This document shows positions 1 to 64,000 of a DNA stretch of 64,000 nt, piece after piece (the first letter of the stretch is position 1; each line of letters begins with the position of its first letter). Below the pieces are notes generated by a model, which was not told the origin of the DNA, searched no databases, and saw nothing but the letters and a program-made list of their open reading frames with translations. The stretch is from Phanerodontia chrysosporium. Its lineage: Eukaryota; Basidiomycota; Agaricomycetes; Polyporales; Phanerochaetaceae. Location: the NCBI GenBank assembly GCA_001910725.1, contig MJGA01000005.1:186001-250000 (forward strand), in the 5' to 3' direction. A program made the translations under genes and the position numbers.

Positions 1-659
1 TGGCACTGGAAGCGGTGGTTGTCAAGCTTGGGCTTCTTCACCACGTCGCCACAGCCTGGGTATTCGCGAAGTCAGGTCCTGTGGTCTGGGGGCTTTGCCT
101 CCGCGAGAAAGCGTACGGACCTTCGCACCTGAGGGAGGCAGGTGAGCGGTTACACCCTCAAGCTATGACTGAAAGATACTCACTGGAATGAAACCATTTT
201 TGAGAGAAGGTAAGGATGAAGGGGGGAGGGTAGTAATGAGTGGAAGTGAAGGCGACTCGAGTGAGCCTGGGGAAAGAAATGCTCGAGCAGCCAATCCGAA
301 GCCAATCAGCAGCCGAAGACCAGAAATTTAGGAGCACGTGGCATTGCAAGACGCCCACTCAGACAGACGCGCCATGCTTTCCGTCAGGCCTGTGCTTCTG
401 ACCGCCACGTCGGGAACAAACATGCCCACCGGGTTTACTGGCATAGGGTATACGTTATAGTCCCTCAGGGTATACTATGACCCACGAAGGCGACGCTGTA
501 CACTACTCGACTAGGGGGTATAGGGGTATATGTCGTACGTGCGCAACCGTTCCTTCCGTGAGCCGTTCGTTAACTTAGGTGGTCTCATGACAGTTCTTGT
601 CCATATTCCAAACGGACTGGGTATAGAACGATGGGTCTATGGGCAGGGGCTGGAAAGCT
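1..659. other. Left-edge intergenic DNA
   Basis: No gene is recognised here. The short open frames have no domain-like sequence. The stretch lies downstream of the minus-strand DUF6699 gene and may hold its 3' untranslated region. Confidence 0.4.
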
Positions 660-1382
660 TCAACGCCTGCCCATCTTAACGACCCATGTCTCGACCTTCC
701 TCTTGCCGGGTAGAAGGACGCTCTCCACGAAGGCCTCGTCCTTCGCCAGGCCCATGAACATGGTCTCCTCGCCAAGGTAGTCAATCCTGAGGGCCACCTT
801 CTCCGCCGTCTCCGGGTCGCGGTCAATCCTGTGCTTCATCGCGCGTTCGACGGCCCCCTTCTTAGCAGAGTCGGCGCACAGAAGCGCCCACTCTGCCTCT
901 CCGATGGGAGCGCGCAGTGCGGCATGCACACGCTCCCAGATGGTGCCACACACGACGAGCTCGTTGCGGATTTCGATTGGCCACGGGAAGGCGCGCGCGA
1001 CGAGGCGGAGGTCGCGCACGGGCTCGGGGAAGACGCTCCAGCCGGCAAAGCGCGCGTGCTCGGGCAGCGCGCGCCGCGGGCTCTCGCGCACGTCGAAGCA
1101 GAGGGGAACGCCGCAGCTGTCTATGCACGGGTGCAGCGCGTCGCGTGGTGGCCGGGCTGGCGCGAGCGGGACGAAGCCGGGGACAGTGGGCGTGCGTAAG
1201 CACGGCGCGCTGCGGGGGCTCGGGGGATACTCACTCGATTGCGCGGGCACCTGCACTGGCACAGGGTACGCAGGCATTTGGGGCCATGGGTAGGGCAGGT
1301 ATACGAGGTTGCGCGGCGGTGAGGGAACAGGCGGCCATTGGCCCTGGCCTTGGCTCGACTGGCGGTCGTGTGGGCAGCCCAT
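660..1382 (-). CDS. DUF6699 domain protein
   Basis: A 240-residue open frame. Residues 1-80 are rich in proline, tyrosine and serine. The rest resembles the basidiomycete DUF6699 family: a block beginning LHPCIDSCGVPLCFDVRESP, a conserved FAGWSVFPEP stretch, then a helix-rich tail ending in a basic KMGRR. Molecular function of the family is unknown, and no catalytic motif or membrane segment is visible. GTGAGTATCC near 1236 could be a splice donor, but the frame stays open across it, so a single exon is the simplest model. Family assignment rests on remembered pattern and composition only. Confidence 0.6.
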   Translation of the reverse strand: MGCPHDRQSSQGQGQWPPVPSPPRNLVYLPYPWPQMPAYPVPVQVPAQSSEYPPSPRSAPCLRTPTVPGFVPLAPARPPRDALHPCIDSCGVPLCFDVRESPRRALPEHARFAGWSVFPEPVRDLRLVARAFPWPIEIRNELVVCGTIWERVHAALRAPIGEAEWALLCADSAKKGAVERAMKHRIDRDPETAEKVALRIDYLGEETMFMGLAKDEAFVESVLLPGKRKVETWVVKMGRR

Positions 1383-3530
1383 TGTCGTTCAAGTGCTCGG
1401 GTGTTGAGGTGTTGAGGTGTTTGCGGGGTGTTTGCGGGCTTGTGTGAGTCTGCTTTGTTCCTTCCATGTCTCTGCGAGAGCTTCGCCTTAAATACAGGTC
1501 TGGCACCACCTCTCAGTGCATTGCTATGGCGGACGACTGCCAGAGCCTCGACTTGACCCGCCAAGGCGCCAGCAGTGTGACTTGCGGCGAGCCGCACGGG
1601 CTCAGGCGTGAGCTGTGCACTCGGTTACGTGCGTCCGTCAGGGCGGCTCCTAGCGTCGTCATCATCTCGGCCATCCCATGGACCAATGGCGAGCGTGGGA
1701 CGTGGGCGTAGCCCGTCCCGAGAGCACAGCCCGGTGCCGGGTCCTGTGCTGAAAGCGATCCTGCCCGACGCGCGTCTTCATCAAGAGTCGCTCTCGCCAG
1801 ACGGGCTGTGCATTCATCCCGCCGGTTGCTGCGAATGACATATCGGTGGCCCTTTCGGTATTCGCCTTTCGCCTGCGCAGTGGCCACATTCCAGACTGTT
1901 CCCTGGACTGTTCGGACTGCTATTCGAGGAGGAATTGCCCCTCGGAGAGTTGTATTTTCCGAGCATATTTGTAGAGGTGCGTCCCGACGTGGTATGATCA
2001 CGCAGCAGCTGAATATTCTTATCGTAGGGCTGTCAGCTTTGTTGGTCGTTCTGCCATCGCTCCTTGACCTGACCGACAAGGGGGTTCCTTGGGTGACGAC
2101 GGAACCCTACGTTGAAGTCGCAGAGTTACTCCGAGCACTGTCGTAAGGCATCTTAGTTTTTTCGTCCCCCGGAAGAGTTTCGTTTGTCTACCGAGCTCCG
2201 TGCTTGATTGGGCTCCGTGGAGCCTACTCTGCCAGTGCTTCGAATACCAGCACCGCCGGCACTGGAGGACTCCCATGGGGTTTGGACAATCAGTATTGTC
2301 CATACCGTGCGCCGCGGTGTGCGTCGTGCTCTAGCCACGACGATATTCGTCGCCCCGGATGTCGTAACGGTGCAAGCACGCTCTCTGACTGAATGCCCAT
2401 CAAAGCTCATAGCTGCGTGCGAACGTACCTATTCATCGAAGTGGATTCTCTGTCTGTTCGGGTAACCCGCTCCCGACATCCTCATTCAAAGCACCATGCA
2501 CATCCGATCGTCAGTTGCCCGTCTCCTGGGCCTATCCGACGGTGCCGATCGCTGCGTTTCAGTGGAGGCGCATGACCAGCGGAAGGCGTATATAGAGTCG
2601 TGTGCGTACGCGTAGACAGACTCTTTTAGCTCCTTTCCCTGTATTCCCGCATAGCATCGAATATCGCGCGGGCACCCACAAAAGAGCCGCCATCGACGTG
2701 CTGACCGAGTTACGACCCGCGACCGCCGCCCCGCCCTAAAGTCTAAGCGCTGCAGACGCGGACGGGTTTTCCAAGTATACCACTTCTAATTGGCGTAAAT
2801 CGGCTTTCGCCCACCAGCAGAGCTCAGCAGAGCTCTCAAAGACGGATGTTATTTGTGGAGGGTGAGGCAGGAGGCTGATTGGTTCAAAGGCACTGCGTGA
2901 GCGCATCGTGCGTCCCAATATTCCTCATAATTCTATCTAGCGGCCGCTCATGACTGGGTCCGACGACGACAAAGACGACCGACCGCGATCGCACATGACC
3001 TCCTCCCCGTCGTTGACAAAGACGACGCTGTCTTACACACCATCCAAGGACGAAGGCCTTCCCCCGCACTCAAAATTTCATTTGCAGCCGGGTTTCAATG
3101 TCAGTACCCGATACCTGGCTCGTCTGGGCCGCTCTGGCTGGGCGTCGGGCGTCTCGCAGATGCACCGCGCGTGCCCGTCATCGTGCTGGCCGTCGAGCAC
3201 GTCGAGCGGCGCGTCAAGAGAGCGGCGGACCAGCGTGGCGAACGCGGTGCCCATGCGGCGGTGGACGAGCGCGGCGCTCGCCAATCGAGGCACGCTGGCC
3301 CGCAAACCGTCGGCCGCCCATTGGCGGACGTCCCTCCTCCCATCAGCCGCGCGTTGCCTCGCGCGCAACGCAGCCGGCAATTCTAGAGCCCATCGCAATT
3401 CGCAACACGGCCGCGCGCGGTGAGTAATTGCACGTGATGCGGGGAAAGGGTGCTTGTCCGCGCTCCTCGAGCCGTCCTTAAAGCGCGCCTTCGAGGGCTG
3501 CGGGCCTCCGTAACTCTCTCGCCCATCGCC
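1383..3530. other. Intergenic, no gene recognised
   Basis: About 2.1 kb between the DUF6699 gene and cytochrome c peroxidase. Several open frames of 60-190 codons lie on both strands, but none shows a recognisable domain or a credible exon chain. The 2.95-3.45 kb part is very GC-rich, which alone produces overlapping open frames. It probably contains promoters for both flanking genes. Confidence 0.35.
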
Positions 3531-4924
3531 ATGTCCTTCGCTGCCCTCCGTGCTTCGCTTCGGCGGGCTGCTGCCCCCGCTCCTGCCGCCCTTAGGCGTT
3601 CTGCCATCCGCTCTAGCGTGCGCAGGTACTCGACCGAACCCCCGCCCCCTCCTCCCCCTCCCAAGTCGCACACGGCGCTCTATGCTGGCCTTGGAGTTGC
3701 TGCTCTCGGAGGTGTCGCCTTCTGGGTCTACACCTCCGACAGCGAAGCCGCGAAATCTGCGGGCTCTGCAGTCCGGTCGAGCGTGCAAGGCGCAAAGGCT
3801 GCGACCAAATTCACGCCTACAAAGGAGGATTACATCAAGGTATGCATTTATGCCAACTAGTACAGCCTTCGGAGGTACTGAAGGCCCGCCCTCAGGTGTA
3901 CAATAAAATTGCAGAAGTCATGGACGAGGCCTCCGATAAGGACTACGATGGTGAGCATAGCGAGGACGCGTAGGCCCGTTCCGGGGCGCTCACGGTGGTA
4001 ATTAGATGGCTCTTACGGCCCTATCTTCCTGCGTCTCGGATGGCACTCGTCCGGCACGTACGACAAGGAGACCAACACGGGCGGCAGGTACGCTTATCTC
4101 CCCCGCTCATGTAGCCAGGAACATGCATTGACCTGCCTGCAGCAACTTCGCCACCATGCGCTTCGCCCCCGAGTCCGAGCACAAGGCCAATAAGGGCCTG
4201 CATGTTGCGCGCGACCTGATGGAGGAGATCCACAAGGAGTTCCCCTGGATCTCCTACGGCGACCTTTGGACACTCGGCGCGGTGACTGCCATCCAGGAGA
4301 TGGGCGGCCCGCACGTGCCCTGGAGACCGGGACGCATCGACGGCTACGCGGCGCAGGCGACGCCTGACGGCCGGCTTCCCGACGGCGCGCAGGGCGCAGA
4401 TCACCTCCGTCAGATCTTCGGGCGCATGGGCTTCGACGACCGCGAGATCGTCGCGCTCTCGGGCGGGCACGCCGTTGGGCGCTGCCACCGCGCGTGGAGC
4501 GGCTGGGACGGACCCTGGACGTTCTCGCCGGTCACGATGAGTAACTCGTTCTTCAAACTCCTCTTCGACGAGAAGTGGGTCCTCAAGAAGTGGGACGGCC
4601 CGAAGCAGTTTGAGGACAAGGGCACGCGCTCGCTCATGATGCTCCCCACCGACTACGTGCTTGTTCAGGACAAGAGCTTCAGGAAGTGGGCGCGCGCGTA
4701 CGCGGATGACGAGGAGCTGTTCTTCAAAGAGTGAGGGTTGCCCTTCGTGCATATTCCAATTCGTCATACTCATTCCGCTTTCCCCTAGCTTCGCCGCCGT
4801 CTGCGTCAAGTTGTTCGAAAATGGTGTCCCTGAGCATCAGTGGGCAACTACTGAGCCATGGATTATGCCAACGCTCGACGAGCAGAAGGAGGCACAAGAA
4901 GCTAAGGAGGCGAAGTCGTCGTAG
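3531..4924 (+). CDS. CCP1: Cytochrome c peroxidase, mitochondrial
   Basis: Class I heme peroxidase that reduces hydrogen peroxide with electrons from cytochrome c in the mitochondrial intermembrane space. Exons by hand are 3531-3839, 3896-3950, 4006-4087, 4143-4730 and 4789-4924, giving 389 residues in frame. The N-terminus is arginine-rich and lacks acidic residues ([19 protein letters not shown]), followed by a proline run and a membrane segment ([20 protein letters not shown]), as in inner-membrane-sorted CCP. The distal heme pocket is [12 protein letters not shown] with Arg, Trp and His. The proximal histidine is in [15 protein letters not shown], followed by the GPW tryptophan typical of CCP. 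The ATG at 3531 is chosen because it starts the targeting peptide; upstream in-frame ATGs add only GC-rich sequence. Confidence 0.95.
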
Positions 4925-5011
4925 GTTTGCGAGGTGTCATGGATCCTCATATACATAGCTTGGTTAGAGTATTCATAGATTACACACTGTAGGTGGTGGT
5001 GTTGATTACAA

Positions 5012-5030
5012 TGTCGGAAATCTTAGCGCC
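5012..5030 (+). repeat. Left terminal inverted repeat
   Basis: It starts TGTCGGAAATC, identical for 11 bases to the reverse complement at 15976-15986. With one mismatch and one or two single-base gaps the match extends through AGCGC. It lies about 90 bp past the CCP1 stop codon, possibly within that gene's 3' region. Confidence 0.65.
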
Positions 5031-5039
5031 GCGTCATGA

Positions 5040-5290
5040 TAAGTCACGATGCCTCAATAGGGCTTGAGGCGAAGCGCCGGCTCGAGCGGCCTCGAGAGGA
5101 AAGCCAAGTCCTCCTGAGCTGATCAAGGGGAGCTCGTGACCCAGGTGATTATCTCGTGATGAGACAGCGATATCTCACGATTATCTCAAGATTACTCAAG
5201 AGGGGAGGCAGATCAGGATGCGTCACGAGGTTCCGTGATGGCTATTGAGTTGTCGTGAGGCCTCGTGATGGCGTTTTGAGCAGTAGAAGC
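5040..5290. repeat. Left subterminal TCACGA/TCGTGA motif array
   Basis: At least seven direct or inverted short motifs of the type GTCACGA, CTCGTGA, CTCACGA and TCGTGAGG lie between about 5043 and 5275. Similar motifs occur near the other end, which supports a transposase-binding role, as inferred from CACTA-family elements. Confidence 0.5.
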
Positions 5291-5319
5291 AAAAAAGACG
5301 CTCGAGCTTGTTCTTACGG

Positions 5320-5510
5320 GTTATTAGTTACCTTCATTACCATCGCTAGTTACTTGCTTACTTACTCAACTTACTTCATGATGCTTACTTACTTACTAGC
5401 TCGCTATTACACTATTTGATTATCACGCTTACTGTACTACTGCAGATACTTACTGCTTGTGTTTGCTGAGGTCACTGTGCTAACTTACTGCCTGCCATTA
5501 TATTTATTTA
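5320..5510. repeat. TTACT-rich low-complexity tract
   Basis: An irregular array of TTACTTAC-like units, AT-richer than the surroundings, lies between the left subterminal motifs and a degenerate tRNA-like sequence. It has no coding potential. Confidence 0.5.
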
Positions 5511-5516
5511 CTACGT

Positions 5517-5587
5517 ACCCTCTACGGGATTCGAACTTAGAGCGCCTACTTACAAGCGGACTAACAAAACAGCTACGCTAAAGGTCC
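5517..5587 (-). other. tRNA relic or tRNA-derived SINE head
   Basis: On the minus strand TAGCGTAGCTG (5580-5570) matches an A box exactly at tRNA position 8, and GTTCGAATCCC (5536-5526) matches a B box at the right distance. Several acceptor-stem and T-stem pairs are mismatched, so this is probably not a functional tRNA. Confidence 0.45.
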
Positions 5588-5759
5588 ATATGTATCATAC
5601 TACTAATTCCTATATGACATATCGTTAAACGCCTCAGGAGACCTCATGAGCTAACCGGCCTGCGCGAAATGCATCACAAGGGGTCGACAACAACGTGGAG
5701 GGCATAATATTTATTCAGGAGTGTAGACGAGAAAAAAACTACTGTGTGAATACTGCGTG

Positions 5760-7809
5760 CTAGGTGCGCGGGCGATTAGACTTCTTCTTGCGAGGAGCTG
5801 GGGCCGGTTTCTCTGCCTCGGCAGGCTCGACATTGTCCTTCTTCTTCTTGGAGCGCGTGGTGCGACCACTATCGACACCGCCGACAGCGTCACCGCCAGT
5901 GGCAGTAGGGGTCTTGCGGGCATTGCGGCCAGTGGCACCGCTTCCTGTCGTCGATGGTGAGGCAGACGGCTGCGTGCGAGATGGATCGGCGATGGCGACA
6001 TCATGCCCTTGGGGGTTAGCAGCCATCGAAGCATGCTCAGGCTCAGCGAGCCCTAGGGTGCGCACGCCGGCATTGAGATCTGCGAACTCGGATTCATCGG
6101 GCGGCTCGGGAATCGGGAATGGCGCTGCTACAGTCGTTGAGCCGAGTATGCGAGAGTTGGCGGAGGAAGTTGTGGAGGTTGGTCGGCCGCTCGACACTGG
6201 AGCAATGGAGGAGGCAGGGCTGGTTGCGTTCCGCGCTGAAGCTAAATCACCGGAGGGGCGAGTAGCAGCGGAGGGCGGCGACGGGCCTGCAACGACAGGA
6301 GCAGGGGGCACAGGGGTGGAGATAGATGCGCCCTCATTCCGGCTTGTGGCAATGCCAAGGAACTGCGCGTCGAGGGCCTGCTGCTCAAGCTGAAGAGCGG
6401 TGAGGTTAGATGAACTGGCCGTGGCATCCAATTCTGGGATGGCAGGGTCATGCCGACCCCAGAGTGCTGCAATCCACCAGTCGCGTGTGGCCCGCAGCTC
6501 GGCTTCGTCCCAGCGCTGGATAAGCTTCATCTTCCACTGGTAGTAGAGCGGGCTATATACGTCTTCTTTGAACTGCGGGTTCCCAGAAAGCACAAACTTT
6601 GCCTAGACACCATAAGTACGACAGACACGGACAGAGGGGCGAGGACGTACCAATATCCAAGACATTGCCATCATCCCTGGAGTCACCTTGCCTCGAATCG
6701 ACCAGTGATCAGCATTGGTGGAGTTTCCCGCAGACGTGCTGTCTGATGCAGTCGTGCCGGGAGACGATTTGCCGCAGACGCAAGCCTTCATGATCTACAC
6801 ATGCAGAGAGGTCAGGGACGAGCGAGTGAGTACAAGCAGGGCGACGCGTACATTAATGAGCATAGACCCCCGAAAGGCCATGGCGTTCACGCGGTGTTGG
6901 CCAGCAGGATACATGTACGGGGGATACGAGTCTTCATCCAGGCCTCGAAGCTTCACGGCATCGAGGTTATCTTTAAGCTGCGGGACAGGGACGGAGGCGA
7001 GATGACGATACTCCTCAGGTAGGCAGAGAAAGAGGGTTGATTTGACGTTGCCGACCAGGTGCGGCCGAACAGCGTTAGCAGAGCTAACGTACTGCACAAT
7101 GTAGTTAGTACGCCTGAACCGAGAGAAGCTGAAGAGACTCACGTGTTTGCCTATCCATGCTAACCTGCCCATCGACTGCTTCAAGAGCTGGTTCGCGCTC
7201 TCCCGCAGATCAGGCAGTGCATCGAAGACCTCAGCCTGGCGCGCCTTTCGTTCAGTCCTTTCGTCAGTATACCGGCTGGGTGACATGGGATCAACCTCAG
7301 GCCGCCTCTTGACATTGAAGATACTCTTCGACGGCCACATGTCGAAGAGGACGACTGACTTCTGACCAGCTCGCTTGATCGGGAGATCGAACGGAGCCAT
7401 ATCGAGAGGGCAGTCCGTGCTGGTGTCGCGCGAGCGTTTCTTCCTCTCGGCAAGCTTGTACCGTGCGTTCTCATTGTTCAGCCTTCGAATCAGCGTCCTG
7501 AGCTCTGCGTTGCGCAGCTGTGAGGTGCGCAAAGCCTGGCACACAGAAGATGCTTGGTCATCGAACCGGCGGCGCGATAGAATCAAGAAGGGTGCGACTC
7601 ACCTTTCGAATTTCATCTGCAGATGCGAGAGAGCTCGGCTCTTCCTCGATGGGATCTTGCAGAGCAGCACGAATGTCGGGATCGGCGGTGATGAGTGCTC
7701 CCTGCTGATCGTTCTCGTCTGGACCAGACTCGGCGGGCTGATCGTCCGACGTCTCGTCGGAAGACAGGCCTGAGTCGCTCGCAGGTGGGAGGACAGTGCG
7801 GCGGGGCAT
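5760..7809 (-). CDS. Unknown multi-exon protein carried by the transposon
   Basis: Five exons by hand, all joined in phase 0: 7809-7603, 7535-7143, 7091-6852, 6794-6651 and 6602-5760, giving 608 residues. The N-terminus is acidic (SDETSDDQPAESGPDEN). A heptad-like helical stretch (LRTLIRRLNNENARYKLAE) follows, then a conserved-looking core with VTPGMMAMSWILAKFVLSG and YYQWKMKLIQRWDEAE. The C-terminus, from about residue 380, is low-complexity Ser/Pro/Thr ending in lysine- and arginine-rich clusters that could be nuclear localisation signals. The VTPGMMA block followed by an aromatic/helical segment recalls the expanded basidiomycete DUF6698-like proteins; this is weak. No catalytic site is recognised. 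It sits about 400 bp downstream of the TET/JBP gene on the same strand. Confidence 0.75.
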
Positions 7810-8206
7810 TGCAACGATACGCGAGTGAACGAGACTTTCGAGGGGACGAGATGGGGTTGCGAAAATTTGTGATGGCTTTATATCTGCGAGATTTCAATCC
7901 AAAGCCAAATCGTCAGTCTGAATCTACTCGAAACCATGCTGCAGCAACACGTACGGTCTTTTCTTGGATGCTGCGTCACTCCATTGGCCAAGAGAGTGAG
8001 GAATCATGGTAGAATGCTGTGGAGTAGGCGGTGGACAGCATATACTGCCGTATACGGGCAACAAGTCGAAGCTCGCCGTGTAGACGCCGGTGTAAAGCAC
8101 GTTGCTTGATGCACGCTGCTGGCACGCGTCCACTTGAAGGCTGTTTGTCTGGCACGAAGCGTACAATTACGAGATTTTAAGTGACAGGTGCGAGCTACTA
8201 TACAGG

Positions 8207-9922
8207 CTAAGATAAAAGTTCCGCCGCTTCCCGGTCCGCCGCGAGCTCGTCGACCACGGAGAGAAGGGCCAGCTCTGAAGCCCATCGTGTCTCACGCTGC
8301 GCGCGAAGTTCGTCTGCGAAGTCAGTATCACCCAACTCAACCTCGCGCCAGGTACGAAACCCATATTCTACGAAACGAAACAGACCGCCGGACGCGTATT
8401 GCGTAAACGACCAGCGACTCTCGTTCTTGCCGATGGCGGTGTTGCCATGAGTGATGCACGCAGAGGGAATGAGGACAGTGGAGCCCGGGGGAAACTCAAC
8501 GACAATGCCGAGCTGCCGTAAGATGAGATGCCCGCCGCGAGTTGGGTCAAAGTCGCCGTCGCAGAAGATTGAGCACCACCCGGCTGCTCGATTGCCGTGG
8601 TCGTTGTGCTCCACGCACAGGGCATCGGGGCCAAAGTTGAAGGACGCGCACGGAAAGACGCTGCTATTCCAGAGGTAGTCGAGGTCCGGGTACTTGCTGT
8701 ACAGCTTGTCCAGCTTCGTAGCATAGTCTCGATACATTTTCGGGGCGTAAAACGCGAAGAGACCTGCCTCCCCTGTCAGGCGCGCCGTAGAGAATCGCAT
8801 GCAATTGACTTACTGCTCCCGAAGCTGGCGATACGTTTGATAGCCCCGCTTGCAATCAGCTTCGCGCAGGCTGCTGCATTACGTGCGGAGTGTCGCAAGA
8901 TGCCTGGGCGCTGGTGATGCGTGTCAGCATCGTGTTAGATATCGCACAAGTAATGACGCACCCTCTGCCCGCCACCATACGATGTTCCCACCGCAACGGT
9001 GCGGAACGACCCCCGACGGTCCTTCTGCCTGAAGTCCAACTCTTGCTTCACCTGCGCCATCACTTTTCCAGCGTCCTTGCAGCACTGCGCCCATCGATCT
9101 GGATCGCCAGGGAAGCCTCCGAGCATGGCGACGACTCTTCTTACAGAATCAAGGATTGCAGTCGTTGTTCTGCACAGCATGGACGGTGAGACCAATCAAG
9201 ATACTGAGCCGACCGAAGAGGCACTCACCTTCCATCCCACCGCACAAGGCGCAGACCTTCGGCGAGAACCTGCTCTATGGTTGGGATTCCGGTGCCCGCT
9301 GCGATGCGCCGGGCAATGTAGGCGCCAGCGGCGACGGTCTTGATGGTGAGCATTCGAAAATCCGCCAGATGATGCTGTAGAGGAGTCCTGTATGTCTTCG
9401 ACAATGACGATCGTATCTTGTACGTACTGGGTCGAATAGATTGTTTTTTTCTTGCGGAGCGCGCAGCCTTGCCCCGCTGCTTGTGGTTTCTGAGATCTTT
9501 CGGGCGAAGGCTGACCGTAGGCAAGGTGCCTTCGACAGGCGCCTGCAGGGGTAGCGGAGGGCTTGAAGGTGGCGTTGGGCATGGCGACGTCAATGGGGAA
9601 AGGGGAGGTGACGGTGAACGAGCGACTGTAGATGGGGACCGAGCAGAAGTGTGCGTGGAGCCGTGGGGATAGCAGAGGTGCTGGCCAGGCTCAACATCGT
9701 CGATACCGGCGGCATCGCGTCGCTCGTGCTCCTCGAGGGCGGCTTTGAGATCTTCTTCAATGCTACAGCTGTCAAGAAGGATGGCCACTTGGTCTAGGCC
9801 AGCTGAGCCGAGCGTTGGAATATTTACCGGGTCGAGGGTCTGAAGTTGCATGCGCGGATAGGTGAGACACGGCTGTATAGGAAAAAACAAGCTGATTTAC
9901 TTACAAGGGGTGATGAGGGCAT
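8207..9922 (-). CDS. TET/JBP-like 2OG-Fe(II) dioxygenase
   Basis: Putative nucleic-acid base hydroxylase of the fungal TET/JBP type, which oxidises 5-methylcytosine or thymine using 2-oxoglutarate and Fe(II). Exons are 9922-9905, 9872-9229, 9169-8962, 8910-8814 and 8772-8207, giving 510 residues in frame. Residues 1-180 are Ser/Pro-rich with a basic patch (KQRGKAARSARKKQ) that may direct it to the nucleus or DNA. A conserved GTSYGGGQ block precedes the catalytic double-stranded beta-helix. The Fe(II) ligands read as His378 and Asp380 (EHNDHGN) and His431 (IPSACITHGN); Arg442 (ESRWSFTQYASGG) is the likely 2OG-binding residue. All expected metal ligands are present and the frame is intact. Substrate preference cannot be told from sequence. 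The initiator is an 18-bp exon ending at a good GTAAGT donor. Confidence 0.8.
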
Positions 9923-11769
9923 GGTTTGCTTTATCGAGTCGGAAAGGAGGGGTAAGGGGATTGCGTAGGTGCGTGTGAAGTAGGCGAGAAGGCAGGGAGC
10001 GTCAAGTGCGACGCGCCGCGAAAGCCTGTTTCACGCGAAGTCACGCCACTCGTGACCGCTTGCGTGACCAGCCACCCGCGTCGTACTGCACAGTTTATCA
10101 GCCCCCCAACCTCGACCAGCCTGGTCAGCGACGGCTGACCTTTCCCCCACGCCAATGCACTGCTCCCCGCTGGGCTGACTAGCCCTACGAGGGAGCTGCC
10201 CCCCTCCCCCTCTCCACGCCCTGACCTCTCCCCGTGCCTGCAGCAGCGGCTATGCGCGCTCTCGCCAGATCTTGCTGGGCTAACCGGCCCTACGAGCACA
10301 TCTGCGCGATGATTACCGCAGAGCTTATGCTCAGGGGCTTCGGCATGGCCCCATCATCCTTCACCGCCTCTTTCTTCCCGCTCCTTTCTAGCTCGCCGCC
10401 GACGAGCACTCTTGCTGCACCGGCCGGCGGCGGCTATGCATTGCGGTATCCCTAGGTAAGTCTTAGTGCTGAGCACCCTCCTCACTGCGACGATTTGAGT
10501 GCCTGACCTATCCTGCAGATGTTCACCCTCGCCAACGGCGGAACCTTCACGTGGATAGGGATGGAATGGCAGAGGTTAGATCAGACGTGCGGGTAAGATT
10601 GGGCTAGAACACACGTACGTTGTAGCGTTCCGATTATTAGATAACCCGCGCACGGGTGTGCCTTGGGAGGCAACGGCGAGGTCGTTGAGGCTGTATCAAG
10701 GCGACGTGAACTGAAGGGCAACGGTGGCAGCAAAGGCCCCGGGCACGAGGGGCTGTCATGAAGTGAGACCATGAAGCTCTCTGCTCTCATTGTCCTGCTG
10801 CGCGCCCCACAAACGCTTGCTCTCGAAGCTGAGCGGCGCTGTCACCGGTAGCGCGAGATAGAGCGGTGTGGCGCCGTTGAAGGCCCGGCGGCGCAGCGGG
10901 TCCGCCGTCATGCGATGCGCCCGACGGGGAGGTGCGCAGCACAGACGCGGTGGCACTGCAGTCGCACGCGTGGATGCTCTGCACGCTCGAGGAGAGCTGC
11001 GTTGACGCGCGCATGCCTGAGGCAAGCATGGCCTTTGCCGAGGGCATGATCCACAACGGCGAGGTCGTGGCACACACGCAGGTGATGAAGGAGGGGCGTG
11101 TGCGTCTTGGAAAGAGAGCAATGACCCATGGCCCACGGGATCCAAGAATTGAGCTGCGGGCGGCAGGTTTCTGCATGGTCAGATGATGAAGATGCTGGTT
11201 TTGCACATACCTGGTCTGCGTGCTTGGGATCGTAGTTGTTTCACCTTCTCCACGCAGCTTGATGTATCTCTACGTTTTCAGCAGTGTGGGCAGAGTGAGT
11301 TAACCAACATTCGGACCCGGCGAGAACCGGATGTATGCAGGCCTCAAAAGCACCGCAGATGACATGGCCAACAGCACGCTGTACGAGCGTTGACACAAGC
11401 CTATAAATTACCTTGTTGCTTACAGGTTGATGTTAGCATCGGGAGTGACCAGCTGAACGACAAGCTGCCACTGACTTTGGGTAGCCCTCTCATGCCCTGC
11501 TGGCTGATTTCGCATAGTGGGCGTGGGGTTGTCACTGTGTTGGGGCTTGAGTTCTGCTCTTGGCAGTTGAAATGAGTGATGACCCAGTTCTCTTGGTGCG
11601 GGCGTCGCAGCACGTTGCTTGAAAGCCTGAACTTCCCGCTGCACAGCCTGCAATATTTCCATCAATCCATCAGCGCCACAAAGGTTCCTTACGCGAGGGA
11701 CTCCAGTTTGGTCAATGTTGCGTACACATGTCAGATAGGTTCATTGTGTGCTACGTGGTACACAAAAAT
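9923..11769. other. Unassigned DNA inside the transposon
   Basis: About 1.85 kb between the TET/JBP gene and the transposase. A possible GT-AG intron lies at about 10456-10518 on the plus strand (GTAAGT to CCTGCAG) between short open frames, and open frames of 80-140 codons overlap at 10.76-11.2 kb on both strands. No domain is recognised. Composition shifts from GC-rich to AT-rich at about 11.2 kb. Confidence 0.4.
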
Positions 11770-14700
11770 CTAGTGACTCTGAAACAACTCTCTTGTACGG
11801 ATAAAAGCGTCTGAGTCTGTCACATCAACTACGAAGTGATGTCCCACTCGAGCAGTGTCTGGATACAATATTACCCCTCGCTTGAGTGACTGTGCAGGTA
11901 TGAGTCTGCATTGGCTGCGAGGAACCTGCTTGACTGGGTATAGGCCTAGATCCAGCTCCCGCTTTCGACGGGTAACATATTGCATCGGTTGCACCAGGAG
12001 AAGGGGATATCGCTCTTCACTGCTTAGAGTTACTACAAAGGTGAAGATTAGCTTGGCGTAGGTGAGTGTGTCGTGATAATCATGGAAGAGGATGCTGTCG
12101 TAGCGTGATGATCCATGCCATGAGGGGTTGCATCTTAGTAAATCTGTCTTGAGTCGCCATGTGATGAGTGATTCGTAATCAACCTCCAAGAGATTGCACT
12201 CAGTAACCTAATTCCTACAGCTTAAGAAGCATACAACTGATGTGAATGACTTGGACGTTACCATTTTATCTCCTGGCTCTAGCAGTGGCCTGCCTGTTCT
12301 CCCAGGAATATTGTTGATAGCCCGCAACTGATAGATGATAGTTGCAACTTTCTGTCGAAAGTTTCTGAAAGCGAGGTCGTCGACATGTTCAACCTCAACA
12401 TTGGAGAAGGAGGTCAAAGGTGACCGAGAGCCAAGGTAAACTGCTCCAAATTGATATAGCTTCCTGGTGTCTGATTGCTTCTCTGTTTGTGTATGTTTGA
12501 TATGCTCATCAACTCTTGCCCGGATGGCATTGCAACACAAGAACTTGTGGTCAATTTTAGTGATCTACTAGTACATTAGCATATATATCAAGTATATGAA
12601 CAACCACATACCTGGTCGAATATTTGCTTGTTATTAGTGCGGTTTTTTGCCCAGTCACGTATAGGACCATGAAGGCATTCCCATAGCCTAGTGCTCATAT
12701 GCTGTATAGCCCCTTTCCTCCGTATGTCATCAGAGGCATGTGTGTGTGTGTGCATCTTCGGAAAATTCCAGCTCTTCTTGGGAATCTTTGCTGGACGAAC
12801 AAGTTCATAAAGATCTTCATGCTCCTAAGAACTTCTATCAGCCACGGATGCATATTTCTGAATGAGTGTTTATACTGCAATTAGATCTCCAAATTCTTCA
12901 ATGCACTTGTCCAATGCCTGCAGGGTTTCTTCGGTGTGCACCTCAAAGCCCATGTACATGTCGCATTCCAGGTACTTGCGAAGAGCTCGAAGAAGTGAGT
13001 AGCCTGCCTCTGACTTGCTCTCTGTCATGACATTACATGATGCAAAAATCAGGACCTACACAGAGAATTGATTAAATATGAGCATCATAGAGTTTGGCAT
13101 CTTTACCTTTGATATATCCTGGTACTTGGTGCCATCGGTGAAGTCAACAAGCAGAATACCACTGAAGTGGTTCAGGTTTGGCCAGGGAGGCATCATATTA
13201 GCTCTTAACAAAGTTAAGCTTGCATATAATGAGTTTGTTTTGACTACAACTCACCCTTGATCAATCAAAGCACGATCTGCTCGTCCGAAGCCTTGACCAT
13301 TGCAAATGGCCTTGAAGCGGTCCCACAGGTGATGTCCAAATAGGCCAATGTGATATGCATGTAGGCGATCAAAGGACAGTGCTTTATAGATGCAGGTATT
13401 CCCCAACATCCAGAAGACATTCTGACAATTGTAAATAACGATAAGTAGTTGTAGACAATGCATTTGGCTTACCACAACTGGACGTAGGCCCTCAGTAGCT
13501 AATGCTTTCTCCTTGAGCGTCTTGGTTGCATATACCCTTCCAATCATCTCAGAAGTATGCTTTGTTGTACGTCGCTCATGGAACGGGGCCGCCCGAATAT
13601 TTCCAAGCTGCTCTTGGGGTATCAAGCATACAGGACAAGGACATTTGCCACGAAAGCCGCGGATTAAGGCCATTACGCATCTTCAAAGTGTCAGAATTAA
13701 CACAAAAAATAGAGCAGATAACTGTGGAGTACATACTGTTCCTCGTAGTCTGCTGATAGGATATGGATGAAAGGATAGAGCACTCGCCGCACTCCGTCGC
13801 CACACATGACAGGAAAGCCCACTTTGGACAGCTCGCTGATACTTTCTAGCACTTTCTCAAAGCCTTTATGCCAGATCACCTTCTTGAAGTCCACCCACTC
13901 CTTGATTTTCCGCTGTTCCGAGGTGTCTTTCATCTGATTATAATGTCAGAATACTCAACCAATAAAATAGTCGTGGTACGTACTAAGGGCAAAAATCCTA
14001 CTACACATCCACCTCCGAAACCTCGGCCATTTCGGATGGAGCTATCAAGATTAGATATACGGGCCATGACTGGGTATCCCTCTTGCGTTCCGAAGCTGGA
14101 AATCTTGGATTTATCTGCAAACAATATTATTCCAAGTGGTTTAGCTTCTGGGTCGTCTTTGAGAGCACTCTGGAATGACAAATTAGTGGCTATCATATTG
14201 TTGGGCATCAGAGCATACCTGTGCGTCCCACATACTACTACCAGTAATGGGGTCTTTCCAATATGGCTGCCATGCCTCACCGTCCCATTTGGACATACGC
14301 ATTGCATCCCACTGGAAATGTGGGCCAAGGCGTGGCTCTCCAACCACTGACTCAACCCACTCCCATAGATTTCGCACGTGGACATTGTAGGACATCTCAG
14401 TGCCACGGTAGGTCTCTGTAATGGTATGCTTCTTAAACTAATGGATTTTTCAGTAAGCTACAGACAGACAATTTCTAAACAAGTGTCATACCGGCGGGTG
14501 AAACACCGCAGCTCTTTCCCAGTTGGAGTTCATATGATTGTAGTCCCTAAGCGAGAATGTTGATTCGCCAGCTCGCACCTTCGCGATAATGCTGAGAAGT
14601 GTGTTGACCTGCTCCTCCTTTAAACCAGCATGAAGTGCAACCTCCGCAAACTTGAAGTCATCCAAAGACTCAAATGGAGCATGGGACTCCTCGAAGTTCT

Positions 14701-15556
14701 CAGGCAGAGGCACGCGCAGAGGCTGCTCACGTTTGAAGTGGGAGAAGCGGTAAATCTTGGCTCCACGGCCACTCAAAGGGTGATACTCGACTCTGATGTC
14801 GTCAAGCACGCGCTGCGCCTCGGTTACATCGCCCTCTTCGTCCTCGTCTTCACCTGCGCCATGTTGCTCTGAAGGCGCAGAACCATGATGTGGTGATGAA
14901 GACGGTTCCCTCGCTCAGCAGTGAGTGCTGCCTTAGGGGAAGGCGCATACGGAGATGGTGTATTCGGGGCACTTGGGAAGACGGTGTGCGAGGGGAGTGC
15001 ACTCGCAGAGACGGTGCGTGAGGGGAAGGTGCGTGAGGAGATGGGATGCGTGGGAGCGGCGTTATAGAGGGACTAGGCCCTGGTTGCCCTAGCGGTCCGT
15101 CGCCCTCGACAAACAGCTCTGACGGCGTTGCCGGGGGAGACGGCGCTGCAGTCGAGGGCACAGGTGCTATGGAGGCGCCATCGTCTGCAATGGCAATACA
15201 AAAGCTATGGTATCAGCGCACCAAACCCGAGTTAGAGCAGTGGGGACTTACCACCGTCGGTAGAAGGACCAGCGGGAGCTGCTTCAGACATGGCGGCCTC
15301 GTCATCGTCTGCAGTGTGTGTCCGCTTTCGCCGCTCTACATGGTATGGGTTAGTAGAATGACCTTCTAATGCTATAATAATACGCACTATTTTTCCTCTT
15401 TCTCGCCAACTCCTCAAGTGCCCTCCGATCTCGGGCCTGCTCTTCGTGGAATCTCGCGCAGCTAGTGGCATGCGAAACGAATCCCCCCTCGGCGAACCAG
15501 TCCTTGCACGTCGGACATTGTTTTGGCTGGCTACGCTGGGACCGCCTCCGAGACAT
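11770..15556 (-). CDS. Plavaka-like transposase
   Basis: DNA transposase of the Plavaka type, widespread in basidiomycete genomes and placed near the CACTA/CMC group. It starts with a zinc-finger-like motif (CPTCKDWFAEGGFVSHATSC; C-x2-C...H-x4-C) and a Pro/Ser-rich linker, then the family core: FADKSKISSFGTQEGYPVMA, GFGGGCVVGFLPL, HILSADYEEQCVMALIRGF, CPCPVC, and the histidine-rich ALSFDRLHAYHIGLFGHHLW. Later blocks include KSWNFPKMH and HGPIRDWAKN. About a dozen exons are needed. From 14809 to the stop at 11770 every junction I tested keeps the frame with GT-AG borders, so the core looks intact. In the Pro/Ser linker at about 14.86-14.99 kb the frame changes twice, fitting either single-base losses or an unrecognised intron. 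Confidence 0.8.
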
Positions 15557-15819
15557 CTGACAGCGGGGGATGGCGGCGAGATGCGGGTTTGTATATCTGG
15601 GCGCAAAATGATCTGAGCACACAGCACCCAGGAGATGAAGGCCCCACCAGCCATCTCTGACTCACCAGACGGCGGAAAGAACTGATATTTCGATTTATTC
15701 AGATTGCACGCTGTAAGGAGAGGGCTTGGGGCGAAGGGGGAAAGCGTGGGGGATAGATACGAACCAGGGTTGACGAAAGGAGCCCTGCGCACCTTGTCCG
15801 CGTACGGCAGGCGCCCTCA

Positions 15820-15955
15820 CAAGCATCTCACGAGGGCTCGCGAGTTATCTTATCGCCTTACGATCGACGCGTGAGATCATGCCGCGCATCAGAGTATCTC
15901 ACGAGCGCCTCGCGAGCATCTCGTGAGGCACGGCTGATGCCGGCTCGAGGTCCAG
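15820..15955. repeat. Right subterminal TCACGAG/CTCGTGA motif array
   Basis: Motifs ATCTCACGAG, CGTGAGATC, ATCTCACGAG and ATCTCGTGAGG, interleaved with CTCGCGAG palindromes, lie within about 130 bp. They share the TCACGA/TCGTGA core with the array at the left end. Confidence 0.5.
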
Positions 15956-15967
15956 ACCTCGCGAGGC

Positions 15968-15986
15968 GCGCTCAGGATTTCCGACA
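15968..15986 (-). repeat. Right terminal inverted repeat
   Basis: The reverse complement begins TGTCGGAAATCCTGAGCGC and pairs with the left terminus. The outermost 11 bases are identical. Confidence 0.65.
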
Positions 15987-16483
15987 CATCGCAGGGGGTG
16001 CAAAACATGAAGGCCTCTACATGTTACTACATCCATCACCTATGATAGGGAAGTCACGCGAACATGTCTGCATAGCTGCACACCTTCGCTATATTCCCGC
16101 GTATTTGCGACAGCCCAGGCCGTCGCCTGACCTGACTTTCGGTCTCTGTTGTATACACGACACCATCGCTATGATTTCCGTCTCATTCACCCCCCAAATC
16201 CAGCTGCTTTTTCATCCGCTGCAAGGCTGGAGGCTGCGAGGCTTGGCACGTGCAAGACATGCTGTTGCAGAGCACCGCTCGACCTCCGAGCTAACATCGT
16301 GTGGCCTCAGCGCAGAGCCGTGAAAGACTACAGCTGGGCTCCAACTTTCACTGCAACCACTTCGCTCTGGGCGGGCATTTCATCCTCGTACTTTCCACTC
16401 GTGAGTGGAGTGCCCTGTGGGCCTTCGGGTATAACGTGTTGTATTCTCAGCTAACGGTGGAACGTGACGCTTTTTCGAATACG

Positions 16484-18286
16484 TTACGCCTTAGAAGAGA
16501 TCGCAAAGCCCATCGCCTGCCTTCCAATTGCGTGCACGATGTCTTCAGGTGTGCCGATGCCGGCGAAGCCCGCCTCGCCCTCCCACTTGGGGAAGTCCGG
16601 AGGTGGCACGCCTGCGAGAAAACTTTCGCGCTGGCGCTGCACATACGCAGCATTCATGGGCGTGTTCGGCATTGCAGGGATGTACATCACTGCCCGATTC
16701 GACCAATAAGCTTCGGGTGTGAGGGCGAGGACAAAGACTACGCACCACAGGAGTCCTCGGCGCCAGTGTGTTCTACCTCGACTGCATGGATCATGTCCTG
16801 AGTGGGCGGTCAGTTCAGGTCTTGCGACGAAGACGCGAGAGGTACACACGCAGTGCCAGAAGACCATGTCGCCTGGGTCCACCTTAGGCACGCTCACCAT
16901 CGTCTTGTCTAGACGTAGATGCGGGTGCGTCTTGGTGCTCGGGCGCGGGCCGGTGAAGGCCTTGCCAATGGAGTAGATACCTGGGAAGTCCTCCGAGGAG
17001 ATATCTAGATAGTAATGTAAGTGGCCGCTCAGGCTACCACCGTGCGAGATACTGACCAAACTTCCAGTTCTCGGGCTTCAGCAGGTCATCGTCCGACAGG
17101 TTGTCCGTGACAGGCTTGAAGAACGGTCGAAGGATGATGTATGTGTTCGAGAGGACGACGTCAGGGAAGACCTGCAAAGTGCCTTGACCCGGAGCAGTCT
17201 CACTGAGATATTTGTCAGCAAAATCTTGAGGCACCACTTAATGTAGAACCCATACCTGAGAGCGAGCCAGCCTTGATACGTGCGGAAGATCGAGGCCTAT
17301 TGTGGTTTCAGCATGTCGTAGCTCTGCGTGCTGGGGGTCAGATACCTGGTTCTCTCGTCCGTAGAGCGAGCTGCGAGCGTTGATACGTCCTTCAAGATCG
17401 TAAGGGTCGTGTTCTTTCCAGTTCCCGTTCAGGATGTCGGCGAAACAAGTCCGGAACGCATCGTCTTCCCACCTCTCTATACCTCCACCTGTGCCCTCTC
17501 CGATGAGAATAGCTTTGAAAAAGATGACAGTGCGGGAGAAACGTACCGTCGATATGTGGTGGATGGTTGTACCACTTGTTCCCGGGATGGCGCATGCGGA
17601 AGCGATCTGCGTAGCTAAGTGGTGTGGCCAAATCGACGTCCGACATGTTCTTCTGTGACTTGATATGGTAGAACTTGTTGAGCCATGCTGTAGCAGCCAG
17701 AACGTTCGGATGCCCTCGGGCACGGACTTGTGATTTAGTCCAGCTGTAGCAGGGAGAGCCATCAAGGCCTTCAACGTCAGCGGCTAGCATGAGCACGCAC
17801 TAGAGCTGGAAGAACTGCTTGTCCTCCTCAGGGAAACCTTTGAATATCGCGTTAAAGGCTACTTTGTGCCAGGTCCTCTGACCTGCCTACCTTTGACCGG
17901 ATTTGTCTTCACATATTCGCGAAGGTCTTCCTTCCAAGACGTAGCTTCCGCATCGTCTACCACGTTCTTGATGACAACACACCCTTTGCGCCGCACTGCA
18001 TCCAGTTGTTCCTGAGAGAGTGTGTCAAGCTCAGAAAATTCGACCTGCGGAATGCCCTACGAGTCACGTATTGCTATGAGCTGAGGTTGTCCTCATGTCC
18101 CTCCAGAAATCCAGTACTCACCCCGGAACCCTGGTGAGAAATATCCTCGGCTGCCTTGTCGAGCTCGCCGAGCAACTCAAGCCACGCCTTGGTAACACGG
18201 GCCTCGAAATCCGGATGCGATGAGGCTATCTGGCGCTTGATTTCTACAAAGCGAGGAGGGCAAGGGCCGAAGTCAGGTTGTGCCAT
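16484..18286 (-). CDS. DUF1479 putative 2OG-Fe(II) dioxygenase
   Basis: Ten exons by hand: 18286-18122, 18056-17891, 17837-17801, 17743-17547, 17488-17346, 17296-17256, 17212-17057, 17004-16860, 16797-16746 and 16689-16484. They total 1308 bp, 435 residues, with the frame kept across every junction. The protein matches the DUF1479 family (related to bacterial YbiU), a cupin-fold oxygenase group of unknown substrate. The HxD metal motif is in PPHIDGGGIERW. A distal histidine candidate lies in MVFWHCDMIHAVE. The block GTLQVFPDVVLSNTYIILRP is characteristic. There is no signal peptide or membrane segment, so it is probably cytosolic. It lies just outside the transposon's right end. Confidence 0.85.
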
Positions 18287-19490
18287 CTTGGAAGAGAGGA
18301 CGGCGTGTCTGAACGCTCGAGGATACGTGCGTCGTACCGACCCTCGAGTAGACTTATATACATCCTACATGCCGCAGACGCTGCCATCCTGGAGGTGAGA
18401 ACACGGTCCGCACCTGGGGTGATGACTTGTGATCACAAGGTACGGGTCGCAGTCTCACAGAGGCAGCGTGGACGGCACGCGGCCGATAGGCAATGATGGC
18501 CTAGGGATAACTACGGCATCGCTGGTCTTTCGGAAGTCCTCTGCCGAGGTTGGGAGAGAATGGCAAAGCCTCAGCTGTGTCGGACGGGGACGGTGAACGT
18601 CGAGATAGGCAACGTCATTACAAAAATGAGTAAGCGGAGTAAGTTCGGCATTGAAAGCTTACTTACTCTAGTAAGTGAGCAAAGCTTACCTGGCGCTTAA
18701 ACTTGATAAGTCGCTTTCTTATCGTTTGGCGTGCGCAACGTCTGACGGTAACTCATACTGCCACGTTATGTGACTATTGGACTCAAAGAACCCTACCGTG
18801 CTCTCACCACGGAAAGTGCTGGGCTACGAGGAACACCGTGTAAGCAGCACTATCCAAGTACGCTACGACACTCGTCACTGGCAGTGCGCCGCGCCGTTCA
18901 TGCCGTTCTCCGAGATGGGAGACCCCCAGCTCTTACTCGAAGCCTATGGTTCTGCGAAAATCTTGAACATGACATGGGAGCTGTATCTTGGGCTCAAAAC
19001 GAGCCAAAATCCAATAGTATTTTGCGCTTCTTTCTACTCGCGCTGCATGTTGCATCCTCGCCCGGTCGCCGTCAAATCGCGGATGCAGTCAACGTACGGT
19101 CGGTACATCCCGTCAGGGCTGCTGGTAGTGATGCTGAATTGCACTTATTGCTGCTGGTTGCTAGGGCTAGTACATGATGTGCCTGACCATTGCTTACCGC
19201 GTAGCAAAATGCGTCCCTACGCGTACCGACGGCACGTCACGCTGGCAGATTGATCCCACCTCCGCCGTCGTCCAAATGCCGCATTATCGCAGGTGAGCAG
19301 TCAGAAGTGTCCGTTCTTTGTCTCTTCCCTGAGCGAGGGATAATCGACGAGTCTGATGAATTACCATGGAAAGGTCAGAGTCGCCCGTGTCGACCTTAAA
19401 TATCCCGCTGCTGCCTTGGGACTTGATAATCACTCACCTTCATCTCACTCTTTTATCTTCTTTTGTTATCTACTCGGCATTCCTTTGACG
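18287..19490. other. Intergenic region, no clear gene
   Basis: It lies between the divergent DUF1479 and DUF3455 genes, so it should contain both promoters. A palindromic AAGCTTACTTACTCTAGTAAGTGAGCAAAGCTT tract, described here by position, lies at about 18655-18688. A 158-codon plus-strand frame at 18777-19253 has no recognisable domain and is not called. Confidence 0.35.
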
Positions 19491-20367
19491 ATGCTTGCGT
19501 CGCGTATCTTTGCTTTCTTCACTGCCGTCGCTGCTGTGACTTCCGCGGCTCCTTCGTTCAAGACGCGATGCAACACATCGAGGGATACTCTCCCTATGCC
19601 GAGCACTGCCAACTCGACCAACACGCCTCTCGTATCACCACCTGCGGGTTCACCATCATTCATTGGTGTTGGCATCGGAGTGCAGAACTACACGTGCGCG
19701 ACCACCGGAACGTACTCGTATGTATTTAGTTGTTGGAATACGTCGCCTCACTCACATATCGCGACATAGATCTACCGGAGCCGTCGCAGAGCTTTTTGAC
19801 GTCTCCTGCCTTCCCGAGCCCATATTCAGCACCATCACGAACCTTGCCTACATGGCTTGGAGGGCTGCTCCGAAGAGCATGACGGCTCTATCTTTGGTCA
19901 ACACCCTCGCGGCGATGAAGCCGGCCGTCGTCCTTGGCCAGCACTATTTCGTTGTCAACCCCCTCACGGGGTCGGGGCTCAGCCCCAAGTGGGACTTCAC
20001 GTCTGCCAGCGAGGCTGGCCATGCAGACGCCTTCGTCGTCGCTGCGAAAACTGGAGATGTTCCCGCTCCCAGCGATCCCAAGGCCAACGTCGACTGGCTC
20101 AGTCTCAAGGGAGTTCAGGGCAATCTTGCAAGTTTTATTTATAGGGTGGACACCCGCGGTGGACAGCCGCCTGCTTCGGTATGTCCAGCCTGATAGCGCA
20201 CAGTTACGGGGGCTCCACTGATCCCTTGACTTCAGTGCACACCAGGCTCTGCGGACATCTCCGTCCGTTACGCTTCTCTGTATGGTGGGTATATTACAGC
20301 CTTCTTCGTGTGGATGTAATCGAGTAACTAACACCCCTGCGCAGTGCTGTACGGCGGTTCGTACTAG
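19491..20367 (+). CDS. Secreted DUF3455 domain protein
   Basis: Exons are 19491-19717, 19770-20178, 20236-20284 and 20345-20367, giving 235 residues. The N-terminus is a clear secretion signal (MLASRIFAFFTAVAAVTSAAP, cleavage probably after SAA). The mature protein has the DUF3455 hallmarks: GVGIGVQNYTCATTGTYS near the start, GAVAELFDVSC, then a repeat-rich beta region with HADAFVVAAKTGDVPAPSDP and VDWLSLKG, and a late TPGSADISVRYASLYVLYGG. The family is common and often multicopy in fungi and appears extracellular; its function is unknown. Four cysteines remain in the mature protein. Confidence 0.88.
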
Positions 20368-23300
20368 GGTTGTGCGACTGGCATCGAGTGCTCGGCGGTC
20401 TAGCCTTGAAGGCTGGTCATTTCCCTTTCATCTGCAGCCCGCCGTCTCCGGACACATAGGCTGCGAGTCTCCTGCGGGGACTACTACTCAAGTTTGCAAA
20501 GTGGTGAATCCTCGTGATGCCCACTCATGCCATAGCTCTTGAAATGGCATATACACAGTCATTTATGCATGGATGCCCCGTAGTTGAGCGACGGGAATTG
20601 TCATTTATGTGGTTTTGTCAACGAGAGCCGTAGACTGAGTTTTCGCGACAATGTTGTTTCGCACTATTTGGACATGTGCGTTACCACTTGGGACTCTCGA
20701 TACTGTCTATAGGTCCATTGGTTCTCGAGTACATACTTGACTATGACCTGCAACCTACATTGAGGATAACACTTTGTGCAGAGCGAGTGATGCTGAAGAA
20801 GAAAAGAAGAAATGGAATTGCAGCGGAAAGTCGTAGGCAGCGACTTGCCGCGGCGAGCTCGGGGCGCTTCACTCCCTTCCCGCTCACCATCTCGACCGAC
20901 AACCTCGCCCGGTGCTGCAACAATGTGGGTTCCACCAACTAGGCAAATACGTGTCCTTGTACTCTCGCTGAAGGCTGGATATACGGCCCACTCTCGAAGA
21001 CTCGCCTCGGACCTTCGTTCTGGACGCAGTACTTTCATCGCGCTTCGTGAATCCCTTGCCAGCCCAGAGAGAATAGTGAACGACCTCGAGATTCCCCTCG
21101 TGCCTCGGGGGTCTGTATGACACGTGAATGAGACGTTCACATACACAGCTTCGGAGAGTTTCAGGATACGTACCTTCCGCATCGTTTTGCTCTCCGCCCA
21201 GTTGTACGTCAGTTGTACGTCCCTTGCCGTCTCTGTCAGAACTTTATGCTGAACATAGTTGGACACCCGCAGAAGTTCGAACCGACATTCGGCAGTGGGT
21301 TCTCCGCAATACACTAGTGTAGAAAACACTACAGTACGTTCGTCAGCCCTTTTTGTATATCCTGTCAATTACTCACTGATCATATTGGCACTTGGCCCCT
21401 ATACAGTCGAATAGCAGTAGCATATCATGATACGGAAGGCACCTGCATGCATTCCACCACGATGACCCTCCCTGAGGATCATCATGATGGAACGCTTGTG
21501 ATACATTCCCAGTACATGCATGCGCACTCCTTAGAGCTGCCGTCTTCTGCGAAGGTCATGTGGTGAGCATTGGACACGAGCATCCGCGCCATCGCTTACA
21601 GCTCAGTGCTGACGAGGTCTTCAGATGCCGGAACTACGCGTCTCTTCACCTGGGAAGACCTTGGTTTTTCTAGAGGACGGTGGATATTGCAGCCCTTGTC
21701 AGCGCAATGCAGAGATTTATCAGAGAATACTAACAAATGGTCAGTGTGGCGATGGTACTCATCTTGGTGTTCACTGAAATTCGCCTGGAAATCACAGCTG
21801 CTGTTGCGTCCTGTGTAATTCCGCGCTGTAATGGCCAGGGTCTACGTGCTGCATTGTTCGGGCGCATAGACTTACCTTGCATCGACCAGTGGTGCGAGTG
21901 GATTTTATATCGTGGGTGCCATGCTACTGACTACTGAGCATCGGCTCGGTATGCGCATACTGCGGTCCGTGGAAATGTGCAATAGGCCTGAAAGTCGCCC
22001 TAGTCCTCCCTATGCGGTACGTCGCTACGTATCCGTTAGTCGTCGTTCTTTTCAATGTTGACGGGATATAGCCTACTCACTGACCTGCCCTAGGCTAACC
22101 TCAATCCTTCTCGATGACATTAGGATTCTGCGTTCTGTCTAGAAGGCCTATAGTTTTTCCAGATGCCAAGTGCAAGACTAGACCGCTTCGTCCTGGTGGC
22201 GCGGACGAGCTGCCTACGACATAAAGACTACTCAAAGACCGTTAATATGGGCGTGGATGTGGTTCGTACCTCCCACGACACTGTCACGCTGTTCACCAAT
22301 GACGGATGTCGTCTTCAGCCACACTTCGCGAAATTGTGGCGTTGTCCTATGTCGTCTCGGACGGCCGTGGAGGTCAAAGGATGAGGATTTCAGGCTAGCC
22401 CTTGCGCCAAGCAAGCATGTCTTATAAGCACAGACCTGGTGGCTATGCAAGAGCATAGTGAACGGGAGAGAGGGTGCCAGGACCAGAACATGAGCGGCTG
22501 GTCAGGGCATGGGTAAGAGAGGCAAGACAGCGTGTCGCCTCACCCATCACTTCTTGTGCGCCGGCGCCGTCCACTTCTCCGGATAGCAAGTTCCCCTCCG
22601 TTCTCAGCCGCTCTGATCACGGCCTTTCGAGTCATCCCCTTGGAGCACAAGTCGTCGCCCACCAACGAGGCTGGTCCAACAGAGTCCGGACAAGGCGCGC
22701 TCAGCCAATTCCCTGGTGTCACAGTTCGCCCCCTTCGCTAACAGTTGAATCACTCCCTTCCCGCTTCCTTGTTCAGCACCACCGTGGTATCCAGATGCGC
22801 CGTCATCTCCAGCTCCGTTTTCTTTCGTGTACATGGACGTATACGGTGGTACATAGACGGCGTAGTCCTCATACGATCGTCGCTGATTTCTACCGTGGCA
22901 ACTCGGATCCGTCCTTCCTCGCCAGGATCTCGGCAAGCCTCGACCAACAGCCCGCACAGCCCTTTGACCCACCGGCCGCACGGCTCCTCTCCTTCGCTTC
23001 GCCCACAACGTCATCTCGGGCTCTTTCGTTCACCAGCGACCGCCATACTCCAGGTCTGCGATGCGTTCTAGGAGTATGAATACGGTGCAGTCTCCACTCA
23101 CTCTTCATAAGCCCGTCTTTCATGTCCGGGACTCGCTTTTGCGGACTCCACACTCGGCGACAATCCCCAAGCGTAGGCTCGCCTTCAGCAATACCCGCGC
23201 GCACCCCGTCATCAGCATGCCGGTCGTGCGTCACAAACTGTCCCTACCGGCGTGCTACCCACGAGTTCGCGGCCCCTCAGGTTCACCGCGCGGAACGTAA

Positions 23301-24061
23301 CAAAGGCCCCAGCTGACTACTCCCTATCGTCGGCACTCTGAGGCAGCTGCGTGTTGCCAGCGGCTTACGGCACTGGGTACCTGATGATCTCCCTGGTCTC
23401 CCATTCAGTACCATGGTTCTGGACCGTAGCCTCGCGTCGGCGCTGCTGAGACGGTCTCGAACCGGCTGCCCGAGAGCGACTGGGTATGTTTCTATCCGTG
23501 TGAGAATAGGTACAGGGATATCATACATGTCAACGGCCTGCAGGTAGCGTACGAAGATGTGCAGAACCCATGCGTCCGCCTATGTAGTGCGCAACGGCAG
23601 CTGACGGATCCCGCAGATCACCATTACCGGTCTGAGGTGTTGGAGCCGCCAGTCTGGTTGCCACTGTAGAAAGGCTTGAGGCGAGTCAATTGGAGGCGGT
23701 GACGTTCGTTTCTTGGGTTCTGGGAATTAGCAGTACCCTTTCATGAGGTACGCCTTGGATTTAACTCGGTGTCGGGTGTTATGACCAATTTCCCCAGCAA
23801 AACTCAGGCCTCGAGATCGCAACCGTTCGATCACTCTCCGTTTGGCTCAGAGCTACCCCCTCGAACCTTCATTTACGGCAAACAATAAAGCCATTTACTC
23901 CCCTCGATTACCATCTATGCGGCAGAATTCAGGCAATGTCACACGGGTCAGGGGCGGCTCGAATGGCAAACCTAAGTGGATCGCCTACAAAATTGGCTTT
24001 ACGTGCTTGCCTTCCACGAGCCCAAACAGCCGCACAATCGGCGCTTACCGTACCGCCAAAC
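20368..24061. other. Gene-poor region
   Basis: About 3.7 kb without a supportable gene. A 234-codon minus-strand frame (21368-20664) and a 201-codon plus-strand frame (22474-23079) show no known domain. Around 22.7-22.8 kb the minus strand reads GVIQLLAKGANCDT, which resembles the second half of an ankyrin repeat and may be a decayed ankyrin gene. Confidence 0.35.
22690..22860 (-). pseudogene. Possible ankyrin-repeat relic
   Basis: The minus-strand translation contains a GAEQGSGKGVIQLLAKGANC-like segment, close to the ankyrin consensus in which a helix ending AAEQG is followed by VxLLLEKGANVD. No continuous repeat array is found in one frame on either side. Call with caution: one repeat can arise by chance in GC-rich DNA. 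Confidence 0.25.
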
Positions 24062-25869
24062 ATGACTCGCATCCGCGACGTCGCTGACGCTGCTCGCGCG
24101 TTCCTACGCGTTGTACGGGCATGGGAAGAGACCCATGAGTATGTTGTTGCTTCTCCAACAATGGCTCTGCTGCTAAACCTGCCGTGTCAAACTATAGGCC
24201 GTCACTGGACCCATCGCTAGCCGATGCTCGTCTCATCGATGAAGATCTCGAACGCGTCGACCACGTCGTCTCCGATCTACAGGACGGGATACAGGAGGCT
24301 CGACGCATCTATATTCGCATGGCGGAAGAGCGCAACTCTAAAACCCCGATCGGCAGAGTTGTCGTGGAATTGCTCCGCGACATTTTCGACCACTACGCTT
24401 GTGCGTCGGGACATATGGAAAGCAGCACTGTTGCACATCCGGGATTCCTCCTCGCTTCTGTCTGTAAGCGTTGGCGCGCTGTCGCGCTGAGCTACCCTGC
24501 GCTATGGAGCCGCGTCAATCTCTCTCCATGCGTCTCTCAGCTGGACTACATCCGCGAACGTGCTGCAGACTACCCGTGGACCCTGGTCTATTACCCTGGC
24601 GGAGAAGCTTTCCAAATACATAACCTCGAACCGCGCATTCGAGATTTTCTGTTGGACAACATCGGCAGAACCCAGGATCTCACAGTCATCGTATCCAAGT
24701 ACTGGCATGAGCTGGACATCTTGAAGGAGATCATGAGCTCCGTGACTGCGCCTCTCCTCCAGCGTTGCAGCATTCATTACGGAGAGTGGAGCACTCGGCA
24801 TAGCCCTCCGAGCCGCTTGTTCAACGGCTGCGCTCCGCGGCTGCGACACTTCAAGGCTCGATTCGTTGATCTGTTATGGGACACTGCGTACCTGGGCAAT
24901 CTCACATCTCTCGCCGTAACTCATTGTCATGTGACTATTCCTCAGCATGAAGAGCTTTGCTCGGTACTCAAGGCGTCACCAGACCTCGAAGTTCTAGTGC
25001 TAGATTGCGTCCCCCTGCACGACTCTCCATTCTATCTGATTAATCCCTGTGGTGCCTCGCGTTTCGAACTCGGACGTCTTCACACACTCAAGCTTACCCA
25101 ATCACCGGAAGAGATCCATTACATCCTGTCGTCACTCTCTTTCCCCTCTCTCCGGATCCTCGAGCTGGAGGCAACTTCCGTCGATGCTGAATATGTTCCC
25201 CGGCTTTGCCAGCTGGGTGTCTTTCCGCCAACGGCGACTTCCTCTATAGCCCATTTTTCGGTGACGGTAGATCCTCCCACCGAACCTGATTTGTATAACA
25301 CCGTCTACATCGAGGGTTTCGAAGAAGCGAAGACGGAGGCGGATCGGGTGCTCCTGCTGTCGTGGAACGATATGTCAACTCGTCCAGACGCAGACACAGC
25401 GGCTCTTCGACGGGTCGTATGCGACCTGCGGTCCCATATACCGGATACCCTGCACTCTCTTACTCTGCAATCTAGCGTCGAGCACGAGGAACATCCACTT
25501 GACGCGCTGCTGGGAATGCGCTCCGTGAAGTACCTCACCCTCGAAGGGGTCATGGCTGGCAGATTTGCGGCGCGTGTGCTTGGCCCTCAGTCATTCGAGT
25601 TGGGGAACATTGGTGGACACGAAGAGCTGGTAGAGGTGACGTTGTTGAAGTGCAGGCTTCGGGCCGAGACGCTTCTCACGCTACTCGAACGGTGCGCTCA
25701 CTGCGCGTTGCGTGTCGCACTGCAGAGGGTGACCGTATTGATAAACGCTCAAAACGACGAGCACGAGTTTGAACGGCATGTTTCTGCCCTAGCGGAGCGC
25801 ATGATCCTGCGACGCGACGACGTTCGATTTCGTTGTACTCTTGACGCGAGTCTTACAGTATCTCTGTGA
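24062..25869 (+). CDS. F-box protein
   Basis: Two exons, 24062-24138 and 24198-25869, give 582 residues. The N-terminal exon is helical and basic. An F-box-like motif starts at about residue 80 (IGRVVVELLRDIFDHYA) and continues as LASVCKRWRAVALSYPALWS, the pattern of basidiomycete F-box proteins that bind Skp1 in SCF ubiquitin ligases. The rest is leucine-rich and irregular, with segments such as LRHFKARFVDLLWDT and LEVLVLDCVPLHDSPF that look like degenerate leucine-rich repeats for substrate binding. Such genes are hugely expanded in mushrooms and targets cannot be predicted. The 5' exon is preferred over the ATG at 24184 because it keeps the frame across a GTATGT-CTATAG intron. Confidence 0.82.
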
Positions 25870-26291
25870 CTAGTTCTCAATCTCAACTCAATTGTCACGA
25901 AGCACCGTCTTAGCGGATGCGTTGTATGCTTCTGTACGAAAGGCTGAGGCGGATGCACAGCGGACTCGAAGATCGACGGCTCCCGACGTCGCCCATATTA
26001 GGATATGTACGCATCAAAGTGCCACGAAGTGCGCGCCTATCATTGTTGAGAATCTGACGCGGCTCCGTGCGACTTTGTTCGTCTGCATCCTCTCTTTTGT
26101 TGGCCTATGCGGTCGCAAATCTGGTCGTGGCTCGCGCCAACCCAACCTCAGGCCTTCAGGTACTCGTAGCGACCCTATCTTGACAGGCCTTGTTGCGGAA
26201 ACTGCGGCATGATGCGCAGCTGTCACCCGGAGCTCAGTTGCTCCTGGGGACAGTCTTGCGACGGCAATGAACCCCCTTGACCTCGACGACT

Positions 26292-28362
26292 ATGTGGCCC
26301 TTTGAGAAGAGATTTCCAGAGCTTCGAGTACCAGAGCTGCAGGACGAGTACGACTATATCATTGTCGGAGGTGAGTGTCACCGGTTATGGCACGTCTGCG
26401 CGTCGCACTAACCTCTGGCTCCGCATTCCAGGCGGAACAGCAGGCTGTGTTCTAGCACGAAGACTCGCAGAAGCACGCAGATGGACTGTTCTGCTTGTTG
26501 AGCGCGGCGACGCTAGAGACAACTGGCTGGACAGGTCGCCGATGTTCTCATCATACTGGTTCTCAGACAAGAAGCATGGCGTTACGTGGCAGGACCCTAT
26601 GTCTGAAGAATTGGAAGCGCAAATAATTGCAGGCAAAGGTCTCGGCGGAACGTCGAGGATCAATGGCATGCAGTACACCCGCGGAGTTCCCGGGACGTAC
26701 AATGCTTGGGCGAACGCCGGGCACGAAGGCTGGGGCTATCGCGACCTGAAGCCATACTATGAGAAAGCGGAGCGATGCTGGGACCCTGACATGCATAGTC
26801 ACTATGGCAAGGACGGTAAGTGCATGTTATTATAGCTCTCGTTCAAATGAGTTGACGAATGGCTAGGGCCCCTGCAGATCGAAGCCCCACCTCGAGACTT
26901 CAGATTCGGTGTTTCCCGACAGTATGTTCGATTCAGAGGAGCCTCTACAATTACCATTCTCACCCTTTGTAGAGTTGCCTACGCCGCCACGAAACTTGGT
27001 CTCCCGATGTATAGAGATGTCAACGATGCGCACCTCCCCCCGTCAGGATGTTTCCTCTTACATCTTACAACCAGCGAAGATGGCCATAGAAGCAGCACAT
27101 TCCGTGCCTACCTTCCGAAACGTTATGTCCTTGGCAATGACGACATCCTGAGCATCTGCACGAACACCATCGCACGGAAGGTCGAATTCCAGCGGACGTC
27201 ATCTGGTTCCCTTCGAGCTTCCGGTGTCGTGCTGCAACAAGCCAAGCCAGGATCTCACACGCGCTTTGTGGCTGCTAGGAAAGAGGTCATCTTGTGTTGC
27301 GGTGCACTGATGACACCGCAGCTACTCTTGTTAAGGTCACCATTTCCTATTACAGATATCTCGGATATGTACTCATAGACATGTTTGTGAATAGTGGAAT
27401 TGGACCCGCGAAGCACCTGCAAGAGGTCGGCGTCCCAGTGACACATGAGCTCAATGGCGTTGGTTCAAACTTGGTATGTTTCGTCTCTTCGAACCGTTTG
27501 CATCTCTGTTAAAGTTGCTTAGCAAGACCATGTTGGCACGCCACTGTTCTTCTATGCGCCGATCTGGGACACCTGGGTTGCGCTCTTCTTGAGGCCATGG
27601 TGGCTGCTCTGGCAACTCGTTCGCTACCTAGTATTTGGAGATGGCTGGATTCGCGATTACTATGTGGAGGCACACATCTATACTCGTTCGGAGTTTCTGG
27701 GCGAAGGCATGCAGCACAAGGAGCTTGAGACGGCGCAGCGCGATGCATCGCGGCCTGAGAATGTACCCAACATGGAGATCATGATAGTCAGTCCAGCAGT
27801 CCTCATACTTAGGAAGACTTTTCTGACTTTGGACATTGTAGGGCGCAATCTGCGACTTTCGGCCCCCAAACTTTGACAGGTCAAGAGGCGGATACCAACT
27901 GCTCCCCGCTCTCCTCCAGCCCGCTCGCGAGGCACTGTCCGTCTGCGGTCCTCAGACCCGTTCGATTATCCCGCCGTAGACCTCGCCTTCCTCAGCGCAC
28001 CTGAAGACCGCACGGTGCTACGTGCGGCAATCCGGCTCTGCCTGCGCCTGGTGCAGACGATGCGTGTGGGCGGATATGAGACCAGCGCGTTCCGTGCTCC
28101 GCACAGCACCGACGACAGCGAGATCGACAGGGCCATCGATGCGCACAGCCAGAGCTTCTGGCATTACAGCAGCACGTGCCGCATGGGAGCACTCGACGAC
28201 CCCGAGCCCGGCGTCGTGGACGACAATCTTCGCGTACACGGGTTCGAGAACTTGCGCATCTGCGATGCGAGTGTCTTCCCGCAGATACCTGCGGCGCACC
28301 TTCAAGCACCTGTGGTTGCGGTAGCGGAGAAATGTGCGGACATCATAAAGGCTTCAGTATAG
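26292..28362 (+). CDS. GMC oxidoreductase A, apparent frameshift in last exon
   Basis: FAD-dependent alcohol/sugar oxidase or dehydrogenase of the glucose-methanol-choline family. Exons are 26292-26370, 26432-26815, 26867-26921, 26973-27335, 27395-27473, 27523-27786 and 27842-28362. The N-terminus has no signal peptide (MWPFEKRFPELRVPE). The FAD-binding motif spans exon 1/2 ([20 protein letters not shown]). Signature 1 is [18 protein letters not shown] and signature 2 is TPQLLLLSGIGP. Catalytic histidine candidates lie in HYSSTCRMG and [10 protein letters not shown] tryptophan-rich stretch in exon 6 (RPWWLLWQLVRYLVF) is unusual for soluble GMC enzymes and may mediate membrane association. Exons sum to 1745 bp, one short of a multiple of three: one base is missing near 27922-27925, and the frame would stop near 27980, removing the active site. 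This is a real break or an assembly error. Confidence 0.85.
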
Positions 28363-28625
28363 CTTGGCCCGTAACCGCTGTCAGCTGAGATTCAGAGGAG
28401 GCAGGACATGTGGCATGACGGTCAACGAGACTACTTATCCAGAGTTGAGATTCATTCACTGTCGTAGCTCACAGAGTTTATAACCCTACGCTTCGCGCAG
28501 ATATGCTTCTCATGAGAGACTGGGAGGTAATAGTGAGAGTATTGATGTTCACAGGGCGTAATGCCATGCGAATATGATGCCCATTTTGTGTGCTACAGAA
28601 GATTAAACGTTCGCGAGGATCATGC

Positions 28626-28710
28626 GGGTCGGTGGCGTAGTTGGTTATCGCATCTGTCTAACATTTCACTTGATCACAGAAGGTCCTCAGTTCGAACCTG
28701 GGCCGACTCA
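28626..28710 (+). tRNA. tRNA-Val (AAC), intron-containing
   Basis: Cloverleaf folded by hand. The 7-bp acceptor stem GGGTCGG/CCGACTC has one G-T pair. The A box is TGGCGTAGTTGG. The anticodon stem is TCTGT/ACAGA with loop CTAACA...C, giving anticodon AAC. The T-arm is CTCAG TTCGAAC CTGGG and the discriminator is A. An 11-nt intron (TTTCACTTGAT) follows position 37, the canonical site. A run of five T follows immediately as Pol III terminator. It lies between GMC A and the P450. Confidence 0.95.
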
Positions 28711-28911
28711 TTTTTATTTATTTTTGACATTTACAAATAACCGGTATGTACAAGCTAACCGTCGTCATATAAATATTACAAGACCTTAAGACTCAGTACC
28801 TCTAACGAGTACTTTTTACTGTCCCGAATTCCATGGAGAGAGTGCTCTCAAAGCTTAAAATTGTCCGAATTCTTAATACAGTGCGAGTTTCGCAATTAAC
28901 CTGGCCAACGT

Positions 28912-31073
28912 TTAGCAGTTTCTCCTGACGAGTCTAACGGGGACCTCTCCGATGCCAAGATTGAGCACAACCACTCCGCGCACCACTCGCTGCTTCCACT
29001 GCTCCTTTGTCTCGCCCTCCTTCGCAAGCGGCTCCACTCTCCAACGACGAAGCAGCTTCGCGAGGAAGCATATGCCCTCGGCAACCGCGAACTTGCGTCC
29101 GATGCCTTGCCTTTCGCGTCAGTACACAGAAGATGAACCAGTAAAAGTGCGACGAACATGCGCGGGCCCCAAAGGAGAACATCGACATGTCGTTCTCGTG
29201 AGCGTTGTACCATCGCTCCGGCTTGAACGCCTCAGGGTCAGGGAAGATCCGTGGGTTGTGGTCTGCGGTACAGTGTTAGAGACTTTGAACGATAATCTGT
29301 ACAGGGACATACGCAGTCCAATCATGTCGATGACGACCCGAGTACCGCGCTTGAGGGGCAGGACGTCATCATTGTTAGGCCCGACATTTTGGAGGACAAC
29401 GTCCTCAGCGGTGTCGCGGATAAGCATGAAACCAGACGCTGAAGTCAACAATTATCAGTGCATAGCAGCACAGTCTCCGAAGTCGCGACATACGGAACAT
29501 CCGCGAAGCCTCGAGGAAGCAAGCACGCGTCTTTACGAGGCGCGCAGAGTTCTCGTACGTCTAGCGTTAACCTGGTCAACTACGGAGCCACCCCAAAAAA
29601 CTCGCAAAGCTCACAAAGTCGGCTTCGGTGGGCATCACTTCCAAGAGTTCTTGGTAAACCTCTTCTTGGAAATCCTGGTGCAGAGCGAGGAGGGCAAACG
29701 CAGCGTCCAGGGTATGCGCAACGGTGTCTAGGACTAGCTTAGTAGAGACATTTGTACAGCAAATAAGGAGACGTACCATGGCCTGCAGAAAGGAGAAGGA
29801 AGGTGTTCCCAACCTTGTCGCAATCGTTACCAAACCGCGGGAGCCACAATAACCTGAGAACTTACGAGTTCTGAATCATCCATACTGAACTTTCCCTCAC
29901 TCTCGCTGGACTTAATCATGGCGCTGAGAATATCAGTCCGTTCGGGAGCCTTCTGAGCCATCTCCGCGCGCCGCTTCTCGATGAGCTCGCGCATGAAAAG
30001 GTTCATTCTGTCCACAGCGGTCTTCAGTTCGCGTATCCTGTACCAAACGTAAGCATACACAAACGAGAGGCCATACATAAACGTACCACTTGTTGGGCAG
30101 GCGGTACATCCAGTCAGGAATGAGCAGGAGCGCGATATGGTTCGAAGACACGATACTCAGAGCCTTCTCAAAGGACATGCCCCCAGACGCCGAGTTAGTA
30201 AATTGCCACTTGAGCGGGTTGCCGAAGCCGCAGGTTGAAATGAGGATAAGGGCAAGCTAGCGGAGTCTCATGAGAACCTGGAGCGAATGATCATACGCAT
30301 TACAGGCCAACCTTATTCGTCAGCCCATTCACAACAGGAAGGTTGACGGTGTGCTTCCCAGCCCACCCTTCGCCAACCTCCATTTCGTCGAAAACTCTCG
30401 ACGTCTGTTCCCAAACAGAGGCGAAACTGGATCATTGACCGATGAGCCAGGGTCGAATAGTATGACCGCGTTGAACTCACGTCGCATTGCTAAATGCAGG
30501 GTTTATGATCCGCCTGTGCTTTCTCCACTCGTCGCCATTTGCGGCGAAGATGTTGGGACCCCAGAGACTACCGACAAGCGTAAGATCCTCGAAGTGACAT
30601 ATAGAAAGCGATAACTCACAGTGTGATGAGCGTGGTATCGTACGCTTTAAAGAACTGGCCTTTGGTGGAGACCACCTGTTTTGCGACTTCCGGAGAAGAG
30701 GTATAGATACAGGGAGGTCCAAAGACATAGGGGATGGCAGAGATGGTCTCCGTGCCTGCGTCGCGGTACACTAGGCGGGGGGAGAGCTCAGGACGGAGCC
30801 ATGTTGGAGGAAGGATATTTGACATACCGGATTCTCTGAGTCTCCATTGCCAGTCGCGCCCTGGGTTATACTGCGATGGAGGCAACGCGAATCCCAAGGG
30901 CGACATCGGTGTCACCAAGGACCGCAAGCCGGGTAGATAGCCTAAATCCTGCATAAGGTGAGGACGCGTCACATGGACAAAAGGGTGTAAGTGCAGACCT
31001 TCTGGGCTCTATAGTACTTCAGTAGGCGAGACGCAGCGAACACCGCAAAGACCGCTAGGACAACTGCCAACAT
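28912..31073 (-). CDS. Cytochrome P450 monooxygenase
   Basis: Heme-thiolate monooxygenase, ER-anchored. Exon 1 (31073-30999) encodes the anchor MLAVVLAVFAVFAASRLLKY, and an intron ending in TATGCAG joins it to DLGYLPGLRSL. Landmarks in order: WGPNIFAANGDEWRKHRRII (C-helix WxxxR), I-helix LLLSAGHDTVAHTL (AGxDT), ExxR as FLEASRMFR, PERF-like FKPERW, and the heme-binding loop FSFGARACIGRKFA with the Cys ligand completed across an intron. It ends LVRRNC then stop. At least ten exons are needed; the junctions I checked keep the frame. The P450 family is not assigned. It stands tail-to-tail with GMC A, with the tRNA between, and divergent from GMC B. Confidence 0.88.
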
Positions 31074-31890
31074 CTTGTCTGCTAGCTGTATAACGCGTTG
31101 AGATCGGGTCCGCTCTGCTCTGCGGAAGGGTTAGGCCTGGGGGTAAGAGATTGTTGCGTGCAAAGACGAGCAATCGCGGTCGCCTCAAGTCCAAGGCCCT
31201 GTCGAACCTGAAACACCAACGGTGGGGCTTGCCGAGCGGGCAGTCTGGGAACGCGAGAGTCATCAACGCCCAATGTCGATCCTGTTGCGCTCCGTGTTCT
31301 TTTGTCTTACGGAAGCGAAGCATGGGGACAATCTGTTTGATGATGCGCCCCTGCAAGGGCGAGGACGCTGGTGATTCTCGGTCGCGTTGTGTTCCTTCTT
31401 GATGGTCTTAACAGGCCAAAGCACAGTTAACGGGCGGAAGATATCACATCCTTCGGCAGCAGTGTGTCACAGCAACTAGTAACTTCTGCTGAACTGTTTG
31501 CGACTCTAAGTACGGCGACTATGCACAACATGTCGTAGCCTTGGCACACGCATTAGCGAAGAAGTAAGATGTACCACTAGTACTCACCGTATATTCACAT
31601 GCCGATGATCATGGCGAAACAGTTCGAGCCTGCATGGCCGCGGATGGGAGATAACATGGACAACGCGCCCCTGCGCGGTCATCAGACGCGTTGCAACAAG
31701 CGCGTTTGCCGACTGCCTCCGACTTTCCGCTCGCCGGGCAACATGTCCCATGGCACACACATGTCCATCCGCGACTCTTCCACTGAAACATCAGCGCGAA
31801 CGATCGCGTTGCGCTATAACCGGATGAACAGGGTTTTGTGGAATACATAGGGGTCGACTTCTCGCCCAGCAATTCCTTTCATCCTGCACG
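31074..31890. promoter_or_regulatory. Shared upstream region of P450 and GMC B
   Basis: About 0.8 kb between two divergent starts (31073 minus, 31891 plus). No other gene is recognised. The arrangement would allow co-regulation, but I see no specific binding motif I can defend. Confidence 0.3.
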
Positions 31891-33968
31891 ATGTGGCCCT
31901 TCTCAACACCCTATCCCACATACGCACCCAAGGACCTGAACGCAGAGTATGACTACATTATCGTAGGAGGTGAGCCCCCTCTACAGAGACCCCGCCTTCG
32001 CTCGTAATCATCCAGCGCGACCCAGGCGGGACGGGAGGCTGCGTACTCGCGCGGCGGCTCTCCGAGGACCTCAACTGCAGCGTGCTGGTCATCGAGCGCG
32101 GCGATGCACGCGACAATTGGCTCGACCGGTTTCCACTGCTCTCAACACATCACTGGGGCGACCGCAAGCATAGCATGGTGCTGCAGGCGGATATGCTCGG
32201 GCAGAAGACGGACATCATCACGGGCAAGGGCCTTGGCGGGACGTCGCGCATCAACGCGATGCAGTACAGTCGTGGTGCGCCTGGAGAGTACAACGCGTGG
32301 GCACGGGCGGGACGCAAGGGCTGGAGCTACGAGGAGCTCCTCCCGTATTTTGAGAGAGCGGAGGGGCTGTACAACCCAGAGACGCATGGTCATTATGGGA
32401 CTGAAGGTACGCTCCTTGCCATCTCCTGCTGGCAACGCGGCTTACGCTTTGTAGGACCATGGAAGATTCAGGCTCCGACGAATGCATTCAAATTTGGCAT
32501 AAATCAGCAGTACGTGCCACCTCCGCGTACAACTACTTCCGTAGCTGAACACCCGCACCAGCCTGTTTCAAGCCTGCAAAAAGGCAGGCTTCAGCTATGG
32601 CAAGGACGTGAGCGACCCAAAATTGCCGACGTCGGGTTGCTTCCTTATCCACCACACCATTGAGCCCTCTGGCACTCGGCACAGCACGTTCCGCGCGTAC
32701 CTACCGAAGTCTTACGCTGTCGCGCATAGAAAGAACTTGCATCTCTGCGTGAACACGATTGCACGCAAGATTGAGACTGAGAAGCTGTCGGATGGAAACT
32801 TGAGGGCGACTGGCGTGCTTATACAAAGCACGATGCCTGGTGCGCAGACAGTTTCTGTCAAGGCTCGCAGGGAGGTCATTATGTGCTCTGGGGCGCTGCG
32901 CACCCCGCAGGTGCTGATGCTCAGGTGCGAGAATCGTTTGACGCGTGCTGTGCTGTACCCTGACGCGATCCATTCTAGTGGAATTGGCCCTGAGACGCAC
33001 TTGCGCGAGATGAACATACCGGTGGTCCACAATCTGGAGGGCGTCGGGTCGAATTTAGTGTGTCCTTTTTCACGGCCTGTTGACAGAGCGTTATCTGACA
33101 AGTGTTGTAGCAAGACCATATGGGCACGCACATGGACATGCAATGTCCGTTGCAAGACTCGCTCTACCTGCTTGTCAGGAGGCCATGGTACCTCCTGTAC
33201 CAGCTCCTGCGCTACTTCATATTTGGCGATGGCTGGTTCCTCACGTCTCTGGTGGAGGTGTGCATTCTCACATGCGCGCGCTGGCTCGATGCAGATGGCA
33301 AACAAAAGCCACTCACTGCAGAGGACCAGGATCCCACCCGGCCGGAGAACGTCCCGGACATCGAGATCATGTCTGTACGTCGCTGTTCCTATCACCTCGA
33401 TCACATGTCTACGCCTCCGAAACGCTGACGGGTGCTGTAGAGCCCTATCGTAGACCCACGCTTTCCGGGGTACGACCACTCGCGCGGTGGATTCACGCTG
33501 CTCGCCGCGCCACTACGCCCATTCTCGCGGGGGACGCTGCGCCTGCAAAGCTCGGACCCACGAGAAGAACCTGCCGTGACATTAAACTACCTGAGCGACC
33601 CGCGCGACCGCACGATACTCCGCGCGGCCGTCCGGCTCTGTCTGCGTGTCCTGCGCGAAATCGAGGCGACGAGCTACCCTGTCGCGCGCTGGCGCGCGCC
33701 ACGCAGCGACGACGACGCGGCCCTCGACACGTTCATTGCGGAGCAGAGCTGGAGCTTCCTGCACTACAGCAGCACGTGCCGCATGGCGCCGGCCGATGAC
33801 CCCGAGCCCGGCGTCGTGGATGACGAGCTTCGTGTGCATGGCATCTCGAACCTGCGCATCGCTGACGCGAGCGTGTTCCCGCAAATCCCTGCCGCGCATC
33901 TCCAAGCGCCAGTCGTCGTCGTGGCGGAGAAGTGTGCGGACATGGTGAAGGCGGCTTGGAAGGCTTAA
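31891..33968 (+). CDS. GMC oxidoreductase B, intact
   Basis: FAD-dependent GMC oxidoreductase, paralogue of genes A and C. Exons are 31891-31969, 32026-32406, 32455-32509, 32562-32924, 32979-33057, 33111-33374 and 33441-33968. They total 1749 bp, 582 residues, with no break. FAD motif [20 protein letters not shown]; signature 1 [18 protein letters not shown]; signature 2 TPQVLMLSGIGPETHL. Catalytic region HYSSTCRMAPADDPEPG and IPAAHLQAP. No signal peptide; exon 6 again has an aromatic stretch (RRPWYLLYQLLRYFIF). Substrate is unknown. Exon lengths 1, 3, 4, 5 and 6 are identical to those of gene A, indicating recent duplication with intron positions kept. Confidence 0.92.
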
Positions 33969-34269
33969 TCTACGCACGGCTCGCCTAGAATATATTGGGG
34001 ATTTCTTCTCGGTTTTTCTCAGACCGTGCCTGGGATGTTGCGGGCGCTTCGACACTAGCCGCATCGAAGCGCGACGCGACATCTGTCTGTTGCCCCGAGT
34101 TGACGCAGGCACAGCGCTGCCTCCTGCTCTTACCATCATGTTCGCCCTGTGGTGCATGTTCACGAGCCCTAGTCGCTTTATGCTTTTCCAGGTTAAATCT
34201 GTGCTCTTCTGTTCCCGCGCCCCAACGACGTACTTCAAGTTGAACATCGCGTACAAACGACGTTCCGGT

Positions 34270-36378
34270 TATCCGTCACGTTCAGCCTGCTCTGCCAGTT
34301 CATGTATCGCGTGTGTCGAACTACATGCGATACCGTAAGGTGAGTAATGTAGTGTTAACGACACGCCATGTCACTCATGGCTGGCGTAGTAAACATCGTA
34401 CCTCCCTGGCATCCGCTCCTTAGTCTCCCCCATGTCCGCCCTTGGGGTTTCGATCCCTACGTCCCGCTGGAACCCAGGGAGGCACTGGCAGTGGGAATAG
34501 CGGCATACAAGTACGCACGGACCCAGGGATTGGCACCGTTCTTTGTTATTTATATCGGGTTTCTTCCAGTATACCGCGATGCAGGGACGGAGACGATTGC
34601 AGCGGTACCCTATTTGTTTGGTCCTCCTATCATATAGACGTCTTCCCTCGATGTTGCGCGCCAGGTAGTCATCACGAACTGCACATCGTTCTGCAAGAGC
34701 CGCGACACTACCCGAGATCACATTGTGGGTGTCCGACTAAGGGGTTGGCGCGTACGCTAAATTCCCCGCTCTACACAGGATAAGGCCGAACATCTTCGCT
34801 GCCAACGGAGGCGAGTGGAAGAAACACCGCCGGGTCATCAACCCTGCCTTCTCGCAGGAAACGTGCGTTTCGCTCTGTCGCTAACGGACCAGTACACTAA
34901 GTATGTTACAGAGACGCGTCGGTATGGGCAACAACCGCGCGCGTTTTTGATGAGATGTTGGAGGGAGAAGGATGGGTCAACAAGTCAGAGGTTGACATTC
35001 CCGTCCTCAACAGCCTGACATACCAGGTAGATGCCACAAGTGCTCTCTGCTAATCCCCTGCAGTGACTAAATACGCTCCTCAGCTTGCGCTCATTCTGAT
35101 ATCGACATGCGGCTTCAGCAATCCGCTGTCCTGGCAGACTGACACGAACCTGAAGAAGTCATGCCCTTTGCGGACGCCCTGTGGATCGTCTCTACTAGAA
35201 TTATTGCCCGTCTGCTTCTCCCTCGCTGGGTATACTGGATTCCGATCTAGCAGTGCGTTTCTTTACGCCTCTTCTAGCGACTAGACTAACTCTCACTTCA
35301 GGGTCCGAGAGATCGACGATATAATCAACATGGTATATATATGCGCGACCTGATTCGCAAGCGCCGTGAAGATAGAGCTGTTGGACGTTTCAGCACGCGA
35401 CGACATCCCCAGCCTAATGATCAACGCTAGCCAAAAAAAAAAGTACAGCATGAGCGACTCTGAATTGATGAGTGTGGCTATTCGTAAGGGCTTCACGATT
35501 ACAACATGCATCAGCTAGGAGACACATTCCTCTTGCTCACAGCGGGACACGGTACGCCCTGAATTTGCCCGGCACCCCAACGTATAACCCGGCGCGCACA
35601 ATGATGCTTGCGCTGCACCCAGATTTCCAGGAAGAGTGCTACCGCGAGATACTCAAGGTGATGCACACCAATGACGACTTTGTACGTGTCCCTCTGCCAT
35701 CGATAGTTCTCTTTTAACACAGGAATGCTATACTTTCGGAAATTCAACGCATCTCATCAAAACACGCTCATGTTTCCTTGAAGCCTCGAGTCTGTACCGT
35801 ATGCGTATTTCTCCATATTATTGCGCGAGGAGACTGACCACGCCATCTGACAGCCGCAGGCGAGATTCTTGTGCAGGACGTTGCAGAGGACACAATTCTG
35901 CGCGGCGCAGCGCAGACGGAGGTGATCCCCCCGTTCCCCGCGAAACACCAATTGTCATCGATATGCTCGGCCTTCGTACGTATTTTTCCTCTCGGCCACA
36001 ATGCCCCTAGGTCTGATATAAACCCTGTCACATCACAACGCGAAACTGTATTCCGATCCGGAAAAGTTCCTGCCCGAACGGTGGTACAACACGCATGAGA
36101 ATGACCGGACGATGTTCTCGATCGGGGCACAAGCCTGTGACTAGCATGCACTCACCTTCTCTGTCATGAGACTAACATAGAACGGCCAACAGGTCTGGGT
36201 CGTCATTTCGCAGTCGTAGAAGGCACATACTTCCTTGCGCGGCTCCTTCGTATATGGCGCGTCGTGCCGCTCCTAAGGCCTGGAGAGACCGTAGAGCAGT
36301 GGAGGGCGAAGATAGGTGTAGAGGCGCTCTTCAACTTCGGTATTGGGAATGTTCCATTGAAGTTTGTTAGGCGGTAAA
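34270..36378 (+). pseudogene. Cytochrome P450 pseudogene
   Basis: A decayed paralogue of the P450 at 28.9-31.1 kb. Recognisable pieces in order: an anchor-exon end (VSRVSNYMRYRK), a SLVSPMSALGVSIPTSRWNP block, YRDAGTETIAAVPYLFGPPI, then RPNIFAANGGEWKKHRRVIN, LALILISTCGFSNPLSWQ, AGHGTP-like I-helix remnant, FLPERWYNTHENDRTMFSIG and a fully open last exon (LGRHFAVVEGTYFLARLL to VPLKFVRR, stop at 36376-36378). Nonsense codons stand where the intact copy has sense: TAG after QWE near 34495, and TAG replacing the Tyr of CIYTSS near 34635. No convincing start codon is found. The two premature stops make it non-functional irrespective of indel errors. Confidence 0.8.
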
Positions 36379-37744
36379 AAGCGCAGGATGATCTGCGTCA
36401 CCAATGGAGCTGCAAATTCTGCGAACTGGCCAAGACACGTACTAGGTACCCGAGGTCCATCAATAGCGTGCTCGTTAGCGTCCCTGAGGTAGCGCAGGTA
36501 TCCACCACGCAACGTGTAGTGCGCAAGGTTTTGTATGTATGATTGGGTATACATACTAGGAATACAGCGGCAGTGCGTGTTCGGTTTCTTCTATACGTAC
36601 AACACGTCATGCCTATCACACGACCTTCTCTGCGATAAACACTGCCATCGGCGTGAACAACTAAACCGCGCTTTAGCACCCTGTCGCCGCACAGAGGACA
36701 GACTAGGACACTCACCTGCCACTTTGCCGCCTGGACTAGCACACCTGCGGCATCACGCGACAGACCCCCGAACGCACCAGTGGCGCAGGCCATGTCGCCC
36801 GCACCTTGCCACGGCGAGCCCCCGTCTGCAAGTGCAGCCTCAAGGGGCGCATGCCATGGTATGCGATCCACCCGGGCGGCGAGGTCCTCGCAGCGGCGCA
36901 CAGCAAGTCCTGCGCGCTCGAGCGCTGCACACGCCGCAGACATCGTCCGCCCGTTCGGCGCCCGCTCTGCTAGCCCTGCGGACGCCTCGAGTGTCGCGGC
37001 AAGGCGAGCGTGGTCTGCGTCCTCTGCATCGAATTGCGCGGTCCAGCACCACTCGACGGTACCGATCTAGGAAAGATGTCAGGCGCGCCGCTGGAGGGGA
37101 GGGCTGCGTACAACGTACTCGGCCTCCTTGTTTGAGCAAGGTGGAGAGCGGAGCGTATATGGACTCGAAACTCTCCGCGATCTACAGAAAGGTGTGATGC
37201 AAGGGGCAGAATGATATGAGTGGAGAGATGTACCTTGAGTGATTCTATGGCAAAGATTGCATCGAAGGATGCGGCGGGTAGCGCGTTCGTGAGGTCTTCG
37301 AGGTTTGCTACTTGCGCCACATCAGATTGCTGGGTGATGAGAAGCGTAAAGAACATCGTACCATGGACAAATGATATCTTCGATGCCAGTCCTGCGTCCC
37401 TTGCGCGACGCGTAGCGTATTCCACCTGTACATCACGGAAGTCAGCGTTGAAACATGATGCGCCAAGGATGTCTGTGCACCTTCTCCGCGTCTGCGTCTG
37501 TGCTCACGACTTCGACATCGGCATAACGTACGAGCTCGAGCGCTGCGTCGCCGGTGCCCGCACCAATATGCAGGACACGCATACCAGGGCGCAGGCCCAG
37601 CATCGCACACAGATAGTGCTGGTGTCGCGCGAGCGCGAGCTGGTGCGTGTCGCCCTTGAAGAGTCTGCAGAAGTGGAAGTCCGCTGCGCGTCGCGGACGA
37701 GCCGGTGCCTGCTGGCGGAGCACGGAAAAGAAGTAGTTAAGCAT
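36273..37744 (-). CDS. Erg6-like sterol/triterpenoid C-methyltransferase
   Basis: SAM-dependent methyltransferase resembling sterol 24-C-methyltransferase. The N-terminal block FHFCRLFKGDTHQLALARHQ parallels the Erg6 motif around FHFSRFYKGE...ARHEHYL. The SAM motif I is VLHIGAGTGDAALELV. Later FDAIFAIESLK, then VEWCWTAQFDAEDADHARLA, EDLAARVDRIPWHAPLE match the Erg6 order (EW-MTD-YD, EDLA-IPWY-PL). Exons by hand: 37744-37481, a second from 37425, a short one coding IAESFESIYAPLSTLLKQGG, and one from IGTVEWCWTA to QAAKWQ. A final exon from about 36440 is tentative. The protein lacks about 50 N-terminal residues of true Erg6, so an upstream exon may be missing; the ATG at 37801 would add only 19 residues. 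It is likely a paralogue modifying a cluster product rather than the housekeeping enzyme. Confidence 0.78.
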
Positions 37745-38875
37745 CGTGTGTGTGGGTAGCGAGGGGGCTGGGCATGATCCAGAAGGCGTATGGGGGGTCA
37801 TATAACGTTGCGACGCTCGGCCACAGGCCCTGCACGAGCACTGCGCCGGCGGGTGCTGCTCACGCTACCGCCGCCGATCACGGACTGGCGCCGGGACATG
37901 TGCGTATCGCGTTCTCGGGCGACCGGTTCTTCCGCTGCACGAGAAGGGCATCAGAGAACCAAGTTCTCGTCTGACACAGGTGGAATATAAGGACGAACCG
38001 ACGGCGCTGTGAGGTACTCTGCATGGAGGGTCCCCGGTGCTGCGCATGAAATCGCTCCCGAGAGCGTGTTTTCTGGTTCCTGCCCAGCACGAGCTGATGA
38101 TTGACGGCAGACAGATGCATGAGAACACCTCCATGCGGTACACGTGTTGCTAAGGCCCACTAAATGGGGAGCGCTGCCTGGTTTCCGGCGCATCACGGTC
38201 AGGACGATTGCTGAGATGTCGTTGAGAATCAGAGTAAGGTGAGCCAGTGTGATTACCATTGTCCGTATGGCCCTGACCGACAAGCCGAGGATTGATTACT
38301 CACGCCTTGTACAAGAGGACTTGAAGTGGTACTAGGTTCCCATTGAGCCCCATTCAAAGTGAGGGCGGCGCATTGACAGCGCAACAATGACTCACTACCC
38401 TGTGGAGTTAGCTAACGACCAAGATACTTGATTCCGGATGGAAAACAAAGGGGCAGACCCTTGTGGAGCATGGATGCAACCATGCTCTTTGCACGTTGTA
38501 ATCTAGACAGAGAATGGTAATAAGTCCGAATGAATCCCGAGACACACGGGGTGCATACCATGATAATTGAGCAAAGTCAGCCAGAGAAACGGACACGGCG
38601 TACAGAAGAGGCCAGCCCATGCAGTTGAACCCTGACAACGCGTCTAGGGTCTAGACAAGCCATGCACATAAATACGTCAGAACCTAGACTAGACACGCAG
38701 CAGACTCGTCCCGTTGGTATTCAGACCTCGCCAAGGCTGTTGCATCTCAGCGATAGCTAACAGAAAAGTGGGGGAAGATCTGTGCACGGGGATGCAATCG
38801 CATTCTCATAGAGTCCCAAGGGGGTTAACCGGCTACTCTTTCAGTTCCAGCAGAAAGCACGGGCGACAAGAGCAA
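37745..38875. other. Intergenic between methyltransferase and GMC C
   Basis: About 1.1 kb without a recognised gene. Short frames on both strands have no domains. It includes the methyltransferase promoter and the 3' flank of GMC C, which lies on the same strand. Confidence 0.35.
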
Positions 38876-40953
38876 CTACTTCAAACCCTTCTCGTCTGCA
38901 GCCCGCTTTATCATGTCAGCACATTTCTCGGCTACCGCGATGACGGGGGCCTGGAGGTGCGCAGCCGGAATCTGGGGAAACACGCTAGCATCGCAGACGC
39001 GCAGGTTCGCGATGCCGTGGACGCGCAGCTCGTCGTCGACGACGCCGGGCTCGGGGCGCCCCGAGGCGCCATGCGGCACGAGCTGCTGTAGTGCGTGAAG
39101 CTCCGCGCGTGCTTCGCGATGAACTCGTCGACCGCGTCGTCGTCGGCGCTGCGCGGGGCGCAGACGGCGCTGGTCGCGTACCCGCGCACGCGCATCGTCT
39201 CGACGAGGCGCAGGCAGAGCCGGATCGCCGTGCGCAGCAGCGTTCGGTCTGTGCGGGAGCGGAGAAAGGCGAGGTCCACAGCGGGCGGGTCGAGCGTGTC
39301 TGACGAGCGCAGGCGCACGGTGCCCCGCGAATGTGGGCGCAGCACAGTCGGGAGTAGTACGTAGCCGCCCTTGGATTTATCGTGCGCGGGATCGAAGACA
39401 TCACAGACGGCGCCCTGAATATCATTGCATGAGCGAGATGGATCTCTGGGAAACATCACACGCACCGTCATGATCTCAATATCTGGCACGTTCTCCGGTC
39501 GTGAGGCGTCGCGCTGCACCTCGTCTAGTTCTTTCTGTCGCAGATATTCGTCCAAATAGTCTGTGTGCGTGTAGATGCTGGTTTCCATGTAGTAGTCACG
39601 AAGCCAGCCTTTTCCGAGGAAAACGTAGTAGCAAAGCTGCCATATAAGCCACCACGGCTTGAGGAAGAGCGCGATCCACGTGTCCCAGAGGGGAGCGTAA
39701 AAATAGAGGGGTGTACCCAGATGGTCTTGCTGCATCGTTTGTCAGCGACCAGAAGAGAAAGAAGTGGATGACGAATACCAGATTGGATCCCACACCCTCG
39801 AGTTCATGTATGAGAGGGATCCCGATCTCTTGCAGGTGCTTCTCAGGACCAATCCCACTGTACAGAAGAATCAACATCTGCGTGACGGACTTAATAAAAT
39901 TGTCATACCTCAGCAAGAGCAGTTGCGGACTCGTGACTGCACCACAGCAAACTATGACCTCCTTCCTCGCCGCTACAAATCGCGCTGGAGCTCCGGGCCT
40001 CGCCTCCTGTAGCACAACGCCCGAACTCCGAAGGCCACCAGAAGCCGTGCGTTCTACCTCAACCTTGCGCGCAATTGTCTTTGTGCATATATGCAGTACG
40101 TCGCGGTGTACCTTCATAAACTCCTTGTGTAGATACGCTCGGAAGGTGCTGCTGCGGTAGCCATCTTGGCCCGTCGTCAGATGGAGGAGGTAGCACCCCG
40201 AGGTCGGCAGCAGCGCATCGTTGACGTCCCTGCAGGTGGGGAAGCCTAATTGCTCAGCGCCTTGCAGATCCTATACAAGGTCATTAGCGGGGACCACGGA
40301 ATGGCATTGTGCAAAGGACGCACTCCGTAGATACTGCAAATCTGGGACTTTCAGGTGGAGCCTCAACTTGCAATGGCCCTAATATGAAGTCAGTCGCGGT
40401 CTAAGGCCTCGATATCGCTGTGCACACACCTTTCGTGCCGTAGTGGGTCTGTGTGTCAGGGCTCCAATAACCCTCAGCTCGCTCGAAATACGGCTTCAGT
40501 TCGTTGTAGCTCCACCCCTGACGACCACTTTCAGCCCATGCATTGTAGTCTCCTGGAACCCCGCGGGTGTATTGCATGCCGTTTATCCTCGACGTTCCAC
40601 CAAGGCCTCTGCCTGTGATGACCTGCGTCTTGGAATCGGAGTCCATTTGGCCTTCCAGAACCACACCATGTTTCTTGTCCGAGAACTGGTAGGTCGAGAA
40701 GAGGGGTGACTTGTCGAGCCACGCGTCTCTGGAGTCGCCGCGCACAACAACTAGGACCCTCCACTTGCGCTCTTCGGCAAGACGGCGAGCGAGAACACAG
40801 CCTGCAGTACCGCCTTGCGGGGATAATGCGGGATCAGCATGAGTGGACGCGCTACGGATGCACCTCCGACTCACCCCCGACGATGATGTAGTCGTACTCG
40901 TCTTGCACCTGCGAGAGCTGCAGTCCAGGATATCCGGTTCCGAATGGCCACAT
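38876..40953 (-). CDS. GMC oxidoreductase C, apparent frameshift near the active site
   Basis: Third close paralogue. Exon 1 is 40953-40875 (79 bp, as in A and B), encoding [20 protein letters not shown] and DYIIVGG; exon 2 is 40813-40430. Signature 1 [18 protein letters not shown]; signature 2 [17 protein letters not shown]; exon 6 has the aromatic stretch [16 protein letters not shown]. The active-site exon reads [10 protein letters not shown] in one frame and [14 protein letters not shown] in the next: one base is missing in the C-rich run near 39050-39060. Exon 3 needs a donor 11 bases earlier than in A and B (GCA|GTATCT) to keep phase. There is no signal peptide. It is either a one-base pseudogene or an assembly slip in a functional gene. 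Confidence 0.82.
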
Positions 40954-43519
40954 TTCTGCAGATGCGGGGGTAGTTCTGTAGCAGAGGAAGCATTCACGAC
41001 GAGTTATATGGAGGCCGGGACCGCAGCATTGCGGCCTCTAGATCCCGACATTGGAAACTGTAAGAGGGAGAAGAGATAGGATTACACATCAGCATGCCGT
41101 ATGAGCGGGCCGCAATGAGATACGCGGACGTCGCAGATGCAGGAGGTGGTATGTGCGTCTAATAGACTGCGTGATTGATGCGCCTGCGTCCTATTTGGGG
41201 AAACGTCGGCCAGCGGGTCTAGACACTGCTACACGCTGTTGTACGTTGAGCCCGCTGCGATCGGCCTCCGCGGACGGTCGGCGACGTCCGTGACGTTGCA
41301 GTGGTGTGCGCAGAAGCTGGCCTCGCGGCCGGCCACGCCCGGAGATGTTGCAGCGTCGACAAAGACACAAGAGTGAGTTGTGCATTACTGGACGACACGT
41401 AGCCCAGGCCCGCGCCTACTAGTGTCACCACGAAAAAGTCTCAACACACGATATATAGGGTCTGGCTTTGGCGGGGGTTGGACAGCAATTGAAGGCGAGA
41501 GCGTGAGGCCTTGAGGTGTGCGGAACCCAGAAGCGCGTCAACGCTTCTCGAGAAGCATCGGAGAGTGCCGCACCAGAGTCTAGAACCCTGTTTGGTATGT
41601 GGTTTACCTCTTTGGGAGAATCGTTCTGGAGTGACGACTCGGGGCCCTATGAGTCGTAGTACTTGCTCGCGCAGCGAAAGAGCTGCATGTGAATCCCGGA
41701 CTGCCGAAAAATATTGTGCTGCGGTGAATGGTCGAGAATGCCAGTGAGTCGACCTTGGACGGGGTCGCCCGCTGGCACCCGATTGGGTGCACTCGTAGAA
41801 GGTACACCTCGCAGGAGTGGATCGCTCCGCCACACGAACCCATGATGTCACCAAGAACGAGAACCCGTCACCGCACCATCTCAGATCTCAGGGTCAGGCG
41901 CGACGACGACTCTCGCAGACGAACCACCACACGACGAGCGTCTTGCATTGTGCCCTCATCGTAGGCTTCAAACACGATGCGGGCCCTCAACGAGATCGCC
42001 CTCATAGCTCTGATCCTCTTCTGCCTCTGCTACCTATTTTGTCCCTATGCTGAGATGGAGCCTGCGCAACCTCAGCAGGTCTTCAAGTCCTCCACCGGAA
42101 GCACTATAAAGACACGCCCTCGCGGTACGGGGCATGCCTTCGCAACACCAGGAAGAGAGTCTGCTACGCGGCCAGACATGTCAGTTCCGACGCTTGCAAT
42201 GCCTCGTTAATGGTTACTGAATTGCACAGCAGATGTTTGGATGCTTTGGTCCGCGGACTGCGCGCGTGCGAAGCCGAAGTCTCCGGAGTTGATTGCCTGG
42301 CTCGTGCGGCGAAGGCGGCTGATTGCAGAGTTGGACTCGAGAGACTTCCACATAAAACCAGACTCCATCTTGTACGTCTGACAGCGTTAAAACCTACGCA
42401 CCTCCTGACGTTATATGTTGTATTTTTAGCACAGATGAGCACACCAGATTGACGATGTATCATGTAAAAGTGACTGGAGGGAGGAACCGCAGGGAATGGA
42501 CATGGGTATGCTAGCTGCGAGAGTAGACGGGAAGCTTTCTCTTTGTTCGTTTAACACAGTGTTCTCGCCTCATCATGAGACAAAAAGGAGTTATGTAGGG
42601 GGACTGAATCGCCGTTCAAGGTGTGTGGTTGGGTTCAGGTGAGAGTCAGGTGCACGAACGGGCGTCATTACGACGTTCGCGTCGGCGAGACACCCATCCT
42701 TCCAGATCTCATGCCCTCGCCTGTTTGCATTATACATGCATGAAAGTAATGCATGTGCGTGAAGCGCAGCGTAGAGTGGCTATCCATTGCGGGAGCTGGG
42801 GACAGCGAGTCGGAGAGCGTTCGGGCTGCGCGCGCGTGTCTACGCCGACGCCGAACATGGGCGCTCCGAATCGCAAGCGGGTCTCACAACCTCGGCCAAC
42901 GCGCGCATGCCATGCGGTGCTGTGAATCTCGGGAATTGCGCTGTGCTGAGCATCCGCGATATGTAACCTGCAAGCCGTATCCGCACGGCCTGCTAGTTCT
43001 TGAACGCTTTCCATAACGGGATACAGTCTGGTGGCGCTGGCGCCCACAAAGGACGCGCGCGGTTGAGCGTCCTGACGACATGCCATGACTGCTGCACAAG
43101 CTGTACGTTGACCTCTGCAAAACGAGGACTCACCTTTCGGCCGGCTGTATATTGTTTTCGTTCTTCCTACGTCTCTACACCGCCCGATCCGACGAGCTTT
43201 CCCCGAGGCGAAAACGTACAACCTCTGGGCGGGCCGGATACACAACAGCGATGAGCTGCTGACGATGGACAACGCGTTGTGAGAGGTGCGCATGGCCGCG
43301 GTCATACCTCTTATGGATTGGCAGCGCTGATGGGGTATATGCGCAGAGTCTCGTAGCATGGCCTTGAAACCACGCCGATCCAGAGAGGCGGGGACCGATG
43401 GAGGGACGTTTATTGCCCTCTGGACCGTATAAAAGCCCGCGATGGCAAGGCTCGGAGTTTGCATTGCGATCGTCGCGCCTTTTTTGTGGCTTCTCAGTGT
43501 CCAGCAACCGTTTTTGGCT
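40954..43519. other. Intergenic, no supportable gene
   Basis: About 2.6 kb between the divergent GMC C and GMC D genes. A 266-codon minus-strand frame at 43530-42730 and a 77-codon frame at 41977 starting with a hydrophobic stretch (IALIALILFCLCYLF) have no other support. Nothing else is recognised. Confidence 0.35.
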
Positions 43520-45344
43520 ATGTCTGACAAGCTCTCCGGGCTCGAAGACGTTGCAAACTCAACTTTTGATTACATTGTCGTGGGTACGTGGCCGAGAGCT
43601 TCTTGTATGCATGCATACGTGCTGAACTCGCGCTGCTCTGTCTCGTAGGTGGTGGGGTGCGTCTCAAATTCAGCATCATCGGAGCCCACACCTCACCGTA
43701 CTTCCTAGACCGCCGGATGTGTCGTCGCAAACCGCCTTTCGGAAGACCTGAATGTCACTGTAGCCGTCCTCGAGGCGGGACCGCCGCACCTGAACGATCC
43801 CTTGATCGGTAGGGTCTTTAGTCGCCGATTGACTGGGACGACACTGAGATCTGCCGTCGTTTTGCTACAGACAACCCGTCTGTGTTTCTAAAGCCCCTGT
43901 TTGACCCAGAGTACGATTACCTGTACTCGACGGCTCCACAGCCTGGAGTGGATGGACGGTCAATTATGTTTCCGCGGTAAGGCCAACGGGTTCAGTCTCG
44001 TATGTAGGGCTGACTCGACGTGCTAGCGGCCGCGGCCTTGGCGGCACGTCGCAGATCAATTGGATGATCTGGAATATCCCACAGAAGGAGGAGGTAGAAG
44101 GTGAGACCACCTCCAGTATTCGCGTAGCTCAGGTCTGAACATGGACATCTGTTGTACAGCCGTCCGGAAACTGGGGAACGAGGGCTGGACGTGGGATAAT
44201 TTCGTCAAATACCAGAAGAAAGTCCAACGGTACGTCTCCTTCACGTGAGTCCAGAGGTTAAACTTGACTTACGCCCGTATAGCTTCTATCCTCCGTCAGA
44301 AGGCGGTCTCAACGAATTCAAGAACCTGTACAACCCAGATTCTGTTGGCCATGACGGTAGTTTTGTCATCATGTGTTTCTGACACGCTCGCTAATGTGTA
44401 CGGTAGGTCCTGTTCCTCTCATATTCTCACGCGATAGCTCGGGATCGGAAGCTCTCTGGCAACAGGTGAGCAGTGAGCGTCTCGCACCGTGAAAGGTTTC
44501 CAGTCATGCTCTTCCCTGTACAGAGCCTAGCGAAGCACGGCGTCAGAACGACGAGTACAAGCGTAAGCTTCTATTCATCACGACGTCGAGCTCCAAGCTG
44601 ACATGATGTCGGACAGTTGGATGGGAATGTACGCAAACAGTCTTCACGCGTTGTGTGCAGGGTCTTACAGGCGCGCAGGTCGTTGGTACCTACAAGAACA
44701 TCTCCAATATCAAGCCTGAGACAAACAAACGCGCGCATTCGACTACGGTCCGTCCATGCGCACAATGAATCTACGTTTGGACTGACGGGATACTTTGGAA
44801 ATAATAGACCTATCTCCTTCCCGCGCTGGACAGGCCAAACCTCCGAGTGCTCACCGACGCATGTGTCTACAAGATTCTGACAGAGGCCGATGACGGGGTT
44901 GTCGTAGCATCCGGCGTCGAATTCGAGCATGGTGGGCGTGTTCATACTGTCCATTGTAGGAAAGAGGTCATTGTCTGTGCTGGGTACGTCTGCCCTTCAG
45001 TCCGAAGTGAGAGCTTCTGACTCTCACATGCTCTCAAGAACGGTCAAATCGCCGCATATACTCGAGTTGAGCGGTATCGGTGACCGGAAGATTCTGGAGC
45101 CGCTAGGCATTGATGTGAAGGTCGACTTGCCCGGCGTCGGAACCAATGTCCAAGAGCACGTCTCGATGGGAACCAATCGATGGAGTAAGCGACTCGTCTA
45201 CCCTGAGCGAATGAAACTGATATCGGGTATTTCAGAGATTAAAGAGGACAAGAACATCGTCACGAGTGGGATGCTCGAGGATCCGGTGCAGGCGGAGAAG
45301 TTAAGGATAGCTCTGTACGTTCTACAGTACCGCACGACCTTCGC

Positions 45345-45882
45345 TGAAGCGCCTCGGGAGCGGCTAGGCTAGACGAACCAACCTAACCCACACCCAGCAG
45401 GCTCGGAGGGGGTGAGACGGCGGTCAGTGGGACCAGCGAGGGCGACCCGAGGGTGCGTACGAGGTGCCGAGGGGTCGCGAGACGGTCCGTGGGCGCTTAC
45501 GGACGCGAGAACGCGAGCTCAGCGAGACGGTCGCGGGCGAGGTCGCAGGTAACGGGGATTGTATTGCTTGAGAGGGGGGTGTTCGTAGGTACATGTTTTG
45601 TAGTCTAAAGAATCGGGAATATTCGGAATAAAAGTGAGAGGAACATGAAGGAAAAACATAAAAACCGAAACCGCCTACAGCGGAGCTCGCGGAACGCAAG
45701 CGTGTGGCGTTGCATTGCGCGCGGCGAGCGCGTTCGAGACCGCGGTGACCATATGGCAGGGTGCCGACGTCGTCCGCGAGGGTGCGAAGACCGCATGGTT
45801 GAGGCCGAGGTGCGCGGCTCGGGGCCTGCTCGGACATGGCTTCGGCGCAGCTTGCGAGCTCAGCGCGGCGCGGGGCGCATCA
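45345..45882 (-). repeat. 3' LTR (element orientation)
   Basis: 538 bp, one mismatch to 48485-49022. It is the downstream LTR because the Gag gene runs on the minus strand and the polypurine tract lies just upstream of it in that orientation. Confidence 0.93.
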
Positions 45883-45891
45883 TCCTCCTCC
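45883..45891 (-). other. Polypurine tract
   Basis: GGAGGAGGA on the minus strand directly abuts the TG start of the 3' LTR, the expected site for plus-strand DNA priming. Confidence 0.7.
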
Positions 45892-46354
45892 AAACGCAAT
45901 AATGCCCGCCCTCGGGCAGCTCGGGTTGCACAGCGTAAGGCGACACGGTGGCGCATGCGGGCGTGAGTGCGATGGCGAACATAATCGCATGGACAAGGTG
46001 TCCAGGGTGGCTTACGCATGGCGCGAATGTGTTCGCGTTGGCGGCGCAGTGGCAGTCGGCCCAGGCTTCGCAACGCGAGTTTGCCTTCGCGAATATCTCG
46101 CCGGGACTGCTCGGGTGGCTCGGGCGCGAGCTCGGGTGTCGGCGCGAGATCGGGGACTCGATCGCGAGTTCGTAAGTACAGAGTGGCACGGGGTTCGGCA
46201 CGCACAGCGCGATGAGTATGCCAGGGCGGCGCGCAAGTCGGGCATGGAGAGAGCGAAGCGAGGGTGTGCACGGGGTGGTGCTCGGTCATGGTCGCAGTTT
46301 CACGTTCGCATTCGCGGGCAGGCGCAAGCGCAGTCTTCGGCTCGGGCGCGCATT

Positions 46355-48169
46355 TCAGGTCGCAAGCGGGTTCGCGTTCGTCTCGGGGCTCAGGGGTCTT
46401 CGCTGGCTCGGGCTCGCATGCGCGATCGCGGAGAGGCTCGGGGCACACTCAGGCAAGTCCTCGGGTTCGCGTTCGCGTTCGCAGCTCGGCTCGGGAGTTC
46501 GCTCGGGTGGCCACATGCAAGGCTTCGGGCCGGTTGCACACTTGTTGTCGCATGTCGCAAGGGTCGCAGGAGATGTCGCAGGGGGAATCGCAGGAGTCGC
46601 AGGGTTCGCAGGGCATAAGGAAGACGCAGAAGACGCAGAGAACGCAGAGGGACAAGACGACAGGCAGAAAGACGCGACGACGGGCGGCGCAGGACTCGGG
46701 AGCGGTGCCGAAGGGGCAGGAGCGACGCGCGAACGCTTTTGCAGCGCAGAAGGCGGGATGAGAAGCGAGGTTCGAGGTGAATCGTTGAAATCGTATGTCC
46801 AACCAGCGTCGAGAAGCTGGTGGACTTCGCGAGGGCACAGAGTGTGGACGAGAATCGAGCGCGGTGGCGCTTTCGCAAGGATTGAGGTGACGTTGTAATC
46901 AGGTGGCGGTGGCGAAGGGCTTGACGTGAGCTTGGCCATGGTGCTGACGTGTGGCAAGGGGTCGTCCGAGGGCCCTGAATCAAAACGCGAGGCTGGGATC
47001 GACGCCAGGGATGGTGCGCTCGCAGCGCTGTCTATAGCGGTGCGCAGAACTTCGCGTGCTGGGCGCGAGACGCTACTGAGCTCGGCGAGGGAGACTGAGA
47101 CGGCGGGGGACCGAAAGGCTTGCTCATAGACGCGGTCGGCGACTTGCTCTTGCTGGTACGCAATCGGCGCAACTAGCGCAACGGGTGGCGCGTTCTTCGG
47201 CTTCGGAAGCTTGACGCCGTAGTTGTAGTCGGACGGCGGGGCGTAGACCTTGGTGGCGAGGTCGTGCGAGGCGGGTCCGCGAGGTGCGAGCACGAGCGAA
47301 CGCTTTGCTTTGAGCGCAGCAAGTTCGCATTCGAGGGCTTCGAGGCGGCGCTGACCGGCGTCGGACATGCTCGTTGTTTGCGCGAAAGTCAATGCGGGCG
47401 TAGCGCGAGGCTCGGACGAAGGTGCGGGACGAGGCTCGGTGGTCACAAGAAACGCAGCGGCTGGCGGCGAGGACGCGGAAACTGCACATTTGGCAGCGCG
47501 TTCGAGGGCGTTCGCAAACATGGCGATGGGGTTCTCGGGGGCTTCGCGTTCGGGTACAGCGGGTTGCGAGGGGTTCGCTGGGGTAGCCGAGGTGTGACTG
47601 AGAACAAAGCGAACAGTCTCGTCGAGTTGCGCGAACGAGTAACCGTCCTCGGGGTGCGTGTCCGGGTACTTGACCTCCAGGCGAAGCGTGACTTGTCGCT
47701 GTAGGTTGCCGGTGAGCGCATCGCTGCAGAGCATGCTCTGCTCGCGTTCCGAAAGCCGCTTGTGGCGCATGAGCCAACGCGAGATGGCGAGGAATTCGCG
47801 CGAAAACTCGGCCCAATCGCCGAGTGTCTTGATGCTCGCTGCTCGCCAACGCTGTACGAGGTCGTCGAGGTCACGGCGCGAGTACCTGTGCGAGTCGTCG
47901 GCACCAGGGTAGAGTGCGAGGATGGCGCGCTGCCAGTCTTTGAAGCTGCCGAGGTCGAACTCATCGAGGAGCTCCCAGCAGTCCGCGTCGCGAAGCGAAA
48001 CGTAGCGCAGGGCGTGGCGCTTCTTTTCGGTGTCGTCTCGGATGCCAGCGCGAACGAAGAGGTCGTCGAGATCGTCAAAGAAGCGGGGTAGCGAGCGTGG
48101 TTGGAGCGGATCGAAGGTCGGTGCGCCAAGTTCACCGCGGAGGGGCATGTAAAAGGGTGTGGTCGACAT
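46355..48169 (-). CDS. Retrotransposon Gag-like protein
   Basis: One uninterrupted 604-residue frame. The N-terminal half has the capsid-like pattern of basidiomycete Gypsy Gag proteins: MPLRGELGAPTFDPLQPRSL, RFFDDLDDLFVRAGIRDDTE, KKRHALRYV and a WLMRHKRLSEREQ helix. A second conserved-looking block is KVYAPPSDYNYGVKLPKPKN with AFRSPAVSVSLAELSSVSRP, which in related full-length elements precedes the protease. Here the frame continues into low-complexity Pro/Ser/Ala sequence with no aspartic-protease motif and no CCHC zinc knuckle. It ends in an Arg/Glu/Pro-rich tail. An intact reading frame with near-identical LTRs implies recent activity with help in trans. Confidence 0.85.
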   Translation of the reverse strand: MSTTPFYMPLRGELGAPTFDPLQPRSLPRFFDDLDDLFVRAGIRDDTEKKRHALRYVSLRDADCWELLDEFDLGSFKDWQRAILALYPGADDSHRYSRRDLDDLVQRWRAASIKTLGDWAEFSREFLAISRWLMRHKRLSEREQSMLCSDALTGNLQRQVTLRLEVKYPDTHPEDGYSFAQLDETVRFVLSHTSATPANPSQPAVPEREAPENPIAMFANALERAAKCAVSASSPPAAAFLVTTEPRPAPSSEPRATPALTFAQTTSMSDAGQRRLEALECELAALKAKRSLVLAPRGPASHDLATKVYAPPSDYNYGVKLPKPKNAPPVALVAPIAYQQEQVADRVYEQAFRSPAVSVSLAELSSVSRPAREVLRTAIDSAASAPSLASIPASRFDSGPSDDPLPHVSTMAKLTSSPSPPPPDYNVTSILAKAPPRSILVHTLCPREVHQLLDAGWTYDFNDSPRTSLLIPPSALQKRSRVAPAPSAPLPSPAPPVVASFCLSSCPSAFSASSASSLCPANPATPAIPPATSPATLATCDNKCATGPKPCMWPPERTPEPSCEREREPEDLPECAPSLSAIAHASPSQRRPLSPETNANPLAT

Positions 48170-48464
48170 GGTGTGGCGCAGGTGCAGATCAAGGGCTGTG
48201 TGTGCGAGGCGAGTGCGAGTTCGCCGAGGCGATCGCGAGGGTGTCTACGCGAAGCCGAGGTTAGCACCGAGAGCGTGTGGCGTCGACTCACAAGGGCACG
48301 GCGCAGCTCAGGCTTGGACTAGCCGCAGCGCAAGCAGCCGGTGCGTGGAGCGAAAGGCGGGGTAATGGAATATGCGAGAGGGTGATGGAAGGTCAAGGGA
48401 ATGTGGTGGATTGCGAAGGAAGGTTGCCGAAGGTCGCCGAAACTCGCAGGATTTCTGGCTGACC

Positions 48465-48482
48465 GCCTCACTGGGGCAGCCA
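48465..48482 (-). other. Primer-binding site
   Basis: TGGCTGCCCCAGTG... on the minus strand begins 2 nt inside the 5' LTR. It starts with TGG, complementary to a tRNA CCA end. The tRNA primer is not identified. Confidence 0.65.
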
Positions 48483-48484
48483 AA

Positions 48485-49022
48485 TGAAGCGCCTCGGGAG
48501 CGGCTAGGCTAGACGAACCAACCTAACCCACACCCAGCAGGCTCGGAGGGGGTGAGACGGCGGTCAGTGGGACCAGCGAGGGCGACCCGAGGGTGCGTAC
48601 GAGGTGCCGAGGGGTCGCGAGACGGTCCGTGGGCGCTTACGGACGCGAGAACGCGAGCTCAGCGAGACGGTCGCGGGCGAGGTCGCAGGTAACGGGGATT
48701 GTATTGCTTGAGAGGGGGGTGTTCGTAGGTACATGTTTTGTAGTCTAAAGAATCGGGAATATTCGGAATAAAAGTGAGAGGAACATGAAGGAAAAACATA
48801 AAAACCGAAACCGCCTACAGCGGAGCTCGCGGAACGCAAGCGTGTGGCGTTGCATTGCGCGCGGCGAGCGCGTTCGAGACCGCGGTGACCATATGGCAGG
48901 GTGCCGACATCGTCCGCGAGGGTGCGAAGACCGCATGGTTGAGGCCGAGGTGCGCGGCTCGGGGCCTGCTCGGACATGGCTTCGGCGCAGCTTGCGAGCT
49001 CAGCGCGGCGCGGGGCGCATCA
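48485..49022 (-). repeat. 5' LTR (element orientation)
   Basis: 538 bp, the partner of 45345-45882. It should hold the element's promoter; no specific box is claimed. Confidence 0.93.
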
Positions 49023-51013
49023 TCGCCTCACTCACCGGACGGTCAGTGGCCTGCCCAACGCGATCCAGCTGGTCGTAAACTCTGTTACATTCCTTCCCTT
49101 ACAAGTGGGCAGCGACCGTGCGGACGAGCTCATACGGAAGCAAAAAGAGAAGTTTGCCCGTACCGCGAGCACGCTCCCTCCGGGCTTAAAGGCGCAGTAT
49201 GAGCTGCAGCTGCAGATGCTTGAGGACCCAAACGTCCCCGACTACGAGATCATCCTGCTGCCATTCATGGCTCGCTTCTTCCCCAATCCCGAGCCCGACA
49301 AGCCGTACCTCAACATGGTCCCAACGCTCGGGCGCCCCTTTAGTCGCGGGACAATCGTACGCGTGCCGCTGTTCGGTCCCGAACGTTCGAGCTGACGGTC
49401 TTTTGCCCTGCAGCACGCTGGCTCCGCCGACCCCAAGGCGAACCCCATCATCGACCCGCACTACTACGAGGAAGAGATCGACCTCGACATCATCGTCGAC
49501 GGCATCAAGTTCATACGCAAAATCGTGCAGACCGAGCCGTTCAGCACGATCATCGAGAGGGAGGAGCTGCCCGGCCCAGAGGTGCAAACAGACGAGCAGA
49601 TCTACGGTGCGTCGTGCGCGGTCGTGATCCAGCGGAGCGTGAGCTTATGGCAGCATACGCAGAGTATGTGCGGAAGAACTCTGGATCCTCTTGGCGTAAG
49701 TGGTTATGTTTTGTCTTGTGTTAGAGTCCGGTGCCTGACTGAGTTCGCAGACACCTGCGGCAGTAACTCCATGCTGCCACGGGACAAGGGCGGCGTCGTC
49801 GACAGCAAGTTCAAAGTTTACGGAACGCAGAATATCAGAGTCGTTGACCTGTCTGTGCTGCCCCTTCATACGGCGGTGCACCCACAAGGTATGAATAGCG
49901 TTTGATACTTTCGCTCTTGTATGCTAAACTTTGAACTTGCAGCGACGGTATACACCTTGGCGGAAATGGGTAAGTGCTAGTGCAATAGTAGTACTCTCGG
50001 GTCAATACTCATGAGCGTTCGTAGCTTGTGATATCATCCGAGGGTGAGAGCGCGCAATCAGGCTACATGCAAGGGAGATGTGAGATGAGAGACAGGAGTT
50101 CGAGGTGGCAGTATCCTAGTCGTATATGCTCAACGAATCGACACGCTAGTACTTGAACATGGGAATAAACTGTCTACGCACATCGGGGGAGGTATTGGAG
50201 GAGCCTAGTGGATACCCATCCGCCAGCCGAGCACCGTGTCGCCCTGTCCATGTTGGTGGTGGTAGTACTCGTAGCAGCAGTACGTTGCACTCACCGAGTG
50301 AACAGACACGCTCTCCAGATCTACACCCCTGCCCCCGCCTGACATTCCCATTCCCATTGCCGGGGCAGGCGGGGGGCGCCGAACCCTCCCGCCGCGCAGG
50401 TGATGCCTGTGCGAGGGTGAGTTCGTCTTCGAGAGCGTTCTTGACGATGCTGCACTCAGTATGCAGTGCCCGCAGGCAGAAGCCCACCTAGCTCCCGGGG
50501 GTCAAGGGGCGATGGTGAGCTGGGAGGTCAGCCTCTGAGGAGACTGTTGTATCCCAGTCAACAAGGTCATGCACGGGGTATTTGCCACGCCTGATTCGTC
50601 GTTCTCGGGTAATCGTAGCGGCGTCGACACAACGTTTTCAATGCAGTGCGTAAGCTTGGCGAGTGCGGTATATCACAAGGCCAATGGGGTGCGTCCCAGC
50701 TTCGCCTGTACCTAGCCGCCTCAGTCCACGGACTTGAATCTGCTCCCTCTCTCCAAGCTTGCGGGCTTGTCTATCAGATTTGCGCGTGTGAATTTGCGGG
50801 CACAAGCAGTTGGTGCAAGAGTTCCGAAGACGGATGTAAACATGAGAAAGCTAGGTGGCAGTGTGTGGAAGCGAGGGGGCATGTTAACACGGCGGTGCTG
50901 TTGCAGAAAGAGACTAGAGCACGGCGCGTGGAGGTGGCTGGCGAAGAGGGCACGAGTGGGTGCCAGGGCTTCTGGAGCAGCGAAAAAGTAACTAAAATCA
51001 GGAAATGGTGAGC

Positions 51014-51134
51014 AAAAAAGAAGGGCCACTCGCCGGTTAGAACCCGAGGGTTGACCGCGGAAGGTTCGGACTCCAAGTGGGTCTAGGCGATAGTAGGGAA
51101 ACTCCGCTGGCACTACCACCTAGGCCACCGTGGC
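51014..51134 (-). tRNA. tRNA-like gene or pseudogene with possible ~34-nt intron
   Basis: On the minus strand GCCACGG starts at 51134 and is followed by a perfect A box (TGGCCTAGGTGG). GCGGA and TCCGC can pair as an anticodon stem enclosing a 7-nt loop plus about 34 nt of intron. GTGGC at 51029-51025 pairs with the first five acceptor bases, and a run of six T (51019-51014) follows as terminator. The T-arm is weak: GGTTCTAACC replaces the usual GGTTCGAxTCC, and two acceptor pairs fail. The anticodon is ambiguous. It could be a decayed tRNA or a tRNA-derived SINE. Confidence 0.4.
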
Positions 51135-51904
51135 TTGTAATACATCGAACCTTACCTTCCTATATACCCGTTCAGCGCAACCGTTCCCCTGCTCCCCATC
51201 CGCAATTCGACCCCTAACGACACATCAAATACCCAAACTGCACCTGTCGTTTCTTTTTCTGGCCCTAGAAATGCCCTCTGTTGTGCACACTGTTGAGAGC
51301 AGTCGCTTTGCCCGCCAGAGTGCCTATAGACGCCCAAAAGGCCTGAGGTTCAGCTCCAGTTCGAACTCCGACCTGACGCGGCCCTCGTCCGCGGACCCTG
51401 ACAACGCCGATAAAGTTATATTTTTGCTGGTACAGTATGTACGGCTTAGAATTGGGAGAAGTCTCTGACATCTAGTCTCCGAGTCGTCGAGCGTGAGGCT
51501 TTTGCCAGCGGCCGCAATTACGGGCTCAGTCGTGACTGCATCGTGTATGTTTTATTCGAGTAGTAATTAGGAGGTGTCTTTGTCCGTTATGTTCATGTGA
51601 GCCTCCCTCAACGTCTCTTCACCATGACCCGTTTCTTGGACGATTGCCGTATTAGGACTGCGGTTTACTGGCGCGGGGCGCCCGCGCCGTGCGTGGGGCG
51701 CCGACTCCGTCGCGTCGCAACTCGCGACCTGCCCTCTCTGCAAAGCTGCCAGTGTGCAATCGAACTCCAACATCCAGTGTTGTGATGCGCAGACTCTGGG
51801 ATGGAGGAGAATAGCAAGATGATATTTTGGGATTATTCTACGAGTTTTATACCCTACATAGATTTGCTTCCATGTATCTAAAGTAGGTAATAATCAAATG
51901 AAAA

Positions 51905-52002
51905 ATGCTCGCTCTGAAAAGACGGAATCTAATCTACGGGATTGATAAGTGAACGAGAGGGATTGATAAGAGCGGAATCTAATCTACTGATTATTCAGAG
52001 CG
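51905..52002. repeat. Short direct and inverted repeat cluster
   Basis: CGGAATCTAATCTAC occurs at 51923-51937 and again at 51973-51987. GATTGATAAG also occurs twice in between. GCTCTGAA near 51911 is inverted as TTCAGAGC near 51993. It may be the remains of a small hairpin element. Confidence 0.5.
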
Positions 52003-52654
52003 GAAAAGAGGAATGGGGAAGGCGGCGAGACTTGTCCGCGCGAGACCTTGTAAGGATACGCCGACGGCGCATCTTTTGATGGGCGCTCGGCGCTTCAGCC
52101 TCCGGGCGCGCCGGAGCTTTTGACTTCCGTCTGCACGACGGTTTTGAGTGCGCCCTGGCGGGCGACTTTCAACATCCAGAGTCTCAAGTTATGCGCCTTT
52201 TGACTATTCCACCGCCCGTTCTATACACACGTGGGTAGTAAGGGCCAGCAACAGTCTCACCCAGTCCTCTCCAGGCCGCCCCACACCGAAGATATTCTCG
52301 GCGATGGTCCGTCATAGTATGCACGCTATATGCAACATGGGTTTACAGCAACGACGAGGCATTGACAAGTGAAACACTTTGTCTGGTACTCATGGCCGAG
52401 TTGACATACTCGTTTAGATGGACGGCATTGACAGGGCGTGACGACACTGCTTTCAAGGCGCAAGGCTGAAACCGCGCCGGCTGACAGCGACTAGAGTTGC
52501 AATGCACATTGCACTCCGATACGGTGTTAGCGTGCACCCATAAAAGCCTACCTCGTGAGCATCAGTTTCCTCGCATTCACACCTGCGGAGGTCCTAGGGG
52601 AAATTCCTGTGCTTCTATTCACACAAACCACTCTCTCAGGCTTCATCAAGAAGC

Positions 52655-55496
52655 ATGGCGAACAATCTTGCAGACCTCAAAGACGTTGTAGAGGGAGTTT
52701 TTGACTACATCGTCATTGGTGAGTGCCCTCAAACCATATGATGGAGGATACATACTGAACTTGTTCTCTCATTTCAATTAGGTGGCGGGGTATGCTCCAA
52801 AAATCGACGGCGTCAGGCTTATACCTTATCATACCCTGCAGACCGCAGGTTGTGTTGTTGCGAGCCGTTTATCCGAGGATCCAAACGTCTCCGTCGTGGT
52901 TCTTGAGGCGGGGCCGTCGCATTTGAACGACCCCCATATCGGTAACAGCCCAACGTTACGACCTCCTGACACGACGCTGAGATCCTAGCTTCTTTCGCGA
53001 CAGACAATCCATCTGTATTCCTGAAGGCTTTACTCGACTCCGAATATGACTACCAGTACACTACGGTCCCACAGCCCGAGATGGACAGGCCGCCGACAAT
53101 GTTTCCGCGGTAGGCGCATAGCAAACCGTTGACCATGTGGACTTGATACTCACTGTATTCTCAGTGGGCGAGGTCTTGGTGGAACCTCTCAAATTAATTG
53201 GATGATCTGGAACGTTCCGCAGCGCGAGGAGGTAGAGGGTAAGTCATTCTATGGACACGCAGCTCACTTGTCATGACACGGACACGATAGCTATTGGCAA
53301 ATTAGGAAATGAAGGCTGGACGTGGGAGAACTTCGCCAAATATCAGAAGAAAGTCCAACGGTACGTTACCTCCTTTTTAACATGCCGGCTGTCCGTGCTT
53401 GACCTAAGGTCCAGGTTTTATGCTCCGTCAAAGGACCATCTGGCGGACTTCAGGAGCTTGTACCACTTGGAGTCCGTAGGTCATGAAGGTGAGGGCGTTG
53501 CGATGTTCATCCGACTTCCCAATGGTTAACCTCGCTAGGCCCTGTTCCGTTGATCTTTTCACGTGACAGCTCTGGAGCGGAAGGCCTTTGGCAACAGGTC
53601 GGCGAACCTCTTCTCCGGGATCAAGGTCTCGATGCTCAGATTCATCTCTACGTAGAGCCTGGCGAAGCACGGTGTCAATGCAACTGATACTAGTGTATGC
53701 ATGTCTCAGTTCACATTGTCCCACTTGCGCTGACGCTTCGGATAGTTGGACGGAATGTTGGCCAATCTGATTCATACATGAAGTGCACGACTAACAAATA
53801 TGTAGGTTGTCGGAACCTACAAGAATATCTCCAATATCGATCCTAACACTGGCAAGAGGGCATATTCAGCCACGGTAAGCGCGGAGTCTACGTCATCTAT
53901 CTCTGATCTCACAGAATAGTCTGGATATACCAGACATACCTCCTTCCTGCGCTGTACAGGCCGAATCTCAAAGTGCTCACTGGCGCGTACGTTCACAAGA
54001 TATTGACAGAAGCGCAAGCCGAACGCGTTACGGCATTCGACGTGGAATTTGAACATAGCGGGAGTATTTATACAGTTCATTGCAAGACAGAGGTCGTCGT
54101 CTGTGCTGGGTGCGTGGGCTTGGCGATTTGTAGCTGAGACCACTCAATTACTATCCTATCTCAGAACGGTCAAATCACCCCATATCCTAGAACTGAGCGG
54201 CATTGGTGATCGGAATATCTTGGAGCCACTGGGGATCAATGTCAAGATTGACCTGCCTGGTGTTGGGGCGAACGTCCAAGAGCACATTTCCATGGGGTTC
54301 AATAGGTGGAGTGAGTATGAGTGTCCTCTTCGAGTGTATTGCATTGAAATGCAATACTCCAGAGATCAAAGAGGACCAGAATATCGTGACAAGCGGGATG
54401 CTTGAGGACCCTGCGCAGGCAGAGAAGCTAAGGATGGCCCTGTAAGTCAGAAGCTTTCTCATGTTGAACTCTCACGCTCTAAGACGACTTGGAGGCAGCG
54501 GTCTGTCCGACGCCATACAAATGGTCGTAAACTCGGTCTCATTCATACCTATCCAAGTCGGCAGCGATCGTGCTGACAACCTCGTGCAAAAACAAAAAGA
54601 GAAGGTCGCTCGTATTTCCAGCACGCTTTCCCCAGGTTTGAAGGCGCAGTACGAGTTGCAGCTACAGATGCTCGAAGATCCAAACGTCCCTGACTACGAG
54701 ATCCTCTTCTTCCCATTCATGATGGACATATTCCCTAACCCTGAGCCCAAAAAGCCATACCTGAACATGCTCCCGACGCTCGGGCACCCCTTCAGCCGCG
54801 GGACAATCGTACGCCTACCTCCGTCCGCTCCAGGATCTGAGTTAACCTTCAGCTCTAGCATGCTGGCTCTGCTGACCCGAAGGCCAGCCCAGTCATCGAC
54901 CCCCACTACTACGAGGAAGAAATCGACCTCGACATCATGGTCGACGGCGTCAAGTTCATACGCGAAGTCTCGAAGACTGAGCCGTTCAGCAGGACAATCG
55001 AGAGGGAGGAGCTACCCGGTCCCGAGGTACAGACGACGCACAGATCTACGGTGCGCGCGCATTTGGCATCCTATGGAGAAGTGTGCTAATGGTAGTGAGC
55101 GCAGACTACGTCCGCAAGAACACCACTTCGTCCTGGCGTAAGTCATTACAATACGTTTGATCCTTACTTACGACTTTTCACGTCGTGGGGTAGACACATG
55201 TGGTAGTAACTCTATGCTACCTAGAGAGAAAGGCGGAGTGGTCGACAGCAAATTCAGGGTTTACGGAACGCGCAATATCAGGGTCGTTGATTTGTCTGTC
55301 CTGCCCCTTCATACGGCCGTGCACCCCCAAGGTGAGGACAGTCCCTTCGCTGCCGAGGTGACAGGCTCACCCTTACATGTGCAACCAGCGACGGTGTATA
55401 CCTTGGCAGAAATGGGTGAGTACTGCGACACGAGTATTCGATACATTGTCTAATGACCGCTTAGCTTGTGACATCATCCGTGGTCGGTTCCTTTAA
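52655..55496 (+). CDS. GMC oxidoreductase E, apparent one-base deletion
   Basis: FAD-dependent GMC oxidoreductase, tandem paralogue of D, cut into many short exons. It starts MANNLADLKDVVEGVFDYIV, with the FAD motif split by introns (IGGGTAGCVVASRLSEDP). Signature 1 [19 protein letters not shown]; signature 2 VKSPHILELSGIGDRNILEP; catalytic region HTCGS-type TCGSNSMLPREKGGVVD and VLPLHTAVHPQATVYTLAEM; end ACDIIRGRFL at 55496. There is no secretion signal. Near 55033 the reading needs one extra base (PGPEVQT to DAQIY) compared with D; otherwise no stop interrupts it. Substrate is unknown; the sequence differs clearly from A-C, so D/E form a second subfamily. Confidence 0.83.
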
Positions 55497-55709
55497 ATAT
55501 TTGAGGCTGTGTGTCGGAAGCGTAATGAGATATCCTGTATATTCAAGACTCCAACAAATGAGCTATGACTCGGCTTTCGCACAATGCCCGCGAAATATAG
55601 AGCTAAACACGATAGTTCCTCGGCATTGCACGAAGGTATTTACATTGAAAGAATCGTAAACATCGCCGCAATCCACTCCTTCCGACATCAACTTCTCGCC
55701 TGTCGCAAA

Positions 55710-57217
55710 TTAGTGGCGGATGACAATGGTCTTGCGGTCAGCCTTGAGAGGCGTCGGCGCGATGTTGTGCTCAACCTCGTCGACCAGGTTGAGGACATCG
55801 CCAGCACAACCGAAGGAGAGCGTGAAGCCAGAGCCGCCCTGGCCGTAGGAGTGAATGATCTTGCTCCACGAACCGTCAGCCTTCTTGCGGAGCTCACGCT
55901 CGACACGGACGTTTTCACCGCGGACGGGGCGGAGACCCTGAACGATGGGCGACACGGAGTCGACCTCAGCCTTCTCGAGGCCGGGCACGAACTTGTTGCA
56001 GCGGTCGCGCATGCGCTTCATCTCCGGGCTATCGATCGTCAGGTCGAGCTTGCCCTCGTTGGCCTGGGCAATACCTGCACGATGTCGTCAGCACGACCCA
56101 GACGTTCGCCGCTAGAGGTCACATACCACCGAGGATGAGGATCTTGTCGTTGCGGGGCACGATGAAGACAATGCCACCGTCGTCGTCACGCTTGGCGTAG
56201 TCGTGCGCGACAACGAGCGCCTGCTCAACCTTGGGAACTTGGTGCCGTCGTTGATAATGCGGATGAGCGCGCCACGGAGCGGGTAGACAGTGCGATCGCC
56301 CGCAGCCTCGAAGGCACCAAGGCCGGTGGCGTCGATGATGTAGTGCGCGCCGAAGACGCGGAGGAGGGCATCCTCCTGCTCGAAGAGGTCGCCCGAGATG
56401 TGGTGCGTGACGAACTTGCCGCCCTTGGTCTCAACGATGGAGCGCAGCCAGAGCATGTACGCGTCGGTATCGATCACCGGGGAGGTGTGCTTGTAGGCAT
56501 CAACGACACCGGCCTCCTGGCTGACAGCGTGCTTGGTGACCAGAAGCGGGTCGCGCTCGAAGCCGGGAATCTGTGCATCATGTCAGTAAGCCGTGCAAAC
56601 CGTCGCTTGCATTCAGGCCGCACCTTAGCAGCCTCAATCTCCTTCATCTTCTCGTACTCGTCCGGGTTCTCCTCGATGGCTTGTCGAAGAAGAAGTTGGC
56701 AGTGCGCAGGCGGATACCGTGGCCGTGTTCGCCGTCGGCGGGCAGGAGCTCCTGCAGCTTCTGGAATGCGCGGTACGAAGTCATGCACCATACCTTCGAG
56801 AGCTTCAGGGAGATGAGATCGGTGTGACGGCCGCAGACGGCTGGCGGCCACTCCCAGCTGTCATCGCCGTCAGCATTGTGGCAACGTCCATATATGCGGA
56901 TAGACTCACAGGGCACCAGCGATCTGCGACGTGATGCGGTCCTCGAGGGACGCCCACTTGTCAGAGATGACGGTGACCTGGTAACCGTGGTCGAGGAGTG
57001 CCCAAGCGTTCTGCATACGTTGTTAGCAATGACCGAGAGCGGGACAGATGGTGGTTGTGCTCACGGTGAGACCAGTGACACCACCACCGACGACGAGGAC
57101 GTGCTTGCCAGCGTGGAGAGTAGCATTGGGGTTAGTGCCCTGCTTGAGAACGAGCTCGTTGTTCTCCTTGATGAGGTAAAGGTTCTTGAGGTCCTCGAGG
57201 GTGGCGGGCTTCGACAT
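55710..57217 (-). CDS. D-amino-acid oxidase
   Basis: FAD flavoprotein that oxidatively deaminates D-amino acids to keto acids with hydrogen peroxide. Exons: 57217-57065, 57010-56910, from 56857 to an AAK|GTGCGG donor near 56600, one starting IPGFERDPLLV, and one ending at 55710. The dinucleotide-binding motif is HVLVVGGGVTGLT, then WEWPPAVCG and SYRAFQKLQELLP. The C-terminal FAD domain reads IIDATGLGAFEA, YPLRGALIRI and FIVPRNDKILILGG, then YGQGGSGFTLSFGCA. The end, KTIVIRH, is not a canonical peroxisomal PTS1. Two single-C deficits break the frame: near 56677-56681 (FFFDKP to IEENPDEYEKM) and near 56233-56236 (GTKFP to KVEQALVV). Their type suggests assembly slips in a real gene. Confidence 0.9.
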
Positions 57218-58568
57218 CTTGAAAAGCGATTAAAGGGGATGTAGGTTTAAGGGCTCTAGTAGTCTAGGAGAGGATGGGAGAAGACTCTTAGAGGCGACTG
57301 TGCCGCTGCCGGTCGTCCAGCAAACAAGGGATGCTTTATACCGGGCGGAGGGCCGACAGTGCATGACAGGAATACTGATGAATATCCGATACTCCTGGTC
57401 GGCGATGCGCAATACGGTCGTATAGCGTAGCTTTCACACGCGGTAGCAGGTACATCGGTGCGATCAGGTACCAAAAGCTGCAGGTGCCGCAGCGCAGGGT
57501 GAGTCAAGACGCTTCGTGCACAGGCGGGTGCGGCGTACCCGAGCGTCAATTGCGCGGTGCATCGCGTCCACCTAGGTCCCAGCAATCTCCGCTCTGCCGC
57601 TCTATTGTGGCTGGCGCGCCTGTGTAGGGCACATGCTGCTGTTAGGCAACCGGCGCAGCGCAGTGTCCTGTTCCCGCTCGCCACTCCGACCGATGCCCCG
57701 AGCCCAATACGCTTGACGTGCGAAGGGTGTAGGGGCTCGACCGGCCAATGGTCTCGAGGTGCAGTTTGGACTAACTTCTGCCGCCGTTCCGACGGATTTT
57801 GAGCGCCACAAGGAGGTCCGGTACACGAGAGAGGAAACTCCTCAGGAATCCGCACTAGCGGACAGGAGAAGTACAGTGCACCTCCCGTGACTGTTCAGAG
57901 TCGGGTAGATCACCGGACGGTCAGCAGCGGCGCAGAGGAGGTGCTATGACAACTCACATATGACGAAGCCGGTGCAGCGCCACAAGGTCCTTGGCCGGTC
58001 AGCGTCGCGTACGAGCATACATCCGCGCCTTTACACGCATTTCCATGCCTATGAAAACGGGCCAAGAACCACCATCGCAGACGCAGGCGACTCACATGCA
58101 GCGGGTAGCGCGGTGGAGGATGTACAGCTGCTGCCGCTCATGCAGTGCTCGGTGCTCAGGGCCGTGTTGGAACGCGTGAGCCTAGACGAGCCTCATTTGT
58201 GCGAGACCACGGTGGGCCAAAGGACCCGCGCCAAATGACGCACGGATGGAAGCAGCGTACAACCGGAGATGAAAGCCCTGCAAGTGAAGTGTGAACTTCA
58301 AGGAAAGAGGAGTGAATGTATGGATACTGACCGTCCGCCTCCAAATACCCGCAGCCAGTCGGCATCTCATTGCAGTACGCCAATTCGTCATGCAGGTACG
58401 TGATCAGCCCAATGGAATAGGATTGAGACGATTGGATCCAGTGTAGTACATATTAAATAATGCCACAAGAGCAAGACAGAACACAAACGAGTGAGGAAGA
58501 AGTACGTCACCGAGTCTCAGACCCTGCACGTATAGCTGTCCGTATATCACAAACGCCTCGAGAAAACC
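57218..58568. other. Intergenic between SEY1 and D-amino-acid oxidase
   Basis: About 1.35 kb containing the D-amino-acid oxidase promoter and the SEY1 3' region. A 199-codon minus-strand frame at 57855-57256 is open but has no domain and covers the expected promoter, so it is not called. Confidence 0.35.
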
Positions 58569-61471
58569 TTACAGGGTGGCAAAGTCCCGCGAGTTCGCGC
58601 GGTAACGCTGCTGGTCACGGTGCATGTCGGGGTCTTCGTCGTCGATGGTGCGGGTTTGGTTCCGCACGGGCACCGGATGCGTCGTGATCGGAGGCGCAAA
58701 GTGTTCGCGGAGGCGCGCCTCGACCTGCTTGTGCACTTCACGAGCCATGGTCCGTGCGACCTGCAGCGCGGGGCCCATGAGCCCGAGCTGCAGCATGACG
58801 TAGGCGCTCGCGGCGAGGACGAGCAGGAACGCGAAGTAGAGGGGGTTGAAGAGCACGACCATCGCCTCGTTCCACCCGAGGATAACCAGCATGCCGTACA
58901 TCCAGTACGGGATTTGGGCGACGCTCGATACTGTGCTCCGCTTCGCCTCGACATAGAACGCGTCGGCGTCCTTCCGGAACCGTGTTGTCAGGTCTAGCGC
59001 CTTCGTCTCGGTGAAGACCGTCAGCGTTGACGCGAAGTCAAAGTCTTCCTCTGACGCCGCCAGAGCATCGGCCGGCTCAGAGGGAAGGGTATATGCGAGG
59101 GACTTATCAACTGGTGCGATTTTGGAGTACAACGGCACCAGTTCGAGGGTTTCGTCTCGTGCTTTCTGGAAGGCGCCGTCGATATCGTCGCTCGGAGTCC
59201 ACACCCGAGGAACGCCCTTCTCGTCGTACCGGAAACGTTCTTCGAAGTAAGTGCGCAGCTTGGCAAGGAAACTCTGGTCCGCAGTCTGTTCGTCGATCTT
59301 CGAGCGCAGCGCCATCCACGCGCGCTTCCGCAGAGTGGCAAGGGCAGTCGCATTCTCAGCGTCAGTACAGTTAAAGCCTGTGGATTCTTATCAAAAATCA
59401 TTTCGGATATATATCGCTACTGGAAACGTACTCTTAGCTTTTGCGAGATACGTAGACTCCGCCTTGTCAAGAGTATCGCGGAAGGCAGCCAAGACCTTGT
59501 CCCACATGTCTGGTGTTGGCTTGCTGAGATGCAATTCGACTGGCTCCGAGATTTGCTTCTTGAAGTTTCTCTGCATATCAACTATAAATGACGTGCCGCT
59601 TCACAGCAAAAGGTCGACACGCACCTCGATGACGTTGACCATCTTCTTAGTTTCGTCCTTCCTGCACTGGTCGGCAATGCTGCTCATCTCCTCGCGCAGT
59701 AGCACAAACTCGTCGTCGAACGACCAGTGCACTGCGTCCTCGCCCTCGACAGGGACAGCCTCGCGCGCGCCCTGCTCGAACCTCTTCTCACAGCGTTCGC
59801 GAGCGGCATTGACAATGTCCGCAAAGTTGTAGCTCTCTCCGCGCATGCCCTCGTGCATCTCCTGCTTGAACTGTACGAGACATGCCTTATGCAGGTTCTT
59901 GAGCTGGCCGAGGAAGAGTGGGGACAAAGTAGAGTCTAGAACTCCAATGAGATCTGCACGCTTGCGCTTGTACACGCCGGGATGGTAGCGAGAGGCGTCG
60001 CGGTCGTAGCGCTCTGCATGTGCACGTCAATACTGCGAGTGAATAATGGAAGATGCAGCGTACCAAGAGCGGTGACACGCCAGCTGCGCATCATGGCACC
60101 GAGACCCTCTACGACCTTGCCTGCTTCGACAGGTCGTTTTTGCGACTTTGCCTGCTCGCTAAACTCAGCAAGGGCTACTGCCGAAATTTCGTCGCAACGG
60201 AATTGCGCGAGGAGTTCCTGTTGAGTGGGCAAATCAAGGTCCTTATTCGTTTGAACTTGTTCCTGGATAACGTTCAGTTTGATACAGAGGACTATGTTCT
60301 GGTAAGGTCGATGCGTACCCAAATGCCCTCCATGTAGAACGCAACACCATCTGCTGGGATGCGCTTGTGATAAGCTGGTTTGAACACGTAATCGTCCCTG
60401 CCCTTGTCGACGAAGCGTTTCCTGAGCTCTTGTACCTCCGACTCGAACTTGTCGGCGGCAAGGATTTTATGTGGCAGGGCAGCGAAAGACATATCGAAGT
60501 AGTCCGACAGCTGACGATCCTGTAGTTCTGGCGGCTTCGACAATGAGTCCCAAATCTTCTGCATATCGGCAGCCAAAGTCGCCTGCAAGTTGGCAAGAGG
60601 TGTTGTTCCGATGTGATCTCGAATAACGAAGAGCAGCAATGTGCGTTGATTACGACTGCGACAGAACGTGAGCCTGTGGGAAGTGAAGTCTCGGAAATAT
60701 GAGACGTACCCGTCCGCAGTCTTCTTCCCAAACAGACCAAGGTTCACTTCAAAGACAGTCTTGAGCAGTCCCATGTTTGCACCCTGGTAGAGACCGACTT
60801 GGTGTTCCCATAGATTGATGATGAGGACCTCGGAGGAAGCAAGCGAGAATAACGCCGATTTCCGCTCGAAGTCCTACAACACAAAGCGAATCGGAGTCAT
60901 ATTCAGGATCTCTGATATGTAAGAAAAGGGTTCAAAGTGCGCACCTGGTCTTCTCCTCGTTCACGTCCGTCTGTGCCCTCCACATCCATCACCATGACAT
61001 TCATGCCCTTGCCTCGGCACATCCAGATTCCTAAGGCAGGGTCAGGTCGTGAGTTTCTGCAGGCAGCACTATATCGCACCCTTGGTGGTCTGCTGCCGCC
61101 GGGTCTCGTCCATAACGTCAAAATTGGTCCCGAATAGCCTGTTGAGTAGAGTACCTGCGCGACACGTTAGACACGTCTGCCACGTCTACAACGCGTACTC
61201 ACTTTTCCCTGTTGATTGGGAGCCAAAGACAGCGACGATGTCATAGTCGAATCCAGCGTTGTGGAGACCCCACCGTTCAATCTGCTTGTTAAGGTCTGGG
61301 CTGCAGAAGCGACACGTTGAATGCGAAAGCGCAGTCAGAAGGCAATGACGGCACTGACAGGAATTGCTTCTCGTCATTGATTATCTGGACCCGCTCAAAA
61401 CTCGCAGCAGGGTCGAGTTGGGTATGTGTCGCGTCGCCGTTTAGGACGAGGTGTCCATTCGGTTCTGCCAA
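58569..61471 (-). CDS. SEY1: SEY1, dynamin-like GTPase of ER fusion
   Basis: Membrane-anchored GTPase that drives homotypic fusion of ER tubules (Sey1/RHD3, the fungal functional counterpart of atlastin). Exons run from [20 protein letters not shown] (61471) to [11 protein letters not shown] (58569), about eight in all. The G1 P-loop is [10 protein letters not shown]. Switch regions follow as [11 protein letters not shown] and [17 protein letters not shown], and the RD motif is [11 protein letters not shown] long helical bundle follows ([33 protein letters not shown]). Two closely spaced C-terminal membrane segments are [17 protein letters not shown] and [20 protein letters not shown], then a short cytosolic amphipathic tail. 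Junctions I checked keep the frame. It is divergent from the acetoacetyl-CoA synthetase. Confidence 0.93.
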
Positions 61472-62463
61472 CGTTGCATGCGTGAGCCACCGTGTCCTAC
61501 CAGGTATTCAGGCCTGTACACCGGAGACAAGACGTACGATGTTCGGTCATTCCAAGCAGTCGAAAAGAGTTCGGTTGAAACGAATGTCTTGAGTCGTAAG
61601 CCAAAAGTCGAAGGGTGTGTGCAGCGTTGCAGGAGCTCCGAGTCCAGCTCAAGAACGGCCGGTTCTGGCGTCACGGAGCCAAGCCACGTGGTGTCCGCGC
61701 CTGCCATCAGCGCTCAGTGTTATCCCCCCGCCACCTCGATCGGGCAGGTCTCGAGCACGAACCCAAGTGCTGCAAGCATCCGCACCTAGCATACTCGCCA
61801 GACCTCTTGCAGCGAAACGCGGAGCAGTGTTGGTATATTTTGGACGTGTTATACGACGGGAGCGCAAAGGGTTCTAGCGAGCCAGGAGAGGCTCAAGCTG
61901 TCCTGCGAGTGCTCTTCACTGCGGGTGCGAGTGTGCACGAACATGTTCGAACGGCGCTTCACGAATTTTATATATATATATTACCGCAGACCTGCGAGCC
62001 ATCCTATGACATGACTGCACAAAAGTTCTCATAAACATCATCGCTATGATCCTCAGAGGCGCTCGGCTTTAGCCTCGCGCAGTCGCTTGATCTCCAACAG
62101 TCATCTCTTCCCGCTTGGCCATTCGGCGCATGCGTTTCTGCGACGACCGCGTTGCGCAGATTTTCTCTCGCCTCGAGGCAGCGGAGGCCAAGGATCTGAC
62201 CCTAGATGTGGGAATCACCGTCCCTGAATATGGGCCTTCATGCGGACTGGTAACCTTCTCCTATCACGCAACGCAGCTGACCTCTGGTCGGTCGCACCCG
62301 ACTCTGTTCCGAAAGGCATAAGTGACCTCGTCCAACGGATCCCCGGAGTACGGATTACGACTCTCCTCCGGAATCAGCGTGTCAGCGTTCTGCTACCCAC
62401 GGCCATTTATAGGGGGGCGCTGCCTACCAGTCGTTCCCTGACCCGCCGTCCCTGCCTTCAGCC
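61472..62463. promoter_or_regulatory. Divergent upstream region of SEY1 and the synthetase
   Basis: About 1 kb between two divergent starts. A TATATATATATA tract lies at 61968-61980, about 490 bp before the synthetase ATG. Open frames here have no recognised domain. Confidence 0.35.
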
Positions 62464-64000
62464 ATGGACTCCCAGTTCGCCCTCTCGCGCCTCATCTGGA
62501 AGCACAAAGATCCGAGTAACTGCCGCGTTGAGGCATTCAGGCGTTGGGTCAATAGGAAGCATGGCTTGGATCTCAGTGAGCAGCCTCTGATACGCGTATA
62601 GAACCTGACCGCGAACGCGTCCTCTCTGCCAGAAACCTACCATGATCTCCATAAGTATTCCATTACGGACTATACGTTCTGGCAAGACTTGTGGCAATAT
62701 CTGAACATCATCTACTCTGTTCCTCCTGAGAAGGTATGAGCACTCTGCTTTCGTCTCTCCTGCACTTCATGACAGTGAACTACCCGACAGATCTTCACTG
62801 AAGGACGTATACCTGAAGTGCGGACCTGGTTCCCTGGCGCAAGGCTCAATTACGCCGAGAACATCCTGCGCTTCAATGGCGACAACATCGCCGTAACGTC
62901 TGCGCGGGAGACAGGCTACGTCAGGCATTACACCTTCCGACAGCTGAGGGAGATGGTCCGCTGTCTCGCTGCCGCACTCAGGGTGAACGGACTCCAGAAA
63001 GGCGACCGAGTTGCCGCTATCGTGACCAACTCTATCGACGCGATTGTCATCGCGCTCGCGACGACCAGCATCGGGGCCGTGTTTTCCAGTACTGCCACCG
63101 ATATGGGTGTTCAGGTGGGTATATGCGTGGCGCTGGTCATAGCTCTTCATATTCACGCCTTTCCAGGGTATCCTTGATAGGTACCGGCAGATCCAGCCTA
63201 GGTTCGTGTTCGCGGAGACCGAGGTCGTCTATGCCGGCAAGACAATCGACCTCATGCCCAAAGTCACGGAAGTCGTCCGCGACTTGCAGTCGCACGGCCT
63301 GCAGGGCGTCATCCTCCTGCCAAGCACAAAGACGGGCGCGCAGCCGCGACTGCCAGCAGGCATCCCTAACTGGTGTGTATCTCGTTCATAAAATGCGACT
63401 GTGCGCTGCTGACGTTCCTGTCTAGCCGATCACTTAATACTTTCTTGGGTACTGGCGATGATCGGCCGCTCACGTTCGAGCAGGTGCCGTTCGACCATCC
63501 AGTCTACATACTTTACTCCTCAGGCACGACCGGCGTGCCGAAGTGTATTGTGCACTGCGGTGGTGTATGTGATTTGTTAATTGCGTCATCGTCTCGGTCC
63601 TGACCCATCGACGACCAGGGCCTACTCATCAACGGAATCAAGGAAGGTGCCTTTGGCTACAGTATGTCGCATGACGAATGCTACTTCCAGTATACCACTG
63701 TACGTCGTCTGCCCGCACTCCGTTGTAATGAGAACCGTCACTGAAAGGTTGACAGACTGGCTGGATGATGTGGAACGCTATGATACCCGCGCTAGCCCAC
63801 GGCACACGTCTCGTCGCCTATGACGGATCGCCGTTCCACCCGAACGTGCAGACGTTCCTGAAGTTCATCAGCGATCAGGGGTGCGTGCCTTCTCTCCCGG
63901 TCCCTTGCACAGCTGACCCGCCCACAGCGTCACCATCTGGGGGACGTCGCCGCGCTTCCTGATGGAGCTACAGTCCGCCAACATCGCGCCCCGTATGTGA
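62464..64000 (+). CDS. Acetoacetyl-CoA synthetase (5' part, runs off window)
   Basis: AMP-forming ligase that activates acetoacetate to acetoacetyl-CoA in the cytosol, linking ketone-body use to sterol and lipid synthesis. The start [20 protein letters not shown] is typical. The N-terminal acyl-CoA synthetase block follows ([34 protein letters not shown]), then the first domain with [19 protein letters not shown]. The AMP-binding motif is [17 protein letters not shown], then [15 protein letters not shown] and [20 protein letters not shown]. At least eight exons are present, with introns after EQ-like SEQ, PPEK, DMGVQ, GIPN, HCGGV, QYTT and ISDQG. The gene is cut by the right edge within [20 protein letters not shown], a little past halfway of the usual 650-700 residues. 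No frame break is seen. Confidence 0.9.

Follow-up and report, generated by a model that had tools for sequence, protein, structure and literature searches.

A Plavaka-type DNA transposon that encloses a TET/JBP-fold dioxygenase gene and a DUF6698 gene between its termini

Expansions of TET/JBP genes and their linkage to KDZ and Plavaka transposons were reportedly described by Iyer et al. in 2014, and a TET-Plavaka linkage is said to have been implied there for Fomitopsis and Trametes, both Polyporales. According to a later paper, which reports TET-carrying (TET+) PlavakaB transposons in Agaricus bisporus and Gymnopus confluens (Kojima 2025, PMC12730594), no complete transposon structure was known at that time. 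In that paper all TET+ Plavaka belong to PlavakaB, no TET+ family falls within PlavakaA, TET+ elements in Polyporales are Kyakuja only, and no TET+ Plavaka was found in Fomitopsis or Trametes; three TET types are distinguished (PU, AG and PE), and the Plavaka transposase is described as having a DDE core in which C(2)C and H(3-4)H motifs separate the second D from the last E (Kojima 2025, PMC12730594). Transposons that carry their own base-modifying enzyme are a natural setting in which to test cleanly whether mobile DNA can reverse the silencing imposed by its host.

The locus described here lies in a window of 64,000 nucleotides (the whole stretch of DNA that was analysed). The evidence supports reading positions 5012-15986 as a single Plavaka (CMCT-clade) DNA transposon, with a dioxygenase gene between the transposase and DUF6698 genes (Table 1).

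Table 1. Coordinates of the element, its genes and its surroundings in the window.
Feature	Position	Strand	Remark
Flanking cytochrome c peroxidase gene, outside element	3531..4924	+	
Whole transposon, 10,975 bp, TGTCGG...CCGACA	5012..15986	.	same-genome copies align up to ends
Left terminal inverted repeat, TGTCGGAAATCTTAGCGC from 5012	5012..5030	+	
Left subterminal CTCNNGAG words, possible transposase sites	5091..5202	.	3 words
Third gene, DUF6698 protein, 608 aa, five exons	5760..7809	-	stop-free splice model, GT-AG introns
DUF6698 exons	7809-7603, 7535-7143, 7091-6852, 6794-6651, 6602-5760	-	
TET/JBP-fold 2OG-Fe(II) dioxygenase, 497 aa	8207..9851	-	stop-free splice model, GT-AG introns
Dioxygenase exons, four	9851-9229, 9169-8962, 8910-8814, 8772-8207	-	
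Stretch between TET and transposase	9852..11400	.	no gene assigned; 10031-10121 conserved in C80 copy
Plavaka transposase gene, many exons	11420..15558	-	PF18759 matches
Right subterminal CTCNNGAG words, possible transposase sites	15827..15965	.	6 words
Right terminal inverted repeat, TGTCGGAAATCCTGAGCGC, ending 15986	15968..15986	-	

The matching inverted termini noted in the initial annotation hold up: the outer 11 bases are identical, and further in the two ends are similar with a one-base gap. Alignments of the C80 and C57 copies to the window element begin and end at these termini. When 39 Mb were searched with a 19-base pattern of the right end, degenerate at two positions, nine matches were found at up to two mismatches. 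Two of these nine are free of mismatches, and they are the right ends of the C80 copy and of the window copy; the reversed pattern, used as a control, gave none. Chance similarity of the termini is ruled out by the copy alignments and this search. Copy alignment had been suggested as a way to fix both the ends and the target duplication: the ends were indeed fixed by C80 and C57, but the duplication at the window copy is inexact (AA on the left, CA on the right). Four of the six copies have an exact 2-bp duplication (C80 TA, C57 TG, C61 GA, C56 CG), and that of C124 is inexact (TC/CA). Just outside the left terminus, the stop codon of the cytochrome c peroxidase gene lies 87 bp away.

Similar subterminal motifs were also found at both ends, as proposed earlier: CTCNNGAG occurs three times in the leftmost 400 bp of the window copy (at 5091, 5111 and 5195) and six times in the rightmost 400 bp (15827-15958), against an expectation of 0.08 per 400 bp from the middle of the element. 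CTCRYGAG, a stricter form of the word, does not occur in the leftmost 400 bp of this copy. CTCNNGAG words stand at both ends in C57 and C61; C56 and C124 have five at the left end and one at the right, and in C80 the right-hand set is located inside of a 1.5-kb insert.

Within these ends lie three co-oriented, multi-exon genes, as the initial annotation had it, all of them on the minus strand: the DUF6698 and TET genes are stop-free over GT-AG introns, and the transposase exons match PF18759. The Plavaka type of the transposase is borne out by two exons that score above the 26.3-bit cut-off of this family (29.3 and 33.8 bits; regions 13251-13682 and 13697-13945), while a third exon (14183-14437) reaches 21.5 bits, below it; C91 also matches PF18759. 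By inspection of frames, the first Asp is at about 14115, the second at about 13750, and CPCPVC at about 13643-13626; the N terminus is, again by inspection, zinc-finger-like (15350-15558). The AT-richness reported over the transposase gene applies to 11420-14450, where GC content is 0.46 versus 0.58-0.59 in the other genes, but not to the N-terminal part (0.57). The third gene, first described as unknown, has a family: it matches DUF6698 (PF20414, E 1.3e-10, 41.8 bits, cut-off 23.7). A PF20414 search of the genome missed the window-type DUF6698 copies because their exons, taken singly, are too divergent, and a homolog search returned one protein among the 8000 candidates scored.

The TET/JBP assignment of the dioxygenase was confirmed at the level of fold. 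The comparison, made on a relative (52% identical), found the TET/JBP double-stranded beta-helix, with CcTET as the closest solved fold. The window protein has the HxD...H iron triad and the 2OG arginine (H365, D367, H418 and R429), and these are conserved among 40 relatives, one of which has a gap at HxD (H365 and D367 in 39 of the 39 rows with letters, H418 in 40/40, R429 in 39/40). The window-type motif is HxDxxNxxxGxC, whose Asn (N370 in the window protein) would be the counterpart of the 5mC-contacting Asn of TET2, an arrangement unlike that of CcTET. Sequence profiles respond less readily: PF12851 (Tet_JBP) scores 12.3 bits on the catalytic exon, under its 34.9 cut-off, and is not listed for the spliced protein searched against Pfam at E <= 1; it matches 19 of the 40 relatives at E <= 0.1 (best 9.3e-5), and P0002 matches the general 2OG family only (0.023). 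PDB sequence searches with the single exon and with profile A1 found no TET entry. A PF12851 search of the genome gave no match, nor did it in control genomes, and it must be insensitive, since protein queries find 12 TET loci of the window family. Strong support for a TET/JBP identity comes from the fold comparison only.

TET and transposase occur together at seven loci in the genome, and termini were located at six of these. In six copies, the window copy included, matching termini bracket the three genes, which move together. By the initial annotation, its reading would fail if other copies of the transposase had termini leaving out the TET gene; the outcome favours that reading, for in C80, C57, C61, C56 and C124 the termini enclose all three genes. 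At C63, where TET and transposase are both present, termini and DUF6698 were sought and neither was found. The claim that the whole block is one mobile unit is borne out by C56 and C124, a near-identical pair with unrelated flanks that shares an exact 11.2-kb block: here a recent move of the complete block is shown. The proof of recent movement rests on this one pair, because the other TET+ copies are old, with synonymous sites near saturation. Since Agaricomycetes commonly have TET/JBP genes, chance linkage is conceivable, and a Plavaka could have inserted beside resident TET/JBP and DUF6698 genes; copies on other contigs, however, show the same gene order, and the moved C56/C124 block refutes the idea that a transposon and a host gene merely lie side by side, leaving this account next to no probability.

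Whether the dioxygenase is of use to the element is a separate question. All three genes are under purifying selection over the coding stretches measured, most strongly the catalytic exon of the dioxygenase, which is more constrained than the transposase (pN/pS 0.09-0.31 in all pairs except the C56/C124 twins). These values are for the catalytic exon, which has no stops in the seven loci; the N-terminal part of TET varies far more, with an identity to C56 of about 40%. The enzyme could be a passenger host gene enclosed by chance, which would fit with five of the 12 TET loci not being near a Plavaka match and with the TET-less relative C1, which was read through to confirm the absence of TET. 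Because C1 exists, carrying TET is not a requirement for Plavaka in general. Yet TET has been kept in the same slot in seven loci and deep lineages, and no stretch measured is under tighter constraint than its catalytic exon, which makes a useless passenger very unlikely. In C81 a Gypsy-like retroelement made the left half unreadable, and C1 was read in its place.

The explanation we favour, and consider fairly probable, is a single cut-and-paste Plavaka with a dioxygenase that counters silencing in cis and DUF6698 as a transposition accessory. The host would put 5-methylcytosine on CpG sites of the element, the element's dioxygenase would oxidise it there, and oxidation would allow renewed use of its promoters and, perhaps, of its ends. 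DUF6698 would serve Plavaka transposition as a core accessory and have no part in the base-modification chemistry; it is taken as such because it also adjoins Plavaka transposases without TET nearby, and it can be named as a recurrent Plavaka partner. CpG content bears on this proposal and on another, in which the enzyme does not remove 5mC but leaves a lasting mark (5hmC, 5fC or a base modified beyond these), with a regulating or even repressing effect on the element. CpG is scarce in the transposase body of TET+ copies and at the expected level in the TET and DUF6698 half, a pattern that speaks for a lasting mark, as do the oxidised methylcytosines enriched on transposons in Laccaria and Coprinopsis, for which a suppressive role was proposed (PMC8889193). 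No glycosyltransferase or reader family was found among the exons scanned with Pfam, which counts against it, and we regard a lasting mark as a possibility of lesser likelihood.

Since the transposase body is CpG-poor, carrying TET has not kept it free of presumed 5mC decay. Its depletion is stronger in TET+ copies than in TET-less relatives (6 versus 5 loci, p 0.002; the five are mutually related, so the events are not independent), and TET-less C80b (0.76) is close to the TET+ range; among the five, C1 was read through, and for the other four no TET match lies closer than 30 kb. The CpG-transition signature is not tied to TET, because the TET-less C1/C81 pair has the same excess (10/13). With a near-identical recent pair, TET-less relatives, a clear CpG mutation signature and a constrained TET catalytic exon in one genome, function can be tested by removal of one gene.

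Among known systems, TET+ PlavakaB as presented in Kojima 2025 resembles the window element in that a Plavaka transposase unit carries a TET/JBP dioxygenase inside its termini. It differs in its ends (CATCA..TGATG versus TGT..ACA), in its hosts (Agaricales versus a Phanerochaete-like member of the Polyporales) and in its PE-type TET, which has HxE where the window dioxygenase and 39 of 39 rows with letters have HxD. None of the six copies examined ends in CATCA..TGATG; TGT..ACA termini are present in six of the seven TET + transposase loci, which are all those with ends located. These termini and the 2-bp target duplications are shared with PlavakaA, a likeness in terminal features, and PlavakaA in that source is without TET whereas the window element carries it. 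If terminal features place the element rightly, TET capture would extend to PlavakaA and to Plavaka of Polyporales, against Kojima 2025 (PMC12730594). A broader proposal seems to us unlikely: the element would be the first complete representative of a TET+ PlavakaA lineage, with a fourth motif class of transposon TET, and its enzyme would keep the TET half demethylated and expressed beside a methylation-throttled transposase, a governor on jumping. Kyakuja/Zisupton elements with an AG-type TET are also DNA transposons of Agaricomycetes with a TET/JBP enzyme, but their transposase is of a different family. AG-type TET, CcTET included, has Asp at D+9 (CcTET D337; Kojima 2025), whereas the window type has Cys there in 39 of 39 rows with letters, the position being set by spacing from the catalytic Asp. 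A Kyakuja-type element with a CcTET-like gene is thereby excluded: the transposase matches PF18759 and the AG residue is absent.

The block at 5012-15986 is as good as shown to be a single mobile unit, as the initial annotation had proposed. Two near-identical TET-bearing copies, on contigs C56 (11,187 bp) and C124 (11,197 bp) of the same genome, match over their full length, both termini included, at 99.73% identity, differing by 20 substitutions and 10 gap columns. A comparison of their flanking sequences (980 and 723 bp vs 1,019 and 4,294 bp) gave no match at E 1e-3. The window element has the borders TGTCGGAAATC...GATTTCCGACA, and its three genes are indeed co-oriented, all on the minus strand (see the table). 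When its own genome (39.0 Mb, 145 contigs) was searched with the left 401 bp as DNA query, three places were found: itself, C80 (76%) and C57 (75%); the right-end query returned the same three. In full-length comparisons with C80 and C57, similarity starts at the left terminus and stops at the right one. Further copies on C61, C56 and C124 were located via their genes and have diverged ends (TGTCAGAAC), and a seventh locus, on C63, has the TET and transposase genes only (element ends and DUF6698 were sought there and not found). Exact 2-bp target duplications accompany four of six copies (C80 TA, C57 TG, C61 GA, C56 CG) and are absent from the window copy (AA/CA) and from C124:552581-563777 (TC/CA), though the twin of the latter, C56, has one. 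The C80 copy (stretch L004) has about 1.5 kb of additional DNA near its right terminus. Separately, a 19-mer, TGTCGGACATCCTCAGCGG, lies at C91:5042-5060 and C108:35949-35967, two mismatches from the right-terminus pattern; these sites are perhaps the ends of another related element. A public protein from short contigs (P0001, 481 aa) shares 97.9% identity with the C56 TET across 187 residues in the catalytic region, so close relatives of the element are present in other sampled material.

Genes of the window element, and DUF6698 and TET loci elsewhere in the genome
Feature	Location	Strand	Details
DUF6698 gene	window element	minus	5 exons, 608 aa; PF20414 E 1.3e-10
TET gene	window element	minus	4 exons, 497 aa
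Transposase gene	window element	minus	PF18759 on 3 exons, 2 above cut-off
Canonical DUF6698	C2:310604-311392		Plavaka 2.7-3.9 kb away
Canonical DUF6698	C124:1028604-1029392		Plavaka 2.7-3.9 kb away
Canonical DUF6698	C125:14462-15221		Plavaka 2.7-3.9 kb away
Canonical DUF6698	C59:348788-349572		Plavaka 2.7-3.9 kb away
Canonical DUF6698	C102:869470-870243		Plavaka 2.7-3.9 kb away
Canonical DUF6698	C77:32608-33381		no Plavaka at 2.7-3.9 kb
TET	C69:120346		no Plavaka within 30 kb; no stop in matched exon
TET	C72:186760		no Plavaka within 30 kb; stops in matched frame
TET	C80:967573		no Plavaka within 30 kb; stops in matched frame
TET	C2:706470		no Plavaka within 30 kb; stops in matched frame
TET	C80:1343228		no Plavaka within 30 kb; stops in matched frame

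The Plavaka transposase profile (PF18759) gave 102 exon matches in this genome, hand-grouped into 47 loci, and five of the six canonical DUF6698 loci sit near such a match, where chance would predict about 1.7% per locus within 7 kb. Since the scores at C2 and C124 are alike and one of these loci is probably a copy of the other, the safer count is four of five. In all but C77 the DUF6698 gene is opposite in strand to the nearby Plavaka match, whereas in the window element the two share a strand. A related element on C1 has ends of the same type (right terminus TGTCGGAAAATCCG at 1670934, left one inferred at 1661195), and a TET profile giving >300 bits with true copies finds nothing in it; a frame resembling DUF6698 is present (E 1.6e-13 by a home-made profile, not called by Pfam itself). 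Given this frame and the canonical loci near Plavaka, DUF6698 is most simply a Plavaka partner that predates the arrival of TET or has outlasted its loss. The literature searched contained no mention of DUF6698.

In an unrooted tree of transposase pieces, the window, C80, C57, C61 and C56 copies are set apart from all others at 97% support (0.997 in FastTree), and the placement of C63 is insecure. Seven of the 12 TET loci of the family have a Plavaka match within 6 kb; the other five are tabulated. The interval C80:925397-942914 has, on one strand, Plavaka pieces (925 kb and 934 kb) together with a frame resembling DUF6698 (942.5 kb), perhaps as one interrupted TET-less element. On C81, the TET-less transposase related to that of C1 is followed by a Gypsy-like LTR retroelement (stretch L065, C81:156801-164800; open frame of 1,264 aa), which interrupts the region; the C1 sequence diverges beyond the same point.

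Selection was compared among distinct copies, the twins C56 and C124 having too few differences to inform on it. Synonymous sites are near saturation in all three genes (pS 0.54-0.86). Between the window and C80, pN is 0.050 in TET exon 4, as against 0.085 in the transposase pieces and 0.219 in the exons of DUF6698. TET exon 4 has pN/pS of 0.09-0.31 across all pairs and no stops in the window or the six other loci; these figures concern exon 4, the N-terminal part being far less conserved. A passenger gene would be an unlikely holder of the most conserved stretch among the three genes. The transposase codons examined have one stop each in C80, C57, C61 and C63, which may reflect either misread introns or genuine damage; the 714 window codons compared are open by construction, the longest open piece per exon having been chosen.

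The mutation pattern bears on what a conserved TET could act upon. Between C56 and C124, 14 of the 20 substitutions are CpG transitions, with CpG bases making up 1,494 of the 11,187 aligned (p 1e-8), and for the TET-less pair C1/C81 the figure is 10 of 13 over 3,375 bp (p 7e-8), with 0 of 1 over another 731 bp. Such an excess, in TET-bearing and TET-less elements alike, would be the expected trace of 5mC deamination, in a comparison made among transposons. CpG observed/expected in transposase coding sequence is 0.65-0.71 in six TET-bearing loci vs 0.76-1.14 in five relatives (loci without a TET match nearby), groups that are not independent samples; it is 0.91-1.09 for the TET gene (six loci, borders approximate in five) and 0.98 for the window DUF6698. 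The C5-methyltransferase family (PF00145) matches on C44, and exon-size matches close to the cut-off lie at two further sites on C80 and at single sites on C69 and C2. Our reading is that the element exists under CpG methylation, in which case a 5mC oxidase would have a substrate on the element itself. A role for TET as an anti-silencing factor would be the best explanation, based on fold, motif, selection and mutation pattern. The initial annotation, which saw a possible DNA-base-modifying enzyme aboard the element, is confirmed in its observation, and its interpretation is supported and sharpened.

The window copy sits behind a cytochrome c peroxidase gene, 87 bp past its stop codon; the best named matches of the encoded protein are from Phanerochaete sordida (84% identity) and Phlebiopsis gigantea (73%). 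Among the 8000 candidates sharing most words with the TET protein, the nearest named relatives are from P. sordida (52-55%), which is placed in Polyporales, Phanerochaetaceae. The host is accordingly regarded as a polypore resembling Phanerochaete. The titles and abstract openings searched gave no other report of a TET-carrying Plavaka of such kind. In a recent survey, all TET-bearing Plavaka elements are PlavakaB, with ends CATCA..TGATG; PlavakaA is described as ending in TGT..ACA with duplications of 2 bp, and Polyporales have TET-bearing Kyakuja only (Kojima, 2025; PMC12730594). The window element differs: it carries a TET gene in a polypore-like host, together with PlavakaA-type ends and, in most copies, 2-bp duplications. 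With the likeness to PlavakaA consisting in ends and duplications, the element would therefore both extend the survey and contradict it on this point.
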